Source: a virus. Taken from it: 64,000 bases of DNA. The position numbers and the translations under genes were made by a program. Below, in pieces: positions 1 to 64,000 of this stretch; the first letter of the stretch is position 1, and every line of letters begins with the position of its first letter. The DNA is taken from the IMG/VR virus record IMGVR_UViG_3300045257_000280, positions 1 to 64,000 of that record, one strand, 5' to 3'. Under the pieces are notes generated by a model. That model saw nothing but the letters and a program-made list of their open reading frames with translations. It had not been told where the DNA came from and did no database searches.

Positions 1-74
1 GATGGAAGCCCGTGGAACGACAAAATAGTTCGCGTGTGGTGATCGGTATTTGCGTCGACAGTCGGAAAAGCACG

Positions 75-383
75 ATGAAGCGACAATTTGAAATCACACG
101 CGGTGGAGCAAAACACGCTATCGCCGCCTACTGCCGCCAATACAGCCTAAAGCCATTCAAATTGGCCGATGGTCGGGACGCCGCTGATATTCGACGGAAG
201 CTCGAAGCCCTCAAACGCCCCACGCGGAAAGCCGTCGAGAAAATCATCGGCGATAATGGGTGGACGGACGTTTGGTGCAGTTCGTGTAGTGAATATAAAT
301 CGCCAGTCGTCTCGTTCGGCGAAAGCGGCAATGACGTTTGCGTGGATTGCCTCAAAGCAGCCTTGCGAGAACTAGCACAGTAA
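75..383 (+). CDS. small zinc-finger-like protein
   Basis: A 102-residue protein of unknown function. Near the C-terminus two CxxC pairs (CSSC and CVDC), about 26 residues apart, look like a four-cysteine zinc site. The start at 75 (MKRQF) is preferred. The frame stays open upstream to an ATG at 12, which would add 21 residues with no better ribosome site. It is the first of a run of very small forward genes typical of phage early regions. Confidence 0.6.
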   Translation: MKRQFEITRGGAKHAIAAYCRQYSLKPFKLADGRDAADIRRKLEALKRPTRKAVEKIIGDNGWTDVWCSSCSEYKSPVVSFGESGNDVCVDCLKAALRELAQ

Positions 384-506
384 CACGGGGTTAGTGCCCT
401 TTGCACGAGGACGAAATTCACCAAGATCGAGCCAAGTGGTATGCGGATCAATCCGCATGGCTTGCATATCGTTGCCAGTTAACCCGTCCAATACAGGGAG
501 AATGAC

Positions 507-728
507 ATGCGGTATCTGCCTCCAATTTTAGCTGGCCTGTTCGCTATCTTTATGGGCCAATCGTTAGCTCGAACTGCATACATCCACTACACTGAATTTC
601 TACCGGCTCAGCGCGAGCGCGAAGCCGCCACAGCGCGCGGAGACCATGAAGCTGAATGGAAAGCCTTTCAAAAAGAGTTCAAGGCCCATGACCGTTCGTT
701 TGACCCGCTGTGGTTTCTCGGCGAGTAA
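507..728 (+). CDS. small membrane or exported protein
   Basis: 73 residues. A hydrophobic N-terminal stretch (about residues 4-18) could be a signal anchor, followed by a charged helical tail rich in R, E and K. A good ribosome site (AGGGAGA) precedes the ATG. No family recognised. The next gene begins 14 bases after the stop. Confidence 0.6.
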   Translation: MRYLPPILAGLFAIFMGQSLARTAYIHYTEFLPAQREREAATARGDHEAEWKAFQKEFKAHDRSFDPLWFLGE

Positions 729-742
729 TCAGTAGTCAGCCG

Positions 743-988
743 ATGCCACACGAACAAGGGTACGAGCTTGTGTTTGCCTTCCGCGATCAGTCGCCATCGT
801 TTTCGCACGGCTTCACTTGCGGTAGGATTTGGCAACAGATGAGAACCAGAGACGAGCCATTTAGCGAAGTAGTCATAAGTGAATTGAAAGAAGATATTAT
901 AGCGATGGCTACTGCGGCAGGGTGGGATGAACATATTGTAGAAATGCCGGATGGGTGGATAGCGGTTGGTTTTTCCAAGAACCAGTGA
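743..988 (+). CDS. conserved phage hypothetical protein
   Basis: 81 residues starting MPHEQGYELVFAFRDQ. The composition (GYELVFAFRD, SFSHGFTCGRIW, then a C-terminal WIAVGF strand) suggests a small compact alpha/beta fold. I recall similar small proteins from rhizobial phages and prophages but cannot name a function. The ATG at 743 is preferred to the upstream start at 710, which would overlap the preceding gene. Confidence 0.6.
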   Translation: MPHEQGYELVFAFRDQSPSFSHGFTCGRIWQQMRTRDEPFSEVVISELKEDIIAMATAAGWDEHIVEMPDGWIAVGFSKNQ

Positions 989-999
989 AGGACAATACC

Positions 1000-1137
1000 A
1001 TGATACGATCTGTCTCTGTATTTTGGGCAACATGCTTGGGGCTGGCTGCACTTGCGCCGGACCTAAGCATCGACAGACTTGGTATCATTGCTTTAGCCGC
1101 CGCCTTTTCTGCGGCGGCAGTACATCCATCGATCTGA
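1000..1137 (+). CDS. small two-helix membrane protein
   Basis: 45 residues. Two hydrophobic segments (about residues 4-18 and 25-40) separated by a short polar loop. The ATG at 1000 follows GTGAAGGA. No function assigned. Confidence 0.5.
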   Translation: MIRSVSVFWATCLGLAALAPDLSIDRLGIIALAAAFSAAAVHPSI

Positions 1138-1167
1138 CGACAAACATCACAAAAGCGGGGAACTGGA

Positions 1168-1311
1168 ATGGACACCAAATATGCTGAGGCAATAATGATC
1201 CTCCAATCTGACATTGAGGAAGCCATTCTCCATGCGGAGGACGCCGGCCTAAAGCCCAATGAGATTGCCGAAGAGCTGCGGCGCCAAGCAAAAGAAGTTG
1301 AAACCGACTAA
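1168..1311 (+). CDS. small acidic helical protein
   Basis: 47 residues, beginning MDTKYAEAIMILQSD. Strongly helical and acidic, with EIAEELRRQAKEVE near the C-terminus. A GGGGAACTGGA stretch lies before the ATG. No family recognised, but codon use and tight packing between neighbours support it. Confidence 0.5.
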   Translation: MDTKYAEAIMILQSDIEEAILHAEDAGLKPNEIAEELRRQAKEVETD

Positions 1312-1337
1312 ACCCCCAACAACCGAAGGAGATTGAA

Positions 1338-1622
1338 GTGCTCTACGATCCGAAATGGAAAAATCCAACTACAACGAAACCACCGAAGGCACCGACAGTT
1401 GCGGACTTTGCTGCGTGGCTGGAAACAATGCCAGCCGACAAAGAATACGTCTGGGGGCGACCTTCTGTCTGTGCTCTTACTCTATATTTAGAAGCACGCG
1501 GTTTTAAGGCCGCTGGCAGCTATTGGTATATTGCCCAGGAACTCTGCATGGAGCGCGAAGCAATGAAAAAGCCGCGAACATTTGGTGGCCTTCTCAACCG
1601 AGTACGCGCGGCGCTCAGTTAA
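1338..1622 (+). CDS. hypothetical protein, GTG start
   Basis: 94 residues. The GTG at 1338 is preceded by GAAGGAGATTGA, a strong ribosome site. A proline/lysine-rich N-terminus is followed by a helical domain (about 20-94) with TVADFAAWLE near its start. No catalytic motif seen. Confidence 0.6.
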   Translation: MLYDPKWKNPTTTKPPKAPTVADFAAWLETMPADKEYVWGRPSVCALTLYLEARGFKAAGSYWYIAQELCMEREAMKKPRTFGGLLNRVRAALS

Positions 1623-1645
1623 TATCAAAAAAGCAGGAGGGCACC

Positions 1646-1807
1646 GTGGATCGCGAATTTACTGGTGAGGAACTACACCGCCTCGTTCTTGACATTGAAG
1701 CTGCGATCGGTCGTAACCGCGCCGGTATGACGCCGCTGGGACAGGCTGTTACAGACTTGGCCGAATTAACGCTGTCGCGTGACCGAGCGCAAAAGAAAGC
1801 CGACTGA
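1646..1807 (+). CDS. small helical protein, GTG start
   Basis: 53 residues. The start at 1646 is chosen because a near-perfect AGGAGG lies six bases upstream. The frame is open further upstream but would overlap the preceding gene. Two predicted helices; function unknown. Confidence 0.55.
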   Translation: MDREFTGEELHRLVLDIEAAIGRNRAGMTPLGQAVTDLAELTLSRDRAQKKAD

Positions 1808-1809
1808 CG

Positions 1810-1950
1810 ATGACTATGCCGGCATCGGCGAGCCGCCGTACAACCAACTCCGCACCTATATGGACGGAGTGGCCCCAGAGTAATCTTGGGCTGTTCGGCG
1901 GCTCACCCATGCTGGCGGCAAACGCCGAGTTAACCGGGAGCAACAAATGA
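1810..1950 (+). CDS. possible small protein
   Basis: 46 codons between two better-supported genes. The stop overlaps the next start (ATGA at 1947-1950), consistent with translational coupling. The sequence is low in secondary-structure signal and has a Ser/Thr/Arg-rich start, so it could be an untranslated spacer. Confidence 0.3.
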   Translation: MTMPASASRRTTNSAPIWTEWPQSNLGLFGGSPMLAANAELTGSNK

Positions 1951-2150
1951 GCCTCAGCTATTTCGAGCGCGCGATCATCGCCGAGCTTCATGGCATCATC
2001 GGCAAGAGGATTCGCGAGAAAGACCTTTTAGAATGGCAGACACGAAAAATTGCAAAACAGGACGGCGAGCGCGTCATTCACATTCCGCGGCTCGAAGTGT
2101 GGGTTGCTATACCGGACACGATCAAAGTCAAGTCGGCGACATTTACCTGA
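1947..2150 (+). CDS. hypothetical protein
   Basis: 67 residues: an N-terminal helix (SYFERAIIAELHGIIG) and a C-terminal strand-rich half. GGGAG precedes the ATG. No family recognised. Confidence 0.5.
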   Translation: MSLSYFERAIIAELHGIIGKRIREKDLLEWQTRKIAKQDGERVIHIPRLEVWVAIPDTIKVKSATFT

Positions 2151-2167
2151 TTACTGTGGAGAACATC

Positions 2168-2494
2168 ATGGCCTGCACACATGAATTTTGGCAACGCGAA
2201 TCGTTCGTGGCGACAGATGGCGCTTGCCCGCTATGTGCGGCCGCCCAACACGAAGCCGACGCGCGTAAGATTGCCGAACTCGAAGCCGGCTACGAAATCC
2301 AAATGCGCAAGTGCGACGCTGCCCAGGCAAAGAACGAATCCGACCAGAAGGTGATCGCGGCGTTGAGGGAAGCGCTTTTAGATTTGCTGCCACTCATCGA
2401 GAGAGCAAATGCAGGCCATGAAATTTGCTGGGAAGGATGTGGGTATGGAATCCGTCGGCTTCTAGGCATTAATGAGCAGTCAACCGATGAATGA
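2168..2494 (+). CDS. coiled-coil protein with CxxC motif
   Basis: 108 residues. A CPLC motif near residue 20 is followed by a long helix with AxxKIAELEAGY-type heptads. Cysteines recur near residue 87-91 (CWEGC) and may complete a metal site. The ATG at 2168 follows TGGAGAACATC. Its stop overlaps the next gene. Confidence 0.55.
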   Translation: MACTHEFWQRESFVATDGACPLCAAAQHEADARKIAELEAGYEIQMRKCDAAQAKNESDQKVIAALREALLDLLPLIERANAGHEICWEGCGYGIRRLLGINEQSTDE

Positions 2495-2660
2495 CGCCGA
2501 ACAGTTACGTGATTTGGCCGCCAAGATTCAGCAGATTACCTCTGCACATCCGGCCTATAGCATGGTGCATGAGCGTGTCCGAATATGGATCGAGGACTTG
2601 TGCATCCGTGCTCGGGTTCTGGAACTGACGTTACAGGTGCCGAGAACGGACGACAGATAA
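2472..2660 (+). CDS. hypothetical helical protein
   Basis: 62 residues, or 57 if the ATG at 2487 is used. The second start lies beside the upstream stop and would suit coupling. All-helical, no motif recognised. Confidence 0.5.
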   Translation: MSSQPMNDAEQLRDLAAKIQQITSAHPAYSMVHERVRIWIEDLCIRARVLELTLQVPRTDDR

Positions 2661-2680
2661 GCGATAAACAGGAACAATCG

Positions 2681-2866
2681 ATGAAAAACTGGCTTGGATT
2701 GCAGTGGTACAATCTGACGGTACCCTATAAGAATTGGCGCATCCGCCGCATGTGGCGGGCTGATCCGAACCGCCCCAGTCATTGCCCGCAGATTGCACCG
2801 ATGAGTTGGGCCACATTACAGCGAATGGCAAAGAAGGCCGAAGAACTTGGGCTACATAGTCGATAA
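2681..2866 (+). CDS. small basic protein
   Basis: 61 residues from an ATG preceded by CAGGAACAATCG. Tryptophan- and arginine-rich N-terminal half (NWRIRRMWRADPN) and a short C-terminal helix. Function unknown. Confidence 0.5.
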   Translation: MKNWLGLQWYNLTVPYKNWRIRRMWRADPNRPSHCPQIAPMSWATLQRMAKKAEELGLHSR

Positions 2867-2878
2867 AGGAGAAGCCAC

Positions 2879-3088
2879 ATGCACCCATTAGCTTTGACAG
2901 GGCATCCCAATGGAGCCAACGGGATGAAAGCCGGCGACCGCATTCTTTACACGATTGACGGTCGAACGGGTATTGCCGATGAATTTCTCCCCGATGGCGA
3001 TGCTTTCGTGACATGGGACGATGGCAGTTACGAGACTGTCCACTGGAACCATCTGCTTCCTGCAAATGGCCAATCAGCAGGGGAATAA
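2879..3088 (+). CDS. small beta-rich protein
   Basis: 69 residues. After a short N-terminus it reads as a KOW/SH3-like strand pattern (KAGDRILYTIDGRTGIADEF, then DAFVTWDDGSYETVHW). AAAGGAGAAGCC precedes the ATG. The 3' end lies inside the first copy of a 48-bp direct repeat, so its last residues may have changed when that repeat formed. Confidence 0.55.
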   Translation: MHPLALTGHPNGANGMKAGDRILYTIDGRTGIADEFLPDGDAFVTWDDGSYETVHWNHLLPANGQSAGE

Positions 3089-3114
3089 AATGTCCAGAGC
3101 CGTAATGAATAAGC
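3067..3114 (+). repeat. 48-bp direct repeat, copy 1
   Basis: Identical to 3376-3423. It contains the end of the preceding gene, a ribosome site and the first codons (MSRAVMNK) of a membrane-protein gene. In this copy the reading frame is not continued, so it is a truncated duplicate of the real start in copy 2. Confidence 0.9.
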
Positions 3115-3132
3115 GAACAACAGGGAACTGTC

Positions 3133-3366
3133 ATGAGAACTTTCCAGATCGAATGTGGACGGCACAAAGATGTCGTGCAGGCTAAGAATCCTTCATCTGC
3201 TTGGCACAAGGTTGTTGGTAAAGCCGCTGACGGCTTTGGTAAGTTAGCGCGCTTCCGGGAGTGTCTGCCAGCTACGGCCGGCCGTAAATATCGTGCTGGA
3301 TGGCAGCCCTGGAACTACATCACGCCACGCGCCCTCGATTTCGGCGAGACCAGCCCCTACGCATAG
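3133..3366 (+). CDS. hypothetical protein lying between direct repeats
   Basis: 77 residues starting MRTFQIECGRHKD. Basic, with a beta-strand start and a short helix. No family recognised. It is the only gene inside the 309-bp unit bounded by the 48-bp repeats, so it probably arrived or was duplicated by recombination at that repeat. Confidence 0.55.
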   Translation: MRTFQIECGRHKDVVQAKNPSSAWHKVVGKAADGFGKLARFRECLPATAGRKYRAGWQPWNYITPRALDFGETSPYA

Positions 3367-3375
3367 CTTTGTTGT

Positions 3376-3423
3376 TGGCCAATCAGCAGGGGAATAAAAT
3401 GTCCAGAGCCGTAATGAATAAGC
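3376..3423 (+). repeat. 48-bp direct repeat, copy 2
   Basis: Perfect copy of 3067-3114. Here the repeat leads directly into the intact membrane-protein gene starting at 3399. Confidence 0.9.
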
Positions 3424-3572
3424 TATTCATGATCCTTTGCGGCTCCTTGGTTTTTGCTGCACTCATTGGCGCGCTGTTTCATGATCCAAAGGACATCGAG
3501 CATGCCTATAGGATGTTTGCGCTGCTGGGCTGTGCCGGTCTATTTGCTATAGCCGCTGCAATCGCGCAGTAA
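3399..3572 (+). CDS. small two-helix membrane protein
   Basis: 57 residues with two hydrophobic segments (about 9-24 and 40-56) and a short charged loop (HDPKDIEHAYR). The GGGGAATAAA leader and first 25 bases of the gene are shared with the upstream repeat copy. Function unknown. Confidence 0.55.
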   Translation: MSRAVMNKLFMILCGSLVFAALIGALFHDPKDIEHAYRMFALLGCAGLFAIAAAIAQ

Positions 3573-3595
3573 CAAGAGAACTGTCGGGATAAGCC

Positions 3596-3907
3596 ATGCT
3601 GAATCAAATCGCAAAAATAATCCAAGATGAAGTCACTAGCGGCGAAAGCTCTTGGGACACAATAGCGTTGCGTGTTCTTAACGCTTTGCGCCAACCATCA
3701 AAGGCAATGGTGGACGCAGTGTCGTTTCATAGTGGCAAATATTCTGCCGAACCTACGACAGACGGCCAATGGTTGATCGTTGACCTTCATCGCAGTTCGC
3801 CCGGAAAGAAACTCGCTGATCCTGATGAGGCCCACGATTTGGCCGCCGATCTTGGCTCGCTTGATGCTATCAACGCCATGATCGATGAAGCAATTCGCAG
3901 CGACTAA
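3596..3907 (+). CDS. hypothetical protein
   Basis: 103 residues. An N-terminal helical segment contains ALRVLNALRQPSKAMVDA, resembling small phage proteins of unknown function that begin with AIRALREPTEAMV-type sequences. A strand-turn-strand region (QWLIVDLHR) and a helical C-terminus follow. Confidence 0.6.
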   Translation: MLNQIAKIIQDEVTSGESSWDTIALRVLNALRQPSKAMVDAVSFHSGKYSAEPTTDGQWLIVDLHRSSPGKKLADPDEAHDLAADLGSLDAINAMIDEAIRSD

Positions 3908-3923
3908 ACAAGAGTTAGCAGGA

Positions 3924-4112
3924 ATGACCACAACTGATCTTCGCATCATCGTGAAAGGATTGTTCCATGATGGGCTCGACACGGAACGACTCACTGAGAC
4001 CGGCCGCCGGGAACTCCGCGCTGCGTTCGACAAAGTTCTTGAACTCTACGACTCTATTTTGGCATCCGACCGGGCCACGTCTCGAATATCAAGACGGGAT
4101 TCTACACGTTGA
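3924..4112 (+). CDS. hypothetical helical protein
   Basis: 62 residues, beginning MTTTDLRIIVKGLFHDG. The first 45 residues look like genuine helical protein. The last 15 (Ser/Arg-rich) overlap another frame that looks more protein-like, so the true 3' boundary is uncertain. Confidence 0.5.
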   Translation: MTTTDLRIIVKGLFHDGLDTERLTETGRRELRAAFDKVLELYDSILASDRATSRISRRDSTR

Positions 4113-4212
4113 AGATTTGAATCCTCAGATCAAAACGCAATGGCGCATGTCCCGTGCTGAAATGATAGGACTCGGCTGGCGCTGCATCATCGCCGCACTA
4201 AAGACAAGTTAA
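4039..4212 (+). CDS. overlapping hypothetical protein, start uncertain
   Basis: The frame encodes PTGPRLEYQDGILHVEDL and, near the C-terminus, MSRAEMIGLGWRCIIAAL. Both look like conserved phage protein sequence. There is no good ATG before this segment. A TTG at 4039 would give 57 residues, and an in-frame ATG lies far upstream at 3967. The gene may be a shifted remnant of an originally separate reading frame. Confidence 0.4.
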   Translation: MNSTTLFWHPTGPRLEYQDGILHVEDLNPQIKTQWRMSRAEMIGLGWRCIIAALKTS

Positions 4213-4228
4213 CCGAAGGACTAAAACA

Positions 4229-4489
4229 ATGAGCGATTTTGTTCCTTGGCTTCGAGGTCTCGCCGACAAAGGTGGCAAGGGAGTGGTCAATAACATCGAT
4301 GCTCGGTGCCTTGGGCGCGTTGCCGATGAAATCGAGCGGCTTCGAGCGGAGAGAACGGTTACCCTGAGCGAGACGTGGGCAAAACAAGCGGCTGAAATCG
4401 AACGCCTTCGTCCATTCGAGAAGTTCTACAACGACGCGGTGGCGGCAGAAACCAGCCGCCGTGAGAACGTCGCCGGCTGGCGGCGATAA
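4229..4489 (+). CDS. coiled-coil protein
   Basis: 86 residues with repeated EIERLR heptads (about residues 35-62). Starts after a CGAAGGACTAAAACA leader. Probably a small oligomerising protein; function unknown. Confidence 0.55.
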   Translation: MSDFVPWLRGLADKGGKGVVNNIDARCLGRVADEIERLRAERTVTLSETWAKQAAEIERLRPFEKFYNDAVAAETSRRENVAGWRR

Positions 4490-4505
4490 CCCAAAGGGGC
4501 TTGAA

Positions 4506-4874
4506 ATGAACATCGACGAAGCCGCAAGCGCGGTACAACGTGAGTTGCAGCGATTGCGCGAATTGGCATCCACGCTCAACGCCCAGGTGGAAACTTACCG
4601 CATTTCTTACGAGATTGTTGCCCAGGAAGCCGAGCGGCTGCGGGTCGAGAGTGAGCGCGATCATCGGCTGATCGACAAGGCCGAACGAGAGCGCGATCTA
4701 GCCGAAGCCACGCTGACCGCCGTGGGCAAGCATCTGGTTGAGTATCGTCGGGCAACGAGGGGAGAGCCCAATGAAGTTTCTACTCAACCACGGCCCGCTG
4801 CTGGTAGCCCTTATGCCCCTCGGCCTCGGGTGCATGCTGTGGCTGGCCCTCCCGTGGCTATTGCGAAGGATTGA
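4506..4874 (+). CDS. coiled-coil protein
   Basis: 122 residues from an ATG preceded by AAAGGGGCTTGAA. Residues 5-85 form a nearly continuous charged coiled coil. The last 30 residues are Pro/Ala-rich and overlap a separate membrane-protein frame starting at 4771, so the C-terminal tail may be poorly constrained. Confidence 0.55.
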   Translation: MNIDEAASAVQRELQRLRELASTLNAQVETYRISYEIVAQEAERLRVESERDHRLIDKAERERDLAEATLTAVGKHLVEYRRATRGEPNEVSTQPRPAAGSPYAPRPRVHAVAGPPVAIAKD

Positions 4875-4890
4875 GAGGCCAAACGAGTGA
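4771..4890 (+). CDS. small membrane protein overlapping the upstream gene
   Basis: 39 residues: a short N-terminus, one strong hydrophobic span (about 9-31) and a basic tail (RRIERPNE). It has its own ribosome site (GAGGGGAGAG) and overlaps the 3' end of the coiled-coil gene in another frame. A single-span membrane protein next to a coiled coil resembles small holin/antiholin-type proteins, but this is only a guess. Confidence 0.5.
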   Translation: MKFLLNHGPLLVALMPLGLGCMLWLALPWLLRRIERPNE

Positions 4891-5028
4891 ACTGACATAC
4901 GTCAGCACACACGTCAGCAGCACGCCGCCGAGGATGACGAGCAGCAGCCGCCACCGGATGTACTTGTACATATGCGGCATCGGTTCCTCGTCGGGCAGTT
5001 TGGCTCTAATCCCAAACTGACGGCCCAT
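4858..5028 (-). CDS. small membrane protein, last gene of the reverse lysis block
   Basis: 56 residues. A charged N-terminus, then RWRLLLVILGGVLLTCVLTY as one membrane span. Convergent with the forward small genes, overlapping the one at 4771-4890 by 33 bases. An internal start (MPHMYKYIRW) is possible. Confidence 0.5.
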   Translation of the reverse strand: MGRQFGIRAKLPDEEPMPHMYKYIRWRLLLVILGGVLLTCVLTYVSSLVWPLNPSQ

Positions 5029-5102
5029 GTCAGCGCCGCTCGGGCGCGATGATGCTCGGCGTTTCCATCCTGTCAGGCGGAATAGGCGCTATTCGGCTTT
5101 CG

Positions 5103-5321
5103 TTACCCAAGCCTTGGAAAGTGCATGGAGCCGCCACCCCCCGCGAGCAGCGTCAACGCGCCAATCAGACACAGGATGAGAGCGATAGCCCATATTGCCC
5201 GCTCGACCGGCTGGGGCAGCGCCATGAACAGCTTGACCACGTACAGCGCAATCCAGACGACGCCGAGCAGGATGATGACGCCGATAAGCAACCACAGGAT
5301 GGAGATTGCAAGTCCTATCAC
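5103..5321 (-). CDS. two-span membrane protein, GTG start
   Basis: 72 residues with hydrophobic helices at about 3-28 and 40-60. The GTG start follows AAGGAGAGGAAACC. The pattern (LLIGVIILLGVVWIALYVV, then PVERAIWAIALILCLIGALT) recalls small membrane proteins near phage lysis genes in Bradyrhizobium-type genomes. The role could be holin-like or structural. Confidence 0.6.
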   Translation of the reverse strand: MIGLAISILWLLIGVIILLGVVWIALYVVKLFMALPQPVERAIWAIALILCLIGALTLLAGGGGSMHFPRLG

Positions 5322-5407
5322 GGTTTCCTCTCCTTCGGTTTCAAGTCATCTACTCTAACCATTACCGGCCCACATTCGTTGCAACTATGCTTATCCAGTT
5401 TAGACAC
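5318..5407 (-). CDS. possible 29-residue CxxC peptide
   Basis: A GTG-started frame with CNEC and a lysine-rich tail (LKPKERKP). Its stop overlaps the GTG of the next gene (GTGA), suggesting coupling. The upstream ribosome site is weak, so it may not be translated. Confidence 0.3.
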   Translation of the reverse strand: MSKLDKHSCNECGPVMVRVDDLKPKERKP

Positions 5408-5430
5408 ACAGCCCTACATCTTGTGTTTGG

Positions 5431-5784
5431 TTACGCCGGGAACGCGGCGATGCGCTGCGACAGGATGCTCGAATATTCGGCCATCGCATCGAACTGCCTG
5501 CCCAAGCGCCTGCGCTCATCGTCCGGGAGGGTCTTAAAAGTCGGGTTTGTTTCGATGAAAGCTTTCAGTTTGTTGATCTTTTCGTCCAAATCCTTCTTTT
5601 CGTCCACGACTCGTTGCTGGTGCGGCTGCATTGTGGTGTCTCTCCATGGTGGGCTTCCAAGATGCCGGTGCATTCGCCCACAAATCGGGCACTGGCACGT
5701 TTCGTCCGGGAGCGCGCCCGTGATCTTAAGGTGATGATCGACGGCGCGGCCGGGAAAATCCTTTATCTGCGTTGGCTTCAACAT
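5431..5784 (-). CDS. Acb2/Tad1-type hairpin protein with N-terminal zinc-ribbon extension
   Basis: 117 residues in one frame. Residues 1-51 include a CQCPICG zinc-knuckle-like motif. Residues 52-117 (from MQPHQQRVVDEKKDLDEKI to the C-terminal YSSILSQRIAAF) closely resemble the small phage proteins called crAss001_48-related, now grouped by some databases with the Acb2/Tad1 helical-hairpin domain. An internal ATG at 5631 with GGAGAG upstream would give the usual 66-residue form. Acb2 and Tad1 bind cyclic nucleotides to block CBASS or Thoeris defence; whether this relative does so is inference. Confidence 0.6.
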   Translation of the reverse strand: MLKPTQIKDFPGRAVDHHLKITGALPDETCQCPICGRMHRHLGSPPWRDTTMQPHQQRVVDEKKDLDEKINKLKAFIETNPTFKTLPDDERRRLGRQFDAMAEYSSILSQRIAAFPA

Positions 5785-5794
5785 CTAGTAGGTC

Positions 5795-5947
5795 TCAGCG
5801 TTTGTGTGTGGCAACCGGATAAGCATGGTTGCAGTCGTAATAGTGCGCCGCCTCGTCCTTTGTCGGGTGTGGCTCGATCCGTGATAGTTTGATCGCCGCC
5901 CCGCAGTTCGGGCGCTTTCCATTCGCGGGCAAGTGGATGGACGGCAT
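5795..5947 (-). CDS. small zinc-binding protein
   Basis: 50 residues with PNCGAA and, later, HYYDCNHAYPVATHKR. The two Cys and several His could form a small metal site. A longer frame also crosses this region, but this one has the more protein-like composition. The ATG follows the upstream stop by six bases. Confidence 0.55.
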   Translation of the reverse strand: MPSIHLPANGKRPNCGAAIKLSRIEPHPTKDEAAHYYDCNHAYPVATHKR

Positions 5948-5953
5948 TGGTCA

Positions 5954-6463
5954 TCATATACCGCGATGCAATAGTGCCGATGTAATCAGCGCCGCGATAC
6001 CGATTGCCCCGACAATGTAGGCGCCGACTGTCGCCCAATCCTTGCGGCCCAGGTCCGCAATGCGCGCTTTTAGATCGTCGATCTTCTCGTCCAGGCTGTC
6101 GATCTGCTTGGTGAATGCGGCGCCGGCCTTGTCGATGGCAAGCGTGTTGGATTCGTTCTGCGACTTCACCGCAGCTTCGGCCGCCTTGAACGCGGCGGCG
6201 AGGGCGATGTCGCGCATGGTGAATTCGGTTTTGACACCGACGAACTTTTCTTCCAACAACTCGCGAAGGTGTTTGAGCTTGTCATCCGTCAGTTCTGGGA
6301 TTTCCTCGACGATGGCCCGCATGCGTTCTTCGTCTTTGATAAGTCCTTCAATCTGGACTTCGAAGAATTCCTTGATCTCCTTCTTCGCAAGCGCGACCGC
6401 ATCCGTAGTGAGCTTGGTCGGATCAGGAACCGGAACGGAGCCGCGTTTCTCAAGTTCGCTCAT
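5954..6463 (-). CDS. membrane-anchored coiled-coil protein
   Basis: 169 residues. Mostly charged coiled coil (about 20-140), then one hydrophobic C-terminal helix (GAYIVGAIGIAALITSALL). The tail-anchored layout suggests a membrane scaffold near the lysis proteins. Its start overlaps the upstream stop (ATGA). Confidence 0.6.
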   Translation of the reverse strand: MSELEKRGSVPVPDPTKLTTDAVALAKKEIKEFFEVQIEGLIKDEERMRAIVEEIPELTDDKLKHLRELLEEKFVGVKTEFTMRDIALAAAFKAAEAAVKSQNESNTLAIDKAGAAFTKQIDSLDEKIDDLKARIADLGRKDWATVGAYIVGAIGIAALITSALLHRGI

Positions 6464-6792
6464 CGATGCCCGTCTCGTGCCCCGTCAGAATTGCCGCCTG
6501 CTCCGCCGCCGACGCCTGTGCGGGGAAGCGAATTGAGAGATTCGAGTTGCGCACTGATCTTGGCGAGAGAGGCAATCATCTGCTTGACCTGCTCGTCCTG
6601 CGCGGCATTGTGCTTTTGAATCTCGATCACGTCGGAAGCTGCTTTATCGTACATTGGAAACTTCGCATTGGTGTACGCATAGAAGCCGCCAGTCATAAAA
6701 ATAACCGTGATAACTGGGATCAAAAGGACGTTCACCGCTGTTCCCGCGTTCCAGACGGAAGCTATAGCAGACTTTTTATTTTTCGTACCCAT
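6460..6792 (-). CDS. inner-membrane spanin-like protein
   Basis: 110 residues from the ATG at 6792. A short basic N-terminus, one membrane span (about 16-38), then an extramembrane helix (about 45-85) and a Gly-rich tail. N-in, single span and periplasmic coiled coil is the layout of i-spanins, and the gene lies in the lysis region. No matching outer-membrane lipoprotein was found, so the assignment stays tentative. Confidence 0.5.
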   Translation of the reverse strand: MGTKNKKSAIASVWNAGTAVNVLLIPVITVIFMTGGFYAYTNAKFPMYDKAASDVIEIQKHNAAQDEQVKQMIASLAKISAQLESLNSLPRTGVGGGAGGNSDGARDGHR

Positions 6793-6814
6793 ACTTAAGT
6801 CCCGGTACTTAAGT
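6793..6814. repeat. paired ACTTAAGT palindromes
   Basis: Two copies of the 8-base palindrome ACTTAAGT separated by CCCGGT, together a 22-base inverted repeat. It contains the stop codon of the permuted lipase gene and lies just upstream of the next start. Confidence 0.8.
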
Positions 6815-7475
6815 TTTGCAGCGCATACCCCGCCGCAATGGACGCCCGCGCGGCCCCGAGCGAGTGGCCGGTGAACACGACCTCGTCGGCGCCAGCGACC
6901 AGCGGCTTGATGTCGATCCACGCGTATTCCATGCCGATCAGGAAGCCGCCCCACATCGGCCCGAACGTGGCGTGGGGTACGGATGGCGCGAAGCCGACCA
7001 AATCGCGCAGCCAATCGAGCAGGCTTTTCGATCCCTGGAAAACCACATAGGCCGTATTACCGTGAACCTTGATGCCCCACTCGACACCGGCCGTGCTCTG
7101 CCGATGATCCCAATCGATAGGTGTGTCGTCGGGATAGGCATAGATGCCACGGCACAATCGCGCGCAGTCGATGTGCAGGTAATTGTCCGCCACTGCGCGA
7201 ATGCCGGCGTCGTACAAAACCATATGGTGGAAGCGAAATACTCCGAGCGGGTCATTGTCGGCGGGCTGGGCGCTGACAAATGACAATTCCGTGGGATGGA
7301 TAAAATTCAATTTCAGTGCGGGGATCGCGAACGGCAAATCCGTCACGCGGTCATGCTGCAACGGGCCGGTGCGGTTGCAGTAGCTCACGCTCTCGTCGAG
7401 CTTGGAAAGTAGCCCGGCGAACGTGGATTCGCCGGGCTTCGGTTCGCCGAATACTATGCGGCGGATGAGGGGCAT
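6795..7475 (-). CDS. class-3 lipase with circularly permuted domain order
   Basis: 226 residues from the ATG at 7475; a TTG at 7508 would add 11. Alpha/beta-hydrolase lipase elements are present but in swapped order. The part that normally follows the nucleophile comes first: RRIVFGEPKPG (about 5-15), the Asp loop HDRVTDLPF (41-49, D42) and the His segment NFIHPTEL (57-64, H60). The part that normally precedes it follows: CRGIYAYP (about 108-115), TAYVVFQGS (141-149) and finally GHSLGAARA with the Ser at 205, ending 21 residues later. All triad residues are present, so it may be active. A role in envelope lipid hydrolysis at lysis is inferred from its neighbours. Confidence 0.75.
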   Translation of the reverse strand: MPLIRRIVFGEPKPGESTFAGLLSKLDESVSYCNRTGPLQHDRVTDLPFAIPALKLNFIHPTELSFVSAQPADNDPLGVFRFHHMVLYDAGIRAVADNYLHIDCARLCRGIYAYPDDTPIDWDHRQSTAGVEWGIKVHGNTAYVVFQGSKSLLDWLRDLVGFAPSVPHATFGPMWGGFLIGMEYAWIDIKPLVAGADEVVFTGHSLGAARASIAAGYALQNLSTGT

Positions 7476-7476
7476 A

Positions 7477-7692
7477 TCACTTAAACTGAGCGCCAGCTTT
7501 GTTGGCAATATCGTGGAGCGTCATCGATATTCTGCCATCCAAAGTTTGCTCCATGCAATAGATGCAACGACCCTCTCTCCTAGTTCCGCGCCTGCCGCAG
7601 TTGCAACTGGTGGGAGCGCGGCCTTTCAGCATTTCGGGTGATCCGGTCGTCACCGGAACTCCCTTTACCGCTTTCGCGTCGTGCGGCCCCAT
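7477..7692 (-). CDS. small zinc-ribbon-like protein
   Basis: 71 residues from the ATG at 7692. CNCGRRGTRREGRCIYC in the middle is a compact Cys4-type site. The stop (7477-7479) lies one base before the ATG of the lipase gene, suggesting coupled translation. The start lies one base after the upstream stop. Function unknown. Confidence 0.6.
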   Translation of the reverse strand: MGPHDAKAVKGVPVTTGSPEMLKGRAPTSCNCGRRGTRREGRCIYCMEQTLDGRISMTLHDIANKAGAQFK

Positions 7693-7693
7693 G

Positions 7694-8500
7694 TTACAGC
7701 CCAAAATCGTAGTTCAACCCGAGCCCGTACTGCGTGCCCATGTTGGCCCCGGCATTGACCGTCAGCGGTGCGCCGTTCGTGGCGAACACGTTGCCGAACG
7801 TCATGCCCTTGACCGGGAAGGCAACCCACGCATAGGCGTCAAGCGCTCCGCCGTTGCACTTGCCCGTCGCGTCAAGCGTGCACCAGATGAAGCCCGACTT
7901 GACCATCGGGGCGAGCCCGACAGTTTGCCCGGTAGCCGCACCGAAGCGGCCATCGATGCCAAACTCGCGCAAGCCGCCGCCGACATACTGATGCGGCACG
8001 CCGACCGACACGTTGCTTGGCAGGACCGGGGTGAAGCTCGGGAACAGCGACGCGGTGCCGAGATTGGGCAGCACGGCGAAGATGCGCTGGATCAGCTCGA
8101 ACCCAACGTCGAATTCCTGCGTGGCGTGCCAGCGCTGGGCAACGAAGGCGCTGGACCCGCTGGCGCCGGGCGTGGCGGCAGCAACATTGGTGCCCTTGAT
8201 GTTCGACCAGCCGCCCTCAATCTGCACTCTCCACCATCGTTGCGGATTGGCGGACAAGTAGCCGCAGGCGCCGTCGATAGAGCCGCCAGTTGCCGTCAAA
8301 CCGCCGCTTACGAGCGACGTGGCAAACAGATTAGTGCCCGAGACATTGGACTGCGCGACATCGGCCTCAGTGCCGACGCCGCAGTACCAGGGCGAGGATG
8401 CCGGTGCGGTGAACGGTGGCGCCTTGACCGGCATATCCGCCGCCAAAGCCGGGACCGCCAGCGCAGTCAGCGCGGCGGCAAGGATGAGAGAGATTCGCAT
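7694..8500 (-). CDS. outer-membrane beta-barrel (opacity/Omp25-like) protein
   Basis: 268 residues. A clear signal peptide (MRISLILAAALTALAVPALA) is followed by ADMPVKAPP, the mature N-terminus typical of Rhizobiales opacity-type porins. The body alternates short hydrophobic strands and Gly-rich turns and ends in YGLGLNYDFGL, a beta-barrel-style terminal strand. AAAGGAGC lies before the ATG. It sits between the holin and lipase genes and probably alters the host outer membrane (superinfection exclusion, stability or receptor change). It may have been acquired from a host. Confidence 0.75.
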   Translation of the reverse strand: MRISLILAAALTALAVPALAADMPVKAPPFTAPASSPWYCGVGTEADVAQSNVSGTNLFATSLVSGGLTATGGSIDGACGYLSANPQRWWRVQIEGGWSNIKGTNVAAATPGASGSSAFVAQRWHATQEFDVGFELIQRIFAVLPNLGTASLFPSFTPVLPSNVSVGVPHQYVGGGLREFGIDGRFGAATGQTVGLAPMVKSGFIWCTLDATGKCNGGALDAYAWVAFPVKGMTFGNVFATNGAPLTVNAGANMGTQYGLGLNYDFGL

Positions 8501-8581
8501 GGTGTAGCTCCTTTTGGGTGACTTTACAGAACCACACTACACCTAACTACCAGCCTCGCCTGTTACCCAAAAACCACACCG

Positions 8582-8905
8582 TCAGGATTTCGTTGCCTGC
8601 ACGGGAGCTGGGGTCGCAAGCGCTGCCCCAACGGGAACCGCCTGAGCGACATTGACGGCCGCAACCGTCGTGCTGCGGTTCGTGACGCGCTTGAGCGCCG
8701 CCGCGACCTGCTGCTGCCCGGTCTTTTGCCACCATGACCAGCCGGCGCCGACCGCCCAAACCGCGATGCCGCTGCCGATGGTGACGAAGCTGCTCTCGTC
8801 GGCGCCGGGATGAATTGCGCCGACAGTTACGAGCGAGCCAGCGATGCCCGTCAGCACATGACGCGCGGTGAGACCGGCGACGAGTTCGAGTGTTGAATCT
8901 GCCAT
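8582..8905 (-). CDS. holin (Pam3-gp28-like family)
   Basis: 107 residues. N-terminal RHVLTGIAGSLVTVGAI, then a second hydrophobic helix ending GAGWSWWQKTG, matching the small Pam3-gp28-type putative holins. A variable Ala-rich tail follows. Two spans and a position just downstream of two endolysin genes support a role in inner-membrane permeabilisation. Confidence 0.75.
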   Translation of the reverse strand: MADSTLELVAGLTARHVLTGIAGSLVTVGAIHPGADESSFVTIGSGIAVWAVGAGWSWWQKTGQQQVAAALKRVTNRSTTVAAVNVAQAVPVGAALATPAPVQATKS

Positions 8906-8914
8906 GTTAGGCTC

Positions 8915-9400
8915 CTACGGATGAATTCTGGCTGCTTGGACGTGCATAGCATCAATCGATCCAGCCGACCAGTCGCCGCCCCAAATCCACCCCTCGTCCT
9001 TGAAGGCTTTGATGAGTGGGCTGTCGTCGGTGAACAAATGGTGCTGCGAATGCTGAGAGTTGTCGGAAGCATCCCAGTCTATTGCGGCGGCGAAGGCGTG
9101 CATCGACATGATGTGACCACCTCGGATCGGCCGGAAATTATAACTGCCGTCGTATTGATCGTACCGCAGTTGCTTGATTTTGTCCGCGTCGTGGCCAACG
9201 CCATCCCACACGACGTTGAGAACGCGGGTCAGGCTATCGGCGCATTTCTTGTTGATAAGAATGCTACCGATGTGTTCCGTTCCCATAAATAGAGGCCACG
9301 GACAAACAACCCGTGTGGTATTTGACTCCATCCATCCAGGTTGAGACGGGTCGCCATAGAATTCGACGCAGGCGTTTTGCAGCGGCCATGTGTTCATCAT
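8915..9400 (-). CDS. endolysin, M15-family peptidase
   Basis: 161 residues from the ATG at 9400, which overlaps the upstream stop (ATGA). The zinc-peptidase motif is read in SMHAFAAAIDWD (His101, Asp109), then GWIWGGDW and DAMHVQ with His153. This is the M15 (VanY / L-Ala-D-Glu peptidase) arrangement used by phage endolysins to cut the peptide part of peptidoglycan. No signal peptide, so export depends on the holin. Confidence 0.8.
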   Translation of the reverse strand: MMNTWPLQNACVEFYGDPSQPGWMESNTTRVVCPWPLFMGTEHIGSILINKKCADSLTRVLNVVWDGVGHDADKIKQLRYDQYDGSYNFRPIRGGHIMSMHAFAAAIDWDASDNSQHSQHHLFTDDSPLIKAFKDEGWIWGGDWSAGSIDAMHVQAARIHP

Positions 9401-9951
9401 TTGCTCACCATAGCGATACATTGTGCATCAACACGTTCGCGCCTGGCACTCCAACCGCGGCCGTATTTGGCCCATCCCGGCTGCGTGCGTTTTTTAGCGA
9501 TCCACTGTTCTCCGATAGCGACGATCATTTCCTTCGGATCTTTCGCTACGATAGCCGCCAGAAGCTGGTCATCAAACTTGCCGGTGTGGGGCATTCTGTC
9601 GACACATAGTTCAAGGAGGTTGACACCGCCGTTTGGGCCTAGATTAGTGAACACGTCGGCACATCGCACATCCACACCGGACGGCAGTTCGTCAAATCTC
9701 ATCTTCGGCAACACCCATTGCGAGTAAAATTCGACGGCCTGATCCTGGGTCAGATTGACGATGTCCTGCACGGTCGCAAGCGGGCGGCCTCTGGACTTGT
9801 TGAAATCCGTTAGCGCATCAACTGATACGCCAAACCGCGAAGCGCCGCCGGGCTCGCCATGGCCGGGCGGCGTGCCGGGAGGATTCTGATTTAATTCCGG
9901 CCCTTCTGATTCAAGGATGCCATTGATAGCGATGATTTCATTGGCCTGCAT
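9397..9951 (-). CDS. endolysin, GH108-type N-acetylmuramidase
   Basis: 184 residues. The N-terminal ILESEG motif (catalytic Glu about residue 16), then DPGGA-like EPGGASRFGVS, and an LTQDQAVEFYSQWVL helix, fit glycosyl hydrolase family 108. A C-terminal helical region with WIAKKRTQPG matches the peptidoglycan-binding part often fused to it. A 14-residue Pro/Gly insertion sits between the Glu and the GGA motif. Together with the M15 enzyme the phage attacks both glycan and peptide. Confidence 0.75.
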   Translation of the reverse strand: MQANEIIAINGILESEGPELNQNPPGTPPGHGEPGGASRFGVSVDALTDFNKSRGRPLATVQDIVNLTQDQAVEFYSQWVLPKMRFDELPSGVDVRCADVFTNLGPNGGVNLLELCVDRMPHTGKFDDQLLAAIVAKDPKEMIVAIGEQWIAKKRTQPGWAKYGRGWSARRERVDAQCIAMVSK

Positions 9952-10001
9952 GCGCTATCTCCATCGCTGCGCGTTCGCGGCCTTGAGTGCGGGGATGTTG
10001 G

Positions 10002-11912
10002 TCATGGCAGCACCCTTATGGTCAGCGACACGTCGGCAGTGGCCGCCGCGCCTTCGACATTTGTCACGCGGAAATAAAGCGTGTTGGGAGTAGCGAGCGA
10101 CGCCGCAACAGCCGAGATCGTGGATACGCCAGCGGTGGCCTGTGCATTATTGGCGGTCTGATCCGCGGTAGCTGAAACCGTAATCGCGGTGCCGCTCGCA
10201 AGCAACGCTTGTCCGCCACCGGCTGTCGCCGTGAACACGCCAAACTGCGCAGTTGTCAGGCTGTGGCTGGCATTTGAGATATTGGCGAAGTGCAGCAAAA
10301 TCCGCGTAAACCCGGCAGGCATCGTGAAGGCGAGCGCGGTGTCGGCGATGGCGTTGAAATTTACTGCCAGCGCCGTGGCAGTAATGTACGCCTGCTCAAG
10401 ACTCGCCTGCGCCTGTGCGACTGTTAGATCAATTGGCGCGGCTGGGCTGCCGGTGTTGTTGCCCTTGAAGGTATTGGCCGCCATATTGGCCAGCTTCGCA
10501 TTCGCGACCGAAGCGGCTTGCAGGTTATAGGCTGCGGTTTGGAGATCGCCAGCATCCGTCTGCGTTCCTTGAGTAAGAGATGACGCCACATTGCCGGGGA
10601 AGAATGTATCGACAGCAATCTGTCCGGTGTAAATATAACTGTTGAGAGCCACTACTCGTTGGCCCGTTGTTCCAGCAACACCAGCACCAGAAATTGTAGC
10701 GCTGCCAAAGTTTGCAGTGGCGTCAGTCAAGAAAAGAAATTCGCTCCCCCAAACTACCGCAGGATTGATTGTAATAGTTCCAGTCGCGACTAGATTTGCT
10801 CCACTCGTAACTGCGGCGTGAATTGCAATGTTTGAGTTGATTGTTTCGTTACCAAGATTGGTGACGGCACCCAATGTTATGCTGATGTGTCTGCCGTTCG
10901 TGCCCCACGATCCCCACACGACGTTGTTTATGTCGGCGATGGAAAATTGTGCCGCGGTAACGCCGAAGGAATTATTACCCCCGGTAAGAGTTACGCAATT
11001 AAGTGAGAGTTCCCCACCGTCTTTTACGAAAATTCCAAGATCATTTGCAGGTATGGCAAGAACAACGTTTGCAGGCGAACCACAATTGCCGGTAACTGTG
11101 GTTAGGATTGAAGAACTGCCGCCCTCATTTCCTTGTATAGAACAAAGCGCATTATGAGAATCGACACTATTATAGGTGCCATCCGCAAGAATTATATTTA
11201 GATTAGCGCGGGTAAGAAATGTCGCGATGGAATCTCTAAGACTACACGCCCCCTTCAACGTACACGGCGTTCCAGAAGCCATGCAGGTGTTGTTGGTATC
11301 GTTACCGGTCGGGCTGGCGTAGAGGTTGAGGCCGCCGGCTGGGGCGAGTGGAACGCCGCTATCTTTCAGCAAAACACCTGTCGTGCTGTCCCACAGCGGA
11401 ATGTTGCCGACAACCGACGAGTTCGGCCCGTACACGATCCCGGTCGGCGAATTGCCGCAATCCTTCAGCAGCGTGCCGGCTGTGTTATTCCAGCAAGCGA
11501 AATTACCCGAGATCGAAGAAACCGGCCCCACCACCCCCGAGGTCGAGAACGGGAATTGGTAGATCACACCGTTGAGATTCAGACTGAGCGGCAGCGCCGC
11601 GTCGGTGCCGAAATTCTGCACCGTGATGGTGGCGCCGCCCGCGTCGGTCGCGCCTAGGCAAATTTTCTGGGATCCGGCAGCCGAAGATAAGGCGCTCCAC
11701 GCGCAGATTGTTTGACCTTGGCCTACCGTGCCGATCGAGGTGAGAAATGGAATCGCAGCCGTGCCGCAATCTTGCGCGATACCGTTAGTTGTGACACACC
11801 AAGCGTGGGTTGGTGTCACGTTCCCCGATTGTTTGATGGCCGTCCCAGTCTGCGCCGAAGCTACGCAGCAGCTCGCCAATAAGGCGACGGTGACGCTAAG
11901 GCAGCGGTTCAT
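10002..11912 (-). CDS. fibre/spike-like protein with signal peptide and beta-helix region
   Basis: 636 residues. It begins with a Sec-type signal peptide ([21 protein letters not shown]). The motif [16 protein letters not shown] is shared in form with the neighbouring protein. Residues about 200-470 are strand-rich with a repetitive right-handed beta-helix character, then a helical neck. The last 115 residues are a domain shared with the next two fibre-like proteins. Likely receptor-binding or surface-polysaccharide-binding. An export signal on a virion fibre is unusual. Confidence 0.65.
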
Positions 11913-12387
11913 AAAAACAGCTCACATTCGCCGTCGCCGCGACGCCTTGCGCCGTCTGCGTCCGAAAATAGATCGTGGTGTCGTTCAGCGCAATCGTGTT
12001 CTGATTCACGATCGTCAGCGACTGCATATTGTTGTTGGTGTCGCCCAAATTGGTGCTGATCGTACAGGCAGTCGCGCTCGCCACAATATTGACACCCGCG
12101 GCGGCGGCCTGCGTGTAGACGCTACAAGTTGCGGTGGTCAAAGTGCCTGATGCGCCCGAGATCAGGATCCGGTTGATGCGGTAGCGGGTGAACCCGGCTG
12201 GCAGATTGATGGAGATCGGGTTGTCGGTATTTGCGGCATTGAAATTAACGCCCAGAATCGTCGATTGGAGCTGCGAGTAGGTGTTGGCGAATGAAAAACC
12301 GGCGTCGCCAATTACTCCATCGGTTACAGCAGCCATCAAATGGCCGGGAGTGACGCTGCCGGATTGAAGAACCGATTGGGTGCTCAC
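11896..12387 (-). CDS. short fibre-like protein, GTG start
   Basis: 163 residues. N-terminal [17 protein letters not shown] motif, then the C-terminal domain shared with its neighbours ([19 protein letters not shown] to the end). No signal peptide. Overlaps the next gene by 17 bases. It looks like a minimal version of the fibre proteins around it. Confidence 0.65.
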
Positions 12388-12431
12388 GGCACCCCCGGCA
12401 TCAACTGCACCACGATGTTTTCGAGGGTCAT
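12384..12431 (-). CDS. possible 15-residue peptide
   Basis: Frame [15 protein letters not shown], whose stop overlaps the GTG of the next gene (GTGA). The composition looks like coding sequence and the overlap suggests coupling. It is too short to be sure. Confidence 0.3.
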   Translation of the reverse strand: MTLENIVVQLMPGVP

Positions 12432-12445
12432 GGTGTCGGTCGCCT

Positions 12446-13606
12446 TTAGCTGAGTGGGAGGATTTGTATAGTCACATTCGCGGTAGCCGCTGATCCTTGA
12501 GCATTTTGCACCCGAAAATAGATAGGCGACACGTTGTAAGACGTTGCCGATGCGCCAACAATTCCTGGCGCCTGCGCATTATTCGTTGTGTTTTCTGACG
12601 CGCTCGAAAGCGTAACCGCTGTTCCCGATGCTACCATCGCGGTCCCCGCCCCACCCGCAGCAGAAAAAACACCAAATGTTGCGGTTGTCAGCGAAGCGCT
12701 CGCGCCAGAGATTATGACGAGGTTTAACCGATAGCGCGTGAAACCAGTCGGCAGCGTGATCGTGATCGGATTGTCGGTATTGGCTGAATTGAAATCGACT
12801 CCTGAAATCTTAAACAACAGCGTGCTAAGCGCGAGATTCGCCTGCGCCCCCGCAGTCGTCGTCGCGCCTGTGCCGCCGTTGGCGATAGGTAACGCGACAT
12901 TCGGATTGACCGAGAATTTCGTATAAGTCAGCGGATCGGTGCCGACCGTAGCAACCGCCGAAGTCAGCAGCCATGACGTAGTGCCGTTCACCGTGCCGTT
13001 AACGACCGGAATGGCCCCGGTATTGTTGATATCGCTCGGCGCATCGTAATCGAGCGCGCGGGTCAGGATCGGCGGCAGGATGCCGGTCTGCAACTGCGTG
13101 ACGTAATAGACGCCGTTGAACGCACCGGACGGCGATTGGGTATCGTTCTTAATCAGGACGCGCTGATTGAGCGCCGTGAAAGTGAAGCCATCGACAGTAA
13201 ATGCGGTATTGACAGAGCCAGTGAAGAACGCGCCGATCCCGGCAGCGCCGTTGTTATAGGTCAGCCCGCTGGTGTCCGAGGCTTGCGTGGTCGCGGCTTG
13301 GACGGCGACGGCAGGGTTGACGCCCGCGATGGCGTTCGCGACCGCCGTGGTTGTAAATGACGTGGTCGCGATTTGAGTGGTATTGGTGCCCGCCGCAGCC
13401 GTTGCGGCGGTAGGAGCGCCAGTTAGCCCGACCGACGCTTTGATTGTCGGATTTGGAAACGTACCCGTCAAATCGCCACCGGCTGCGCCCGTAGTGCCGC
13501 CGCTAACCGCATTTGGCACGCCCATGCCAGATTGGTTAGGAACTTGCGCGTTAGCTGGCGCAAAAAATGCCGAGCCTACAAATAGAAAAAATCGCCGAGC
13601 GATCAT
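12446..13606 (-). CDS. tail-fibre-like protein with signal peptide
   Basis: 386 residues from the ATG at 13606, which overlaps the upstream stop (ATGA). MIARRFFLFVGSAFFAPANAQ looks like a signal peptide. Typical phage fibre motifs follow: GGDLTGTFPNPTI, AAGTNTTQIATTSF, and PIANGGTGATTTAGA before the C-terminal domain. The last 115 residues match those of the two following fibre proteins. Confidence 0.7.
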   Translation of the reverse strand: MIARRFFLFVGSAFFAPANAQVPNQSGMGVPNAVSGGTTGAAGGDLTGTFPNPTIKASVGLTGAPTAATAAAGTNTTQIATTSFTTTAVANAIAGVNPAVAVQAATTQASDTSGLTYNNGAAGIGAFFTGSVNTAFTVDGFTFTALNQRVLIKNDTQSPSGAFNGVYYVTQLQTGILPPILTRALDYDAPSDINNTGAIPVVNGTVNGTTSWLLTSAVATVGTDPLTYTKFSVNPNVALPIANGGTGATTTAGAQANLALSTLLFKISGVDFNSANTDNPITITLPTGFTRYRLNLVIISGASASLTTATFGVFSAAGGAGTAMVASGTAVTLSSASENTTNNAQAPGIVGASATSYNVSPIYFRVQNAQGSAATANVTIQILPLS

Positions 13607-14037
13607 TTCGCGTACTCGGCATCGATGGTGGCGGTTCCGGTCTGCTGGATGAATCTCAAATTCGCCAACGTGGTGGCACCCGAGAATGCCGCGCATTGCC
13701 CCGCCGCTATGGGCATCCCCACCGAGGAAGTTGGCGTCGTGGTGCCATCCCAGGTCCATCGCACTCCTTGGGTCTCGGCGCACACCACCGCGTAGGTGGC
13801 GCCAGCCGGGATCGTCAAAGCAGTTGAGGACACGACTCCCACGGCGTTTTGTGAGGGTGTGAGGGGTGTGTAGGCGTAAGGCGCCCCACCCGTCACGGCG
13901 AGCGGTACGCTCGTGGCACACGGTGCCCAATCGTTTGGTGCCGCCAGGCCGGTGGGGCAAAAGAGTCGAACGCTGGCCTGGGCGTGCGCAAGACTTGGAG
14001 CGAGCAACAAACAAAGAAGTGCGAGAATCCTGATCAT
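13603..14037 (-). CDS. secreted-looking beta-rich structural protein
   Basis: 144 residues with a signal peptide (MIRILALLCLLLAPSLAHAQ). The strand-rich body contains ALTIPAGATYAVVCAETQGVRWT and a turn with TTPTSSVGMPIAAGQC, a pattern I associate with small phage proteins encoded near fibres. The start overlaps the upstream stop. Probably part of the fibre cluster. Confidence 0.6.
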   Translation of the reverse strand: MIRILALLCLLLAPSLAHAQASVRLFCPTGLAAPNDWAPCATSVPLAVTGGAPYAYTPLTPSQNAVGVVSSTALTIPAGATYAVVCAETQGVRWTWDGTTTPTSSVGMPIAAGQCAAFSGATTLANLRFIQQTGTATIDAEYAK

Positions 14038-14318
14038 GCGCGCCTCACCAGATAATTCGCCGTCAGGACGAACAACGCGTAGATGGTCAGCGACACGATC
14101 TGATAGATGTCCGGCTTAGGGGTGAGATACCACAACCAGAACGCCGAGCCGACCGTGAGCAGCGGAAACACCGATGCGAACGCGATCAGCGCCCGCTGCG
14201 ACAGAGCCTTAAGACCCAGCCGCAGCATCTCGAAGCCGACCTGATCGGCGTGACCCGCCTGCCCGCCTTCGGCGGGTTCAGTTTCGGGAACGACTTCAAG
14301 CCGGAATGGTTCGGCCAT
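14034..14318 (-). CDS. two-span membrane protein
   Basis: 94 residues from an ATG preceded by AAGGAGACCCCGA. Two hydrophobic helices (about 45-65 and 71-90) follow a soluble N-terminus. Its stop overlaps the next start. Could be an envelope-associated or holin-like protein. Confidence 0.55.
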   Translation of the reverse strand: MAEPFRLEVVPETEPAEGGQAGHADQVGFEMLRLGLKALSQRALIAFASVFPLLTVGSAFWLWYLTPKPDIYQIVSLTIYALFVLTANYLVRRA

Positions 14319-14538
14319 TCGGGGTCTCCTTGTCGGCATCGGCCATTTGGGTACGCAAATCCTCGATGGTCGGCTCGTCAGAGTCGCCACCGCCTTTCGG
14401 CTCGACCTTTTTCAAGGCCGCATAATAAGGTGTCAGGGATTTTAGCGCATCTATGCGAGTTTGGATAGGGGTGTCGTCTTTGAGCGCTTCCAGAGCGGTT
14501 TTTTGTGCCAATTTCTCAATATCTTGGAGGGTGGTCAT
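14296..14538 (-). CDS. small helical structural-region protein
   Basis: 80 residues, helical first half and charged tail (KGGGDSDEPTIEDLRTQM). The start overlaps the stop of the large ejection protein, and the end overlaps the next gene by 23 bases. Possibly a minor virion or assembly protein. Confidence 0.55.
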   Translation of the reverse strand: MTTLQDIEKLAQKTALEALKDDTPIQTRIDALKSLTPYYAALKKVEPKGGGDSDEPTIEDLRTQMADADKETPNGRTIPA

Positions 14539-17489
14539 TGCGCGGTTCCGCCCATCATCAGCCCCTGATTGGGTGTCTGGAATTGCGATTCGCCGACACC
14601 TGCGCCAACCGCGCCGCCGATCTTCATCCTCTGCTGCACGGTCTCGCGCACCATCTCGCGCGCCTGCTCGTTACCCTTCAGTCCCTTCGCCATCCAGCTT
14701 ATGAACGCCGGGTTGTTGGCCAGATCGGTGATGAACTTGAAATACTTGCCCAGCATCCAGCGCCCGGCCGCATCAAGACCCGGAACGAGTTTACCCGCCG
14801 CCTTGCCGAGCGGGATGCTCGACCACGGATGCTCGACCTTCGACATTGCCGCAAGCCCGCCCGCCATGTTGGTGCCGAGCGAACCGCGTGTGCCCATCAG
14901 AAAGTCCATCTCGCGCGCGAGCGTTCGCATCTGATCGAGGCTCACACCCGGAAACATGATGCGTTGCACTTCCTCGGACACCTTCGCCAACTTGGTGCCG
15001 GGTGTCAGCGATCCGGTGAGAAGTTTTTGTGCCCAGGTCTGGCGCAACAGATTGAATTCCGCCGATTGCGGGCCGAACTTGCTGGCTGTGGCGATGATCA
15101 AGTCCTCGCTGCCGAGAATCTTATCCACGGCCTCGGACGCGCCGACCGATTCATCGTACAAAAAGTCCAGCGGGTTGTTGGTCTTCAGATGCTTGCGTGC
15201 CAGGTGCTTGGTGTTGGCCAGCTTGCTGTCGATAGCGCGCACTTCCTTGGTCAGCACACCAAGCGGATCGGCTTTCGCCGCCGCTTTTGCCGCATCCGCC
15301 GCTACTTTGGCTTTGCTGATGATGTCGCGGATCGTGTCGCCCGGCCGCGCCGGAACTTCCAGCCGTCCGGCCAGCGCTTCAATGTTTTGCGCCTGCTCCA
15401 ACAACTTCTGGGTCACTTCCCGGCCATGGACCGCTTCGAGCATGCCACTGCGATAACGCTCCAGCACCTGCGAGACGAAGCGCCGGCCATCGATCTGGCC
15501 GGTGAGCGACTTCGATTGCTCCAACATCTCGCTCACGTCGGCTGCCTTGACGCCGGCCCACAGGTTGGGACCGACCATCTCGGCCACTTTCTTGGTCAAG
15601 TCCGAGCGGCCTTCCTTGACGATGGTATCGAACAGCACCTTGGGATCGGCCGGCAGCCCGGCATCGAGACCGTCCACGACCGCCTGGATGCGCTTGTCGT
15701 TGAACTGGCCCATGTTCTCACGATAGAAATTGTCGGCCTCGCGGAGTTGCTTGGCGGCGGCTTGCAGCTCGGGCACCGCATTCGCGTCGTTGAGAATCTC
15801 ATCGACCCGGTTGGCGAAGAACTTGAACGTGCCCTGCTTCACGTCGGGCGTCAGATTCAAACGGTTATAGTTCGAACGCAGCGCCGAGCGCAAGTTATGC
15901 AATTGCGCCCAGGTCGGTTCGACCGGCTCCTTCTTCCAACCCTCGACAATGTTGCCTTCCTTGTCGGTCGCCCGCACGCCCGCCATGTCCCGCAACTGCT
16001 TGACGATCGATGGATACTCCTTCTCGAACCCCTCGGGCATCTGCTCCAGAAATGCGCCCGCGCGCTCCGACAAGCCGCTCACGTCAGGCTTCAGTCCGCC
16101 CGACAATTCTTCGGCCTCGCTGTACATCTTGTTGGCGCGCGTCATGATTCCCGCGCGCATCTTCTGAATTTTCTCCGCGACCTGTTGCCACAACGAGCCG
16201 CTATTGTGCCCGGCCTTCACCGCATCCATGGCGGCGCGGCTCGACGTTTCGATCTCCTGGAACCCGGCATCGATCACCTTCTGGGCGGCGTTGCGCGCCT
16301 CGCTGGCGGCGGCTTCGAGCTGCCGGGTTTGGCCTTCTTGCGTCTTGACTTTTTCCTCGACCGTACCGGCAATCTCGGTGCGGCGCGCTTCGAGCGTCGC
16401 CCGCAATTTCTCATCCGCCTGGCGCAATTCGTCACGAGTGCGGCCCAGCACGGCCTCGCCCGCGCGCTCGGTCGAGACTGCGGCCTCGGGTTCGGTCAAC
16501 GATTTGATCTTGGAGGTGTCGGCTCCAAGCCCTTCGAGAATTTCCTTACCGGATTTCTCGTAATGCCCGGTTGCGGATTCAAGCAACGGGTCCTGGGTGC
16601 GAAATGCCGGATCGAACCGCTCGGCGATATTGATGACGTGCGGGGCTTCCTTCATGTGGGCCGAGGGTGGCACCAGCACGTCCTTTTCCCGCAAGGCCGA
16701 CGCCTGCGCGGCTCCCTCGGGGGTCTCGCCCAGGAAGCCCGCCACGGCCTTGGGGAGCGCGTTCTTGACCGCACCCTTGATGGCAGGCGCCACTGCCGCC
16801 AGCCCGCGCCCGGCCGCCGTACCGACACCGCCAAACAGGCCCGCCATGCCCAACTCGCCGGCTTCCTCGGTGCCGGTACGGTCGTACACCCCCGCCAGCG
16901 CCATGATGGCGTCGTTGAAACCCTGACCCGCCATGGCCCCACCAGCGCCGCCCGCAACCCCACCCGCGAAGGTGCCGGGGCCGGGCGCTACCGCGGTGCC
17001 CCCAACCGCACCCGCGACTTCGCCCGCGATCGAGCCGAGCACCGGGGCCGCCTGGGCGGCGATAAACGAGCCGGGCGACTTGTTATAGCCGCGAGCGCGC
17101 CGCAAGGTGCCGTCTTCATCGACGTACATCTCGCCGGTCTGCTTGTTGGTCTTGACCTTGCCGGGGTAGCCGCGTTCCAGCGCTTTCTTGCGCTCGGAAT
17201 CAGTGACGCTCATATTGTAGAGTGTCTGGGTGGTGAAATCGAGATCGTCGTACTTGGGGGACGTGCGCGTATTACCTTCAGGGTCGATGTAGGGCACGCC
17301 TTCGGGCAGCGACGCGTACTCGCTCGCATCCTTGACCCGGTACGGCTTGGTGCGAGTTTGCCCCTTGGGGTCAAGATAATCTTCGCCGGCCGGCACCGCG
17401 TCGTAGGATTTGGTATCGGTCACGCTCGGCAACTTGAATTCAAGTTCCGGTACGACACCTTCGGTGCTGCTGATCAGTGCTTGAGCCAT
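14535..17489 (-). CDS. large internal virion / DNA-ejection protein
   Basis: 984 residues from the ATG at 17489. The N-terminal about 115 residues are Tyr/Pro/Asp-rich. A Gly/Ala-rich hydrophobic region (about 125-215) looks membrane-active. Long charged helices (about 300-560) and another helical domain follow. Size, layout and position beside two other helical proteins fit the podoviral proteins expelled with DNA to make a channel through the cell envelope. No transglycosylase motif was seen. Confidence 0.65.
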   Translation of the reverse strand: MAQALISSTEGVVPELEFKLPSVTDTKSYDAVPAGEDYLDPKGQTRTKPYRVKDASEYASLPEGVPYIDPEGNTRTSPKYDDLDFTTQTLYNMSVTDSERKKALERGYPGKVKTNKQTGEMYVDEDGTLRRARGYNKSPGSFIAAQAAPVLGSIAGEVAGAVGGTAVAPGPGTFAGGVAGGAGGAMAGQGFNDAIMALAGVYDRTGTEEAGELGMAGLFGGVGTAAGRGLAAVAPAIKGAVKNALPKAVAGFLGETPEGAAQASALREKDVLVPPSAHMKEAPHVINIAERFDPAFRTQDPLLESATGHYEKSGKEILEGLGADTSKIKSLTEPEAAVSTERAGEAVLGRTRDELRQADEKLRATLEARRTEIAGTVEEKVKTQEGQTRQLEAAASEARNAAQKVIDAGFQEIETSSRAAMDAVKAGHNSGSLWQQVAEKIQKMRAGIMTRANKMYSEAEELSGGLKPDVSGLSERAGAFLEQMPEGFEKEYPSIVKQLRDMAGVRATDKEGNIVEGWKKEPVEPTWAQLHNLRSALRSNYNRLNLTPDVKQGTFKFFANRVDEILNDANAVPELQAAAKQLREADNFYRENMGQFNDKRIQAVVDGLDAGLPADPKVLFDTIVKEGRSDLTKKVAEMVGPNLWAGVKAADVSEMLEQSKSLTGQIDGRRFVSQVLERYRSGMLEAVHGREVTQKLLEQAQNIEALAGRLEVPARPGDTIRDIISKAKVAADAAKAAAKADPLGVLTKEVRAIDSKLANTKHLARKHLKTNNPLDFLYDESVGASEAVDKILGSEDLIIATASKFGPQSAEFNLLRQTWAQKLLTGSLTPGTKLAKVSEEVQRIMFPGVSLDQMRTLAREMDFLMGTRGSLGTNMAGGLAAMSKVEHPWSSIPLGKAAGKLVPGLDAAGRWMLGKYFKFITDLANNPAFISWMAKGLKGNEQAREMVRETVQQRMKIGGAVGAGVGESQFQTPNQGLMMGGTAQ

Positions 17490-17490
17490 G

Positions 17491-19206
17491 TCACTTCTGA
17501 ATCGGATCGCTTTCCCACGGCTTATCTTCGGTCTCGACAGGCGCAGCGGCTGGCGAGACGGTCGAACCGCCCAGCGCTGCCGCATCGCGATCGCGAATGA
17601 CCTTCAAGCGCTCTTTCAATTCTTTCATCGCTCGGAGCGTGTTGGCCGTAGTGTCGCCCAGGCTCAAACCCGCGATGATATCGCTGATATGAGCAGCCTC
17701 AGCCGACAAAGGCCGTCCGGTTTTCTGGTCGAGCAAGAGGCGTGGCCCCATGAGCTGCAATTGCGAGATGTCGCGCATCATCTGCACGCGATCGGTCTGG
17801 TTCGAACCCAGAAGGTTGCCGACACGCTCGCCGACCCGCGTAGCTCGCCCCGCCACACCGGCCGCCCCCACATAGCGGTTGAGCGTCTTGTCGATGCCGT
17901 CGATCAGCTTGAGCGCATCGTCGTACTGGCCGATGTGTGACTTGGCATCGAGCGCCTTGTTGCCGGTGACGGGCGGCGCCGTCGCCTCGGTGGCCTTTTT
18001 CAGCGCTTCCTCGCGCGTGTAAAGCTTGTCGGTCGCCGGATTGGTTTGCTTCATCAAGTCTTCGACAAGCTGAGCCTTTTCCTTTGCAATGGACGGCGCC
18101 GCGCTGGACGGTTTCTGCGCACTCGATATATCACCAATAATCTTGTTGTGGGCGGCGTCGCGTTCTTCCTTCGGGGCGTCGGGGTTTGCCGCATCCCACG
18201 CATCCATCTGCTTCTGCATTTCGTTCATGGCGGGATTCGCCCGTCCACCGTATCGCGCTCGCGCCACGCCACTCACCGCATCCTGAATCTTTTTATTCTG
18301 TTCCTCAATCGACAAGTCGCGGAAACCCGGTTGCGCCACCAGCCCATGGACGACGATTTCTTCCGGTGTGCGCGGCGCCGTCATGATCATGTCGGCATCA
18401 GCGGCTGCCTGGGCGATCTTCTGCGGGTCCTTGCTGTCGGCACGAAGCGCGTCGAACACCTGGCGGCGTATCTCGTTGTTCTCGATCAGCTCGGTAGCCT
18501 TGACGTGATCGACCCGCACCTTGTCGAGCGCATCGCGCGCCTCGAAATACTGCTGGTTCATGCCATTTTCCAGCAAAACCCGCATGCGCTGATCGTTGAA
18601 CCGCGACGTGAGCGCGAGCGCCTGTGCGCGCCATTCCTCCATATTGGAGGATCGCAACTTATCAATCTGGCCGAACTGCTTTTCTTCCAGCTCCATGCGC
18701 TTCTCGACCAAACGACTATTTTCCTTCCAGGCGTCGAACGCCTTGTGATAGTCGTCCATCTTGCCCGCATTGATGGCGTTCATGGCGGCGGCGCCCGCAT
18801 TGAGGGCCGAGTTCATCGGCATGGCGGTAAACGCCGAACCCAGCATGGCGATCACGAAGCCCGGCGAGCCGAACTGCTCCCACAGGTCCGTTTTGGTCTT
18901 CTTAAGTTCTTCGCCTGCGTTCCACGGCTTGAGTTCGCTCGCAGTCGCGCTCTCCACACTGATAATATGATCCATCCGGCCCCGATATTCCTCGTCACGC
19001 TTCGCCTGCATGGACGCCATGCCGGCCTCGGCGCCGATCTTCTGGTCCAACAACTTGGTGTCGGCATCGAGGATCGACTTGTACTTCGGGTCGCCGGTCA
19101 AATCGTCGAAACTGCGGGAAGGCTGATCGGGTGTCGAATCCTTGCCCGCCATCGCGCCGGGAGGCGGCGCATTGGCGTCGGTCGCGGTGTCAAACGCATT
19201 GCTCAT
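17491..19206 (-). CDS. internal virion / ejection protein
   Basis: 571 residues, almost entirely helical and charged. One hydrophobic segment around residues 115-145 (GFVIAMLGSAFTAMPMNSAL) is followed by coiled coils. The stop lies one base before the next ATG. Likely the middle of three ejection proteins; a direct match to a named family was not recognised. Confidence 0.6.
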   Translation of the reverse strand: MSNAFDTATDANAPPPGAMAGKDSTPDQPSRSFDDLTGDPKYKSILDADTKLLDQKIGAEAGMASMQAKRDEEYRGRMDHIISVESATASELKPWNAGEELKKTKTDLWEQFGSPGFVIAMLGSAFTAMPMNSALNAGAAAMNAINAGKMDDYHKAFDAWKENSRLVEKRMELEEKQFGQIDKLRSSNMEEWRAQALALTSRFNDQRMRVLLENGMNQQYFEARDALDKVRVDHVKATELIENNEIRRQVFDALRADSKDPQKIAQAAADADMIMTAPRTPEEIVVHGLVAQPGFRDLSIEEQNKKIQDAVSGVARARYGGRANPAMNEMQKQMDAWDAANPDAPKEERDAAHNKIIGDISSAQKPSSAAPSIAKEKAQLVEDLMKQTNPATDKLYTREEALKKATEATAPPVTGNKALDAKSHIGQYDDALKLIDGIDKTLNRYVGAAGVAGRATRVGERVGNLLGSNQTDRVQMMRDISQLQLMGPRLLLDQKTGRPLSAEAAHISDIIAGLSLGDTTANTLRAMKELKERLKVIRDRDAAALGGSTVSPAAAPVETEDKPWESDPIQK

Positions 19207-20409
19207 TTACGCCGCTTGCTGTTGCTGGCCGCGATTGCCACCATTGATCGCCGCGGCGAAATTGGCGAGCGCCTTGGACATCGAGTCGTTGAGTTCCTGG
19301 TTGAGCTTCGAGAGCTGGATGGGAATCTCGGCCGACAGGCTGGTGGCCGACAGGCCCGCCGACAGCAGCGAATTCGCGGTCTGGACCATCTGGTTTCCGG
19401 CTTGCGAGAGCTGCTGTTCGAGCTGGCCCTTGAGCGCCAGCGACTGCTGATCGACCGCCGCCAAATCCTGCTGAAGCGCCGAGTTCTGCTGCGGGTTGGT
19501 GGACATGCCGCGCGCCGCATAGCCCTGGATCACCCCCGCCTTGGCGGCGGCGATCTTCTGGTCGAGCTGCGACTGAAATTCCTGCGGCAGCGTCCCGCTC
19601 GACAGGTACGACATCAGCGTGTTGCCCTGACTGAGCAACGGCTGGGCGGCACCAAGCTCGGTTTGAGCGATCTGGGCTGCTTGGTCGGCCTTGGCCTTTT
19701 CCGAGGCGTTGAGCGCATTGAGCTGCTTTTTCTGCTGGTAGCCCTGGTAGCCCGCCAGCCCCAGCCCGGCCGCGCCCACGAACGGGCTTGCGGATTTCAG
19801 CGCGCCCCCAACCGCCGAGACACCGCTGCCCAGACTGTCCAGGATGCCCCCACCGCCCGCAGCGGCGCCCGCTGAGCCACCAGCGCCCCCGCCAGCAGCA
19901 CCCAAGTCGGCGCCGGCCTCCACCGCCTGCCCGGCTATGCCCCCCGCTCCTGGAGCCGCCGCAGGCAGCGCGAACGCATCGGCAGCCCCTGCGCCCCCAA
20001 TGGCGCCGCCGGACGGCCCTGCAAACGCCAAAGCGTCACCCGGCAAGCCCCCGGCTCCACCCGCACCAATAGCCGCGTCAATAGCTCCCAGCGCATCCCC
20101 ACCGGCTGCCACACCTCCCGCCGCGTCCGCAGCCGCCCCCACATCTGCAAAGACATCCGCGCCCGCCACCAAAGCAGGGTCTAGGGCCGCATCGGCACCC
20201 AGCAGCGCACCGCCGCCCGCCAGGAACGGCAAATCGGCGCCGAACGTTAGGGCCGTAGCGGCTGCGGCCGGAACTGCGATTTCGAGGTCCTTAAGCCAAG
20301 ATGGCTGCTTGGCGAAGTCGTGCCCGGCGTCGTTGAAGATATTGCCGGGATTCAGGTCATGCCCGAGGTTGCCGAAATTGCCTTTGAAAAGATCCGAAAA
20401 AAACGAGAT
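19207..20409 (-). CDS. Gly/Ala-rich ejection-type protein, probable ATC start
   Basis: 400 residues if translation begins at the ATC at 20409, which lies six bases after TAGGAGG. The frame then reads ISFFSDLFKGNFGNLGHDLN and on without interruption. No ATG, GTG or TTG occurs before a TTG at 20232, which would lose 59 residues that look genuine. Residues about 60-200 are extremely Gly/Ala-rich. The C-terminal half is helical with many Gln (LSQAGNQMVQTANSLL). Position and composition suit an internal virion protein. Confidence 0.65.
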   Translation of the reverse strand: MSFFSDLFKGNFGNLGHDLNPGNIFNDAGHDFAKQPSWLKDLEIAVPAAAATALTFGADLPFLAGGGALLGADAALDPALVAGADVFADVGAAADAAGGVAAGGDALGAIDAAIGAGGAGGLPGDALAFAGPSGGAIGGAGAADAFALPAAAPGAGGIAGQAVEAGADLGAAGGGAGGSAGAAAGGGGILDSLGSGVSAVGGALKSASPFVGAAGLGLAGYQGYQQKKQLNALNASEKAKADQAAQIAQTELGAAQPLLSQGNTLMSYLSSGTLPQEFQSQLDQKIAAAKAGVIQGYAARGMSTNPQQNSALQQDLAAVDQQSLALKGQLEQQLSQAGNQMVQTANSLLSAGLSATSLSAEIPIQLSKLNQELNDSMSKALANFAAAINGGNRGQQQQAA

Positions 20410-20418
20410 GGCCGCCTC

Positions 20419-20997
20419 CTATGGGATGCCTAGCGCGGTGCAGATACGTTGGTGTTCGCCGGCATTTTGATTGAGCCACTCCTGAAACTGATCAGGGTCT
20501 TCGAAGTCTACCTCAAGCAGATTCAAGCCGCTAGTGCCCAGGAGGGCATTGATTTCGTTGTGCATCGTCTGATGCCGGAAAAGCCACATGCCGCGATCGT
20601 TCGAATTCATCGGGCTGAGCTGGTACTGGGTAAGAGACTTCACATTGGCACCCGGCCCAAACAGGATATCGTCGCCGCTACCGATATTGCCCGCGGCGGG
20701 AATCCCCATCTGCACCTCGGTGCCGTTGAACGCCGTCACTTGCGTTCCATTCGTGATCGCCGAAGGCGTGGTGGTGTCGCTGATCGTCATGCCGTCTTGA
20801 ATCGTAGCGGGCACCGCATTGAACTGCATCACCGAATTGCCCGCCAGCGTGCCGATATTGGTCGCAATCGTAAACGTGATTTGCTGCAAGCGCTGACCGG
20901 CCGCCACGATATCGAAGTGATTGGCCTGATGGTTGAACGCCCAGGCGTCCAGTTCTTCCTGAGTCGTAGGCAATGTGCTGAGAGCAGGCAGGCTCAT
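20419..20997 (-). CDS. structural protein of unknown type
   Basis: 192 residues from the ATG at 20997 (overlapping the upstream stop). A helical N-terminus (TTQEELDAWAFNHQANH), a central beta-rich region and a helical C-terminus. It ends with a TAG a few bases before the AGGAGG of the next gene. Lies between the tail protein and ejection protein genes; probably a minor virion component. Confidence 0.55.
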   Translation of the reverse strand: MSLPALSTLPTTQEELDAWAFNHQANHFDIVAAGQRLQQITFTIATNIGTLAGNSVMQFNAVPATIQDGMTISDTTTPSAITNGTQVTAFNGTEVQMGIPAAGNIGSGDDILFGPGANVKSLTQYQLSPMNSNDRGMWLFRHQTMHNEINALLGTSGLNLLEVDFEDPDQFQEWLNQNAGEHQRICTALGIP

Positions 20998-23327
20998 CCG
21001 CGGAATCCTACGTCTTCGACTTCGACTTTGGCGCTGATCAGCGCCATGTCGGCCGCCGAGGTTAAAAGCGTGAAGCCGGTCAGCACACCCTGCTGGCCGA
21101 TTGCCTGCGGGGGCGTGACGAAAAATCCCGTGCCGGTCGGCCCCGCAATGGCGTAATGCTGCTGGTTGGTAAATCGCGCGCCTGTGCCGTCGATCCCGAC
21201 CGCATCGACATACAAATCGATTTGAGTCGTGCCGGTAACGCTGTACGCCTGCCACAAGCTCCAGAACCGCGAGTCTGCCTTGGTGGACTCGTAACCGCCC
21301 GGCTCGTCCCATAGTTTCGTCACCGCCGTCTTGGTGAACGCCGTCGTAGGTGTCTGGAACAACGGATAAAGCGCGTTGCCGTCCGTGCCCCACGCCGTAT
21401 AGACCGAATTGATCTCCTGGCCGCAGATGAAAGTCAGCGCCAGATTCTGGGTCGAGGTCCACCAGACACGGCCATTGAACATCAACAATTTGGTGGCTTG
21501 CACCAGAGTGAGCGGATCGATGATCGTCACCAGCACCATCCAGACCCGCTTGCCGAAAATCGTCGCCTTAGCGGCGCTGAGCTGCACGTTGTTGAAGTTG
21601 GCAACCGAGTTGTAGACACCATCCAGCGCTTCGCTCTTTTTCTGAAACGTACCGCCGCTGGACACGAAGATGCCGGCCGAATTGGCGACCAGAATGTCCG
21701 ATCCTAACGTCGTCACCGCAGCCGGGTAGGGTGTACCGACCTCGGGGTCGCTATTGTTTTGCGTGAATGTCGTCGTCGGATTGCCGCCCTGCGGCGTGTT
21801 GGTGACGACGCCCGAAATGTAATCCATCGACGAGTCGCCAATCAGGAACAAAAAACCGTTGGTCGAGATGGCCTGCGAATAGCCGATCTTGGTATAAGAA
21901 TTATTGGTCTGCTGCGAGCCGCCGCCCGCGCTGGTGGCAAAGTTGGAGACCGAACCCGGAGCGGTAAAATTGAAATTGTTGCCATTGAAAACCCAGACGT
22001 GACCCTGATAGGTCTCGACCGCGGTGCCGCTCACCCCGAACGGCATCAGCGTCACGGTGCCAGCTGCCGTCGTAGCGGTATCGACAACTACCAAGGTGGG
22101 CGGCGTGTTTGAACCGTAGACGCCACCGCTTTTTATCGTCGTGCCCGTAATCACCCCCCCCGCAATCGTCGGAGTAATGACCGCCTGCGACTGCGGGTTG
22201 CCGCCGGCCGAAACCGTAATAGTGGTGGCGGGGCTGTAGTTGGAGCCGCCGTTGCCGATTGTAACACTGGAAACAAAATAAGAGCCGGTATCGATGACCG
22301 TGATGGTGGGAAATAATGGCGACGCACGAAGTGTCCAGTAATAGTAATTCGGATTTCCTGGATCGGCGGCACGCGTTGCCGAATTTATCACACCACCACT
22401 TTGAGTGACTACGAGGCCAGGCGGTCCCAGATCGGAAGAACCAACATTATTGCCCCAACCGGAATTTGCCGGCGCCGCATTAAACCCCGCGGTGACATTT
22501 ACATCGTAGCCGGTGCCAGGAGTCGTGAGAGTGATGCCGGTGCATTGATAAAGGTCGTAGACTCCAACTGAGGTGAACAAAGTAAATATGCCGGCAAGCG
22601 CGCCACCCGACCCACCTGCTGCGTGCGTGAGCACAGCCGTCAGCGCCCCGCTAGTGCCCGCAAGCGTGCCGCCCGTGAACACCAGCGTCGCCACGTCGCC
22701 CGGCAAATAGCCGGTGCCCGGATTGGTCATGATGACATTGGTAACGACGCCGCCACCGATCGACGCCACGAACGACGCGCCATGACCGTTACCGCCGGTC
22801 GCCGTCACCACCGGCACGGATTGATAAGCATTGCCCACGTTGGTCAGTGTGACTTGCGGCGCGAGCGTGCCGGCCGTGTAGAGCAGCGCGCCATCCCAAA
22901 GCCAGTAACCGTTGGTCTGGTTGGCGACGATGATCAGATACTGCGATCCCCACTGGGAGATTCCGATATTGAGAATACTGGGAATCGCGATGGTGGCGGC
23001 AGGTAGAATTGTTACGGTCGCGCCCGTACTGGTGTTGATCTGGATGGCGGCACCATCGGAGCGAAAAACGACCGCGTAGGGCGTAGCTCCAAGATTGTAA
23101 AAACCGAAATCGACCAACGTGGTACCGCCCGGCACCGTATATTTGGCAGCGCCAGTGCCGTAAAGTGTGCGCAAATCACGCGGCGCCAGCGGCATGAAGC
23201 CGTCGAGCCAATACGCCTGCTCGTCCGGCACGCCCGGCCGGGTCGTAGCGGTTTGCAGCCCGCCGAACTTCTCGAAGGTCAGCGCCCCGGTATCAGACGG
23301 TTGCTGTTGTGGCTCACCTTCGGGCAT
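20994..23327 (-). CDS. large tail / stabilisation-type protein with GxGY repeats
   Basis: 777 residues. The N-terminal FGGLQTATTRPGVPDEQAYWLDGFMPLAPRDL segment (about 18-53) resembles the start of podoviral portal-stabilising or tail-hub proteins. Repeated strand motifs of the kind NPGTGYLPGDV, TTPGTGYDV and NGGSNYSP (about 170-410) are inserted modules like those in other phage virion proteins. The C-terminal half has beta-propeller-like blades (HVWVFNGN, VWWTSTQN). Probably forms the tail tube hub below the portal. Confidence 0.6.
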   Translation of the reverse strand: MPEGEPQQQPSDTGALTFEKFGGLQTATTRPGVPDEQAYWLDGFMPLAPRDLRTLYGTGAAKYTVPGGTTLVDFGFYNLGATPYAVVFRSDGAAIQINTSTGATVTILPAATIAIPSILNIGISQWGSQYLIIVANQTNGYWLWDGALLYTAGTLAPQVTLTNVGNAYQSVPVVTATGGNGHGASFVASIGGGVVTNVIMTNPGTGYLPGDVATLVFTGGTLAGTSGALTAVLTHAAGGSGGALAGIFTLFTSVGVYDLYQCTGITLTTPGTGYDVNVTAGFNAAPANSGWGNNVGSSDLGPPGLVVTQSGGVINSATRAADPGNPNYYYWTLRASPLFPTITVIDTGSYFVSSVTIGNGGSNYSPATTITVSAGGNPQSQAVITPTIAGGVITGTTIKSGGVYGSNTPPTLVVVDTATTAAGTVTLMPFGVSGTAVETYQGHVWVFNGNNFNFTAPGSVSNFATSAGGGSQQTNNSYTKIGYSQAISTNGFLFLIGDSSMDYISGVVTNTPQGGNPTTTFTQNNSDPEVGTPYPAAVTTLGSDILVANSAGIFVSSGGTFQKKSEALDGVYNSVANFNNVQLSAAKATIFGKRVWMVLVTIIDPLTLVQATKLLMFNGRVWWTSTQNLALTFICGQEINSVYTAWGTDGNALYPLFQTPTTAFTKTAVTKLWDEPGGYESTKADSRFWSLWQAYSVTGTTQIDLYVDAVGIDGTGARFTNQQHYAIAGPTGTGFFVTPPQAIGQQGVLTGFTLLTSAADMALISAKVEVEDVGFRG

Positions 23328-23330
23328 TCA

Positions 23331-23792
23331 TCACACCCGAACGAACTGCTGTTGCTGGTTGAAGATGCGGCCGATTTTGTCGCGGATCAGGTCGTGGGGA
23401 ACGTCGCTCATTTCTTCGACAAAAATCTTCTCGATGCCCTGCGGTTTGGCCCAGCGCGCGGCCTCGGCGTAAAACTCCGCGCCTTCCTTGGCGTAACCCT
23501 CCATGACGAACACGAAGCGCTCGATGATGACGGGTTTGGGTGCGAGCGAGTACACGCTGGTGAGCTGGAACAGCGCGACACCGTGATCCTGATAGAGAAA
23601 CAGGTTGGCGTTGTCGTACAGCAGCGTGCGAATCCAACCCAGAATGTTGCGGTCGGTCAGATTCGGGTAGGCGTTTTTGAGACGCGCGAGAATCCAGGCC
23701 CCGTGCGTGTCGAGATCGGGAAGCGCGAAGCGGCGCAAGGACGAACGGATTTCGGGTTCGGGTTCGGGTTCTTTGAGGGCGGTTGCGGGCAT
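23331..23792 (-). CDS. structural-region protein, possibly GNAT-like
   Basis: 153 residues from the ATG at 23792, preceded by GGAGACTGTTTA. After a Pro/Glu tract the pattern (helix, VALFQLTSVYS strand, IERFVFVMEGYAKEGAEFYAEAARWAKPQGIEKIFVEE) resembles the GNAT acetyltransferase-like fold often encoded near podovirus tail genes. The acetyl-CoA loop is not convincing, so enzyme activity is doubtful. Confidence 0.5.
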   Translation of the reverse strand: MPATALKEPEPEPEIRSSLRRFALPDLDTHGAWILARLKNAYPNLTDRNILGWIRTLLYDNANLFLYQDHGVALFQLTSVYSLAPKPVIIERFVFVMEGYAKEGAEFYAEAARWAKPQGIEKIFVEEMSDVPHDLIRDKIGRIFNQQQQFVRV

Positions 23793-23804
23793 TAAACAGT
23801 CTCC

Positions 23805-23833
23805 TTGACAGGGTGATAATTGGGTGCTACATA
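23805..23833 (+). promoter_or_regulatory. sigma70-type promoter, leaderless
   Basis: TTGACA (23805-23810), a 17-base spacer and TACATA (23828-23833). The ATG of the ribbon-helix-helix gene is at 23841, about where transcription would begin. No ribosome site is present, consistent with a leaderless transcript. Confidence 0.55.
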
Positions 23834-23840
23834 GAAGCCC

Positions 23841-23978
23841 ATGTACCACTCAGCAAAACAATCAGTAGTCCTCACCGCCCCGCAAATCAAATGGCTCCAA
23901 GAAGAAGCCAAGCGATTGGGCATCACCGTATCAGACCTAATCAGGCGGATTATCGATGAGAAACGTGAAGCGCTTTGA
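23841..23978 (+). CDS. ribbon-helix-helix DNA-binding protein
   Basis: 45 residues: a strand (QSVVLTAP), a helix (QIKWLQEEAKRLG), then ITVSDLIRRIIDEK. This is the CopG/Arc layout that dimerises and inserts a beta ribbon in the DNA major groove. It overlaps the following endonuclease gene by 23 bases and could repress the promoter it sits beside. Forward-strand insertion within the reverse-strand virion operon. Confidence 0.65.
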   Translation: MYHSAKQSVVLTAPQIKWLQEEAKRLGITVSDLIRRIIDEKREAL

Positions 23979-24672
23979 TAAAACATGTGCAGAATGTCAG
24001 CAACCATTTGTTGCCAAGCGGATAGACAAACGATTTTGTTGCCGTACTTGCTATCACCATCAACGAGACCGTCACCCTGATGATACCCGCGAAACCCCCA
24101 AGGATGCCATCTGTGGACTTTGCAAAAAGCCTTTTGTAAAAATAAAACGAAACCAACGGTTTTGCTCGCGGATTTGCTATAAAACTGCGTGGCCAAAATT
24201 GAATCGAGAAAAGCATAACGCTCGCTACACAAAACGCTATCGAGACAAACCTGAATGGTACGCCGAACGAACGCCACGCTATACAAAAACACATCGTGCA
24301 AAAGTTCTAAGCTCTCGGCCATGGTCTTACCTATTAGCTTCGCGACGTAACGAAGCTAAACGTAGAAATTGGATTTTCGATTTAGACGATGCTTGGGCAT
24401 GCGCACGTTGGACAGGACGATGCGAACTAACTGGAATCGAATTTCGCGTAAATGGCAAAATGGGGCCGCAACCATTTTCTGCGAGTCTTGATAAAATAGA
24501 ACCCTCCAAAGGATACACAAAAAATAATTCGCGATTCATCTTGTGGGGATGCAACGCACTAAAAGGCGTTGGCGCCGACGAAGATATGTACGCTATTGCA
24601 TTGCGGATCACGAAAACATCCCCGTCAATTGTAAGTGCATATGCTGGAGCAATTCTAGCCCTCCCAGGATGA
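23956..24672 (+). CDS. homing endonuclease with zinc fingers
   Basis: 238 residues. Two Cys4 modules (CAECQQPF...CCRTCYHH and CGLCKKPF...CSRICYK, about residues 11-75) are followed by a basic linker and a nuclease-like C-terminus containing SASLDKIEPSKGYTKNNSRF and WGCNALKG, the phage HNH/EndoVII-like pattern. Convergent with and overlapping the adaptor-like gene at 24608 by 65 bases. AT-richer than its neighbours, which suggests recent transfer. Confidence 0.7.
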   Translation: MRNVKRFDKTCAECQQPFVAKRIDKRFCCRTCYHHQRDRHPDDTRETPKDAICGLCKKPFVKIKRNQRFCSRICYKTAWPKLNREKHNARYTKRYRDKPEWYAERTPRYTKTHRAKVLSSRPWSYLLASRRNEAKRRNWIFDLDDAWACARWTGRCELTGIEFRVNGKMGPQPFSASLDKIEPSKGYTKNNSRFILWGCNALKGVGADEDMYAIALRITKTSPSIVSAYAGAILALPG

Positions 24673-25606
24673 ACGGCAAAACGTAGCGTCCGTAAGGATT
24701 AACTGCTCGACCAACTCTTGCGTAATTAGAATATCCTAAAACTCGACGATCAAACTGTTCGTGGAAATAGCGAGCAGCGTTCAAATTTTGCATTTCCTCA
24801 AAGGCCATAGCAGCACCAAAATATGGTATTGCATCCGTCCACGGTGCCGGCAACGCTTCAACAGATTGGTCGTCGATCAAATCGCTAGGAAGTACACAAC
24901 AATCCCATTCCATCTGATACGTTTGTGAAGGCAGCGGATAAAAAAACAATGACCCTGCTGCGCCTTGCCCAAACTGAGAAAAGAACATAGGAACATATTG
25001 GAAGGTCAGCGGGTACTGTCGGATTGCCGATTCATAAACCGACCATGCGTAACACGGTAAGGAATAGCGATAATTCGCATATAAAATACTGACTCCGCGA
25101 ACAAAGAGAATGCTGTCCACTCCTGGAAAATTGCTCAAATCAATATTTGCAAAATCGTACCGCTCCTGACCTTGCAACAACAAATTCATTGGCGACATAA
25201 TTGGTGTCGCAGTTGCGTTCTTTCCAGTCGTATCTGTAATAGTCATGATGGGCTGGAAGTACCCGATCCCGCCATCTTGGCTAAAAATAGAAGTAATGAC
25301 ACCGCCAGAAACAATTGCAGTCGCCGTTGCCTGACGCCCATTTGGATTGGGAATTTGTCCGCTCGCAAAATCAGGAGGCGTGATCGTCAAAGTAGGAGTT
25401 GTCGAATACCCCGTACCTCCGTTTGTGATTTTCCAACCTTCAATCGAACCAAAAATCGGTGGCTGGATTCTTATACACTGCGCCCGCATGGCAATCTCGC
25501 GCCGCGCCCTGTTGATATACTCGGCCAAATTACCAATATCGAGATTCTGCTGCTTCTGATCGCGAGCGAAGCGCTGCACCATCGCGATATATTTGTTTAA
25601 CGCCAT
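24608..25606 (-). CDS. head-tail adaptor-like virion protein with inserted repeat module
   Basis: 332 residues. N- and C-terminal parts (LAEYINRARREIAMRAQCIR; VEALPAPWTDAIPYFGAAMAF) are related to the next protein. Between them lies an extra beta-rich insertion with NGGTGYSTTPTLTITPPDF and DGGIGYFQPIMTITD motifs (about 60-130). The last about 20 residues overlap the endonuclease gene and may be recent. Likely a ring at the head-tail junction. Confidence 0.6.
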   Translation of the reverse strand: MALNKYIAMVQRFARDQKQQNLDIGNLAEYINRARREIAMRAQCIRIQPPIFGSIEGWKITNGGTGYSTTPTLTITPPDFASGQIPNPNGRQATATAIVSGGVITSIFSQDGGIGYFQPIMTITDTTGKNATATPIMSPMNLLLQGQERYDFANIDLSNFPGVDSILFVRGVSILYANYRYSLPCYAWSVYESAIRQYPLTFQYVPMFFSQFGQGAAGSLFFYPLPSQTYQMEWDCCVLPSDLIDDQSVEALPAPWTDAIPYFGAAMAFEEMQNLNAARYFHEQFDRRVLGYSNYARVGRAVNPYGRYVLPFILGGLELLQHMHLQLTGMFS

Positions 25607-26382
25607 CAGGCCGCCCCGACCTGCGGGCCGCCGACACCAAGCCGGTTGCTCCTAAAGGGATCAGACGCCTGTTCGAACGCATACATATTCACGTCGGGAT
25701 TGGCGGCATTGCGCGCCCGCTGCATGAATTGCTCGTACAGCGCGTAGAGCTGTTGAGCTTGCTGGATGCGCGCTGAAGTTTGCGACGCCATCAATGCCAT
25801 GTAACTTGCATAATAGGGCACAGCATCCGTCCACAAGTACGGCAGTGCCTCCACGTCGGTATCGGCCGTGAGCGCTTGCGGGTATGCCGTGCAGTCGCAG
25901 TTGAGTACATACGCCAAATCGGGAAGCGGATCGATGTAAAAGCTGCCGCTCGACATCGTGCCGGTCCCGATGCCGGTAATCGAGCCTTGACCGGAACTGC
26001 CTTGCGAATATTGTGCCCACTCCTGAGGTTCACCACTGGTCGGCACTGGCTTATTAAAACGCTGGAAGTCAAACCATTCCCACGATTTTCCGCGAATCCA
26101 CTTCTGGCCGGTGCCGACGTTAAATTGAATCCGGCGCACGTTGATCGCACCTTGGATGCCGGTCGTGGCGACGACGCCAAAGCTGATGCCCGAGAAATTA
26201 TAGGCACGTTGGCCGATCACCGCCGAGATCGTGCCGATCGCCCGGATGCAGCGGCCTTCGCCCGCCACCTGGCCGCGAGCAACGTTTATGTACGTGGTGA
26301 GATTCGCGGTCGTATACAGCGCCGACGTGGCAGCCGGATTTTGTAAGAGCTGATTGGTTAGCGCGAGATATTGGGTCAACAC
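25606..26382 (-). CDS. head-tail adaptor-like virion protein
   Basis: 258 residues, GTG start with GAGGTG upstream. The helical N-terminus (LTTYINVARGQVAGEGRCIR), central beta region and C-terminal VEALPYLWTDAVPYYASYMAL align by eye with the protein encoded just downstream, indicating a duplication. Probably the simpler of two paralogous connector or tail-tube proteins. Confidence 0.6.
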   Translation of the reverse strand: MLTQYLALTNQLLQNPAATSALYTTANLTTYINVARGQVAGEGRCIRAIGTISAVIGQRAYNFSGISFGVVATTGIQGAINVRRIQFNVGTGQKWIRGKSWEWFDFQRFNKPVPTSGEPQEWAQYSQGSSGQGSITGIGTGTMSSGSFYIDPLPDLAYVLNCDCTAYPQALTADTDVEALPYLWTDAVPYYASYMALMASQTSARIQQAQQLYALYEQFMQRARNAANPDVNMYAFEQASDPFRSNRLGVGGPQVGAA

Positions 26383-26407
26383 GGCAAGACACCTCTACCG
26401 TGCTATA

Positions 26408-26659
26408 TCACGGCCCCACATATCTGAGTATCGGATTCGCAATCGTGGACCGCTCCGCGTCGAACTCGTACCAATGAAGCGAACCGTCCGGCCCCTGAAC
26501 CAGCACCTGATCGTTCGTCCGCATCGCTTGGTGGCGCCCCTGCCCGACGCCGGTCTGGATGCCGGTCGAAGACAGATCGGGGATATTGTAAGTCTTGGCG
26601 GTCGGCAGGTTCATACCACCGACCGCATATCCAGTTTGGCTGAGCGAATAGGTCGCCAT
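26408..26659 (-). CDS. small virion-region protein
   Basis: 83 residues, beginning MATYSLSQTGYAVGG. Ends with WYEFDAERSTIANPILRYVGP. The start lies immediately after the upstream stop. No family recognised; perhaps a minor head or connector protein. Confidence 0.55.
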   Translation of the reverse strand: MATYSLSQTGYAVGGMNLPTAKTYNIPDLSSTGIQTGVGQGRHQAMRTNDQVLVQGPDGSLHWYEFDAERSTIANPILRYVGP

Positions 26660-27835
26660 TTACGGCGCCGGCTGGAGGACCGCGATGTCGGGTACGCTGC
26701 CCATCACGAACGCCACGGTGCCGACCGTGCCGGCAGCGCCTACCGCCATCGGCCAGGCCGCGCTGGGCGCCGCCAGGAACAAGCCGCCGTCGTAGATCAC
26801 GCCGGGAGCGCCGGCCGAGACCGACGTGTTGGCGCCCGTGATGCCGATATTGACCGGCCGCGGGAACCACGACAGGTACTTGAAGTTCGGCGTCTGGGTG
26901 ATGGTGCCCTGAGACGGCACACCGCCGACCGCGAAGACCGGCGTGTTGCCGGTGCCGTAGCCGATGCCCGGCCCCGAGACCGTCGCGGCCGTGATGGTCT
27001 GCATGACCACTGCCGAAACCGTCGCGGTAACACCCGCGCCCGTGACCGCGAGCGTGATGGCGGTCGGGGTGATGGGAACGCCCGGATTGGTGCAAAGCAC
27101 CTCCGTAATCAACCCCGCGTTCGTCAGGCTGAACGCGCAGGTCGCCAGCGTGATGCCGGTCGAGATGTTCGGATCGGTCGGCACCGGCAGGAGCGCCACA
27201 TTGGCGGGGGCGGACGGATAGCCAGCGCCTTGATTGACGAAGGTCACGCCGGTCAGCACCACGGTGCCGCTGGAAATGCCCACATAACCGGACGCCGCGA
27301 CGCCGCCGATGCCATTGGCGTTGCCCGAGGGGCCGGGGGGCTGCGGAATGAACAGGATCGGCGCAATGCCGTAGCCGCCGCCCACGCTGGCGACCGAGCC
27401 GCCCGTGAAGGCAAGCGCACCGCCGACGATCGGCTGCCACGTCGAGGTGCCGCCGGTCGCGATGACGGTCGTGGTCGATTGGACGTAGGACGCGCCCTGG
27501 CTGGCGATGAAAGCGCCAACCGGGCAGCCGGTCAGATTGGCGATGCGCAGGTTGTAGCCGTCGCTGGTGATGTGAAACATGCCGCGATGATAGGGCGCAC
27601 TCGCTGCCATGACCCAAAGGTTGGTCAGTGGATCTTTGATCTGAAACACCAGATAACCGCCGAGACCGATCTGCCAGTCGCCGGCCGGAATCGGGAGCGT
27701 CTGACCGGGAGCCAGGCAGACGCGGCTGGTGGCGAAGTCGTAGGGGGCATTGATGCCCGCAAACGAGATTTCCGAAGGATAAAGATTCTGCGGAACTCCA
27801 AGGCCGATGCCAGGACCTGAAAGGGGGCTGTTCAT
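26660..27835 (-). CDS. probable head decoration / structural protein with GxGY repeats
   Basis: 391 residues. N-terminal 100 residues are compact and beta-rich (GDWQIGLGGYLVFQI; WVMAASAP). Gly-rich modules follow (SVGGGYGIAPILFI, NQGAGYPSAPANV, GPGIGYGTGNTPVF) as in the tail protein at 20994. Sits directly downstream of the capsid gene with AGGAAAGCAC before its ATG, so a capsid surface or cement role is likely. Confidence 0.55.
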   Translation of the reverse strand: MNSPLSGPGIGLGVPQNLYPSEISFAGINAPYDFATSRVCLAPGQTLPIPAGDWQIGLGGYLVFQIKDPLTNLWVMAASAPYHRGMFHITSDGYNLRIANLTGCPVGAFIASQGASYVQSTTTVIATGGTSTWQPIVGGALAFTGGSVASVGGGYGIAPILFIPQPPGPSGNANGIGGVAASGYVGISSGTVVLTGVTFVNQGAGYPSAPANVALLPVPTDPNISTGITLATCAFSLTNAGLITEVLCTNPGVPITPTAITLAVTGAGVTATVSAVVMQTITAATVSGPGIGYGTGNTPVFAVGGVPSQGTITQTPNFKYLSWFPRPVNIGITGANTSVSAGAPGVIYDGGLFLAAPSAAWPMAVGAAGTVGTVAFVMGSVPDIAVLQPAP

Positions 27836-27844
27836 GTGCTTTCC

Positions 27845-28885
27845 TTAAAACTGTGCGCCTTGGATTCCGTAGAGGTTCGCGCCCGACGACGACTTGGCCG
27901 ACACCACGTTGTAGCCGACCACGACGACGCCTTGCTGGCCGATCTGGCCGAGCGGCACCAGCGAGTAGAAGCCGCTGAAGTCGAACGCAGCATCTTCTGA
28001 CAGGTACATCGCGGTGTATTTGGTGTTGACCGCAAAGGCGTTGCCCTTCGGACAGAAGTGGTCCTGGAAAATCGGGATGCCGTTGACGTTCAGGTTCGGG
28101 AAGCTCGACCGGACGGCGGTGTCCATCGTGTAGGTATTGCCCGGATTGACGAACTGCTGCTCGATCCCGATGAAGTCGTTGTTGAGCGTCGCGTAATCGC
28201 CAGGCGACATCACGATGAAGGTCGGCGCTTCGCCGCCCGCCCCGTTGGTGATGTAGGAGATCACCGTCGCCATGTTCCTACGGGTGAAACCCGCCGAGAA
28301 ACTGAACAGCGACGCGCTGTTGGTGTTGATGTACTGGCCCTTGAAGGCCGTATTGCCGGCAGCGTTGCGGTTGATGCCGCCGTAATTCGGCACGTTCGTG
28401 CCGTCATCGAACGCGTCATAGAGACTGTTCGGATAAAGCGGGTTCGAGCTGTTGTTCAAGAACATCAAGCCGGCGAAATTCTGCTTGGTGACGGCCGCCA
28501 CGTCGTTCATGCGGGCCTTGAGCTGACTGATTTCGCGCTCGGTCGCCTGGATGATGGTCTCGCCGAACGGTAGCGGCACCGGCACCACCCAGTAGGCCAG
28601 ATTCCATTGGCCGTTCTGGATTGCCGGGATGATCTGCGGTGAGTTGAAGCCGCCACCGTAGCCGGTGAACTGGCCTTGGACCATCGATGCAGCCTGCATC
28701 GGAATGGTGATCTGGTTGAGACCGCCCGCGGCTTTTTGCGCGTTACCCATCATGTAGAAAAGCATGGGCGAGCCGAAGTAGATTTGCACGAACAAACGGG
28801 GAACAAAAGCCCTACGTGTAGTGGCTGCCAATTCACTATAAAGTGCCCCCGCAGCCGGCGCAACACCTATACCTGGAAGCGGCAT
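27845..28885 (-). CDS. major capsid protein
   Basis: 346 residues, preceded by AGGAGATTTTGGG. Position between scaffold-like and decoration-like genes, size, and motifs such as FGETIIQATEREISQLKARMNDV (long helix) and the C-terminal VPLGQIGQQGVVVVGYNVV strand region fit an HK97-fold capsid protein of podoviruses. No protease gene was seen nearby, so maturation cleavage is uncertain. Confidence 0.75.
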   Translation of the reverse strand: MPLPGIGVAPAAGALYSELAATTRRAFVPRLFVQIYFGSPMLFYMMGNAQKAAGGLNQITIPMQAASMVQGQFTGYGGGFNSPQIIPAIQNGQWNLAYWVVPVPLPFGETIIQATEREISQLKARMNDVAAVTKQNFAGLMFLNNSSNPLYPNSLYDAFDDGTNVPNYGGINRNAAGNTAFKGQYINTNSASLFSFSAGFTRRNMATVISYITNGAGGEAPTFIVMSPGDYATLNNDFIGIEQQFVNPGNTYTMDTAVRSSFPNLNVNGIPIFQDHFCPKGNAFAVNTKYTAMYLSEDAAFDFSGFYSLVPLGQIGQQGVVVVGYNVVSAKSSSGANLYGIQGAQF

Positions 28886-28959
28886 CCCAAAATCTCCTAT
28901 TTACTTGCACAGCATTCCATGCTATTCCCACAGCTGTCAGACCAACAGGAGATAGCAAG

Positions 28960-29757
28960 ATGCCAATTACCAAGATTTGCGAGCGTTGCAGCCAACCTTT
29001 CAAAGTTCGGCCGCGTGACGCCGCTCAGCGCTTTTGTGGAACGCCGTGCAAAAAAATCTATGAAGCCGAGCATGGAAGACAAAACGCGATAGTGCCGGTG
29101 GTGGACTTCACCTGCAAAGTCTGCGGGGAGCCGTTCAGCTACAAACCCGGAGCCATTCGCGCCTACCAAAAAAAGTGGAACAAGCTGCCACAATACTGCT
29201 CGACAAAATGCGGCGGTATTGGCCGCAAAATGGACGAGCAAAACTGGGATGCAAAATGCGTACAGTGCGGAAACCCAATTCCGCTCGAACGCAAAGAAGA
29301 TGGAACGATTCGCTACGGCACTTCGTTGTGCAGCACCGAATGCCGTTCGCTTTTCAGGCGCCTGTCGTACCAAGCCAGACATCCTGACCAGCAACCCACT
29401 CGTCAAAAAGGCCGCCACGGATACGTGCGGCTGATTGTACCCGGCAAGAACGGCGAACCTTCCCGTGATACGCTCGAACATCGACACGCGATGGAGCAGA
29501 AAATTGGTAGGATGCTCTACGAGAACGAGACCGTCCACCACATCAACGGAATTAGAACCGACAACCGAATTGAAAACCTCGAACTCTTTTCGAGCCGACA
29601 TGGCCCCGGTCAACGCGTCATCGACAAGGTGCGCTTCGCAATCGAAATGCTCCGGTTGTACCCGGAATTCGCGAAAGCAGAAGGTGTCGCGCTCGTCAAA
29701 CATCTTACTGCCGACCCCCACGAAACTCTTTCAACGCCTTCATCGCCTCTTGGGTGA
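28960..29757 (+). CDS. HNH homing endonuclease with zinc fingers
   Basis: 265 residues from an ATG preceded by AGGAGATAGCAAG. Cys-rich modules (CERCSQPF...CGTPCKKI; CKVCGEPF...CSTKCGG; CVQCGNPI...CSTECR) occupy about residues 6-140. The C-terminal EHRHAMEQKIGRMLYENETV, HHINGIRTDNRIENLELF is a canonical HNH_3 nuclease. Inserted head-to-head between capsid and scaffold genes; its end overlaps the scaffold gene by 53 bases. Confidence 0.8.
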   Translation: MPITKICERCSQPFKVRPRDAAQRFCGTPCKKIYEAEHGRQNAIVPVVDFTCKVCGEPFSYKPGAIRAYQKKWNKLPQYCSTKCGGIGRKMDEQNWDAKCVQCGNPIPLERKEDGTIRYGTSLCSTECRSLFRRLSYQARHPDQQPTRQKGRHGYVRLIVPGKNGEPSRDTLEHRHAMEQKIGRMLYENETVHHINGIRTDNRIENLELFSSRHGPGQRVIDKVRFAIEMLRLYPEFAKAEGVALVKHLTADPHETLSTPSSPLG

Positions 29758-30298
29758 CGAGCGACTCACTTTCACCGCGCGTCTCCAAGAGTTTCTTGGT
29801 GTAGTTCTCGTCCTGGGTGGACGGTTCGGTAAAGTCCCACCGGCCGAAATGGCTGGACGGCGTGGCAGGCGCGACCTGCGCACCGTGCAGATTCTCATAA
29901 GCGGGCGCGGCGAGCATCGGATCGATGATGCCTTCCTTCTCGCGGAATTCGTCGAGCGCCTTGATACCGTCTGCGGTCCAACCTTGCTGGAGCAGCTTGG
30001 CATTGCCGGCTTCGACGCGCCGTTGCAGCGTTTCGAGCTTGGAATTCTTCTCGCGCTCGGCCTTGTCGTCCTCGATCTTCTTGTTCAGCTCGTCGATCTT
30101 GGCCTGAAGCTTCTCGACCGGCTCATTCACGGTCTTCTCGTTGTCGAGCCGCGGCGTCGGGGCATTCGGATCGACGAGCTTGCGCGCCTGCTCGACCAGC
30201 AGGGCGGCTTTCGGATGCGCCATGATCTTGCGGACGGCCGCGATGGTTTCCTGGCCGTTGTTGAATTCGAGTTCGTCAACCTCGATGGTCTTGCCCAT
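29705..30298 (-). CDS. scaffold-like protein
   Basis: 197 residues, acidic and helical, with a coiled coil at about 58-100 (EKLQAKIDELNKKIEDDKAE) and a C-terminal basic helix (TQEAMKALKEFRGGRQ). Location just upstream of the capsid gene and this composition match podoviral scaffolding proteins. Confidence 0.6.
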   Translation of the reverse strand: MGKTIEVDELEFNNGQETIAAVRKIMAHPKAALLVEQARKLVDPNAPTPRLDNEKTVNEPVEKLQAKIDELNKKIEDDKAEREKNSKLETLQRRVEAGNAKLLQQGWTADGIKALDEFREKEGIIDPMLAAPAYENLHGAQVAPATPSSHFGRWDFTEPSTQDENYTKKLLETRGESESLVTQEAMKALKEFRGGRQ

Positions 30299-30301
30299 GG
30301 G

Positions 30302-30487
30302 TTACTTCCCGCCCGTGGTGGAGCCGGCGTTCGGCACATGGCTGATGGTAAGCTTGTCGGACTTGCTCTGACTCGGCAGATGGCTTTTGCGCCCGCCAAT
30401 CTCGTTCACGTCGAGATCGACCCGCACGGTCTGGTCATCGGCCTTCATCGGCACCGTCTTGGCGGAATTCTGAAAAAGGTTCGGCAT
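30302..30487 (-). CDS. small virion-region protein
   Basis: 61 residues, polar. MPNLFQNSAKTVPMKADDQ then a short strand region (VRVDLDVNEIGGRKSHLP). Packed between the scaffold-like gene and another small gene. Function unknown. Confidence 0.5.
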   Translation of the reverse strand: MPNLFQNSAKTVPMKADDQTVRVDLDVNEIGGRKSHLPSQSKSDKLTISHVPNAGSTTGGK

Positions 30488-30489
30488 GG

Positions 30490-30663
30490 TTACGCTCCTG
30501 ATTTCCTTCGAACCGCCCCCGGCCGAATATTCGACACGTCCATCTCGGACGTTTTCTTGCAGCCCGGCAAGCGCGATGCCACGTACTCATCGATCGCCGC
30601 GCTCACAACCCGATCGGTCGAGCAGACGATCTCCGGGGACACCTCGGTTTTGAACACGCTCAT
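30490..30663 (-). CDS. small protein of unknown function
   Basis: 57 residues beginning MSVFKTEVSPEIVCST. The start overlaps the upstream stop (ATGA) and the stop is followed after two bases by the next ATG, so it is embedded in the operon. Basic C-terminus. Confidence 0.5.
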   Translation of the reverse strand: MSVFKTEVSPEIVCSTDRVVSAAIDEYVASRLPGCKKTSEMDVSNIRPGAVRRKSGA

Positions 30664-31043
30664 GCGGCAGCCGCCTGTTGCTGGCTGCCGCCCTGCTTCT
30701 GGGCCGCCATGGCTTTGAGCTGCTGGACCTGCTGGTTGTTCTGTCCCTGCTTCATCGCCGTGGCTTCGAGCTGGTTGCGATTGGCAGCCGGCGTCATCGA
30801 GCCTGGCGGTACGAACTTGGCCAACTTCTTGATCATGTCGAGCAATGCCTGACCGGGTTCGGAATTGGCACCGAGAAGCGGCAGGGCATCCTGGAGATTC
30901 TGAAGGGCAACGCCCAGCTTCTGCAACCCGGCCGCCTCGTGACCGCGGTTAGCAGTCGGCGCGACGGCCGGCGTCTGACCAAAAGGAGCTTGCGGCGCTT
31001 GAGGGGGTTGACCGGGAACAGGAGCTGGGGTGCCATCAGGCAT
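30660..31043 (-). CDS. Gln/Pro-rich structural-region protein
   Basis: 127 residues from the ATG at 31043. A Pro/Ala-rich start, a central helical part (LQKLGVALQNLQDALPLLGA) and a Gln-rich tail. Probably an assembly or minor virion protein, close to the portal and scaffold genes. Confidence 0.5.
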   Translation of the reverse strand: MPDGTPAPVPGQPPQAPQAPFGQTPAVAPTANRGHEAAGLQKLGVALQNLQDALPLLGANSEPGQALLDMIKKLAKFVPPGSMTPAANRNQLEATAMKQGQNNQQVQQLKAMAAQKQGGSQQQAAAA

Positions 31044-31047
31044 GGGC

Positions 31048-31095
31048 TTACTTGCGGCCCTTGCGATGCTTGCGCTTGCCACGAGTGAACTGCAT
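31048..31095 (-). CDS. 15-residue highly basic peptide
   Basis: MQFTRGKRKHRKGRK, with nine Lys/Arg residues. Preceded by ACGGAGAACGCAA, a good ribosome site, and followed after four bases by the next ATG. If translated it would bind nucleic acid or an acidic protein surface. Confidence 0.4.
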   Translation of the reverse strand: MQFTRGKRKHRKGRK

Positions 31096-31253
31096 TTGCG
31101 TTCTCCGTTGCGAGGTTGCTTCGCGTCAGGCCCCGGATGGGCACCGACATCAAGACACTATCCTCCCGTAACGGATGAAAGACCTAGTTTACTTCTCTGA
31201 ATTATAGTGTATTTTACTTGCGTTCCGTTGCTGTCAGTTCCCGTCAGGAAAAA

Positions 31254-31460
31254 ATGGCGCCTGCAAACGGCCAAAAGAAAAGTCGCCGCTTCATATCGTC
31301 AAAAGAAGCGGCCGACGAACTCGGCGTGTTGCCATCCACTGTCTGGAGATGGATCCGGGAAAAAAAGAAAAACTGTTTTCCAACGAAGCGCGTCGGGCAA
31401 AAAATACTGATCCCCCGGCAAAAATTCGAAGACTGGTGCGAAACTACCGACACCATTTAG
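31254..31460 (+). CDS. helix-turn-helix (excisionase/MerR-like) protein
   Basis: 68 residues from the ATG at 31254 (CAGGAAAAA upstream). RRFISSKEAADELGVLPSTV and the following WRWIREKK with a wing-like QKILIPRQKFEDW match the HTH_17 / excisionase DNA-binding fold. A forward-strand gene within the reverse virion operon. It could regulate the divergent operon or act in excision, though no integrase is visible. Confidence 0.7.
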   Translation: MAPANGQKKSRRFISSKEAADELGVLPSTVWRWIREKKKNCFPTKRVGQKILIPRQKFEDWCETTDTI

Positions 31461-31468
31461 AGGATTCC

Positions 31469-31810
31469 ATGCACAGCATCACAGTCGTATTCGGCCCCGC
31501 ATCGCTGCGTTTTTTGTTTCGGAGCAAAGAAAGAACCGAACAGTTCCGCGCTTTCCGTACCGATCACCCGACCCAGGACCTAATCATCGACGACGATTTC
31601 GGCCAGCATGCCGAGATCAAGGCATTGTCGATCCACGGCATCGTGATCGAGGATTTGGATCAGTCGAAAATGTCGGCGGTGGAGATGATGCTGCACGACG
31701 CACGAACGCGCGCCACCGCTCAAAGCCGCGCGCAATCCGATACGCAATTACGCTCGGCAGGACGCGGGCCTTCGGTGCTTACCCCGATGGGCGGAATGAA
31801 CGGCGGCTGA
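31469..31810 (+). CDS. hypothetical protein cotranscribed with the HTH gene
   Basis: 113 residues from an ATG preceded by AGAGGATTCC, nine bases after the HTH stop. Beta-rich first half (SITVVFGPASLRFLF; DLIIDDDFGQ; IHGIVIEDLDQ) and a helical, polar C-terminus. No family recognised. Its stop lies one base from the convergent portal gene. Confidence 0.55.
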   Translation: MHSITVVFGPASLRFLFRSKERTEQFRAFRTDHPTQDLIIDDDFGQHAEIKALSIHGIVIEDLDQSKMSAVEMMLHDARTRATAQSRAQSDTQLRSAGRGPSVLTPMGGMNGG

Positions 31811-31811
31811 T

Positions 31812-33560
31812 TTACTTATGATGCCCGCCACCCTTGGCGAGTAGCTTGTAGGCCGCCTCGGGATCGACTTGAAGCAGTTTCTCGAACATCGCGTGCTCGC
31901 TCTCCTGCTTCTTGCGAAACGCCTGAATGGCGGTTTCCTTGTTGGGCAGTTGGGTGTTGTTAATGACGAATTCCCCATCGACGATCCCCCGCGCGTTCGC
32001 CGCAAACACCAACTGCTCGTTCTCGTCCGCGAATATCGGCGACGACGAATGGCTGTCCACCGTGACTCGCCAATCGTCCGGCAAGTCTGACAACAGAAAG
32101 CTGGTTTCCTCCACGTCTTGAATCGGCTTGTCGGCCTTGGTCCAATAGCGTTGCGGGTCTTTCAATTCCATGAGCGTTAAAGTCAAATCCGCCGCCGCCG
32201 CGCATTGCTGCTCGACCAGAAGCGAACGATCCCGCAGGTCCGGCGAAGCGGTCTTCATCAGCGTATTGGCGTGCGATCCGGCCCGCACCCCCGGCTCGCC
32301 CTGGCCCTGCATGATGGGTGGGAAACCCAAGATCGTATTGATGGTCTCCATCAGCCACTTGACCATTGGCATAAGTTCGGGCGGGATTTTCGGTGTCAAA
32401 TCCTCGACCTTTGCGCCCATACCAAGATTGACGTAACCAGCCATGCGGGCCTGGGCGTAAAGCTCATCGGTCATGCCGGTCTCGCCGGAAAAACCGAGAA
32501 ACTTGTCGATCTGCACCCCCATGAGGCGACGCGCGTCGTCGCACCACGCCGACAGCAATTGCTGCGGTTCGATCACATCCACCAACTCGCTGCGCCCCCA
32601 AATCCAGTCGGTAGTCTCGTTGGGCTGGATAATCCGGTACGGCTGAAGACGTGAATTCTGGGCGAGAAGATTCTGCTTGCGGGTCACCACCTCGTCGCGG
32701 CCGACTTTCGTGTGCAACGGCGTGATCAAGATATCAGGCTCGATCATCTGGATGGTGGTGTAATCCTTCTCGTCCTGCACCCACAATTCGTGCATCTGGA
32801 TCACGTCGGGCGCGATGGTGGGTCCCATCAGCGAGTAATTCGGATCGCTGTTGAGCTGCACGATACCACCCGGCATCGAGCTGATCGCCCCGCCGGTATT
32901 GAGCTGCGAGGTGGACAGCACCTGATGGAAAAACGAGTTCGGTTCGGAACCGGCGTCGCCACGGGCGGTATGCGAACGAATGCGCTCAAGCAATTGTTTG
33001 GCGGCCGGCATTCGCCAGATGCGTTGCCAGACTTCCTCCAGCGTGAGCGTCATGGTTTCGCAAATGACCGGCTGCTCGTCGAGCGGACGATCCTCGCGCC
33101 ACACCCCCATGTTCCACGGCATCACCAGCCGATCCTTGTAGACCGGCTTGTCGTCATCGTCCGTGACCGACCATTGTTTGAGAAAGGTGGCGCCGTACTT
33201 CAACGCCTCAAAAGCGCCGCGGCCGAAGGTGTTGCCGGTGCCGTTGCGTTCCCAATTGAGCGTGAGCTGCTTGGCAACTTCCTGGCCGCGCGCGTAATTG
33301 TTAGCCGGTTGCGGGTGGTCGAAGCTAAGCGAAAATTTCAACTCGACCGGACTGAAAAGGTGCGCAGCCGTCCTTTTCAGGCTCGGATTCATCATATTGA
33401 CGAGCGCCTTGGTGCCGTCGTACTTGCCAGTCTCGGCGATGGCGTTGAGAAGCCGATAGTACGACTTGCGCATGCCTACGCTGACACGACACTTCTCGAT
33501 CCAATCGTTGACCTGGACGATCAACTTGGCGTGGTTCGATTCTAAACCGCCTGGAATCAT
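31812..33560 (-). CDS. portal protein
   Basis: 582 residues, typical podoviral portal size. It has the helical N-terminal wing (WIEKCRVSVGMRKSYYRLLN), DRLVMPWNMGVW-type beta core, a central region with VVTRKQNLLAQNSRLQPYRI, and a C-terminal long helix ending in a His-rich tail. Encoded between the terminase and scaffold genes as expected. Forms the dodecameric DNA gate of the capsid. Confidence 0.75.
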   Translation of the reverse strand: MIPGGLESNHAKLIVQVNDWIEKCRVSVGMRKSYYRLLNAIAETGKYDGTKALVNMMNPSLKRTAAHLFSPVELKFSLSFDHPQPANNYARGQEVAKQLTLNWERNGTGNTFGRGAFEALKYGATFLKQWSVTDDDDKPVYKDRLVMPWNMGVWREDRPLDEQPVICETMTLTLEEVWQRIWRMPAAKQLLERIRSHTARGDAGSEPNSFFHQVLSTSQLNTGGAISSMPGGIVQLNSDPNYSLMGPTIAPDVIQMHELWVQDEKDYTTIQMIEPDILITPLHTKVGRDEVVTRKQNLLAQNSRLQPYRIIQPNETTDWIWGRSELVDVIEPQQLLSAWCDDARRLMGVQIDKFLGFSGETGMTDELYAQARMAGYVNLGMGAKVEDLTPKIPPELMPMVKWLMETINTILGFPPIMQGQGEPGVRAGSHANTLMKTASPDLRDRSLLVEQQCAAAADLTLTLMELKDPQRYWTKADKPIQDVEETSFLLSDLPDDWRVTVDSHSSSPIFADENEQLVFAANARGIVDGEFVINNTQLPNKETAIQAFRKKQESEHAMFEKLLQVDPEAAYKLLAKGGGHHK

Positions 33561-34093
33561 CGGCCGCTAAACCTCGCCTGAATCGAATCCATAGCCCGGA
33601 TACCTGCACGCGGCTGGATGCCTCGGATAGTCTGGCCGTTCACCGTAATGGCCCCATCGGCGGTGCCGGTATCGATCGGCGTAGCCGAACCCGTAAAACC
33701 TGATTGACCTCCCCGAGCCTTGATCATGTCCATCTGTTTGGTGACTTCGTTCACCACCGGAATGGCCGCAACCTCGCCCTCGCGGGTGTTGTCCTTCAAA
33801 TTAGTCACCTTAAGGTGCGACATCTCCGACACTGGCACACCAGCAAAATGTGCGGCAGCCTCGGCACGAGCTGCCGATGACTCTTCGAGTTGCCGGTAGC
33901 AACCATCGGTCGCCTTGGTCTTGGCGCTACCGATGAACGGCGCCGAGATGACGATCACACCATTCTCATCCGCTTCCTTCGGCTTGGCCACGTAGTCGCA
34001 GCCAGGAAGCGGACAGCGCTCAGGTAAGTCCATTGCCGGGTCCCAAGGAAATGCCTTGCGGCAACCGGGGCACCGGATTTGAAACCGACTCAT
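33557..34093 (-). CDS. zinc-ribbon protein between terminase and portal
   Basis: 178 residues. CPGCRKAF and CPLPGC at about residues 9-32 suggest a zinc ribbon. A helical middle (AARAEAAAHFAG) and a disordered C-terminus with GGQSGFTGSATPID follow. A protein with this placement is common in related phages; its role in head assembly or packaging is unproven. Confidence 0.55.
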   Translation of the reverse strand: MSRFQIRCPGCRKAFPWDPAMDLPERCPLPGCDYVAKPKEADENGVIVISAPFIGSAKTKATDGCYRQLEESSAARAEAAAHFAGVPVSEMSHLKVTNLKDNTREGEVAAIPVVNEVTKQMDMIKARGGQSGFTGSATPIDTGTADGAITVNGQTIRGIQPRAGIRAMDSIQARFSGR

Positions 34094-34272
34094 AAAAAAT
34101 TCACTGTCATCAGGATTGGCTGTTCGTCCCTTCGCATTGCTGCTTCGCGCACCTCAGCTTCTTTTGCGTAATGCCGGTAGCGTTCTCTATCGCTTTCGGC
34201 TAAATACTGCCATCGAAGCCCAGACAATGTGGCGATACGGACGGCTCTATCTTCTAGGCTAATATTGCTCAT
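34090..34272 (-). CDS. small helical protein
   Basis: 60 residues from the ATG at 34272, which overlaps the terminase stop. Charged helix (LAESDRERYRHYAKEAEVRE). Stop overlaps the next start. Possibly a packaging accessory protein. Confidence 0.5.
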   Translation of the reverse strand: MSNISLEDRAVRIATLSGLRWQYLAESDRERYRHYAKEAEVREAAMRRDEQPILMTVNFL

Positions 34273-36185
34273 CTGTACCTCCAACTTGCTCGTTGCATCT
34301 GCCGTTGCGTAGTCAACCGCTCGATCCGCTTCGCCTTGAAGAACTGGCTCAACTGATTCTGCTGGAACAGATAAACCTGATCGGTCAAGGTGAGCCTCTG
34401 CCGCGCCGCTTCCGCGTCCCTAGTCCGGTTAGTGTTGATCAAGTTGCGCCTGACCTTTTCTTCCCAACAGTGGACCGCGAAAGCCATTGCCATAACTCGA
34501 TCATCTTTAGACCCTGACGGGACGCCGATGATATCTCCATCACTGGCGTCTCGCGTGACCCGCGTCATCTCCTTGATGACCTCGGCCGATCGAATGCGTA
34601 GCTTACCCACAGAAACCACGTTGCGCAACTGTTCGAGCATCTGTGACTTAGTGCGCCGGTTCGTCTGAATGTGATAATTAAACCCTGCTCCCATAGAATC
34701 CACGCGGTTATAAACGTAAGTCTTCACATTACGGAAGACATCCTGAAGCCCTTTATCGCGCACTTCCTTGGACTGATAGCCGTTCTCAAGTTGAAATTTT
34801 AGACCCTTGAGAGCGCTGAAGACCGCTGCTCCCGGCCCATTCAATTCTAGTGCGTACCGCACCTCGTTCCCAGCTGAGCCGTACCAACCAAGTAAACTGG
34901 CAATGACCCACGCGAGGTGCTGGGCGGTAATCAGCGGCCAAGCATACTCAGCCACCTGATCAAGACCGTCCGCGTAGCAACGACAAACCTGGATGGCCGA
35001 ACGAGCATTTGTTTCGGACGTGCCAAAAGCCGGATCAACGCCGATCACATACACGCCATCATTGGAAGCTGGTGGCTCCCACACCTTCAATTCGATCATC
35101 TTCTGATTCGGAGCTTTTAAAACCTGCGTGTAGGCAAACTCGTCGAGCACGATATACATATGCGTTTGGAAATTGTCGCTAACATTAGCGTTAAACTGGT
35201 CGGTCAATTTTTCGGGCGCGAAAAACACCGAACCAGTCTGTTGAAATGCCTCAGATTCTGTCCACGGTTGCTCCTGTATTTTTAATGGGTTGCCCTCAAA
35301 TTTTGCATCGGCATCACCTTCCGGCTGCGCTGTAGGATCCATTTTTCGCCTAATCCAACAAAGAGCCTCCATCATAATATCATGGTCATAAAGTTCTTTG
35401 ACTTGTTTAATCTTACGCGCTTCTTCCTCACTAGGCGGCGTTTCGCCGTATAATTTAAAATCGCGGTGATAGCGCGAGATGCTTTGCGATTCCTTAGACC
35501 ACCAACCAAGGAAGATGCACTTGCAATGATACGGATCATTGCGGGCTTCTTGCCACATGGTCTCCCACGAGTTGAACCCGCGAGCTGTCGATTCGTAGAT
35601 ATAAAGCCGATCAGGATTAGAATCGGACAGCGAATTTTTGAACGACTCCAAACCTTCATCGTTCTGCCAAGAACACAATTCCGAGCAATGAGCCAAAGAC
35701 AAGCCGACCGATCGGCCAAGCGTACCGCTGGTCTTGGTCTGCTTCACACCGGCCGACATAAAAAGAACTTTGGAGTCATTGCTTAGCGTAAGACCGCCAC
35801 GGTTATTTTGCTTAATCGACGGAAATTTTAGAGAAGCAGGAAGCTCGTCAATCATTACCTCGATCTCAGCACGAGCCTCGTTCTTGTTCTCAGCCGAATC
35901 AAAAACAATGGCACCCTTCAAACCGGGATGAATACCAATCAAGAAAATACAAAGCGCTCGGATGATCGTGCTGATCCCGAGCTGCCGGCTTTTCAAAATG
36001 TAGATGTCGTGAATGTCGTTTTCCAGCGCATCAAAAATCTCGGTGATCGCTCGACGCTGCCCGTCGTATAAATTCCGCCCAAGGCAAATTCGACCCGCGT
36101 CCTTAGAATTAACCCAGCAACAATTTAAAAATTGGTAGAACGCTTTTTCAGCGGCTACGCGCTTTGCGTGTGGCCATCCCGCCAT
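34269..36185 (-). CDS. terminase large subunit
   Basis: 638 residues from the ATG at 36185. The ATPase P-loop region is the deviant SRQLGIST (about 66-73) seen in a group of podoviral TerL proteins. LSLAHCSELCSW carries the acidic Walker-B-like residue. The nuclease domain begins at VYVIGVDPAFG (about 365-375, Asp metal ligand) and continues to SGSKDDRVMAMAFA near the C-terminus with further Asp ligands. It drives DNA packaging. The first 38 bases overlap the upstream homing endonuclease gene. No small subunit was recognised. Confidence 0.8.
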   Translation of the reverse strand: MAGWPHAKRVAAEKAFYQFLNCCWVNSKDAGRICLGRNLYDGQRRAITEIFDALENDIHDIYILKSRQLGISTIIRALCIFLIGIHPGLKGAIVFDSAENKNEARAEIEVMIDELPASLKFPSIKQNNRGGLTLSNDSKVLFMSAGVKQTKTSGTLGRSVGLSLAHCSELCSWQNDEGLESFKNSLSDSNPDRLYIYESTARGFNSWETMWQEARNDPYHCKCIFLGWWSKESQSISRYHRDFKLYGETPPSEEEARKIKQVKELYDHDIMMEALCWIRRKMDPTAQPEGDADAKFEGNPLKIQEQPWTESEAFQQTGSVFFAPEKLTDQFNANVSDNFQTHMYIVLDEFAYTQVLKAPNQKMIELKVWEPPASNDGVYVIGVDPAFGTSETNARSAIQVCRCYADGLDQVAEYAWPLITAQHLAWVIASLLGWYGSAGNEVRYALELNGPGAAVFSALKGLKFQLENGYQSKEVRDKGLQDVFRNVKTYVYNRVDSMGAGFNYHIQTNRRTKSQMLEQLRNVVSVGKLRIRSAEVIKEMTRVTRDASDGDIIGVPSGSKDDRVMAMAFAVHCWEEKVRRNLINTNRTRDAEAARQRLTLTDQVYLFQQNQLSQFFKAKRIERLTTQRQMQRASWRYR

Positions 36186-36813
36186 TATAAATCGCTTGCT
36201 GGAACGACCAGCCCTTTCGGTACATCCGACTTCGAATAGCACTATAACTCAATCCAAGCGCCCTACAAGCCTGTTTCAAAGCCATCTTCTTGCCGCCATA
36301 TACTACCCAAACCGTATTCCGTTTATTATTAGCCTGAACAATCCTCGTCGCCCAGAGGCAATTAGTAGGACTGTAATTTTTTAAACTGCTTTTTCGTTCA
36401 ATCGAATATTCAGCGCTAGGCCGCTCGCCCATGTCTTCTAAAAATCGTACAAAACCACCGTCGCCACGCCATCGGCTGCAAACGCGAATTCCTCTTGCTC
36501 CATAGTATTTATAAGCCTTTTCTTTTTTATTGTAGCACCTTGTCAACATGCCAACCCAAAGTCGGTATTCAACAGTTTTTGCTTTGCCGTGGGTCGTATT
36601 GACTTTGAGCAAAGCTCGCCGAATGCCACACCCGCACGTAGTCGTAAGGCCCGCCCGAAGGCTATAGCCCTTCGTAACTTTAAACTTGCCGCAGTCACAT
36701 TCAACGCGCCAAAGACTATCACCTCGGCCCTTCTCAGGTCGTCCTTCGTAGGACAAAACCCGGAGTTTACCGAAACGTTGCCCAACCAAATTATAGTATG
36801 GAAGTCTGCTCAT
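36148..36813 (-). CDS. homing-endonuclease-like protein (AP2/HNH type)
   Basis: 221 residues. VGQRFGKLRVLSYE, CDCGKFKVTKGYSLRAGLTT with CGCG, then YRLWVGMLTRCYNKKEKAYKYYGARGI, RVCSRWRGDGGFVRFLEDMG and YSIERKSSLKNYSPTNCLWA: the usual order in phage AP2/HNH homing proteins. A C-terminal HTH-like segment (KQACRALGLSYSAIRSRM) follows. Lies directly upstream of, and overlaps, terminase. Confidence 0.7.
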   Translation of the reverse strand: MSRLPYYNLVGQRFGKLRVLSYEGRPEKGRGDSLWRVECDCGKFKVTKGYSLRAGLTTTCGCGIRRALLKVNTTHGKAKTVEYRLWVGMLTRCYNKKEKAYKYYGARGIRVCSRWRGDGGFVRFLEDMGERPSAEYSIERKSSLKNYSPTNCLWATRIVQANNKRNTVWVVYGGKKMALKQACRALGLSYSAIRSRMYRKGWSFQQAIYNGGMATRKARSR

Positions 36814-36818
36814 TAGAC

Positions 36819-36847
36819 TTTATCGCACAAACAAACTTTTATGTCAA
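36819..36847 (-). promoter_or_regulatory. sigma70-like promoter, nearly leaderless
   Basis: On the reverse strand TTGACA, 17 bases, GATAAA (or TAAAGT with a 19-base spacer), with the ATG of the endonuclease only five bases later. No ribosome site lies before this ATG. Confidence 0.4.
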
Positions 36848-36876
36848 GTTGCTAAGCCCCGCCGCCAAGCACCGTC

Positions 36877-36905
36877 TTGACTATTTTCGGAACCAAATTT
36901 AACTT
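36877..36905 (+). promoter_or_regulatory. possible forward promoter
   Basis: TTGACT, 17-base spacer, TAACTT, about 45 bases before the forward gene at 36952. The region 36814-36951 is a divergent intergenic space. The -10 match is weak. Confidence 0.3.
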
Positions 36906-36951
36906 CGAGCGTTATCCACCGGCATAACTCTAACCCCAGAAGGAAATCCCA

Positions 36952-37410
36952 ATGACTACCAAGTTCGAGGACGCCGTAGCGGCCCTCAAAGCCCAACACT
37001 TCGAGTCCCCCGAGATGGTGCAAGTCCTCGAACTCATGGTCGAGCAAAACGAGCGCATCAAGAACCTCGAAGCCGGAAATCTGGCCAACAAGCACGCCGT
37101 CACGGTACTGGACGCCGCCTCCCAGGCCCACGGTGTCTCGATCGGTTCGCTCGCTCAGGACCGCAATACCCACGCGCAACGGCTCGCCGAAGTCGTCGCG
37201 GCACCGGCAGCCGACAGCAAGAAGGTCGAAGACCTGGAGAAGCGCGTCACCGCCGTCGAAGGCGCGGTCGGCTCCAAGGTCTGGAAACGGGCCGAAGCAC
37301 CAAAGCCGATCCTGCCGCTGGCCGATCCGCTCAAGCCCGAGGTGGAAGCCAAGCCTTCGATCTTGCCGAACTTCATGCAATCCAAACCGGCCGAAACAGC
37401 GGCCGTTTGA
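36952..37410 (+). CDS. coiled-coil protein
   Basis: 152 residues after CAGAAGGAAATCCCA. N-terminal helical region (about 1-60), a second coiled coil (KKVEDLEKRVTAVEGAVGSK, about 88-108), and a Pro-rich C-terminus (PKPILPLADPLKPEVEAKPS). Forward-strand single-gene unit with its own terminator. Possibly an adaptor or minor virion protein; unknown. Confidence 0.6.
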   Translation: MTTKFEDAVAALKAQHFESPEMVQVLELMVEQNERIKNLEAGNLANKHAVTVLDAASQAHGVSIGSLAQDRNTHAQRLAEVVAAPAADSKKVEDLEKRVTAVEGAVGSKVWKRAEAPKPILPLADPLKPEVEAKPSILPNFMQSKPAETAAV

Positions 37411-37435
37411 TTCGCATCTGGTCTGGCTCAAGAGG

Positions 37436-37459
37436 AACCCGCCGCGAGGCGGGTTTTTC
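37436..37459 (+). terminator. rho-independent terminator
   Basis: Stem AACCCGCC / GGCGGGTT with loop GCGA, followed by a T run, 25 bases after the coiled-coil gene stop. The U tract supports only forward termination. Confidence 0.85.
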
Positions 37460-37699
37460 TTATCGCGCCCCAAACGTCCGCGACTGCAATTTTTTCTGGT
37501 CGATCTCCGCAATAGCGGTTTGAATTCGCGTCAGGATGGTGGCCCAAAACTGGCCCTCGTCCTCGGACGCATCGAGCACCAGCAATTCGACCGGCTTGCC
37601 ACCGCCCGGAGGCACGACCACGCAGGCGCCGCCGAACTTCGCATCGGCGTTGTGGGCGATGCGGAGCGACATGGTGTTGAAAGGGTCGGATTCTTTCAT
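37460..37699 (-). CDS. small hypothetical protein
   Basis: 79 residues, GAGGATGT before the ATG. MSLRIAHNADAKFGGACVVV, a Gly/Pro turn, then a C-terminal helix (ATILTRIQTAIAEIDQKKLQ). Unknown. Confidence 0.5.
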   Translation of the reverse strand: MKESDPFNTMSLRIAHNADAKFGGACVVVPPGGGKPVELLVLDASEDEGQFWATILTRIQTAIAEIDQKKLQSRTFGAR

Positions 37700-37776
37700 A
37701 CATCCTCGGTTTCTTTTGGTGTTGAATCTTCCGCAAGCGATTTTTTAACCGCCGACAAATAAGGTTCGGCCAAATT

Positions 37777-37899
37777 TTACAAATCAATCTTGTGGTAAAT
37801 ATAACCCGTTTCCGTAAAAGGCCACGGCCCTTCACTTTCAATCCGATAGGATGTAAAGCGGTAACCAGTAATTGGATCGGGCTGAACAAATTTTTTCAT
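37777..37899 (-). CDS. 40-residue hypothetical protein
   Basis: Begins MKKFVQPDPITGYRFTSYRI, aromatic-rich. Its ATG overlaps the stop of the KTSC gene (TGATG). Probably a real small operon member of unknown function. Confidence 0.45.
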   Translation of the reverse strand: MKKFVQPDPITGYRFTSYRIESEGPWPFTETGYIYHKIDL

Positions 37900-38114
37900 C
37901 AAACGTACCTGTGGGCATAAATCGGCTTGATCTCACTGTTGAGAAACGATCCGACCGAAGCGGCATTGGCGCAAGACTGCGCCACGTCCTCGGGCACGCC
38001 CGAGTAGGCCGAAGTCTTGCCTGACTTCCACGTTATCAGAAGTTCCTCTTTGTCGGCGTCGTAGGCGACCTCGCTGACGTTGGAGCTAAAAACCGATTGG
38101 GACCAAGTTGGCAT
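37899..38114 (-). CDS. KTSC-domain protein
   Basis: 71 residues. YDADKEELLITWKSGKTSAY, then SGVPEDVAQSC and a short C-terminal FLNSEIKPIYAHRYV. This is the KTSC domain, a small beta-rich domain common in phage and plasmid genes of unknown biochemical role. Coupled by overlap to both neighbours. Confidence 0.7.
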   Translation of the reverse strand: MPTWSQSVFSSNVSEVAYDADKEELLITWKSGKTSAYSGVPEDVAQSCANAASVGSFLNSEIKPIYAHRYV

Positions 38115-38470
38115 CAATGCCCCCTCATGTTGCTCAGCATAATGTCCTCAATAATTGGCAGAAGCACATCGTCTCTATCTTCCACCGTCTCGGTCGAAAA
38201 AAGCAAGAACGGAATTTTCAAAATCTGCGGCTTGCGCGGATCGTAGAACACGTTGTCCTTCGGCACCCGCCACAACAGAATGCGGCGACGATCCTTGTTG
38301 TGGTCACCTAGACTCCAGAATTCCCCGTCACATTCTGGCAAATAGCGAGTCAAATGCGTCTTCGGGTCGGTTTCCAAAACCAAGATCGGTTTGCGGATAT
38401 GCGCAGCCCGATCTGGGTGGTCGGCGAACCACTGGCCGTCCGAATCGGATTTGACGAGCGTGACCGTCAT
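38114..38470 (-). CDS. hypothetical protein of the modification block
   Basis: 118 residues from the ATG at 38470 (overlapping the FkbM gene stop). Beta-rich (KPILVLETDPKTHLTRYLPE; RRRILLWRVPKDNVFYDP; ILKIPFLLFSTETVEDRDD). No family recognised. Confidence 0.5.
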   Translation of the reverse strand: MTVTLVKSDSDGQWFADHPDRAAHIRKPILVLETDPKTHLTRYLPECDGEFWSLGDHNKDRRRILLWRVPKDNVFYDPRKPQILKIPFLLFSTETVEDRDDVLLPIIEDIMLSNMRGH

Positions 38471-39288
38471 ACGTACTTCACCACCGCTCGGGGCCACGCG
38501 TTGCCGACTTTCTCCACCGTGGAGAACAAAATGTTGACGGTGCCGGTCTGATCGTTCGGCTCGAAGATCGTGGTCTTGTCGGGCACCAGGGTAGGCAGTT
38601 CGCCGCCGCGGTACAACAGGAACGTCGAGTAGCCCCACTCGCGCATGAAGCGGCGCAGGCGTTCCTGGGACGACCCCATGCCCTCCAGGGCCTTGGTGTT
38701 CAGCTCGCAGACGATGAACGGGCATGCCGACACCAGATGCTTGGTAGCACCCCGCAGGGCGTGTTCCTCGGCGCCCTCGATGTCGAGCTTGATGAGCCGC
38801 GGCGACGTCGCCCAGGTGCTCAAGGTCGTGGCCTGCAATATCTGCTTGCGCATCATCGGCTGGAAGTCGGCCAGCGAGTTCATGCCGCCATGCTGGTGAT
38901 AGTGCAACGTCACATGCTCGTTGGAAGACCACAACGGCCGCTCGCAAACATCGACGTTCTTGATGGCGTTGAGTTTAAGATTTTCCTTCAGCTTCGGCAG
39001 GTTGTTGTCGCCCGGCTCGACCGCCAGCACAATGCCGTTGCGATCGACGAGCTGCGACATGACGAGGGTGAAAAATCCAATATTAGCACCGCCGTCGATG
39101 GCGAAGTCGCCGGGGCGCAACACGCGCGTCATCAAGTGGACGACCTCGGGTTCGGGGCAGCCGAAGCGCTGCATGCAGATCATCGTGTCGGCGTCCGGCC
39201 CATAGGCCGGGTCGTAGGTCATCTGGAACGCAAACTCGCGTTCGTTGATGGAGAATTTTATGTCAGCTATTTGCTGTGTGGTAGGCAT
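38467..39288 (-). CDS. FkbM-family methyltransferase
   Basis: 273 residues. IDGGANIGFFTLVMSQLVDR (about 64-83) is the SAM-binding glycine loop, VLAVEPGDNN the acidic strand, and LIKLDIEGAEEHALRGA (about 165-185) the FkbM signature. Such enzymes O-methylate sugars or small molecules. Its neighbours are glycosyltransferases and a nucleotide-sugar epimerase, so a sugar on a virion or cell surface is the likely substrate. Confidence 0.8.
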   Translation of the reverse strand: MPTTQQIADIKFSINEREFAFQMTYDPAYGPDADTMICMQRFGCPEPEVVHLMTRVLRPGDFAIDGGANIGFFTLVMSQLVDRNGIVLAVEPGDNNLPKLKENLKLNAIKNVDVCERPLWSSNEHVTLHYHQHGGMNSLADFQPMMRKQILQATTLSTWATSPRLIKLDIEGAEEHALRGATKHLVSACPFIVCELNTKALEGMGSSQERLRRFMREWGYSTFLLYRGGELPTLVPDKTTIFEPNDQTGTVNILFSTVEKVGNAWPRAVVKYV

Positions 39289-39430
39289 GAGCCTTCAACT
39301 GCTGGGCAGCCTCTTTGAGTAATTCGCAAAGCTCGTAAGTCTCAATATCCGAGCCGTGCGCGCCCCAAATCTTACGCTCGTACTTTTTGCTTGCGCGTTC
39401 CAGCTTGTCGATCAACTGTTCCAATCGCAT
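39263..39430 (-). CDS. small helical protein overlapping two genes
   Basis: 55 residues starting MRLEQLIDKLERASKKYERK. It overlaps the 3' end of the TPR-glycosyltransferase gene by 59 bases and the start of the FkbM gene by 26. Good ribosome site (GGGAGAAGG). A small coiled-coil partner is plausible. Confidence 0.5.
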   Translation of the reverse strand: MRLEQLIDKLERASKKYERKIWGAHGSDIETYELCELLKEAAQQLKAHAYHTANS

Positions 39431-40802
39431 CGACCTTCTCCCTGAGCGCATCGGTGATTCTTGCGAACACCCGGTTCCACTGCATATCGCGATCCTGGCG
39501 GAACAACCGGTGGGTTTTGCCATACCAGAGCATCGGGCTATCGCCATGACCGAGCCGGTAGTCGTGAGCGTGAAACGAGTACGGTATCCACACCTCTTTG
39601 CCGACGTGGCCCGCGATATGGGCAAGCGCCGACTCGCAGCAGATCACCAAATCGAGATGCTGGAGGATCGCCACCGTGTCGGTCACATCCGAGACCCACG
39701 GAGACAGATCGCGCACCAGCGACTCGCAGCACCACGTCGCCAGATCCTGCTTCTTCTCGTCGATCTGAAGCGAGTAGAGCTGGATGCCCGGCGCCCGGTA
39801 GAGATCGAGAAAGTGCAGCATCGGGAACGAGCGCCACATATCGATGTCGTTCTTGGCAGCACCGGCCCATTGGATGCCAACATGGAGCTTCACGTCCGGC
39901 ACTTTCCACGAATCGGTCATGCCGTAGACCGGAAGTTTGGTGTGGGGCGTCGATTTTATTGCCCCATCGGTGAGCTGCAAGGCAAACGGCAGGCTCACGA
40001 ACGTGGTCCACACATCGGCGGTCGGGTACGAGGTCGAAAACGGCGTAAAGCTGACGTTCTGAAAATGGCAGAAGGTCTCGGTGAAAGCCCGCATGAGCGC
40101 CGGCTGCACCATGCAATGCAGGAACTTGGCGCGCTCGGCGGCCAGCGGGATGAAGCGCGCGAACGAAAGCGTGTCACCCAACCCCTGATCGGCTACCAGA
40201 AACACCTGCAAGTCCGGCTCGCCTTGCCAACGCGGGTACGGGTAAGTCATGTAATTCTGCAAGCGTTCGGCGAAACGCGACTCGAAGAACTGGAAGCCCT
40301 CGGCGTACTGCTCGTTGAACAAAAGCGCGAACGCCAGATTGAACTGGACCGCCGTGTTGTTGGGCGCCAGCTCGTGGGCTTTCCAGGCGGCTTGCACGGC
40401 CGCGGTACGCTCACCGAACTTGCCGTGGGCGTTCGACAGATTGACCCACGCGAGCGCCATGGTGGGGTCGATATCGATGGCCTTCTGCGAACATTCCAGC
40501 GCCTGCTCAAGCTCGCCGATCTGCATGCAGCGCCACGCCATGTTGGACAGCACCTTGACCCTCTCGTCGGAGCCGAGGTCGCCGTCGAGCGCGCGGCGGT
40601 AGCAGGCGACAGCCGAATGGAAGCGGTTGAGATCGCCGTTGTGGTGACCGTTCGCGGCCCAGCCCTGGCCAAAAGTCGGATCGACCAGGCAGGCAGATTG
40701 GAACAGCCCGAACGCGTGGGTCGCCCAGGTCTCGTAGGAACGATCCTGGGTAGCCTTGTAGCCGGCGTTGAAGAAAGTTATCGCCTGCGATCTGTTACCC
40801 AC
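39372..40802 (-). CDS. TPR-containing glycosyltransferase
   Basis: 476 residues from a GTG at 40802, with AAAGAGGCGG upstream; a GTG at 40850 would extend it into the recombinase gene. Several TPR units (ALDGDLGSDERVKVLSNMAW; ALECSQKAIDIDPTMALAWV; AAWKAHELAPNNTAVQFNLA) at about 55-190 precede a GT-B-like domain with FLVADQGLGDTLSFARFIP, LHVGIQWAGAAKND and a C-terminal VAILQHLDLVICCESALAHI, resembling heptosyltransferase/GT41-type folds. TPRs would bind a protein or glycan acceptor. Confidence 0.7.
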   Translation of the reverse strand: MGNRSQAITFFNAGYKATQDRSYETWATHAFGLFQSACLVDPTFGQGWAANGHHNGDLNRFHSAVACYRRALDGDLGSDERVKVLSNMAWRCMQIGELEQALECSQKAIDIDPTMALAWVNLSNAHGKFGERTAAVQAAWKAHELAPNNTAVQFNLAFALLFNEQYAEGFQFFESRFAERLQNYMTYPYPRWQGEPDLQVFLVADQGLGDTLSFARFIPLAAERAKFLHCMVQPALMRAFTETFCHFQNVSFTPFSTSYPTADVWTTFVSLPFALQLTDGAIKSTPHTKLPVYGMTDSWKVPDVKLHVGIQWAGAAKNDIDMWRSFPMLHFLDLYRAPGIQLYSLQIDEKKQDLATWCCESLVRDLSPWVSDVTDTVAILQHLDLVICCESALAHIAGHVGKEVWIPYSFHAHDYRLGHGDSPMLWYGKTHRLFRQDRDMQWNRVFARITDALREKVDAIGTVDRQAGTRKQKVRA

Positions 40803-41497
40803 TACGCCGCCTCTTTCTGCAACAACCGCTGCACCTGAATCACTTGCCACGCTTTTCCTGAACGCGTCGGGTAGTGGGTGCTGAGATACTTCGCAATCCG
40901 GTTAGGCCCGTGTCCGCTCTTGGCGGCCTTCTTGGCCCATGCCTTTGCTTCCTGCTCGCGCGCATCTTCCTCAAGCTGGGCGTCGCGACCCTTGCCGACA
41001 ACCCGGAAGCCGAGCGGCACGCCGCCGCCCATGAAACCGCGCCGGGCACGCTTGCCGCGGCGGCCTTCCTCGGTGCGCTCGCGGATGCGGTCACGTTCGA
41101 ACTCGGCGAAACACGCCATGATGGAGAAAAACATCTTGCCGACGCCATTGCCGGTAACGGGTTCGCTTGAGATATCGATCAGCACCAGATCGACGCCTCG
41201 CTGTTTCAATTCCTCGGCGGTCTGCAACGCGTCGATGGCAGAACGGAACAGGCGGTCCATTTTGCTCGCAACGATGCAATCACCTTTCTGGAGCGAGGCG
41301 AGCATTTCCTTACCTTGCAGGCGGAAAGCGAGCGGAATCGAACCGCTCGTGTCCCGGTCGATAAAATTCACGCAGTCCTTCGAGGAAACGCCCCGCATGG
41401 CCGCCAGCGCACGACACTTTTTCAACTGCTCGGGGATCGAGACAGCGCCTTCCTCATCCTGACCAAGAGTGCTGACGCGAGCGTAGACGAAGATCAT
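40802..41497 (-). CDS. small serine recombinase (resolvase/invertase type)
   Basis: 231 residues. MIFVYARVSTLGQDEEG carries the nucleophile Ser9. Also present are IPEQLKKCRALA, ASKMDRLFRSAIDALQTAEELK with the conserved Arg, and FSIMACFAEFERDRIRERTEEG in the long helix. A Lys/Arg-rich C-terminal HTH-like domain ends KYLSTHYPTRSGKAWQVIQV. Complete by length. It lies in the middle of a sugar-modification operon and could invert or mobilise part of it; no target sites were identified. Confidence 0.8.
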   Translation of the reverse strand: MIFVYARVSTLGQDEEGAVSIPEQLKKCRALAAMRGVSSKDCVNFIDRDTSGSIPLAFRLQGKEMLASLQKGDCIVASKMDRLFRSAIDALQTAEELKQRGVDLVLIDISSEPVTGNGVGKMFFSIMACFAEFERDRIRERTEEGRRGKRARRGFMGGGVPLGFRVVGKGRDAQLEEDAREQEAKAWAKKAAKSGHGPNRIAKYLSTHYPTRSGKAWQVIQVQRLLQKEAA

Positions 41498-41510
41498 AGC
41501 ATATCTCCCA

Positions 41511-41550
41511 TGTAGTACAACACACTACACGTCTGTTTTATGCAAGTCAA
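41511..41550 (-). promoter_or_regulatory. recombinase promoter with overlapping inverted repeat
   Basis: Reverse-strand TTGACT (41550-41545), 17 bases, TAGTGT (41527-41522). TGTAGT-N7-ACTACA (41511-41529) overlaps the -10 and looks like an operator. The promoter overlaps the 3' end of the epimerase gene. Confidence 0.45.
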
Positions 41551-42541
41551 CCCTGCGATGCCAGCTTTCCAAGCTGCGCCGGATACCATCGGTGAGCGAG
41601 ACCCGGCACTGATAGTGCTGCATCATCTGGTGGATGTCGGCCACGCGGCTGAAAACGCCCTCGGGCTTGTGGGGATCGTTGCGCACGCTCGCGACACCGT
41701 TCGGCCCCGCGCCCGCGCAGGCAAGAACCAGCTCGGCCAGATCGAAGAACGACGTAGGGATGCCGCTGCCGAGGTTCATCGCAGTGCCGGGTTTCAGCTT
41801 GTCCTTGGTTTGCAGCACGCATTCCACAATGTCGTCGATGTGGATGAAGTCGCGCTGCTGATCGCCGCTGCCCCATACCATCACGGGATTCACGTTCTCG
41901 ACGACGCGCTTGCAAATCGAGGGGAAGGGGTATGAAAGATTTTGATCTTCTCCATATCCACCGAACGGCCGGTAGATCACCACGTCGAGACCGTATTTCT
42001 CCACGGCGAACTTCGCCAGGTACTCGCCGGTCAGCTTAGCCCAGCCGTAGGTCATGTCCGGCTTGCCGATGCGCGTGCCGTCGAAATGGACGAGATGTTC
42101 GGCGAGCGCGCAGTGATTGTCCTTGGTCTGAAGCTCCAGCGGGTAGACGGCCGAGGACGAGAAGTAGACCACCTTGGTCTTGGTGGCGCGGCAGAGCGTA
42201 AGCCAGTGAAAAAATTCTGCGTCGATGCTGAGATCGGTGGCGACCGCCAGCGGGTCTTCCTCGATTTTTATTCTGCCGCCCACGATGGCGGCGCAATGGA
42301 TGATCAGGTCGAAACGGTTGGCGGCCCACAAAGAGCCGGGACCGGCGCCCAGCATCCAGGCGCGCACGTCGCTGATCATAAGCTGAAAGCGTTCGAGAGA
42401 TTGCGGCTGGAACATCCAATCGTGACGCTCCATGCCGGACGAAAGATTATCCACGGCCGCAACCGTGTGGCCGTCGTCGAGCAGGCGGCGGACGAAGGCA
42501 CGCCCCACGAACCCATTTGACCCGGTGACCAAGCACTTCAT
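41525..42541 (-). CDS. NAD-dependent nucleotide-sugar epimerase/dehydratase
   Basis: 338 residues from the ATG at 42541 (overlapping the upstream stop). Extended SDR: TGSNGFVG (about 6-13) is the NAD loop, FSSSAVYP supplies the Ser/Thr, and YGWAK (about 165-169) the catalytic Tyr and Lys. IYRPFGGYGEDQNLSYPFPS and RDFIHIDDIV are typical of GDP- or UDP-sugar epimerases. Supplies a modified sugar nucleotide for the adjacent transferases. Confidence 0.8.
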   Translation of the reverse strand: MKCLVTGSNGFVGRAFVRRLLDDGHTVAAVDNLSSGMERHDWMFQPQSLERFQLMISDVRAWMLGAGPGSLWAANRFDLIIHCAAIVGGRIKIEEDPLAVATDLSIDAEFFHWLTLCRATKTKVVYFSSSAVYPLELQTKDNHCALAEHLVHFDGTRIGKPDMTYGWAKLTGEYLAKFAVEKYGLDVVIYRPFGGYGEDQNLSYPFPSICKRVVENVNPVMVWGSGDQQRDFIHIDDIVECVLQTKDKLKPGTAMNLGSGIPTSFFDLAELVLACAGAGPNGVASVRNDPHKPEGVFSRVADIHQMMQHYQCRVSLTDGIRRSLESWHRRVDLHKTDV

Positions 42542-42735
42542 TTTACTACTCGCGCTACTTGCGAAGCATTGTGAATAAAAAGCCGCCCGCATGAATCTTC
42601 TACAACGCAGCGCACTTTACTGTTTATTTTCAAAAATACCGCAACTATATGCCCTTCGTACTGATAGTCACTTCCGTTCACCTGTACACGATGATTGACA
42701 AACTCGTTTATATTAAAAAGTTCCTGATCGGTCAC
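42538..42735 (-). CDS. small SH3-like hypothetical protein
   Basis: 65 residues from a GTG at 42735 that overlaps the preceding stop. Strand pattern VNHRVQVNGSDYQYEGHIVA, FLKINSKVRCVVEDSCGRLF and IHNASQVARVV resembles a small beta-barrel domain seen in rhizobial genomes and phages. Unknown role. Confidence 0.55.
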   Translation of the reverse strand: MTDQELFNINEFVNHRVQVNGSDYQYEGHIVAVFLKINSKVRCVVEDSCGRLFIHNASQVARVVK

Positions 42736-44045
42736 AACTCCACCCTCCCATGTGGCAAAGTATTCCAGTCGAACTTGAACCCGCCTACGGCGGGCTGGTC
42801 GTCGCGGCATCGAATCGCGTAGAAACAGCAGCCCGGACTCGTCATGGTGATGCGGATGGTCCGGTAGGTGCAGTTGCCCGGTATGGTCACGGCGATGAGC
42901 TGGCCCTGCGGTCCCTCGGGCGGCAACACGGGACGCGAGTCGAAACCCGAGGCTTCATCGACGATGTGGACCTGTCCGCCTTCTTTCCCACCGCCCAGCA
43001 TGACCTCGCAGGGGCCATAGACCGGAATGAAAATTCGTGAATCGAAGTCGTCCTGATGGTTGTCGGCGATCCACCCGAACGGGCCGAAGCCAGGGGCGTC
43101 GCGGAGTTTCCACGATCCCTCGTAGCGTCCGCCAAGTGCCGCAATCTGGTGAGCGAAGATGGTCTGGCCGCGGGCAGTGTCGCGATGGAACAGGGAGTCG
43201 GGAAGGATGAGTTTGCCTTCGCGAATTTGCTGGAGGCGGTCGCGATAGGTTTCGAACAGCTTGTCGTCGATACGGTCAGTGACGGGGCCGGTTGCAATCG
43301 TCAGTCCTTGTTCTTCAAGCGGCGGCACTTGGCCGAGCATCTGGACTGGCGATGGCGTGAGTGCCAGGGATGCGTAGCCGTGGCTGGCGAGCAGGGCGTC
43401 CCATCTCCAGTCACTTACGAGAAAATGTTCGGAGCCGCGGAAAGCCCAATAGGCGCCAATGTCCGTCGAGGTGAGCTGAGCGAATACCGCGCGGTTCTCG
43501 GTCGTCCATTGAGTGCGGTACTGGTTGAGCACGAGCTGGGCGGCTTCGCGAGTGAAGATCACCATACCAGCGCCGAGGTTGTGGCAAATCGCGTAGCCGG
43601 GGCGCTGGATCAGGATGCGGTCCTCGTAGCAACGCGCGCTGACGGCGCCGACTGTGAGGCCATCCTGGGTGCCTTGCTCGAACAGCGCCATGGTTTTGTC
43701 GAACCAGCCGTTTTCTAAAAGCACGTCGTTTTCGACGAGGCCGATGTAGTCATACGCTTGGTCTTCTGCCGAAAAGCCCTGCGCGTCGTTCTTCAGTACG
43801 CGCCCCATGCCGAGCATTTTGGACAGCGCGTAGATGATCGCTGCGCCCGAGCCGCCGGTCACATCCTCGTGCATCGCCAAATGCTGATTGCGCGCTTGTA
43901 AACATGCATACGCTATGCCCTCGCGGGTCTTACTTCCATCAACCCAATGCAGATCGAATTTGCCGGGCTGCAACAGCGGCTCGATCGACTGGCGGGACAG
44001 TTCGGTTCTGTCGCAAGTGCTGAAGGCGATGGCGACGCGGTTCAT
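42732..44045 (-). CDS. GT-A-type glycosyltransferase with C-terminal beta domain
   Basis: 437 residues. N-terminal VAIAFSTCDRTELSRQSIEPLL, then DYIGLVENDVLLENGWFD (about 100-116; END in place of DXD), and FTREAAQLVLNQY suggest a GT2-like fold. Residues about 290-437 form a beta-rich domain (DFDSRIFIPVYGPCEVMLGG; CTYRTIRITMTSPGCCFYAI) that may bind carbohydrate. Operon member next to the epimerase. Confidence 0.65.
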   Translation of the reverse strand: MNRVAIAFSTCDRTELSRQSIEPLLQPGKFDLHWVDGSKTREGIAYACLQARNQHLAMHEDVTGGSGAAIIYALSKMLGMGRVLKNDAQGFSAEDQAYDYIGLVENDVLLENGWFDKTMALFEQGTQDGLTVGAVSARCYEDRILIQRPGYAICHNLGAGMVIFTREAAQLVLNQYRTQWTTENRAVFAQLTSTDIGAYWAFRGSEHFLVSDWRWDALLASHGYASLALTPSPVQMLGQVPPLEEQGLTIATGPVTDRIDDKLFETYRDRLQQIREGKLILPDSLFHRDTARGQTIFAHQIAALGGRYEGSWKLRDAPGFGPFGWIADNHQDDFDSRIFIPVYGPCEVMLGGGKEGGQVHIVDEASGFDSRPVLPPEGPQGQLIAVTIPGNCTYRTIRITMTSPGCCFYAIRCRDDQPAVGGFKFDWNTLPHGRVEL

Positions 44046-44317
44046 TTGTGCTTACGCCGTTTCTTGGACGCTTTGCGGGCACGCTTATCTGCGCCGACAA
44101 ACTCGCCTCGCGCTTCGCGGATGATCTCGTTGATGAAAGTTGGCGGCGGGTTGACGATCGGCTCAAGCGCGTCCGGCTGCACTTGGACATTCAAATGCTT
44201 AAGGATTGCATCCTGGCGCCACTGAATGCCGCGAACGATATGCTTGATCGAATCCAACTCGTTGCCGATCATGCGAGTAAGATTTTCAAGAGCCTGAGTC
44301 CGTTGTTTTGCATTCAT
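44042..44317 (-). CDS. small helical protein with basic tail
   Basis: 91 residues from the ATG at 44317. Helical N-terminus and a C-terminal tail KRARKASKKRRKHK. Overlaps both neighbours by ATGA junctions. Might bind nucleic acid or an acidic partner; unknown. Confidence 0.5.
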   Translation of the reverse strand: MNAKQRTQALENLTRMIGNELDSIKHIVRGIQWRQDAILKHLNVQVQPDALEPIVNPPPTFINEIIREARGEFVGADKRARKASKKRRKHK

Positions 44318-45306
44318 AACACTGCCTCGCAATCCTCATACCACGCCATCGCGGCCTCCAGCTCCGGGCCTTTCCAACCTTCGACCAAAATTCTGCACTG
44401 CTCAACCACGCTACCAGCCCGCAAAGGCGCGCGCGCCAGATAGTCGGCATACTCGACGATGTGGTCCACGCCGTAGCGCTCGGCTTTGAGATCGTTGAGC
44501 AGCGGACGAGGGGCGCGGGCGTGATAGGCCATGGGGGGGCCGTAGAACGTGTACAGATTGCGCTCCTGCATGATGCGGCGCATCAGCATAGACGCGAAGA
44601 TGTCGGTGTTTCTTTGCTGCGCGAAGTAGAACTGGGCGAACGCGGGTGCCAGCTCGGCGCGGAAGATCGTGAACTGGGAGTTGAAGACCGCGTGAGCGGC
44701 CGGATCGACCACGAAGCCCGAGCGCAAGATGTCGGTGACGCCCGTGACGATCGGGCGGTTGGCGATTGCCGTGCAGGCGTCGGTGTCGGGGACACCCAAG
44801 ATGATGCCCTGCGCAGCGCCGATCTGGACGTTGCAGGCACCATGCACTTCCAAATAATAAATTTGGTCGTAAGGTATGCCGCGAGCGAGAGTAGGCGGCA
44901 ACGCGAACGAACTGTGGTCGAACCACTGCTTGGGCGCGCCGAGTTTCAACCCAGACCACTCGGTAAAGAACAGCATGTTCCAATCAAAGAAGGGGTCGCT
45001 GGTAGGGAGCATATCGTCATCGCAAGACATGATCAGGTCCGGCTTCCACTTCATAGCTTCGAGCAGCGCGAAATTCCTGCGGCTGTCGGTTTTCCAGCCG
45101 ATCAGTTCGGACGACTTGTAGTTCTTGCGCTGCTGATCGTGGGCGCTCAGATAGATGCAGTTGGGGATGGATTCACAAAAATCGTAAGTGGCTTCCGGCG
45201 TCTTGAGGTCGGCGGCGACGAAGAACATCACGTCGGCGTCGAATGCGCGGTAGAGCTGGAGGACGCGCGGGACGTTGATGGTGGTGGTTATCAGCGCGAC
45301 CTTCAC
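44314..45306 (-). CDS. glycosyltransferase (RGP/STELLO-like)
   Basis: 330 residues from a GTG at 45306 with GGAGGAACA upstream. VKVALITTTINVPRVLQLYR, ELIGWKTDSRRNFALLEAMK and DLIMSCDDDMLPTSDPFF (DDD at about 96-98) match the reversibly glycosylated polypeptide / STELLO family layout. A transferase or sugar mutase acting on nucleotide sugars is likely. Confidence 0.65.
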   Translation of the reverse strand: MKVALITTTINVPRVLQLYRAFDADVMFFVAADLKTPEATYDFCESIPNCIYLSAHDQQRKNYKSSELIGWKTDSRRNFALLEAMKWKPDLIMSCDDDMLPTSDPFFDWNMLFFTEWSGLKLGAPKQWFDHSSFALPPTLARGIPYDQIYYLEVHGACNVQIGAAQGIILGVPDTDACTAIANRPIVTGVTDILRSGFVVDPAAHAVFNSQFTIFRAELAPAFAQFYFAQQRNTDIFASMLMRRIMQERNLYTFYGPPMAYHARAPRPLLNDLKAERYGVDHIVEYADYLARAPLRAGSVVEQCRILVEGWKGPELEAAMAWYEDCEAVL

Positions 45307-45476
45307 TTCTGTTCCTCCCCCGGCTTGTTGTGCCTCGCCTTCATGTGCGCCGAGCGCCACTGTTCGAGAATCATCACGATCATCTGGCTGAGCTTGCGGT
45401 TGTCGGCGTCGGCGCGGCGGCGCAGGAAGTCCTTGAGCATCTTGGGGATGCGGATCGAGGTCGGTTGGTTGTACAT
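45303..45476 (-). CDS. ribbon-helix-helix (Arc-like) regulator
   Basis: 57 residues. TSIRIPKMLKDFLRRRADA, then SQMIVMILEQWR: one strand and two helices as in Arc/MetJ proteins. Its start overlaps the preceding stop and its stop overlaps the glycosyltransferase start. Candidate repressor of this operon and of the TGTAGT/ACTACA sites. Confidence 0.65.
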   Translation of the reverse strand: MYNQPTSIRIPKMLKDFLRRRADADNRKLSQMIVMILEQWRSAHMKARHNKPGEEQK

Positions 45477-45721
45477 CAGCTAGGCAAGCCCCGCAGATGG
45501 TCGGCGCACAGATGCTCGCGCAATTCGTAGCTCGCGTCGTAATCCTCGCTCGGATCGATTGGCGAGATAACCAGTCTGTCGTCCTCAGTGTAGCCGATCA
45601 AATAATGCACGATACCCGCCACGTCGATCTTGCTGCCCAACGGGAATTCCTCAGCGAGCTTCTGCACGCATTCCGGTCGTGTCTTCAACCATTCGACAAA
45701 TGCTGGGGCGGGGGTTGCCAT
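45476..45721 (-). CDS. hypothetical protein
   Basis: 81 residues from the ATG at 45721, preceded by GGTGAGACTTCT. MATPAPAFVEWLKTRPECVQ, KIDVAGIVHYLIGYTEDDRL and LVISPIDPSEDYDASYEL. Unknown function. First gene after a 135-base leader and a good promoter. Confidence 0.55.
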   Translation of the reverse strand: MATPAPAFVEWLKTRPECVQKLAEEFPLGSKIDVAGIVHYLIGYTEDDRLVISPIDPSEDYDASYELREHLCADHLRGLPS

Positions 45722-45775
45722 AGAAGTCTCACCAAGAAAGTGATTTGCCGCGTCGTAGCGAAGCGAAGACGGGAG

Positions 45776-45819
45776 GCCGGGCAGCACTGGTGCAGACATG
45801 GGAGGGAAGGCTGCCCGGC
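45776..45819 (-). promoter_or_regulatory. leader hairpin
   Basis: Perfect 10-bp inverted repeat GCCGGGCAGC / GCTGCCCGGC separated by 24 bases, in the transcribed leader upstream of the gene at 45476-45721. No U tract follows, so it is more likely a stability or regulatory structure than a terminator. Confidence 0.5.
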
Positions 45820-45855
45820 TAGCGCCTCGCGGTGGGGACCCCAAGGCGCAGAAGC

Positions 45856-45884
45856 AGTGTAGTTTGTTGTAGTTTTTAAGTCAA
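45856..45884 (-). promoter_or_regulatory. sigma70-type promoter
   Basis: Reverse-strand TTGACT, 17-base spacer, TACACT. Two TGTAGT copies (45858-45863 and 45868-45873) lie within it. Would drive the operon beginning at 45721. Confidence 0.5.
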
Positions 45885-46180
45885 GCCCCGCCGATACCAC
45901 CGGGCGAAGATAGCGTTCGGACGTTGCTTGGCGCAGCATCTTCGCCGCGACCGTCGATCCAATCGTCGTAATTCTCGGGCGGCCGGATCCCAACCTCCAT
46001 CAGCTCGCGCGAGGTGAAGGGCTTGTTGGGATCGCGGAACTCGATCTGCGGGGGCCGCGGGGTGAACAGGCCCGCCAGGAAAGAAGAAAAAGAAAGCAAG
46101 AAAATTCCGGCGACGAGGTAGTCGTTGAGGATCAGGGCGACGGCTGAGCCGACCAGAAAGAGGGGGATGAGGGTTTTCAT
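45881..46180 (-). CDS. membrane protein
   Basis: 99 residues. Two adjacent hydrophobic helices (about 3-40), then a soluble tail (EFRDPNKPFTSRELMEVGIR). Start overlaps the preceding stop. Unknown. Confidence 0.55.
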   Translation of the reverse strand: MKTLIPLFLVGSAVALILNDYLVAGIFLLSFSSFLAGLFTPRPPQIEFRDPNKPFTSRELMEVGIRPPENYDDWIDGRGEDAAPSNVRTLSSPGGIGGA

Positions 46181-46377
46181 TTGGGCTGTGCCTTGTTGAT
46201 GACCGCAGTGGCCTGCTCGTAAGCATCGAGGGCGAGCTTGAAGCCGCGCTCGAAGCGGTCGATCGGAGTGGATTTGTCTTGGGTGAAAAGTGGATTGGCG
46301 AGGGATTGGATCAGGGTTTCGAACAGTTTCGAGAGGTGGTCGTCTAGGGATTTGTCTAGGGCGGGTTTTAGGTTCAT
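46177..46377 (-). CDS. small helical protein
   Basis: 66 residues from the ATG at 46377, overlapping the methyltransferase stop. All-helical (SLDDHLSKLFETLIQSLANP; FKLALDAYEQATAVINKA). Unknown. Confidence 0.5.
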   Translation of the reverse strand: MNLKPALDKSLDDHLSKLFETLIQSLANPLFTQDKSTPIDRFERGFKLALDAYEQATAVINKAQPK

Positions 46378-47630
46378 GGCGAAGCCTGTGCGGGTTGAAG
46401 CGTAGCGCTCGGCACTGAAGGCGTCAAACCGCACCGCCGCTCGGCCATCTGGACGTAGTCGGCGTTGAGTTCAATCAGAATGGCGTGACGATTTAATTTG
46501 TTGGCCACCATGCCGACCGTGCCGCTGCCGGCGAAGGGGTCGAGAACCACAGAAGATTCGGGGGAGCCAGCGAGGATGCACGGCTCCACGAGATCGGGCG
46601 GGAAGGTGGCGAAGTGAGCTTCCTTGAAGGGCTTGGTGGTGATGGTCCAGACCGAGCGGCGATTGCGCTTTGCGATATCCCACGTATCTTCTCGCCGATC
46701 AGGACGGTGCGTGCCAACGGATTGCCCTGGGAAAACTTCCGCGCGTTTAGAATTGGCACGCTTAAAAGAATTGCGAGCACTGCGTCCAACCGCCTTCATG
46801 GCGCCATTCGTTTTACCTGGTACGCGCTCGCTGCCGTGCTGCTGAGCGAGAGTTGGCTGCGATAGTCGCGCTTTTGTAGATTCAGTCGTTGGTTCCGAAA
46901 TGGCATCCGAATCGAAATAATATTTCGGCGCTTTGCTCAGCATGAACAGGTACTCGTGCGACTTGGTGCAACGGTCGCGCACGGATTCGGGCATCGGGTT
47001 CGGTTTTGCCCAGATGATGTCCTGCCGCAGATACCAGCCATCTTGTTGGAGAGCGAACGCTACGCGCCAGGGGATGCCACAGAGGTCTTTGTGTTTCAGT
47101 CCTGGCGTGCCGCGCTTCTTGCCAAATTCCATCGGCACGTCGTTCCACCCCGGGCGCTCGGCAGCAAATTTTCCACCGCCGCCTCGGCCGCCGCCCACGT
47201 AGGAGTCGCCGAGGTTTAACCAGAGCGTGCCATCCGGGCGCAAGATGCGACGAACTTCGCGGAAAATTTCTACGATGTGCTCGACGAACGCGAGCGGCGT
47301 GCTTTCGAGGCCGAGCGCGCCGCGCCAGGCGCCGCAAATATTGCAAGTCGCATCCGTGCGCCAGCGCGCATCCTTCAGGCGCTGTGCGTTTTGCTCGCCG
47401 GCTTTCGAGAATGCTTCGGCGCAGCCGTTGGATTTTGCCGCCGAGTTCTCGGTGTACCAGCGATGCTCCACGAAGTCGTGCGCGCAGGATTCGACGCCGC
47501 CCCAGATTTGCGCTTCGCCACCGTAATTTCGAAGCCCCCAATACGGCGGCGAGGTCACGCAGGTCTGGATGCAATTGTCCTTCAAGGATTTGAGGACAGT
47601 GAGGGCGTTGCCTTGGACGATTTTGATCAT
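46374..47630 (-). CDS. site-specific DNA methyltransferase (N4C/N6A type)
   Basis: 418 residues from the ATG at 47630. TSPPYWGLRNYGG (catalytic SPPY, about 27-30) comes first. LWLNLGDSYVGGGRGGGG and AKPNPMPESVRDRCTKSHEY are in the middle. The SAM-binding VLDPFAGSGTVGMVANKLNR lies near the C-terminus: the beta-class order of amino-methyltransferases. A CNICG motif may bind zinc. No cognate nuclease is nearby, so it probably protects phage DNA from restriction. Confidence 0.8.
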   Translation of the reverse strand: MIKIVQGNALTVLKSLKDNCIQTCVTSPPYWGLRNYGGEAQIWGGVESCAHDFVEHRWYTENSAAKSNGCAEAFSKAGEQNAQRLKDARWRTDATCNICGAWRGALGLESTPLAFVEHIVEIFREVRRILRPDGTLWLNLGDSYVGGGRGGGGKFAAERPGWNDVPMEFGKKRGTPGLKHKDLCGIPWRVAFALQQDGWYLRQDIIWAKPNPMPESVRDRCTKSHEYLFMLSKAPKYYFDSDAISEPTTESTKARLSQPTLAQQHGSERVPGKTNGAMKAVGRSARNSFKRANSKRAEVFPGQSVGTHRPDRREDTWDIAKRNRRSVWTITTKPFKEAHFATFPPDLVEPCILAGSPESSVVLDPFAGSGTVGMVANKLNRHAILIELNADYVQMAERRCGLTPSVPSATLQPAQASP

Positions 47631-47701
47631 CGGGCAAGCATATTGATGATGGTGCCGATTAGGAAGCACAAGGAACCGGCGAGATAAAAATAATTGGCCA
47701 T
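47627..47701 (-). CDS. 24-residue membrane peptide
   Basis: One hydrophobic helix (YFYLAGSLCFLIGTIINML). Its stop overlaps the methyltransferase start (ATGA). Weak ribosome site, so translation is uncertain, but the placement suggests a leader peptide or small membrane protein. Confidence 0.35.
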   Translation of the reverse strand: MANYFYLAGSLCFLIGTIINMLAR

Positions 47702-47719
47702 GCGCCAACCGTAACGCAA

Positions 47720-47732
47720 ACTACAATGTAGT
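47720..47732. promoter_or_regulatory. ACTACA-A-TGTAGT inverted repeat
   Basis: Perfect 6-bp half sites around one base, within the likely promoter region upstream of the methyltransferase operon. It has the same half sites as the recombinase promoter operator. Confidence 0.4.
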
Positions 47733-48106
47733 GCAAGCACCGAAATTTTTACTGGAAAAAATTTTTTGGCTGGGGGAATACGAGTAGCGCTGCCTGAAAT
47801 CCTGGTTGAGCTAGGACCATCGCACCCGCGAAACGAGCGGGGTGCCGGCGCCTGGTGCTAAGTCGATTAGGTCCGGTGTAGTACATCACGCGAATGTGAT
47901 CTGGCGCGCTCGATCGGCCTCGATCGCACCTATACCCCTACCCCTATAACGGCACGGCCTAGATAATCCGGCATGGTGCTTACGGTGTTGTAACAAAGTA
48001 AGCCCGCTCCCTGGGACGCTCCAGCTCCAAAGACCTAGGAAGCCGCTACCAGGCGCGACGCGGATCCCCGCTGGCGCCGATCGGCCGGCTTTGCTACCGA
48101 TTCGCC
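47733..48106. other. 374-bp intergenic region
   Basis: No convincing gene on either strand. It contains a C-rich stretch around 47932-47948, GGCGCCTGGTGCT (47847-47859; again at 49789-49801), a TGTAGT half site at 47877 and an inverted repeat TGCTTAC...GTAAGC near 47979-48004. Probably divergent regulation of the methyltransferase operon and the gene at 48107. Confidence 0.5.
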
Positions 48107-48508
48107 ATGCCAGAGCTGCAACGGAATTTCGCGCAAGCCACGCGGACAGACGTGCTTCAAGACGTAGCCGATCGGTTGCCAAAGCAAGTCGCCCTACCGC
48201 TTTTTGAAGCCGCTTTATTGCGCCTAGGATTGTCAGGGAATAACGCGGAAGTGACGGCGCTATTCGCTGGCCGCGCCACATGGAATCAAATCAGGGATTG
48301 GCGCCGTGGCCGCAATCGCGTGCCGAAATGGGCATGGGATTATTTAGGTGTTTTGCTTGATCGGATGATAGCCGACGCAACAGCAATTCGCGTCAGCACG
48401 GCTAACCCGCCAAACGTCGCCAAAGGACAAGGCTCGCACCGCAACATCGCCGCCTGGAACGCCCGCCGCGCGGTCCTACGCTCTAAAAACGAAAAGGCCG
48501 GCGGTTAA
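48107..48508 (+). CDS. possible HTH-like regulatory protein
   Basis: 133 residues. FEAALLRLGLSGNNAEVTAL, then ATWNQIRDWRRGRNRVPKWA and DYLGVLLDRM has the look of a helix-turn-helix domain whose recognition helix is WNQIRDWRRGR. The C-terminal Asn/Arg-rich tail (HRNIAAWNARRAVLRS) is basic. Forward-strand single gene bounded by a strong hairpin. Confidence 0.5.
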   Translation: MPELQRNFAQATRTDVLQDVADRLPKQVALPLFEAALLRLGLSGNNAEVTALFAGRATWNQIRDWRRGRNRVPKWAWDYLGVLLDRMIADATAIRVSTANPPNVAKGQGSHRNIAAWNARRAVLRSKNEKAGG

Positions 48509-48516
48509 GCCGGCCT
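48495..48516 (+). terminator. strong hairpin at gene end
   Basis: Stem AGGCCGGC / GCCGGCCT with loop GGTTAA that contains the stop codon. No clear U tract, so termination may be rho-assisted or the hairpin may stabilise the mRNA. Confidence 0.55.
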
Positions 48517-48545
48517 CTCGCAAAGTCTTACCAGCGCACGGCGCT

Positions 48546-48812
48546 TCACGCTTCGCCGCGGTCAATCTTCGCCAGATGCTCAAACAAAGCCGGATGCAAC
48601 GCTCGCGCCTCTGCCTCGCTAATAGGCTTCACAAACAGCGCGGGGTCGAACCAAAACGTGTCAACCTCTGCCGTGTTGTTAATCGTGCGCGCAGCACCAT
48701 ACCCGAAATAATGCCCCATAAAATCCGGGTCATCATCTTCGATCGGCCAATTATCAGGAATGAAAATCACCGTCGATGATCCGCGTTCATCATGCTGGTA
48801 ATACTTATCCAT
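48546..48812 (-). CDS. hypothetical protein
   Basis: 88 residues, acidic and aromatic-rich (STVIFIPDNWPIEDDDPDFM; FWFDPALFVKPISEAEARAL). ATG preceded by AAGGGAGAGAG. Its promoter/leader is one of the shared cassettes in this region. Unknown. Confidence 0.55.
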   Translation of the reverse strand: MDKYYQHDERGSSTVIFIPDNWPIEDDDPDFMGHYFGYGAARTINNTAEVDTFWFDPALFVKPISEAEARALHPALFEHLAKIDRGEA

Positions 48813-48838
48813 GACTCTCTCCCTTGCTGGTATTCAAT

Positions 48839-48867
48839 CCACTACTCTCTATCAAACCGCAAGTCAA
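48839..48867 (-). promoter_or_regulatory. shared promoter/leader cassette, copy a
   Basis: Reverse-strand TTGACT, 17 bases, TAGTGG. The 13-base box TAGAGAGTAGTGG (48851-48839) covers the -10. Similar boxes occur before three other genes up to 53.4 kb. Confidence 0.5.
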
Positions 48868-48871
48868 CACG

Positions 48872-48897
48872 AAAAAAGGGCGCCCCCTAGAGCGCCC
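48872..48897 (-). terminator. rho-independent terminator
   Basis: Reverse-strand stem GGGCGC / GCGCCC with loop TCTAGGGG, followed by TTTTTT. Ends the operon of the genes at 48921-49401. Confidence 0.85.
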
Positions 48898-48920
48898 TCG
48901 TTCGCGGGACAGTCTTGGCG

Positions 48921-49073
48921 CTACCTTTTGCGCTGGTGTGACAGTCCTCCGCGTGCCGCCAATTCCTCAAACGCTTCCCGCTTTATACGTTCCACGTCCG
49001 CCTTGATCTCAGCATTTGTCGGCTCGCGCCCGAGCTTGGCGCGCAACGCCTCATAGATGGTTGGCTTACGCAT
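48921..49073 (-). CDS. small basic protein
   Basis: 50 residues: MRKPTIYEALRAKLGREPTN, then EIKADVERIKREAFEEL and a basic tail. Overlaps the preceding gene by eight bases. Likely a small DNA- or RNA-binding protein, unproven. Confidence 0.5.
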   Translation of the reverse strand: MRKPTIYEALRAKLGREPTNAEIKADVERIKREAFEELAARGGLSHQRKR

Positions 49074-49401
49074 GGCGCTTCACCGCGGCGTCCTGCCGCG
49101 CCATTTCGGCGGCAAACTCGTCGCGGTGCGCGCGACTGATTCGCCGGCATACTTTCGGCCGGTAGCCGACGCTCACCAGCTCCGCGAGCAAATCCTTATA
49201 TTCCTCGGGCTTCGCTGCACGCGTCGAATAGTACCATTCCCAAGAACAGCCCGAATGCTGCCCGACATGCGCGTAACACGTCATCTGCAATCCCGCATAG
49301 TCGTTCGAAATTGTCGGGAATACGGCCGTCACATCGCCTTTGAATTTTCCGCTTCGCTCCGCGCGGAACACCACTGGGGTAAATTCCTTATCCGATTCCA
49401 T
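49066..49401 (-). CDS. hypothetical protein
   Basis: 111 residues. TPVVFRAERSGKFKGDVTAV, then CYAHVGQHSGCSWEWYYSTR and EEYKDLLAELVSVGY: a recurring type of small phage protein that I recognise by pattern but cannot name. Leader contains GGGAGAGTG. Confidence 0.55.
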   Translation of the reverse strand: MESDKEFTPVVFRAERSGKFKGDVTAVFPTISNDYAGLQMTCYAHVGQHSGCSWEWYYSTRAAKPEEYKDLLAELVSVGYRPKVCRRISRAHRDEFAAEMARQDAAVKRHA

Positions 49402-49422
49402 TGCACTCTCCCATTTCCGATC

Positions 49423-49456
49423 CCTTTACTCTCTACCTCTCCGCTCCCATTGTCAA
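49423..49456 (-). promoter_or_regulatory. shared promoter/leader cassette, copy b
   Basis: Reverse-strand TTGACA (49456-49451), then TAGAGAGTAAAGG (49435-49423), 21 bases before the ATG, followed by AATGGGAGAGTG as ribosome site. Confidence 0.5.
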
Positions 49457-49460
49457 CAGC

Positions 49461-49489
49461 AAAAACCCGCGGAGCTAACCGCGGGCTTT
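49461..49489 (-). terminator. rho-independent terminator
   Basis: Stem CCCGCGG / CCGCGGG with a six-base loop. The reverse strand continues with TTTTT, and the forward strand with CTTTTC, so it may work both ways. It ends the gene at 49508-49726. Confidence 0.8.
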
Positions 49490-49507
49490 TCTTGCTTCCT
49501 TTCTGGC

Positions 49508-49726
49508 CTAACCTTGCGCAAGGCGCATGGCCTCGAACGCCAAGTGCAAATCCTCATCCGCCTCGATCTTGGCGTAATACGAGTCGCGCAATTCCCCGAG
49601 ATTGCTCAACGCCGCACGCGGCACATCCCACCGTGAGTCATAGCCGGCGGCGCTAACCGCTTGGCTAAACGCCACGTCGGCGTCATGCGCCTTGCGGTAC
49701 AGGTTGATAAATCCCTCGGTCGTCAT
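49508..49726 (-). CDS. small helical protein
   Basis: 72 residues, ATG preceded by AAGGGAAGGACC. MTTEGFINLYRKAHDADVAF and a C-terminal helix ending AFEAMRLAQG. Unknown. Confidence 0.55.
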   Translation of the reverse strand: MTTEGFINLYRKAHDADVAFSQAVSAAGYDSRWDVPRAALSNLGELRDSYYAKIEADEDLHLAFEAMRLAQG

Positions 49727-49767
49727 GGTCCTTCCCTTCTAAAACCCGCTCCAAACCCGTTCTAAGG

Positions 49768-49794
49768 GGCGCCAAGGGGGTTTGGCTTGGCGCC
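49768..49794 (-). terminator. GC-rich hairpin after the gene at 49812
   Basis: Perfect 8-bp stem GGCGCCAA / TTGGCGCC with an 11-base loop, directly downstream of the gene at 49812-50381. Lacks a U tract on the reverse strand, so its terminator role is uncertain. Confidence 0.4.
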
Positions 49795-49811
49795 TGGTGC
49801 TTCCTAGGCCG

Positions 49812-50381
49812 CTACCGGCCGCTCACCCAAGTATGCTTACCGGGCTTTGCCGGATCGTGGGCACCATGCTGGCCTATCACGGCGCCGAACGCCTTGACCG
49901 AAGGCTTCACCGTGCACTTGCCGCTCAACGCGTCGCCAAGATCGACCAGCGTTTGCGTACCCTCGTCCGGATCAGTAACCCACCACTTGCCCTCGTCCCA
50001 GACGTAAGTAAATTCCGTCCAGGTGTCGGCTTCCGGCCACACCGCTTGCAACGTGTCGCCAACCTTGCCGGCTTCGTGCGCGATCAGCTCAGCTTTCGTT
50101 TTTGCGATCTCTTGGCACCACATCCCGACCGCACGATCGCGAGAGTATGAAACGCAATGTCCCTCAACCTTATGGTCGAAAGTGTGCCCCTTGGGCTTCG
50201 TCACGCTTGGCGCAAGGCTCGACAAATTTCCCAGCGCCACAAGTGCCTCGACATGTTTTTGATCGGTGTAAGAATCGAAAAGGATTCGACCGTTGTGCGA
50301 GAGGTAGCCGTCCCAATGGCAATAAATCCGAGACCACTTACCGTCCGCCCGATGCACGATGATATTGCTTCGCGTTCCCAT
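49812..50381 (-). CDS. conserved phage hypothetical protein
   Basis: 189 residues from the ATG at 50381, with GGGAGAGTGAA upstream. MGTRSNIIVHRADGKWSRIY, CHWDGYLSHNGRILFDSYTD and VEALVALGNLSSLAPS belong to a type of phage protein often beginning MGTRS...CHWDGY, of unknown function. Later WTEFTYVWDEGKWWVTD. Confidence 0.65.
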   Translation of the reverse strand: MGTRSNIIVHRADGKWSRIYCHWDGYLSHNGRILFDSYTDQKHVEALVALGNLSSLAPSVTKPKGHTFDHKVEGHCVSYSRDRAVGMWCQEIAKTKAELIAHEAGKVGDTLQAVWPEADTWTEFTYVWDEGKWWVTDPDEGTQTLVDLGDALSGKCTVKPSVKAFGAVIGQHGAHDPAKPGKHTWVSGR

Positions 50382-50414
50382 TTCACTCTCCCATTGGTTC
50401 ACTTTCCGCCTTTT

Positions 50415-50443
50415 CCTTTACTCTCTACTAGAGGGGGTGTCAA
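50415..50443 (-). promoter_or_regulatory. shared promoter/leader cassette, copy c
   Basis: Reverse-strand TTGACA (50443-50438), then TAGAGAGTAAAGG (50427-50415), and ATGGGAGAGTG just before the ATG at 50381. Confidence 0.5.
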
Positions 50444-50468
50444 CTGGTATTTTGCGTTTCCCGGCCGG

Positions 50469-50663
50469 CTGAAGGGTTCTGAACACTGAAGGGTTTGTTT
50501 TCAGTCGCGAATCTTATGTGCGATTCCTCCCTTATGCCGCATAGATAAGAAAGCAAGAATTGGCCTCACATGTGAGAATAAACTATTCATTACTATTCAA
50601 CCATTCAGGAATATAATAATATCAATGGCTTATACTGAAGGGTCCTGAAGGGTCCTGAAGGGT
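50469..50663. repeat. CTGAAGGGT repeats flanking an AT-rich segment (candidate origin)
   Basis: Copies at 50469-50477, 50486-50494, 50635-50643, 50645-50653 and 50655-50663; the last three are spaced exactly 10 bases apart. Between the clusters, about 50508-50634 is AT-rich with several ATT/AAT runs. An inverted copy lies at 50782-50790. It sits immediately downstream of the primase-helicase gene, a common place for a replication origin. Confidence 0.5.
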
Positions 50664-53071
50664 TAGGGGTGCCAATCGGTCAAAGTATTGCGCCAAGGCC
50701 ATTGTCCGAATTTAACTGCCCACAGGCGTCTAGCTTCAATTAAATTCGGAAAACGCCAATAATTTCCATTTTCGCGGTGCAACCCTTCAGCCCCGAAGCC
50801 TCGAAGGAATCTCCCCAAGGCGGTTGCCGATGCCTCTTTTAGCTTCGGAACATCGTCGCGCGCGCGGTCATAAACGGTTGTTGCCGGGATCACTCCATGA
50901 GTCGCGTCGGGCTTGCCAGGCAACACACCGCTTTGCAGTACCGACTCCCACCACTCATGGCGCGGATCCAGGCTGCGCGCCTTCTGTTCCGCGAGCGCGG
51001 CGGTGCGGACAATCTTTCGCGGATGCCAGCCCTTCAAATCGTAGGCCAGTAGATCGTGCAACATCGCCGCCAACCCGCCGCTCACCATCTCGGCACGCAA
51101 CGCTGCGAAGTAGGCTTCATCTCCCATGCGCGACGACGACACCTCGAACACCGCGTATCGACGTTCGTCGTGACTCGCCGGCACCACCCATTCGGCATTT
51201 GCCGCCATGATGACGTGTAGCCGGTTTTTCCATGCCGTCGCGTCGATACCCTTTTGCTCGATCATCAGCACCGGCTCGGTGAGCATTCCTTTGAGCACCG
51301 CCTCGCCGTGCTTGTCGCCGGCCCAGAATGCCTCGTCGGCGAACAGGAACAGGCAATTACGCAAATGCCCGTTGAAGGCGCCGACGAGGTGCTTCGAGTT
51401 GAAAATATGCAAGCCGTGCTGCCCGAAAATCTGCCGCATGGCGTCCGCGAATGTCCCTTTCCCTGACCCTTTGCCGCCCTTGAGCACCAGCGCCGCCTCG
51501 GCGCGCTCGCCCGGATGCTGCACCGCCCAAGCGGCCCAGCGCGCGATGTAGTCCGCGGACGGCCGATCGCCGGCTGCCAGCACGTCGAGGATGTGAGCGC
51601 GCATCAGCGGCCAAGCGCCGGGCTTCGGCTCGATCGCGAAGCCTTGCCACAGGTTGAGCACCTTGCCGGGCAGCTCGCGCTCGCCGTTCGGCACGAGGTC
51701 AATGCCCTCGAAGGTCCGCCGATGACCCCATTTGAGCCAGTACGCGCCCAGCGACTTCACTTCTTCGACCGTCTGCCCGTCCTCGTCTTGGCTTTTCAGC
51801 GTGACGTATTTGTGAGCATACCTTTCGGAAAAGCTCTTAAAGCTCTGGAAAGACGGCACCTTTACGGTGCGATCGACCTTGCTATCGACCCAGGACATGA
51901 CAAGGCACTTGCCCCCCAAATCACCGATTGCGGCGAACTTTTGATTAAGTTTTATAAGGGGGTTGCCGGGTTTGTCTAAATCTATTTCGGCGAAAAGTTG
52001 CGCTAGGCTCTTGTGTCCGTTGAATTCCTCGGCGCCGGGCTTAAAAAACTCAGGTTCTTGTGGTGTCTCTTTAGCTTCCGGTGCTAAGTTCTGCTCTGGC
52101 ACCATTTTCGGTTCGCGCGAGGGAATCGTGAAAGTCGGGTCTATCTCGCGCGCTTCGTGAACCAGGGTGCCGAAGCCAATCGCATTCGGCGGTGAATTAG
52201 CGTAATGCTGCCAACGGGCTGTAGTGGCATCCTCGTCGTATTTCTTGCTCTTGGCTGATAGCATGTGGAACATCGACAGCCCATAATCGGCGCCGCCCGA
52301 GGCTGCCCAGATCGCCATGCCGAGCCGGTTCCAGTCCTCCCAGCCACGGTTGTCATTGGCGATCAGCGCCACGACTGCCGCAAGGTCATCGGGATCCGGC
52401 AGTTCCTCCATCCCATCAGCCGCTCGATCGGCCAGCCGGGGCAGCGCGCCAGCTCGCAGGTATTCGGGCACCTTGGCATCGCTGTGCGCTGTGCGCTTGG
52501 CGCCGCCCGGTCGCGCCCGGAACCAGTCGAGCATCCACGCCGGCATGTCGCTTATGTCTGCACTGGCGTCGAGCCAGTGGTAGCGCTTGCCCGAGGCGTG
52601 CATCGATGGCGGGGCTACCACTAGTCCGCCCTCGCCTCGGATATCGAGGCCAGCGCCGCTATTTGTGGGTGCTCGATTGGCGTACAGATAGAGGTGCCGC
52701 CCGCCGCCTTCGCGGCCAGATACAGCCATCAAGGTAGGGTCGAGCTGCCGGCCGGCCAGCAACTGCCTTAACGTTGCTACGCCCTCGGCGCCGTCCACAT
52801 CCACTACGGCCAGCTCGCCGCCTGTGGGGAGGCCGAGGTTGCGGCGCTCGCCCTTGACCCCATCGAACCAAGCATGGATTTGTGCCGGTTCGCAAGAAGC
52901 CGCGGCGAATGCCTTGCCGGTGCGAATGCAGGGGTGTTTGCCCGGTGAGTCGCATGCAGCGCCGCGCTTGCAGCGACAATGCCCTGATTCGTCAATACCG
53001 TAGAGAGGAAGGACCGGCCAGCCGCGAGCGCCGTATTGCAATGCTGCTTCTAGTATGCTGGGCGAAGCCAT
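50663..53071 (-). CDS. primase-polymerase / SF3 helicase
   Basis: 802 residues. The N-terminal bifunctional primase-polymerase domain (about 5-185) shows GWPVLPLYGID, a Cys-containing CRCKRGAACDSPGKHP, NLGLPTGGELAVVDVDG (metal-binding Asp pair) and SGREGGGRHLYLY. A PriCT-like helical linker follows. The C-terminal SF3-type ATPase has VLKGGKGSGKGTFADAMRQI (Walker A, about 529-548), CLFLFADEAFWAG (Walker B) and RLHVIMAANAEWVVP (sensor). Similar to NrS-1-type replicative primase-helicases. Reverse strand, opposite to the polymerase operon. Confidence 0.8.
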   Translation of the reverse strand: MASPSILEAALQYGARGWPVLPLYGIDESGHCRCKRGAACDSPGKHPCIRTGKAFAAASCEPAQIHAWFDGVKGERRNLGLPTGGELAVVDVDGAEGVATLRQLLAGRQLDPTLMAVSGREGGGRHLYLYANRAPTNSGAGLDIRGEGGLVVAPPSMHASGKRYHWLDASADISDMPAWMLDWFRARPGGAKRTAHSDAKVPEYLRAGALPRLADRAADGMEELPDPDDLAAVVALIANDNRGWEDWNRLGMAIWAASGGADYGLSMFHMLSAKSKKYDEDATTARWQHYANSPPNAIGFGTLVHEAREIDPTFTIPSREPKMVPEQNLAPEAKETPQEPEFFKPGAEEFNGHKSLAQLFAEIDLDKPGNPLIKLNQKFAAIGDLGGKCLVMSWVDSKVDRTVKVPSFQSFKSFSERYAHKYVTLKSQDEDGQTVEEVKSLGAYWLKWGHRRTFEGIDLVPNGERELPGKVLNLWQGFAIEPKPGAWPLMRAHILDVLAAGDRPSADYIARWAAWAVQHPGERAEAALVLKGGKGSGKGTFADAMRQIFGQHGLHIFNSKHLVGAFNGHLRNCLFLFADEAFWAGDKHGEAVLKGMLTEPVLMIEQKGIDATAWKNRLHVIMAANAEWVVPASHDERRYAVFEVSSSRMGDEAYFAALRAEMVSGGLAAMLHDLLAYDLKGWHPRKIVRTAALAEQKARSLDPRHEWWESVLQSGVLPGKPDATHGVIPATTVYDRARDDVPKLKEASATALGRFLRGFGAEGLHRENGNYWRFPNLIEARRLWAVKFGQWPWRNTLTDWHP

Positions 53072-53083
53072 GCCGACAACCCC

Positions 53084-53112
53084 TTGACGTACCTCGGGCG
53101 TTCGGCTAAATG
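53084..53112 (+). promoter_or_regulatory. sigma70-type promoter
   Basis: TTGACG, 17-base spacer, TAAATG. It faces away from the primase gene. Only about 60 bases separate the expected start from a terminator, so the product would be a very short RNA. Confidence 0.5.
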
Positions 53113-53118
53113 AGGACT

Positions 53119-53177
53119 GCGACCTCCCATCTAGCCGTGCAACGAATCCAAGCCCCCGCCACCGTGCGGGGGTTTTT
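53119..53177 (+). ncRNA. candidate small RNA
   Basis: About 59 nt between the expected start of the promoter at 53084-53112 and a terminator hairpin. No start codon or open frame of useful length. It overlaps the region upstream of the primase gene on the other strand and could regulate it. Confidence 0.4.
53153..53177 (+). terminator. rho-independent terminator
   Basis: Stem CCCCCGC / GCGGGGG with a six-base loop, followed by TTTTT. Reads in the forward direction. Confidence 0.85.
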
Positions 53178-53309
53178 CATACTCGTCCCGATTTGCAATT
53201 TGGTCAAGGACGAAGCCTTGACGGCTTGTTTTAGCCGTCAGGCGTGTTAGGCTCCCTTCGACGCAGTAACTCCCCCGCTTCTTTGGTTTGTCGCCAGCGA
53301 AGCCAACTC

Positions 53310-53334
53310 GCCCGCCGCAAGGCGGGCATTTTTT
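53310..53334 (+). terminator. rho-independent terminator
   Basis: Stem GCCCGCC / GGCGGGC with loop GCAA, followed by ATTTTTT. It lies just before the promoter of the replication operon and insulates it. The stretch 53178-53309 between the two terminators has a hairpin (GACGGCT / AGCCGTC, 53220-53239) but no gene. Confidence 0.85.
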
Positions 53335-53338
53335 ATGG

Positions 53339-53374
53339 TTGACAGGGTTCTTGGCTTGCGGTAGAGAGTGAAAA
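53339..53374 (+). promoter_or_regulatory. shared promoter/leader cassette, copy d
   Basis: TTGACA (53339-53344), 17-base spacer, TAGAGAGTGAAAA (53362-53374), then AATGGGAGAGTG before the ATG at 53394. Forward orientation; it starts the replication operon. Confidence 0.55.
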
Positions 53375-53393
53375 TCAACAATGGGAGAGTGAT

Positions 53394-53600
53394 ATGGCCA
53401 GTGAATACCAATTCGGGCAAAACTATTGTGTGATCGGTCCAGTTTCGGAAAGACGTACATGGGTGTCGGCAAAAAATGCTGCGGTTGAACACGCCAAAAC
53501 GCTTTTGCACGGAAGTAATTCTCAGGAATTGCTCGTCGTAAAAGTCGTAGCACGTGTACGCAGAGCAACGCCGCCAATTGAGGTTATCGACGTAAAATGA
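53394..53600 (+). CDS. hypothetical protein, first gene of the replication operon
   Basis: 68 residues beginning MASEYQFGQNYCVIGPVSER. Strand-helix-strand pattern (TWVSAKNAAVEHAKTLL; ELLVVKVVARVRR). Stop overlaps the next start. Unknown. Confidence 0.55.
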   Translation: MASEYQFGQNYCVIGPVSERRTWVSAKNAAVEHAKTLLHGSNSQELLVVKVVARVRRATPPIEVIDVK

Positions 53601-53851
53601 CCTCCAACGCAAAATCCTGGCGTGAATCGCTGAACCTCTCGGTGGCCGACCTCGCCCGCCTGTCAGGCTACAGCGAGAACGCAATCCGTTGGGCCGAGAA
53701 GGGCATCACGCCCCCTCGCACCGCCGCCCACATCGCCGGCAAGCAGAAATCCAAGAAGATCCCGCAAAAGGTCTGGCAGCGGTTTCGCAATGTCTGCGCG
53801 GGCGTCGAGGCGCAGTTGCGCGCTGGCAAGCGCTTTAACTTTGGGGAGTGA
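53597..53851 (+). CDS. XRE/Cro-like helix-turn-helix protein
   Basis: 84 residues. WRESLNLSVADLARLSGYSE, then NAIRWAEKGITPPRTAAHIA: the recognition helix pattern of XRE-type repressors. The charged helical C-terminus may dimerise. Likely regulates the operon it leads. Confidence 0.65.
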   Translation: MTSNAKSWRESLNLSVADLARLSGYSENAIRWAEKGITPPRTAAHIAGKQKSKKIPQKVWQRFRNVCAGVEAQLRAGKRFNFGE

Positions 53852-53852
53852 C

Positions 53853-54008
53853 ATGGAAAACGAAGTAGAACGGCTTAAGTTGCAACTCCGGGAAGCCGCG
53901 CAACGATTTCTGGATGTTGCCGATATTCTCGAAAAAGAAAAAGACTATAATGCCGTTGGTTTTCTTCGAGCCAGCGGAAAGCGCTATATGCAGGAAGCGG
54001 AAAAATGA
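53853..54008 (+). CDS. small helical protein
   Basis: 51 residues from the ATG at 53853 (GGGGAGTGAC upstream). One long amphipathic helix (VERLKLQLREAAQRFLDVAD). Unknown. Confidence 0.5.
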   Translation: MENEVERLKLQLREAAQRFLDVADILEKEKDYNAVGFLRASGKRYMQEAEK

Positions 54009-54091
54009 TCTACTTTCTCACCGCCCACCTCGTCTCCGCGGCGCTCGTCGTCGGGTTGGTTTGGCTTGTGTGTCGATGTCAACGCGGCTGA
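54005..54091 (+). CDS. 28-residue membrane peptide
   Basis: MIYFLTAHLVSAALVVGLVW as a single span. ATGA overlap with the preceding stop and overlap with the next gene. Translation is plausible from the coupled start. Confidence 0.4.
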   Translation: MIYFLTAHLVSAALVVGLVWLVCRCQRG

Positions 54092-54405
54092 CCAACAAGC
54101 GCTATCGCTGCCCGTGCTGCGGTCAGCTTACGCCGCAGCTTGTCGGCTTCAACGGTGCCATCGTCAAGCTTGGCCCGAACCAGCAGGCGCTGTTCAACGT
54201 TCTCAAAGCGTCGCCGCACGGCATCAGTTGCGCCGCCATTCGCGAGCGCATTTTCACTTCCAAGCGCGACGGCGACACCTATTGCCACAACATTGTTGCC
54301 GTCACCACGCATTACGTGAACAAGAAAATTGCCAAGTTCAAGCCGCCGCTCAAGATCGTCTCGACCGGCGGACATGGCTCGATTTACCGGCTGGTGCGGT
54401 TGTGA
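54076..54405 (+). CDS. zinc-ribbon plus winged-helix DNA-binding protein
   Basis: 109 residues from the ATG at 54076. CPCC near residue 12, then a winged-helix body: GPNQQALFNVLKASPHGISC, AAIRERIF, TYCHNIVAVTTHYVNKKIAK and IVSTGGHGSIYRLV, like the OmpR-type C-terminal domain. Probably a transcription regulator. Confidence 0.6.
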   Translation: MSTRLTNKRYRCPCCGQLTPQLVGFNGAIVKLGPNQQALFNVLKASPHGISCAAIRERIFTSKRDGDTYCHNIVAVTTHYVNKKIAKFKPPLKIVSTGGHGSIYRLVRL

Positions 54406-54932
54406 AGATTATCTGCCTCGACTTCGAGACTTTTTATTCGGACGATTACACGTTATCTAAAATGACGACTGAATCGTATATTAGAGATCGGCGTTTTGAA
54501 GCACATGGCGCCGCGATTCGTTGGGGATGGGCTAGTAATTTACATGATAAAGGTGAAATCGAGTGGTTCGATGAACCCAAGCTTCGCGACTATTTGCGTA
54601 GTGTCATCGATTGGGATGAAACAGCCATCCTAGCGCATCACGCCGCTTTTGATGGCCTTATTCTTTCGCATCATTATGGTGTTCGACCTAAATTTTGGTT
54701 TGACACCCTTTCGATGGCTCGTTTGGTGATCGGAAATCATTTGAGTGTTGGGCTAGATTCACTTGCCAAGCATTTTGGACTCGCAGCTAAAAATATTCCT
54801 TACAATTTGTTTCGAGGAAAACATTGGTATGAACTTTCGACAGATGTGCAAAAACAAGTTGCAGATGGCTGTTGTCATGATGTAGCTTTGACGTGGCAAT
54901 TATTTGAAAAATTTATAAAAGGTACTTATTGA
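54402..54932 (+). CDS. polA: DNA polymerase I 3'-5' exonuclease domain (split protein, N-terminal part)
   Basis: 176 residues, GTG start overlapping the upstream stop. ICLDFETFYS (ExoI, D-x-E), AILAHHAAFDGLILSHHY (ExoII) and VADGCCHDVALTWQLFEKF (ExoIII with Asp) are the three exonuclease motifs of family-A polymerases. It ends where the intact polymerases would continue into the polymerase domain; that domain is encoded 490 bases downstream after a homing endonuclease. The two proteins probably associate to form an active enzyme. The DNA is AT-richer than most of the operon. Confidence 0.8.
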   Translation: MKIICLDFETFYSDDYTLSKMTTESYIRDRRFEAHGAAIRWGWASNLHDKGEIEWFDEPKLRDYLRSVIDWDETAILAHHAAFDGLILSHHYGVRPKFWFDTLSMARLVIGNHLSVGLDSLAKHFGLAAKNIPYNLFRGKHWYELSTDVQKQVADGCCHDVALTWQLFEKFIKGTY

Positions 54933-55426
54933 TGCCCCACAAAGATCCAGCTAAACGCAAAATTTATGCTGCCGAGTGGTATAAAAAACACTACGCAGAA
55001 AATTCTGCTAAATTAGCAGCATTATATAGAGCTAATAAGGGATATTATAAAGCGCGCAGTCAGCAGTGGCGTAGCGAAAATCACAAACAAATGTTGGCCA
55101 CGTTGCGCGAGTATCGCCGAGATAATTATGAACGCATAATGATTATTGCTGCGCGCCGACGCGCAAAAGAAAGAGGTGTTGCTTTCGATCTTGATGAAGC
55201 TGATATTTTTATTCCTTTTGAGTGTCCCGTTTTAGGTATTCCATTGTTGCCTAGTAGTAATGGCAAATGGTCTCCTGGTAGCCCTTCGCTTGATCGTGTT
55301 AAGCCAGAATTAGGATATGTAAAAAATAACGTGCGAATAATTTCGTGGAGAGCTAATCAATTGAAACGCGACGCAACATTGGAGGAACTTGAACGTATCG
55401 TAGAGTATATGAAAGGAAAACGCTAA
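54932..55426 (+). CDS. homing endonuclease splitting the polymerase gene
   Basis: 164 residues from the ATG at 54932, which overlaps the exonuclease stop (TGATG). A long basic helical N-terminus precedes ARRRAKERGVAFDLDEADI, FECPVLGIPLL, GSPSLDRVKPELGYVKNNVR and IISWRANQLKRDATLEELER, the phage HNH-like nuclease layout. Its stop overlaps the polymerase start (TAATG). AT-rich. Confidence 0.75.
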   Translation: MPHKDPAKRKIYAAEWYKKHYAENSAKLAALYRANKGYYKARSQQWRSENHKQMLATLREYRRDNYERIMIIAARRRAKERGVAFDLDEADIFIPFECPVLGIPLLPSSNGKWSPGSPSLDRVKPELGYVKNNVRIISWRANQLKRDATLEELERIVEYMKGKR

Positions 55427-56826
55427 TGGGCGTTCCTTTTCCACACGAAGAATTATTTGTTATTGATACGGTAATTCGGTGCTTTACTGATCCAGTGCTG
55501 CGCGCCGACACCGACATACTTGCCCGTATCTGGGAGAAAGAGGAACATGAAAAAGCGTCGCGCCTCGCGGAACTCGGCATCGAGGCGGCCGAGCTTCAGT
55601 CCGCAGACAAGTTCGCTGCTCTCCTACGCGCGGAAGGAATCGAGCCGGCAACTAAGAACGGCAAGGTGGATAAAAAGACTGGCAAGCCGCGAGAAATTTA
55701 TCAATTTGCCAAGAACGACCCTTTCATGGAAAAATTGCGCGAACATGATTCGCTGCGTGTTCGAACGCTGGCGGAAGCGAGGTTAGGTGAGAAATCTACA
55801 CTTATGCAGACCCGCGCCGCCACGTTGGGCTGGATGGCAAGTCGCGGACCTCTGTGCGTTTACTTGCGCTACGCTGGCGCTGGCACGCTCCGAGTGTCCG
55901 GCGGCGATGGCGCAAACTGGGTCAACTTCAAACGTGCTTCGGATTTGCGACGCGCCATCATGGCGCCTGATGGCCACCTGCTCGCGCCGGTCGATGCTTC
56001 CCAGATAGAGTTTCGCGTTTGCATGTACTTGGCGGGACAGGAGGACGAGCTGGAAGTGCTGCGCAGTGGCGGCGATCCTTACGTGGATATTGCGAGCGAG
56101 TTCTACGGTGAGCGCATCTACAAGGCTTCCAAGGACGATCCGCGGCGTTTGGAGATGGAGCAGAAGCGCGGCGCCGGCAAGCAGGCCAAGCTGATGTGCA
56201 TCTACGGCGCGGCTGGCGGCCAATTCCGCAAGACCGCGAAGGCTGGTCTCTACGGGCCACCCATCGACATGAGCCAGGAGGATGCCGACCGCTTCGTCGA
56301 TCTGTTCCGCCGCACCCATCCAAAGGTCTGCGACCGCAAGATTGGCTACTGGGCACAGGCCGAGGTAGCGTTGCGGCGCCTCGCCGATGGCTCCACAATG
56401 CAGTGGGGACCGCTGACGATCCGCGATCATCGCATCTACCTACCCGCAGGCCAGCCACTGATCTACGACACACTCGAATGGCACATTCCAGGTTCGGATG
56501 AGGACGTGCGCGAGTTCGAACTAAAAGGTTTTTGGCGCATGAAGACCCGTCACGGCTGGAAAAAAATGTGGGGATCGAAGCTGACACAAAATATTTGCGA
56601 GGCGGTTTCGAGGGTGATCGTTTCGCAAGCCATGAACCGCATAACTGCCAAGGGTTTCCGGGTTCTCAACTGGCCTTACGACGAACTCCTGATACTGCTT
56701 GACAACGATGGACACCAAGAGCAACATCTTCAAGAGTGCATCGCGGAATTCGAAAGAGAAGTTTCGTGGTTGCCGGGGTTGCCGTTGGCGGCGGAAGGAT
56801 CGTTGGGGGAGAGGTATAGTAAATGA
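55426..56826 (+). CDS. polA: DNA polymerase I polymerase domain (split protein, C-terminal part)
   Basis: 466 residues. Begins in the linker (HEELFVIDTVIRCFTDPVLR) that normally follows the exonuclease domain. Palm motif A DASQIEFRV (about 190-198), finger motif B RGAGKQAKLMCIYGAAGG (about 249-266) and motif C PYDELLILL (about 416-424) are intact, so polymerase activity is expected. Needs the separate exonuclease protein for proofreading. Confidence 0.85.
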   Translation: MGVPFPHEELFVIDTVIRCFTDPVLRADTDILARIWEKEEHEKASRLAELGIEAAELQSADKFAALLRAEGIEPATKNGKVDKKTGKPREIYQFAKNDPFMEKLREHDSLRVRTLAEARLGEKSTLMQTRAATLGWMASRGPLCVYLRYAGAGTLRVSGGDGANWVNFKRASDLRRAIMAPDGHLLAPVDASQIEFRVCMYLAGQEDELEVLRSGGDPYVDIASEFYGERIYKASKDDPRRLEMEQKRGAGKQAKLMCIYGAAGGQFRKTAKAGLYGPPIDMSQEDADRFVDLFRRTHPKVCDRKIGYWAQAEVALRRLADGSTMQWGPLTIRDHRIYLPAGQPLIYDTLEWHIPGSDEDVREFELKGFWRMKTRHGWKKMWGSKLTQNICEAVSRVIVSQAMNRITAKGFRVLNWPYDELLILLDNDGHQEQHLQECIAEFEREVSWLPGLPLAAEGSLGERYSK

Positions 56827-56963
56827 TTTTAGGAGAAATCACCGAGTACATCTTGCCAGAAACCGACTTGTACCACGAGAATCATCCTTTTCATTGGTTG
56901 GTGCTGGAAGAAATCGAGGAATACGAATTAGCAATGGCTGCCGCGTGGGAAGAATTCAAATGA
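56823..56963 (+). CDS. small acidic protein
   Basis: 46 residues starting MILGEITEYILPETDLYHEN. Helical C-terminus with LEEIEEYELAMAAAWEEF. Starts within the end of the polymerase gene (ATGA). Unknown. Confidence 0.5.
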   Translation: MILGEITEYILPETDLYHENHPFHWLVLEEIEEYELAMAAAWEEFK

Positions 56964-57118
56964 TTTGTCGCTACGTTCTTCACGAACGGGTGCTCGACTA
57001 TCTGATGTGCGGGTGGCATATCCTGATTGCTGACCTTGGACCGAATCATCGCGAATTCTCGGTGATGTTGGCGTGGCTGTGTGACTGTAAGATGGTGGAA
57101 CCATGTACACAATCGTAG
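56960..57118 (+). CDS. small hypothetical protein
   Basis: 52 residues beginning MICRYVLHERVLDYLMCGWH, Cys-rich for its size (CGWH, CDCK). Start overlaps the preceding stop. Unknown. Confidence 0.5.
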   Translation: MICRYVLHERVLDYLMCGWHILIADLGPNHREFSVMLAWLCDCKMVEPCTQS

Positions 57119-57375
57119 ACGACGGCGACGAGATCAACATCCGCGCCACGATCACGCAGCGCTGGGAACTGGCCGAGCTGGTGACGAAGCTCCAGCAGCG
57201 CGTCGATGGAATGCCGGTCAACATTACGACGCCAATGAGTGGCGGTACAGGTTCGGGAGTAACAGCTAGCGTTATTGTGGAAGATGGCGCGGTTACCAGC
57301 ATTGGCAATGCGTTTCAATCCACCGAAGGCTACGACAAGATCGACGTAAACCAAAGGGAGCAAGACCATGAGTGA
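57103..57375 (+). CDS. hypothetical protein
   Basis: 90 residues. MYTIVDDGDEINIRATITQR, then AELVTKLQQRVDGM (helix) and a Gly/Thr-rich stretch. Overlaps the preceding gene by 16 bases and the next by eight. Unknown. Confidence 0.5.
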   Translation: MYTIVDDGDEINIRATITQRWELAELVTKLQQRVDGMPVNITTPMSGGTGSGVTASVIVEDGAVTSIGNAFQSTEGYDKIDVNQREQDHE

Positions 57376-57760
57376 AGAACCCGATCCGTTCGCAGCCTTC
57401 AAGGAAGGCCAGCCGCCCGCACAGGCCGACCCGCCTGCGGCGGGCAAGAAGAAAAAGATCGCGCGCAAGCGCAACGGCAAGGTGACGAAGACAGTCAAGA
57501 CGATACAGCCTTCATCTTCCGGCTACAAGAAAAGTGATAAGGTAACGCTGACGGTCAAAGCCGTCGTTCCAAAAGAAAAGAAGCCGCGCAAGAAGCGCCA
57601 AGCCAAGGAATTGCGACTGCCCATCAGCACACTTTTGGAGATTGGCAGTTTGAGCGACGAGGAATCCGGTGCGCTGCTCTCGATCGGCGCCGGGCTGCAA
57701 AAGCTGCCAAAACGCTCGCGGCAGAAGATCACCGTGGCTCTCTCCAAGATTTTCTCGTGA
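57368..57760 (+). CDS. lysine-rich protein with helical C-terminus
   Basis: 130 residues. A low-complexity Lys/Pro-rich N-terminal half (GKKKKIARKRNGKVTKTVKT; KKPRKKRQAKELRLP) followed by a helical domain (LEIGSLSDEESGALLSIGAG). It may bind DNA. Neighbour of nuclease genes. Confidence 0.5.
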   Translation: MSEEPDPFAAFKEGQPPAQADPPAAGKKKKIARKRNGKVTKTVKTIQPSSSGYKKSDKVTLTVKAVVPKEKKPRKKRQAKELRLPISTLLEIGSLSDEESGALLSIGAGLQKLPKRSRQKITVALSKIFS

Positions 57761-58458
57761 CCCTCCAGGACGCCGATCCGGGCGACATACCGGCCTTCCT
57801 CGATCGGCGTCCGTTCGTGGGGACGTACACTAACCTGCAAGGATTCAAGAACTGCGAACACCAGATGTTTCGCAGGTACATCAAGAAAGATCAGAAATTC
57901 GTCGAGACCCCCGAGATGGCGTGGGGCAACGCGGTCCACACCGCATTCGAGAAGCGCATTGGCAAAGGCCAAGTGCTGCCCGATAATATGCGCCAGTGGG
58001 AACATTTCGCTCAGCCGTTCGACAAGTTCACCGTGCTGGTCGAGCAAAAGTGGGGCATGACCGAGCAGGCGCGTCGAACTGGGTTCTTCGATAACGACGT
58101 GTACTTCCGCGGCAAAGCGGACGCGGCGATTATCGAGGGCGAACGCGCGATGATCAACGATTTCAAGACAGGCGGTTCGAAGTACGAGGATCCGTTCGAG
58201 CTGGCCACCAATGCGCTTTTGCTCAAGGTGCAATTCCCCGAGGTGAAGAAAGTCGTCGGCCGCTATATCTGGCTCAAGGAAAATCGCGCCGGCCAGATGC
58301 ACGACCTGTCGGATTTCAAGGGAACCTGGGGCGAGGTGCGGCGCCTGATGGGGCTGATTGCCGAGAAGCGCAAGAGCGGCAATTGGGAAAAGAGGAAGTC
58401 GGGGCTATGCTCATGGTGCTCAGTGGAAGACTGTGAGCATTGGAGGCCGCGAACGTGA
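57757..58458 (+). CDS. Cas4/RecB-like nuclease with likely Fe-S cluster
   Basis: 233 residues, GTG start overlapping the upstream stop. The PD-(D/E)XK core is read in WGNAVHTAFEKRIG, FRGKADAAIIEGERAMINDF with the following KTGG (GKADA and DFK). One N-terminal Cys at about 33 (FKNCEHQMF) and three C-terminal Cys in GLCSWCSVEDCEHW have the spacing (C...Cx2Cx5C) of the 4Fe-4S site in Cas4 and AddB nucleases. Likely a ssDNA exonuclease in phage recombination. Confidence 0.7.
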   Translation: MTLQDADPGDIPAFLDRRPFVGTYTNLQGFKNCEHQMFRRYIKKDQKFVETPEMAWGNAVHTAFEKRIGKGQVLPDNMRQWEHFAQPFDKFTVLVEQKWGMTEQARRTGFFDNDVYFRGKADAAIIEGERAMINDFKTGGSKYEDPFELATNALLLKVQFPEVKKVVGRYIWLKENRAGQMHDLSDFKGTWGEVRRLMGLIAEKRKSGNWEKRKSGLCSWCSVEDCEHWRPRT

Positions 58459-58784
58459 AAACCCCCGAAGGCTATGAGAAGGACGACATCTGCAAATATC
58501 TCGTCTCGCTAGCGAGCTGGCACTTCCGCCCGTTCATGTCGGGCTACGGCAAATCCGGCGTGCCCGATATCGTGGCATGTGTGCCGATGACTATTACGCC
58601 CGAGATGGTGGGGATGCGGGTCGGCATCTTTACCAGCATCGAGGTCAAGCGCGAAGGCAAAGCGCCTACGGCGCTCCAGAACACCCGCATGGCCGAGATC
58701 AAGGATAGTGGCGGCTTTGCCTGTTGGGGCACCGCCGAGCGCGTCATTCCGATCTTGAAGAAGTTGCCTTACGCGGGAGAATGA
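58455..58784 (+). CDS. VRR-NUC-type nuclease
   Basis: 109 residues from a GTG at 58455 (GGAGGCCGCGAAC upstream). GYGKSGVPDIVACVPM, GIFTSIEVKREGKAPTALQN and IKDSGGFACWGTAERVI show the VRR-NUC pattern (PD...EVK...Q). These small nucleases resolve branched DNA. Coupled to the Cas4-like gene. Confidence 0.75.
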   Translation: MKTPEGYEKDDICKYLVSLASWHFRPFMSGYGKSGVPDIVACVPMTITPEMVGMRVGIFTSIEVKREGKAPTALQNTRMAEIKDSGGFACWGTAERVIPILKKLPYAGE

Positions 58785-59035
58785 CGATGGAATATTTTCT
58801 TCTGGTTGATCCTGGATTTCCAAACCAACGTACTCACGTTGTTATCTATAAAAAAGAAGGCGAGCGCGGTGGACGACTTATTCGCCGCGAATATTGCGAT
58901 TCGCTAGAGCTGGGAAAAATTGCCAATTGGCTCTCAGAACTCATACAGCAATACGGAATGGCTTCGATGTTTATCGAAACTAACGGCCCTGGCAAAATGT
59001 TGTTACAATTGTACGAGCAAAAATACTGCCAATGA
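58781..59035 (+). CDS. hypothetical protein
   Basis: 84 residues from the ATG at 58781. MTMEYFLLVDPGFPNQRTHV, VVIYKKEGERGGRLIRREY and a C-terminal helix, with an IETNGPGKMLLQLYEQK end. AT-rich. The early LLVDPG and later FIETNGPG could be part of an RNase-H-like fold, but it is too short to be sure. Confidence 0.5.
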   Translation: MTMEYFLLVDPGFPNQRTHVVIYKKEGERGGRLIRREYCDSLELGKIANWLSELIQQYGMASMFIETNGPGKMLLQLYEQKYCQ

Positions 59036-60645
59036 CCGATTTCTACTTCGACCAAAAGCGCAATTTGCTGATCTACCCGAACACCTCGCGGTTCACGACC
59101 AACCAGATACGCAACGCGATCCCCGAGGCGCGCGAGATCAACGGATCGTATCTGGCGGTGCCGAGGAATCTCAGGAACTCGCAGGTGCTGCGGCTTTTCA
59201 ACTATCCTGTAGCGCCCGTTATCCACGATCAAAACTACGATTTTCCAATCGAACCTGGCCGTAAGCCACTGCCTCACCAGAAGGTCTACGCTAACTTCCA
59301 AATTCTGCATCCGCGCTGCCACAATCTTGGAGATCCTGGCACAATGAAGACGCTCGCCTCGTTGTGGGCAGCGGAGCGTTTGATGCAGTGGCATAAGCCG
59401 GGCAAGTTTCGCGCGCTAATCGTGGCGCCGCTTACCATTCTGGATACTGTTTGGGCGAGCGCCATTTTTAAGAACTTTCTTAGCCGTCGATCGTTTGAAA
59501 TATTGCACGGCACGGCCGACAAGCGCAGCCGTCTACTGGCGGCGAAACCGGACTTCGCAATCATAAATTACGAAGGCGTGGGCATCGGCACGCACACACG
59601 CAAGAAATTTGAACTAGGCGCTCTTGCCCAGCAGATCATGGAGGACGGAGATATCAAACTCATCATCATCGATGAGTCGCGCGGCTACGGCGATTCAACT
59701 TCATTGCGTAGTCGCGTAGCACGCGTTGTTTTTAAGCAACATCCTTATATGTGGATGCTTTGCGGAAGCCCAACGCCGCAAGCTCCTACCGATTGCTACG
59801 GCATGGGCAAGCTTTTAAACAACGCCCAGGGCAAAAGTTTCCGCACGTTCCAGATGGAAACGATGACGAAAGTTTCGCAGTTCAAGTGGGTGCCTCAACG
59901 CGACGGCTACCGCAAAGCAAAGCAACTCCTGACCCCGGCCGTGCGCTTCGGGTTGGACGAAATATGGAATGGACCGGAACAAACTATTCAGCAGCGCGAA
60001 GTGGAACTGACCGACGAACAGAAGAAGCTCATGGTCACGCTCAAGCGCGACCTGCAAATGGCCGTGAAGAACGGCCAGCTCATTACTGCCGCCCACGAAG
60101 GCGCCGCCCGCCAGAAACTATTGCAGATTAGTATGGGGGCAATTTACGATGCGAACCACCGGGCGCACGTCGTTGATAGCGCCCCTCGCCTGCACGAACT
60201 CGATCAGATCGTAGCCAGTACCCAGCGAAAAATCGTGGTGTTCGTGGGCTTGACGAGTATCGTACACTTGGTATATAAGCATCTCTCAAAACACTGGCGC
60301 TGCGGAATCATCAATGGCGAAGTTTCCCAAAAGAACCGCGCGGAAGAAATTAGGCTATTTGCGTCGGAACCGAATTATAAAGCGGTCATCGCGGATCCCA
60401 GCGTGGTCTCGCACGGCATCAACGAGTTCGTGGTCGCCGATACTGGGGTGTGGTACGGGCCGGTGGACAAGGTGGACGACTGGATACAGGGTAACAAGCG
60501 CATCCGGCGTCCTGGCCAATTGTACCCTTCAACAATTTTTCAAATTGTGTCTAATAAGACTGAGAAGGCAATTTTTCAGCGACTGGAACGAAATGAAACT
60601 TTGCAAGGGTTGATGTTGGATATGGTGCGGAAAGGTGAACTGTGA
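59032..60645 (+). CDS. SNF2-type SF2 helicase
   Basis: 537 residues. An N-terminal extension (about 1-75), then the helicase core: LPHQKVYANFQILHPRC (Q-motif-like), NLGDPGTMKTLASLWAAERL (motif I with Lys-Thr), ALIVAPLTILDTVW (Ia), IIIDESRGYGDSTSLRSRVA (motif II DESR), MLCGSPTPQAPTDCYG (III), VVFVGLTSIVHLVYKHL (IV) and IQGNKRIRRPGQ (VI). DESR replaces the usual DExH/DEAD-box residues, as in many phage SNF2-like proteins. Probably fork remodelling or recombination. Confidence 0.75.
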   Translation: MTDFYFDQKRNLLIYPNTSRFTTNQIRNAIPEAREINGSYLAVPRNLRNSQVLRLFNYPVAPVIHDQNYDFPIEPGRKPLPHQKVYANFQILHPRCHNLGDPGTMKTLASLWAAERLMQWHKPGKFRALIVAPLTILDTVWASAIFKNFLSRRSFEILHGTADKRSRLLAAKPDFAIINYEGVGIGTHTRKKFELGALAQQIMEDGDIKLIIIDESRGYGDSTSLRSRVARVVFKQHPYMWMLCGSPTPQAPTDCYGMGKLLNNAQGKSFRTFQMETMTKVSQFKWVPQRDGYRKAKQLLTPAVRFGLDEIWNGPEQTIQQREVELTDEQKKLMVTLKRDLQMAVKNGQLITAAHEGAARQKLLQISMGAIYDANHRAHVVDSAPRLHELDQIVASTQRKIVVFVGLTSIVHLVYKHLSKHWRCGIINGEVSQKNRAEEIRLFASEPNYKAVIADPSVVSHGINEFVVADTGVWYGPVDKVDDWIQGNKRIRRPGQLYPSTIFQIVSNKTEKAIFQRLERNETLQGLMLDMVRKGEL

Positions 60646-61139
60646 AACTAACAGCTAAATACGCACGTCAGATTTTACGCTACGATGAGCGTACTGGTTT
60701 GTGCTATTGGAAACAAAAAATACACAAGCGCATTCCAATCGGTGCTTTAGCTGGTTCAACGCATCGTAAATATGGCTACGTCTACATCACGATCCGACAA
60801 ATTCACTACAAAGCGCACGGCTTAATTTGGTTTATGAAAACTGGCCGATGGCCGCGTTGCGACGTAGATCATATTAACGGTAAGCGCTCAGATAACCGTT
60901 GGAAAAATTTAAGGCTGGCTACGCGCTCACAAAACTGCGCGAATGGTCGGTTGCGCGATCATAACACTTCTGGTTTTAAAGGTGTCTCGTGGGATGCGCG
61001 ACGCAAAAAATGGCGCTCTAGAATTAAAGTTTTTTACCGAGAAAAATGGCTTGGTTATCACACATCGCGTAAAGCTGCTCATGCGGCGTATATCGCTGGC
61101 GCGCAGCTACATTTTGGAGAATTTGCCCGTGCCCGATAA
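60642..61139 (+). CDS. HNH/AP2 homing endonuclease
   Basis: 165 residues, GTG start overlapping the helicase stop. KYGYVYITIRQIHYKAHGLI, then DVDHINGKRSDNRWKNLRLA (HNH) and NTSGFKGVSWDARRKKWRSR, with the AP2 domain through HAAYIAGAQLHFGEFA. AT-rich relative to its neighbours. Overlaps the next gene by 11 bases. Confidence 0.85.
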   Translation: MKLTAKYARQILRYDERTGLCYWKQKIHKRIPIGALAGSTHRKYGYVYITIRQIHYKAHGLIWFMKTGRWPRCDVDHINGKRSDNRWKNLRLATRSQNCANGRLRDHNTSGFKGVSWDARRKKWRSRIKVFYREKWLGYHTSRKAAHAAYIAGAQLHFGEFARAR

Positions 61140-61533
61140 TTTTACCGCCGATCAACTCATCAAAGAATACCGCACGATCGACGATTTCGTGACGAAAGAA
61201 ACTGCGCGCTTTACTGAACATCTGAAACCTCGCAAAGAGCGCATGGATATTATCAAAGGCATTTTGCTCGGCATGATGAACAACGCTAAGCTTAACAGCT
61301 TGCCAACCAACGAAGGTGTCGCTTATATTTCTACGATCATGACGCCGAAGGTTATTGATCGAGACAAGTATCTCGACTTCATCAACGAAAACTGGGATGC
61401 TATCGGCAATGAATTGCTCCAAGTAGGACTTCCTCAAAAAACAGCTTTGAAGACCTACATGGAAGAACACAACGATGCACTCCCACCAGGAGTGGAAGTC
61501 TCATACTTTAATCGCGTGAACATCAAACCCTGA
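61129..61533 (+). CDS. conserved phage replication-operon protein
   Basis: 134 residues from a GTG at 61129 with TTGGAGA upstream. Helical (ADQLIKEYRTIDDFVTKETA; KERMDIIKGILLGMMNNAKL) with GVAYISTIMTPKVIDRDKYL and a C-terminal strand region. Proteins of this shape often precede an ssDNA-binding-like gene in phages; function unknown. Confidence 0.6.
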   Translation: MPDNFTADQLIKEYRTIDDFVTKETARFTEHLKPRKERMDIIKGILLGMMNNAKLNSLPTNEGVAYISTIMTPKVIDRDKYLDFINENWDAIGNELLQVGLPQKTALKTYMEEHNDALPPGVEVSYFNRVNIKP

Positions 61534-61544
61534 AAGGAACTTCA

Positions 61545-62474
61545 ATGGCTACCCAACTGCCCGACCACCTCGCCAAGACTCAACTCCCCCGCCTCTCCGA
61601 CCGTGCCACCGAGGGCATGGGATCGGCGATGCCGCCGCACGTCAGCATCCGCGGCAATGAATTTACCCTTGTAGACCAAGCCGGCGAAGAATTCTCGGTC
61701 GAAACCAAGCACCTCGACTGCGCCATAATCGATATGAGCGACGTGATGTGCAAGCTGTTCTACGACGCCGCATGGACGCCCGACTCCAAGGACCCGCCGC
61801 TGTGCTGGTCGGCTAACGGCATCGGCCCTTCCAAGGAAGCCATCCAACCGCAGTCGCCGACCTGCCAAGCGTGTCCCAACAACATCCGGGGTTCGGCAGT
61901 CTCGAAGCTCTCAGGGGCCTCCATCAAAGCGTGCCGCGACGAGAAGTGGCTGGCCGTCATCGTGGACGGCTTCAAGGACATGGTGTTCCAGTTCCGGGTG
62001 ACGCCCGGCTCGTTCAAGAACTGGATGGCCTATTCGGAGAAGTTCAAGAAGCAGCCGTTCGATCTACGCGACGTGACGACACGGATGCAGTTCGAAAAGG
62101 ACAAGAACGGCGTGGTGACGTTCGCGCCGGTCAACTACCTGACCCCCGAGGTCACGGCATTGCGCAACAAGCTAGTGCTGGGCAAGCAAACGGACGGCAT
62201 CGTGGGCCGGCTCGATCAGCCGATCCAGGGGATGCTGGCGGCGCCTGCCGCACAGGCCCAGCAAGCGCTGCCTGCCGGGCAGCCCCAGCAGGAAGCTCCC
62301 AAGACCCGCGGCCGTCCCCGCAAGCCTGCCGAGCAGGCTGCGCCCGAGAACGGCCAAGGCACCATGGCCCCCTTCCGCCCCGAGGCCGCGCCGAACTTCG
62401 GCATCCAGGCCGACGCGCCCAGCCCGCCGGCCGACATGGCGGCTGAACTGGACACGTTCTTCAAAACGCCATGA
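61545..62474 (+). CDS. ssDNA-binding-like / AT-hook protein
   Basis: 309 residues, AAGGAACTTCA before the ATG. A central beta-rich domain contains SPTCQACPNNIRGSAVSKLS with conserved Cys (metal site), KACRDEKWLAVIVDGFKDMV and FAPVNYLTPEVTALRNKL. The Pro/Gln/Ala-rich linker has an AT-hook (KTRGRPRKP, about 252-260) and ends in ELDTFFKTP. Resembles phage proteins tentatively called ssDNA-binding; the AT-hook indicates minor-groove DNA binding. Confidence 0.6.
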   Translation: MATQLPDHLAKTQLPRLSDRATEGMGSAMPPHVSIRGNEFTLVDQAGEEFSVETKHLDCAIIDMSDVMCKLFYDAAWTPDSKDPPLCWSANGIGPSKEAIQPQSPTCQACPNNIRGSAVSKLSGASIKACRDEKWLAVIVDGFKDMVFQFRVTPGSFKNWMAYSEKFKKQPFDLRDVTTRMQFEKDKNGVVTFAPVNYLTPEVTALRNKLVLGKQTDGIVGRLDQPIQGMLAAPAAQAQQALPAGQPQQEAPKTRGRPRKPAEQAAPENGQGTMAPFRPEAAPNFGIQADAPSPPADMAAELDTFFKTP

Positions 62475-62743
62475 CATTCCAGGATCGTCTCAGACGTTGT
62501 ATGAAGTCCGGCAATCTCACGGTTGCCGACCTCGCCCGCTGGTTCGAGCGCCCGGATCCCACCATGCGGTCGTGGGTAGAGCAGGGTGTCGAGCCTGGCG
62601 GTGGGCCGATCGACGCCGCCTTGGCGCGTGCGACGCTCGACAAGCTGGAGAAGCTGATCGCGCGCAACAGCAAGTTTCCGGTGCCGCGTTTGTCGCCGCG
62701 CAAGCGTATCGCGTACTTGCGGGAGTTGAGGGCGTCAGCGTAG
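62471..62743 (+). CDS. HTH-like DNA-binding protein
   Basis: 90 residues. MKSGNLTVADLARWFERPDP, TMRSWVEQGVEPGGGPIDAA and helical C-terminus KLEKLIARNSKFPVP. HTH layout similar to the XRE-like protein at 53597 (compare TVADLARWF with SVADLARLS). Start overlaps the preceding stop. Confidence 0.6.
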   Translation: MTFQDRLRRCMKSGNLTVADLARWFERPDPTMRSWVEQGVEPGGGPIDAALARATLDKLEKLIARNSKFPVPRLSPRKRIAYLRELRASA

Positions 62744-62768
62744 ATACGACAGGATAGCAGGGAAAATC

Positions 62769-62936
62769 ATGGCCTTAGCCGACGACATCAAGCGCGCCGA
62801 AAACTCCCACATCTGGGAGCGCGAGACGAACGAACACTATGTCGAGCCAGAATGGTGCTCGCGCCGGCTATTCGATGAGGAGGCGTTTACCGGCGTTTAT
62901 ATACTTTGCAAACTACGGGCTACGACTGGTATCTAG
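62769..62936 (+). pseudogene. DNA methyltransferase, 5' fragment
   Basis: About 40 residues of methyltransferase N-terminus (MALADDIKRAENSHIWERET, then YVEPEWCSRRLFDEEAF) run into an insertion after 62892 and stop at 62936. The rest of the enzyme resumes in frame at 63568. Deleting 684 bases would restore one continuous enzyme. Confidence 0.7.
62884..62892 (+). repeat. 9-bp direct repeat CGTTTACCG, copy 1
   Basis: Left boundary of the insertion in the methyltransferase gene; identical to 63568-63576. Confidence 0.75.
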
Positions 62937-63567
62937 AGGAGGAATAAAAACCCCAACAAATCAAGCCGTTGATGGGTGCGTGCTACTATATGTAGTACTT
63001 TACAAGTCGGCACATACTCAGTATATTATTGGCCGCTCAGCTTTTGGCTTCTCCTCCTTCAGCACATGCTGAAGCAAGGCATGATGATGTTTTTGAGCTA
63101 CCTCGCACTGGGAGTGGGGTTACTGTTCACTGCTCTGCTTTTGCGTCTCGCAATAAAGCTCTTGCGGGTTGACAGCATCGAAGGGGAAAAAAGTGTCTCG
63201 CGTGCTTCCTCGATCAAGGAAGCGATCCGGGGGCGTGCACGTATGCACGAAGACTGGATACCTGACGCTCGGGTTAAGGGCGGGATGATTTACAACAAAC
63301 GCGCGAAAAGGTTAGAAATCAGCGGTCGTCTCTCCGACGAGAGCTTCGACCGTGTCTTCGATTGAGCCTGATTGCAAAGAATATCCATATGCAGGGTGGC
63401 TGCCGTCAGTAAACGGCCGGCTATCATTTAGGCATGTCGGCGAAGCTAGGCATCCTTCTCAAGCAACCTATGCGAACGTTACAACGCCAACGAAGAGGTA
63501 CATCATTGCCTTTCAAGAGCGGCGTCTTAGTGACCAGCTTTTTCGATTTATCACGCACATACTCTAC
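62893..63567 (+). mobile_element. insertion inside the methyltransferase gene
   Basis: 675 bases between two CGTTTACCG copies (684 bases counting one copy). No transposase, integrase or homing nuclease is visible. It holds two small genes and about 170 bases of leader with IRs CTACTATATGTAG (62983-62995) and CTTCAGC/GCTGAAG (63057-63074). Nine-base duplications suggest transposon-like insertion or recombination at microhomology; clear terminal inverted repeats were not seen. Confidence 0.45.
63066..63365 (+). CDS. membrane protein within the insertion
   Basis: 99 residues from the ATG at 63066 (or 94 from 63081). One strong span (LSYLALGVGLLFTALLLRLA, about 10-30), then a soluble basic domain (MHEDWIPDARVKGGMIYNKR, EISGRLSDESFDRVFD). 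No family recognised. Confidence 0.5.
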   Translation: MLKQGMMMFLSYLALGVGLLFTALLLRLAIKLLRVDSIEGEKSVSRASSIKEAIRGRARMHEDWIPDARVKGGMIYNKRAKRLEISGRLSDESFDRVFD

Positions 63568-63618
63568 CGTTTACCGACCCAATCTTTGATCCGGCTTGTG
63601 GGTTTGGAACTATTCTGA
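63352..63618 (+). CDS. hypothetical protein spanning the insertion end
   Basis: 88 residues, GTG start overlapping the membrane-protein stop. MSSIEPDCKEYPYAGWLPSV, YANVTTPTKRYIIAFQERRL. It reads into the second CGTTTACCG copy in a different frame from the methyltransferase. The last 15 residues are therefore derived from methyltransferase DNA. Confidence 0.4.
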   Translation: MSSIEPDCKEYPYAGWLPSVNGRLSFRHVGEARHPSQATYANVTTPTKRYIIAFQERRLSDQLFRFITHILYRLPTQSLIRLVGLELF

Positions 63619-64000
63619 AATCCGCCACGGCGGCCGGCTACGAGACATGGGCTGGTGATATTGCGGATCGTGGCTATCCCGGCACGATGGTGCGCGATTT
63701 TTTTAGCATCCGAGAAAACGACGCTGACATCGTCAGCAACCCGCCGTTTGATCTATTCAAGCCCTTTGCGCTTCGCGCATTGGAGGTCTGCTACGAGAAG
63801 GTGGCCCTAATCTGGCTCGTGCGGACGCTGCCGGCAGCGCGCTGGCTGCAAGACACGCCGCTCGCCCGAATCCTGTTGCTCACCCCACGGCCTTCTATGC
63901 CGCCTGGGCACGTCATCGCACGCGGCGAAAAGCCCGGCGGTGGCGAGCAGGATTTTTGCTGGCTCATCTGGAATAAGAATCACAAAGAAATGGAGAATCC
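63568..64000 (+). pseudogene. DNA methyltransferase, 3' fragment (runs off the window)
   Basis: From the second CGTTTACCG the frame reads PIFDPACGFGTILKSATAAG (SAM motif I), DIVSNPPFDLFKPF (catalytic NPPF), LIWLVRTLPAARWL, LLTPRPSMPPG and HVIARGEKPGGGEQDFCWLI with no stop to the window end. No ATG, GTG or TTG lies between the preceding in-frame stop (about 63521) and motif I, so this part is probably not translated on its own. Confidence 0.7.

Follow-up and report, generated by a model that had tools for sequence, protein, structure and literature searches.

A phage class-3 lipase that is very probably a natural circular permutant is encoded in the window analysed here (64,000 bases, part of a 65,376-base virus record). 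The two halves of its chain are swapped, and the ordinary fold with one active site would be kept. The permuted form was inherited across viral lineages, probably originated by duplication, and would serve as an esterase or phospholipase during lysis.

Gene structure and motif order

The lipase gene lies on the minus strand and encodes a protein that starts with MPLIRRIVFGEPKPG (MPLIRRIV...) and ends with GHSLGAARASIAAGYALQNLSTGT. The gene, its predicted parts and the predicted catalytic residues are as follows.

6795..7475, minus strand: circularly permuted class-3 lipase gene (ATG at 7475, stop at 6795-6797, 226 aa), based on the ORF, Pfam Lipase_3, collinear homologs in L001, L006 and L011, and dN/dS
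7188..7475, minus strand: predicted ancestral C-terminal half (residues 1-96), with strand b6 RRIVFGEP, the Asp loop and the His helix; positions ~118-215 of the unpermuted profile
6798..7187, minus strand: predicted ancestral N-terminal half (residues 97-226), with helix ARLCRGIY, VVFQGSKSLLDWLRDL, and the nucleophile elbow GHSLG with its helix; profile positions ~5-118, Pfam Lipase_3 positions 1-87
7179..7211, minus strand: junction of the old C- and N-termini (residues 89-99, DAGIRAVADNY), placed by rotation scan; short turn between model helices H85-95 and H99-111
6861..6863, minus strand: Ser205, predicted nucleophile in GHSLG, invariant in both forms and aligned to GHSLG of solved class-3 lipases
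7350..7352, minus strand: Asp42, predicted catalytic Asp in QHDRVTDLP, invariant in both forms and aligned to the Asp of TNDPVPKLP in 1tia/5ch8
7227..7229, minus strand: His83, predicted catalytic His (first His of FHHMVLY), invariant in permuted and unpermuted relatives

The likely start of the lipase is ATG 7475. A previous reading of this DNA from sequence only had opened the frame at TTG 7508, and this start was rejected, since the residues encoded between TTG 7508 and ATG 7475 are not common to the relatives; these extra 11 residues also overlap the upstream gene. In the related record L001, the lipase also begins with MPLIRR, and this start overlaps with the stop of the gene ahead of it.

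Read along the ORF, the lipase motifs follow the order FGEPKPG, HDRVTDLP, NFIHPTEL, FHHMVLY and, near the C-terminus, GHSLGAARA, so that the swapped order described in the sequence-only reading was found again on re-reading. The catalytic order is Asp42, His83, Ser205, which differs from the standard order of Lipase_3 (nucleophile, Asp, His). By its sequence, the window lipase would thus be classed as a homologous permutant and not as a standard member of Lipase_3. ACTTAAGT occurs twice at 6793-6814, the copies lying 14 bases apart, at the 3′ end of the lipase gene and just ahead of the next start codon; this pair is absent in the relatives.

Homology of the exchanged halves

Pfam Lipase_3 (cut-off 22 bits) matched the native protein with 38.6 bits in its second part only, over profile positions 1-87 of 140. 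When the halves were rejoined, the score rose to 48.4 bits and the match extended to profile position 137 of 140. The same gain was found in the three other permuted proteins (3/3), and PHROG 21992, a phage esterase/lipase family, also gained in score on rejoining in all four (4/4), with the matches reaching further to the ends of the profiles. In sequence comparison with solved structures, only the GHSLG part of the native chain was matched (E = 0.0022), whereas for the rejoined chain the match to fungal class-3 lipases continued through the FGEPKPG strand (E = 3.9e-5).

The profile for the rotation scan was built from unpermuted proteins alone, namely 13 phage relatives and the P-SSM2 lipase. 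The best domain of the native window protein reached 85.9 bits over profile positions 5-118. The score climbed steadily to a maximum of 171.2 bits with the start at residue 99-100, as a single domain over profile positions 6-215, and start residues 95-103 formed a plateau within 2 bits. L001, L006 and L011 behaved in the same way, with best starts at residues 96-101. As a control, shuffling the first 90 residues of the window protein before rejoining gave at most 92.7 bits. The increase from 85.9 to 171.2 bits in one near-full-length match supports the earlier proposal that joining the ends would give an ordinary lipase.

The first 90 residues alone scored 72.4 bits against the unpermuted profile, and the C-terminal halves of the unpermuted relatives share 33-44% identity with the window protein, which is in agreement with the previous view that its N-terminal half corresponds to the C-terminal half of a lipase. 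The aligned parts of the unpermuted N-terminal halves share 28-40% identity with it. Each half is homologous to the opposite half of the relatives, without large loss or overlap. Against a profile built from both forms, the native pieces cover positions 123-217 and then 3-125, and thus almost nothing was lost or duplicated.

Predicted catalytic residues

Ser205, Asp42 and His83 would form one active site. The sequence-only reading had taken His60 as the catalytic His; however, H60 is replaced by Gln in L011 and by Arg in L027, while H83 is invariant, and H60 was rejected since it varies among relatives. H84 also varies among relatives. The counterpart of H60 in the Penicillium lipase is the YVH segment, which we take not to be the catalytic His of that family. 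The catalytic His is almost certainly H83, an assignment that rests on conservation and position, as the alignment with PDB sequences does not extend to the His helix.

Predicted structure

AlphaFold2 predicted the window lipase as one domain with pLDDT 92.7 and pTM 0.91, and all five models ranged from 91.6 to 92.7. The input was alignment A13, with the four permuted proteins and the separate halves of 13 unpermuted relatives. Alignments A11 and A12 were left out of structure prediction, as short N-terminal pieces had been misplaced by MAFFT, and the model was poor (pLDDT 53.8) when the alignment consisted of only three permuted sequences. Neither this prediction nor the comparison of the N-terminal half with the family, the two refuting checks suggested by the earlier reading, spoke against the permutation, and the confident single domain indicates that the permuted chain is compatible with a lipase fold. 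Because the unpermuted relatives entered as separate halves, the model speaks for compatibility of the fold and not for activity.

In the model, the nucleophile helix (206-224) and strand 3-9 flank the break. No linker was added where the old termini are fused, and the junction is about as long as the free termini of the unpermuted relatives.

A Foldseek search against the PDB placed the Rhizomucor miehei lipase first, with probability 0.99 and ~110 columns aligned, and no collinear full-length match was found in the PDB. Several class-3 lipases were partially matched among viral models. Such partial matches are expected, because sequential structure alignment cannot span a permutation. The lipase fold is predicted to be kept in the permutant.

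Permuted and unpermuted relatives

Permuted relatives were found in the viral contigs L001 and L002 (two records with the same lipase sequence, 67-68% identity), L006 (57%) and L011 (57%). The window protein and these three other divergent viral lineages are collinear, with a common swapped order and break (57-68% identity). Unpermuted phage relatives comprise 13 full-length proteins (L016, L020-L029, L032 and L034) and L035, which is truncated at the contig end. L016 was found earlier, and all others came from a search with the C-terminal half. Both forms are therefore present in related phages, a point that the sequence-only reading had proposed to check. The unpermuted L016 protein showed a weak match to the P-SSM2 lipase YP_214431.1. 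Pattern-based scans detected no relatives in bacterial genome contigs with the patterns applied, tblastn of the permuted proteins gave no match above chance in named phages and plasmids, and no DNA-level relatives of window positions 1-25000 were found among named phages. No second lipase copy was found in the genomes of the permuted lipases.

In the maximum-likelihood tree of the rejoined proteins, the four permuted lipases form one clade with support 100/100. The same clade was recovered in the trees of each half (support 98/98 and 91/93). Because the deep branches among the unpermuted relatives are poorly resolved, no sister lineage of the permuted clade emerged from the trees. Among the permuted genes, dN/dS was 0.18-0.31 where computable, and third codon positions are the most divergent. 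The permuted genes are under purifying selection.

In L034, the unpermuted lipase (L034:2921-4273) is fused behind an N-terminal domain of ~227 residues. This domain has no Pfam or PHROG match, and by eye it resembles the N-terminal part of the endolysin-like protein L006:2725-3609.

Alternative explanations

A misjoined contig could mimic a permuted gene, and a single metagenomic-type virus record could carry such a misjoin. The probability of this assembly artefact is practically negligible, and it was rejected because the arrangement occurs independently in diverged sequences: four other records, from three diverged lineages at 57-68% protein identity, have the same order and break. In addition, the reading frame is continuous and purifying selection acts across both halves. 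The gene could also be a chimera of half-genes from different lipase paralogs, or a decayed and non-functional remnant; in favour of this, no intact unpermuted gene that could have been its source turned up in the genomes concerned. Nevertheless, the halves meet at matching profile positions with nearly no gap or overlap (~123-217 and ~3-125), the tree of each half contains a single permuted clade, the Ser, Asp and His positions are kept, and dN/dS is 0.18-0.31, all of which makes a chimera or remnant very improbable. The half-trees gave no clear placement of the two halves with different unpermuted lineages, their deep branches being poorly resolved.

In a segment-swapped (interlocked) dimer, the ordinary fold would be rebuilt only between two chains. 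Permuted proteins can dimerise, and for the engineered CalB-cp283, structural studies are reported to suggest dimerisation (PMC8540959). For the window lipase such a dimer is highly unlikely, given the confident monomer prediction (pTM 0.91) and the short turn that joins the old termini between two confident helices. A natural permutant with an ordinary lipase domain is the preferred explanation.

Origin of the permutation

The ancestral phage gene of this permutant would have had the ordinary order of N-helix, b-strands, GHSLG, FGEPKPG, Asp loop and His helix. Its ends would have been fused, and the chain reopened where the nucleophile helix leads into the next strand. The result would be a chain with Asp42 and His83 first and Ser205 last, which is predicted to form an ordinary alpha/beta-hydrolase domain still. 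At least four diverged lineages of viruses inherited the rearranged gene and kept it under purifying selection.

Circular permutation is usually proposed to arise by tandem duplication in frame, after which both outer halves are lost, and this is probably the route taken here. Tandem duplication with trimming had already been suggested in the sequence-only reading, and it is plausible, but no duplicated remnant was found in any of the four permuted loci (4/4). No half-copy or second copy was detected in these loci, and a six-frame profile search of the flanking DNA gave chance-level scores; an old duplication could still account for loci free of remnants. The word TTAAGT at both gene ends, previously regarded as a scar, was rejected as a trace of recombination, since such sharing is at chance level and the gene ends of the three permuted relatives lack TTAAGT. 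When 120-base stretches of this window were paired at random, the longest common word averaged 7.1 bases, and 96% of the pairs shared a word of at least 6 bases.

Comparison with known lipases and permutants

Like the class-3 lipases (PF01764; Rhizomucor miehei 3tgl, Penicillium 1tia), the window lipase possesses a GHSLG elbow, an FGEPKPG/GxPRVG strand, an Asp loop and a downstream His, a likeness detected by sequence and by fold. In contrast to the fungal class-3 lipases, its halves are exchanged and it is shorter (226 aa). PHROG 21992 'esterase/lipase' and the unpermuted phage relatives are homologous over the whole length to the rejoined window lipase, and the unpermuted relatives have the same three invariant catalytic positions as the permuted lipases. 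They differ in their ordinary order, and the permuted four form a separate clade.

The order of type 2 PHA depolymerases is a circular permutation. In these enzymes (for example that of Penicillium funiculosum, PDB 2d80), the oxyanion hole is C-terminal to the triad (PMC2666664). Like the window lipase, they are natural alpha/beta-hydrolases with an exchanged order; however, they belong to another family with another break, and the oxyanion-hole part is located at the end, whereas in the window lipase the Asp/His half is located at the front. In a recent classification of alpha/beta-hydrolases, the passages found describe permutation of peripheral strands only (PMC11878206). Engineered circular permutants of Candida antarctica lipase B (cp283, PDB 3ICV) and of Yarrowia lipolytica Lip8p are reported to retain activity (PMC5343024, PMC8540959). 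The kind of rearrangement in an alpha/beta-hydrolase lipase is the same as in the window lipase, but the engineered proteins are man-made with other break points, and the window lipase is natural and inherited.

A literature search, with most subscription papers outside its scope, retrieved no report of a natural class-3 lipase permutant. We incline, by a modest degree, to regard this as the first recognised natural circular permutation of a class-3 lipase: an enzyme predicted to be active, with the nucleophile elbow near its C-terminus, fixed in a phage clade, possibly since the free ends now next to the nucleophile helix alter activation or membrane action in lysis. Permuted lipases are best known from engineering, and the window lipase would be a natural counterpart of the protein engineers' permutation trick, present in a virus of bacteria and in at least three relatives. 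To our knowledge, few natural circular permutants have a closely related sister group that is unpermuted. As both forms occur in related phages at ~40% identity, effects on folding, activity and lysis are directly comparable. Similar permutants are probably annotated as truncated lipases, because standard profile searches see only one half.

Gene neighbourhood and probable role in lysis

The following genes were identified close to the lipase.

9397..9951, minus strand: GH108-type endolysin (Pfam PF05838, E = 1.9e-7; PHROG 315 endolysin, E = 7.4e-15)
8915..9421, minus strand: M15 peptidase-type endolysin (Pfam PF13539, E = 1.6e-9; PHROG 17001 endolysin, E = 1.4e-22)
8582..8905, minus strand: probable holin (Pfam PF23987, 24.6 bits, below the cut-off of 27)
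7694-8500, minus strand: outer-membrane-like protein with a signal-peptide-like start (ADMPVKAPP...EADVAQSNVSGTNLFATS)
7477-7704, minus strand: small cysteine-rich protein, upstream of the lipase
6460..6792, minus strand: small membrane protein, possible Rz-like spanin (PHROG 739, weak, E = 0.0036), starting directly after the lipase stop

In the direction of transcription, both endolysins, the holin candidate, and the outer-membrane-like and cysteine-rich proteins are encoded upstream of the lipase, and the spanin-like gene (6460-6792) follows directly downstream. The endolysins, the probable holin and the possible spanin close by fit the lysis cassette mentioned in the sequence-only reading. 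Lysis-related genes also accompany the permuted relatives: a GH108 endolysin is located upstream of the L001 lipase, an endolysin-like gene with a peptidoglycan-binding domain upstream of the L006 lipase, and an M15 peptidase downstream of the L011 lipase. Since the lipase sits among endolysin, holin and spanin-like genes, some of them weakly assigned, our best guess is that it would act on lipids of the envelope during host lysis, most likely as an esterase or a phospholipase.

The outer-membrane-like protein is conserved near the permuted lipase both in the window (7694-8500, minus strand) and in L001 (L001:4189-5001), with no Pfam or PHROG match. Directly upstream of the permuted lipase of L006, L006:3606-4166 encodes a possible second alpha/beta-hydrolase-like protein with a GASLGAG motif and no significant family match. 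Elsewhere in the window, 5431-5784 (minus strand) encodes a protein with a crAss001_48-related domain (PF21825, E = 2.7e-21). Three successive ORFs at 10002-14014 (minus strand; 636, 163 and 522 aa) possess similar C-terminal domains of ~120 residues ([26 protein letters not shown]-like), which suggests duplicated C-terminal domains of the tail-fibre type.
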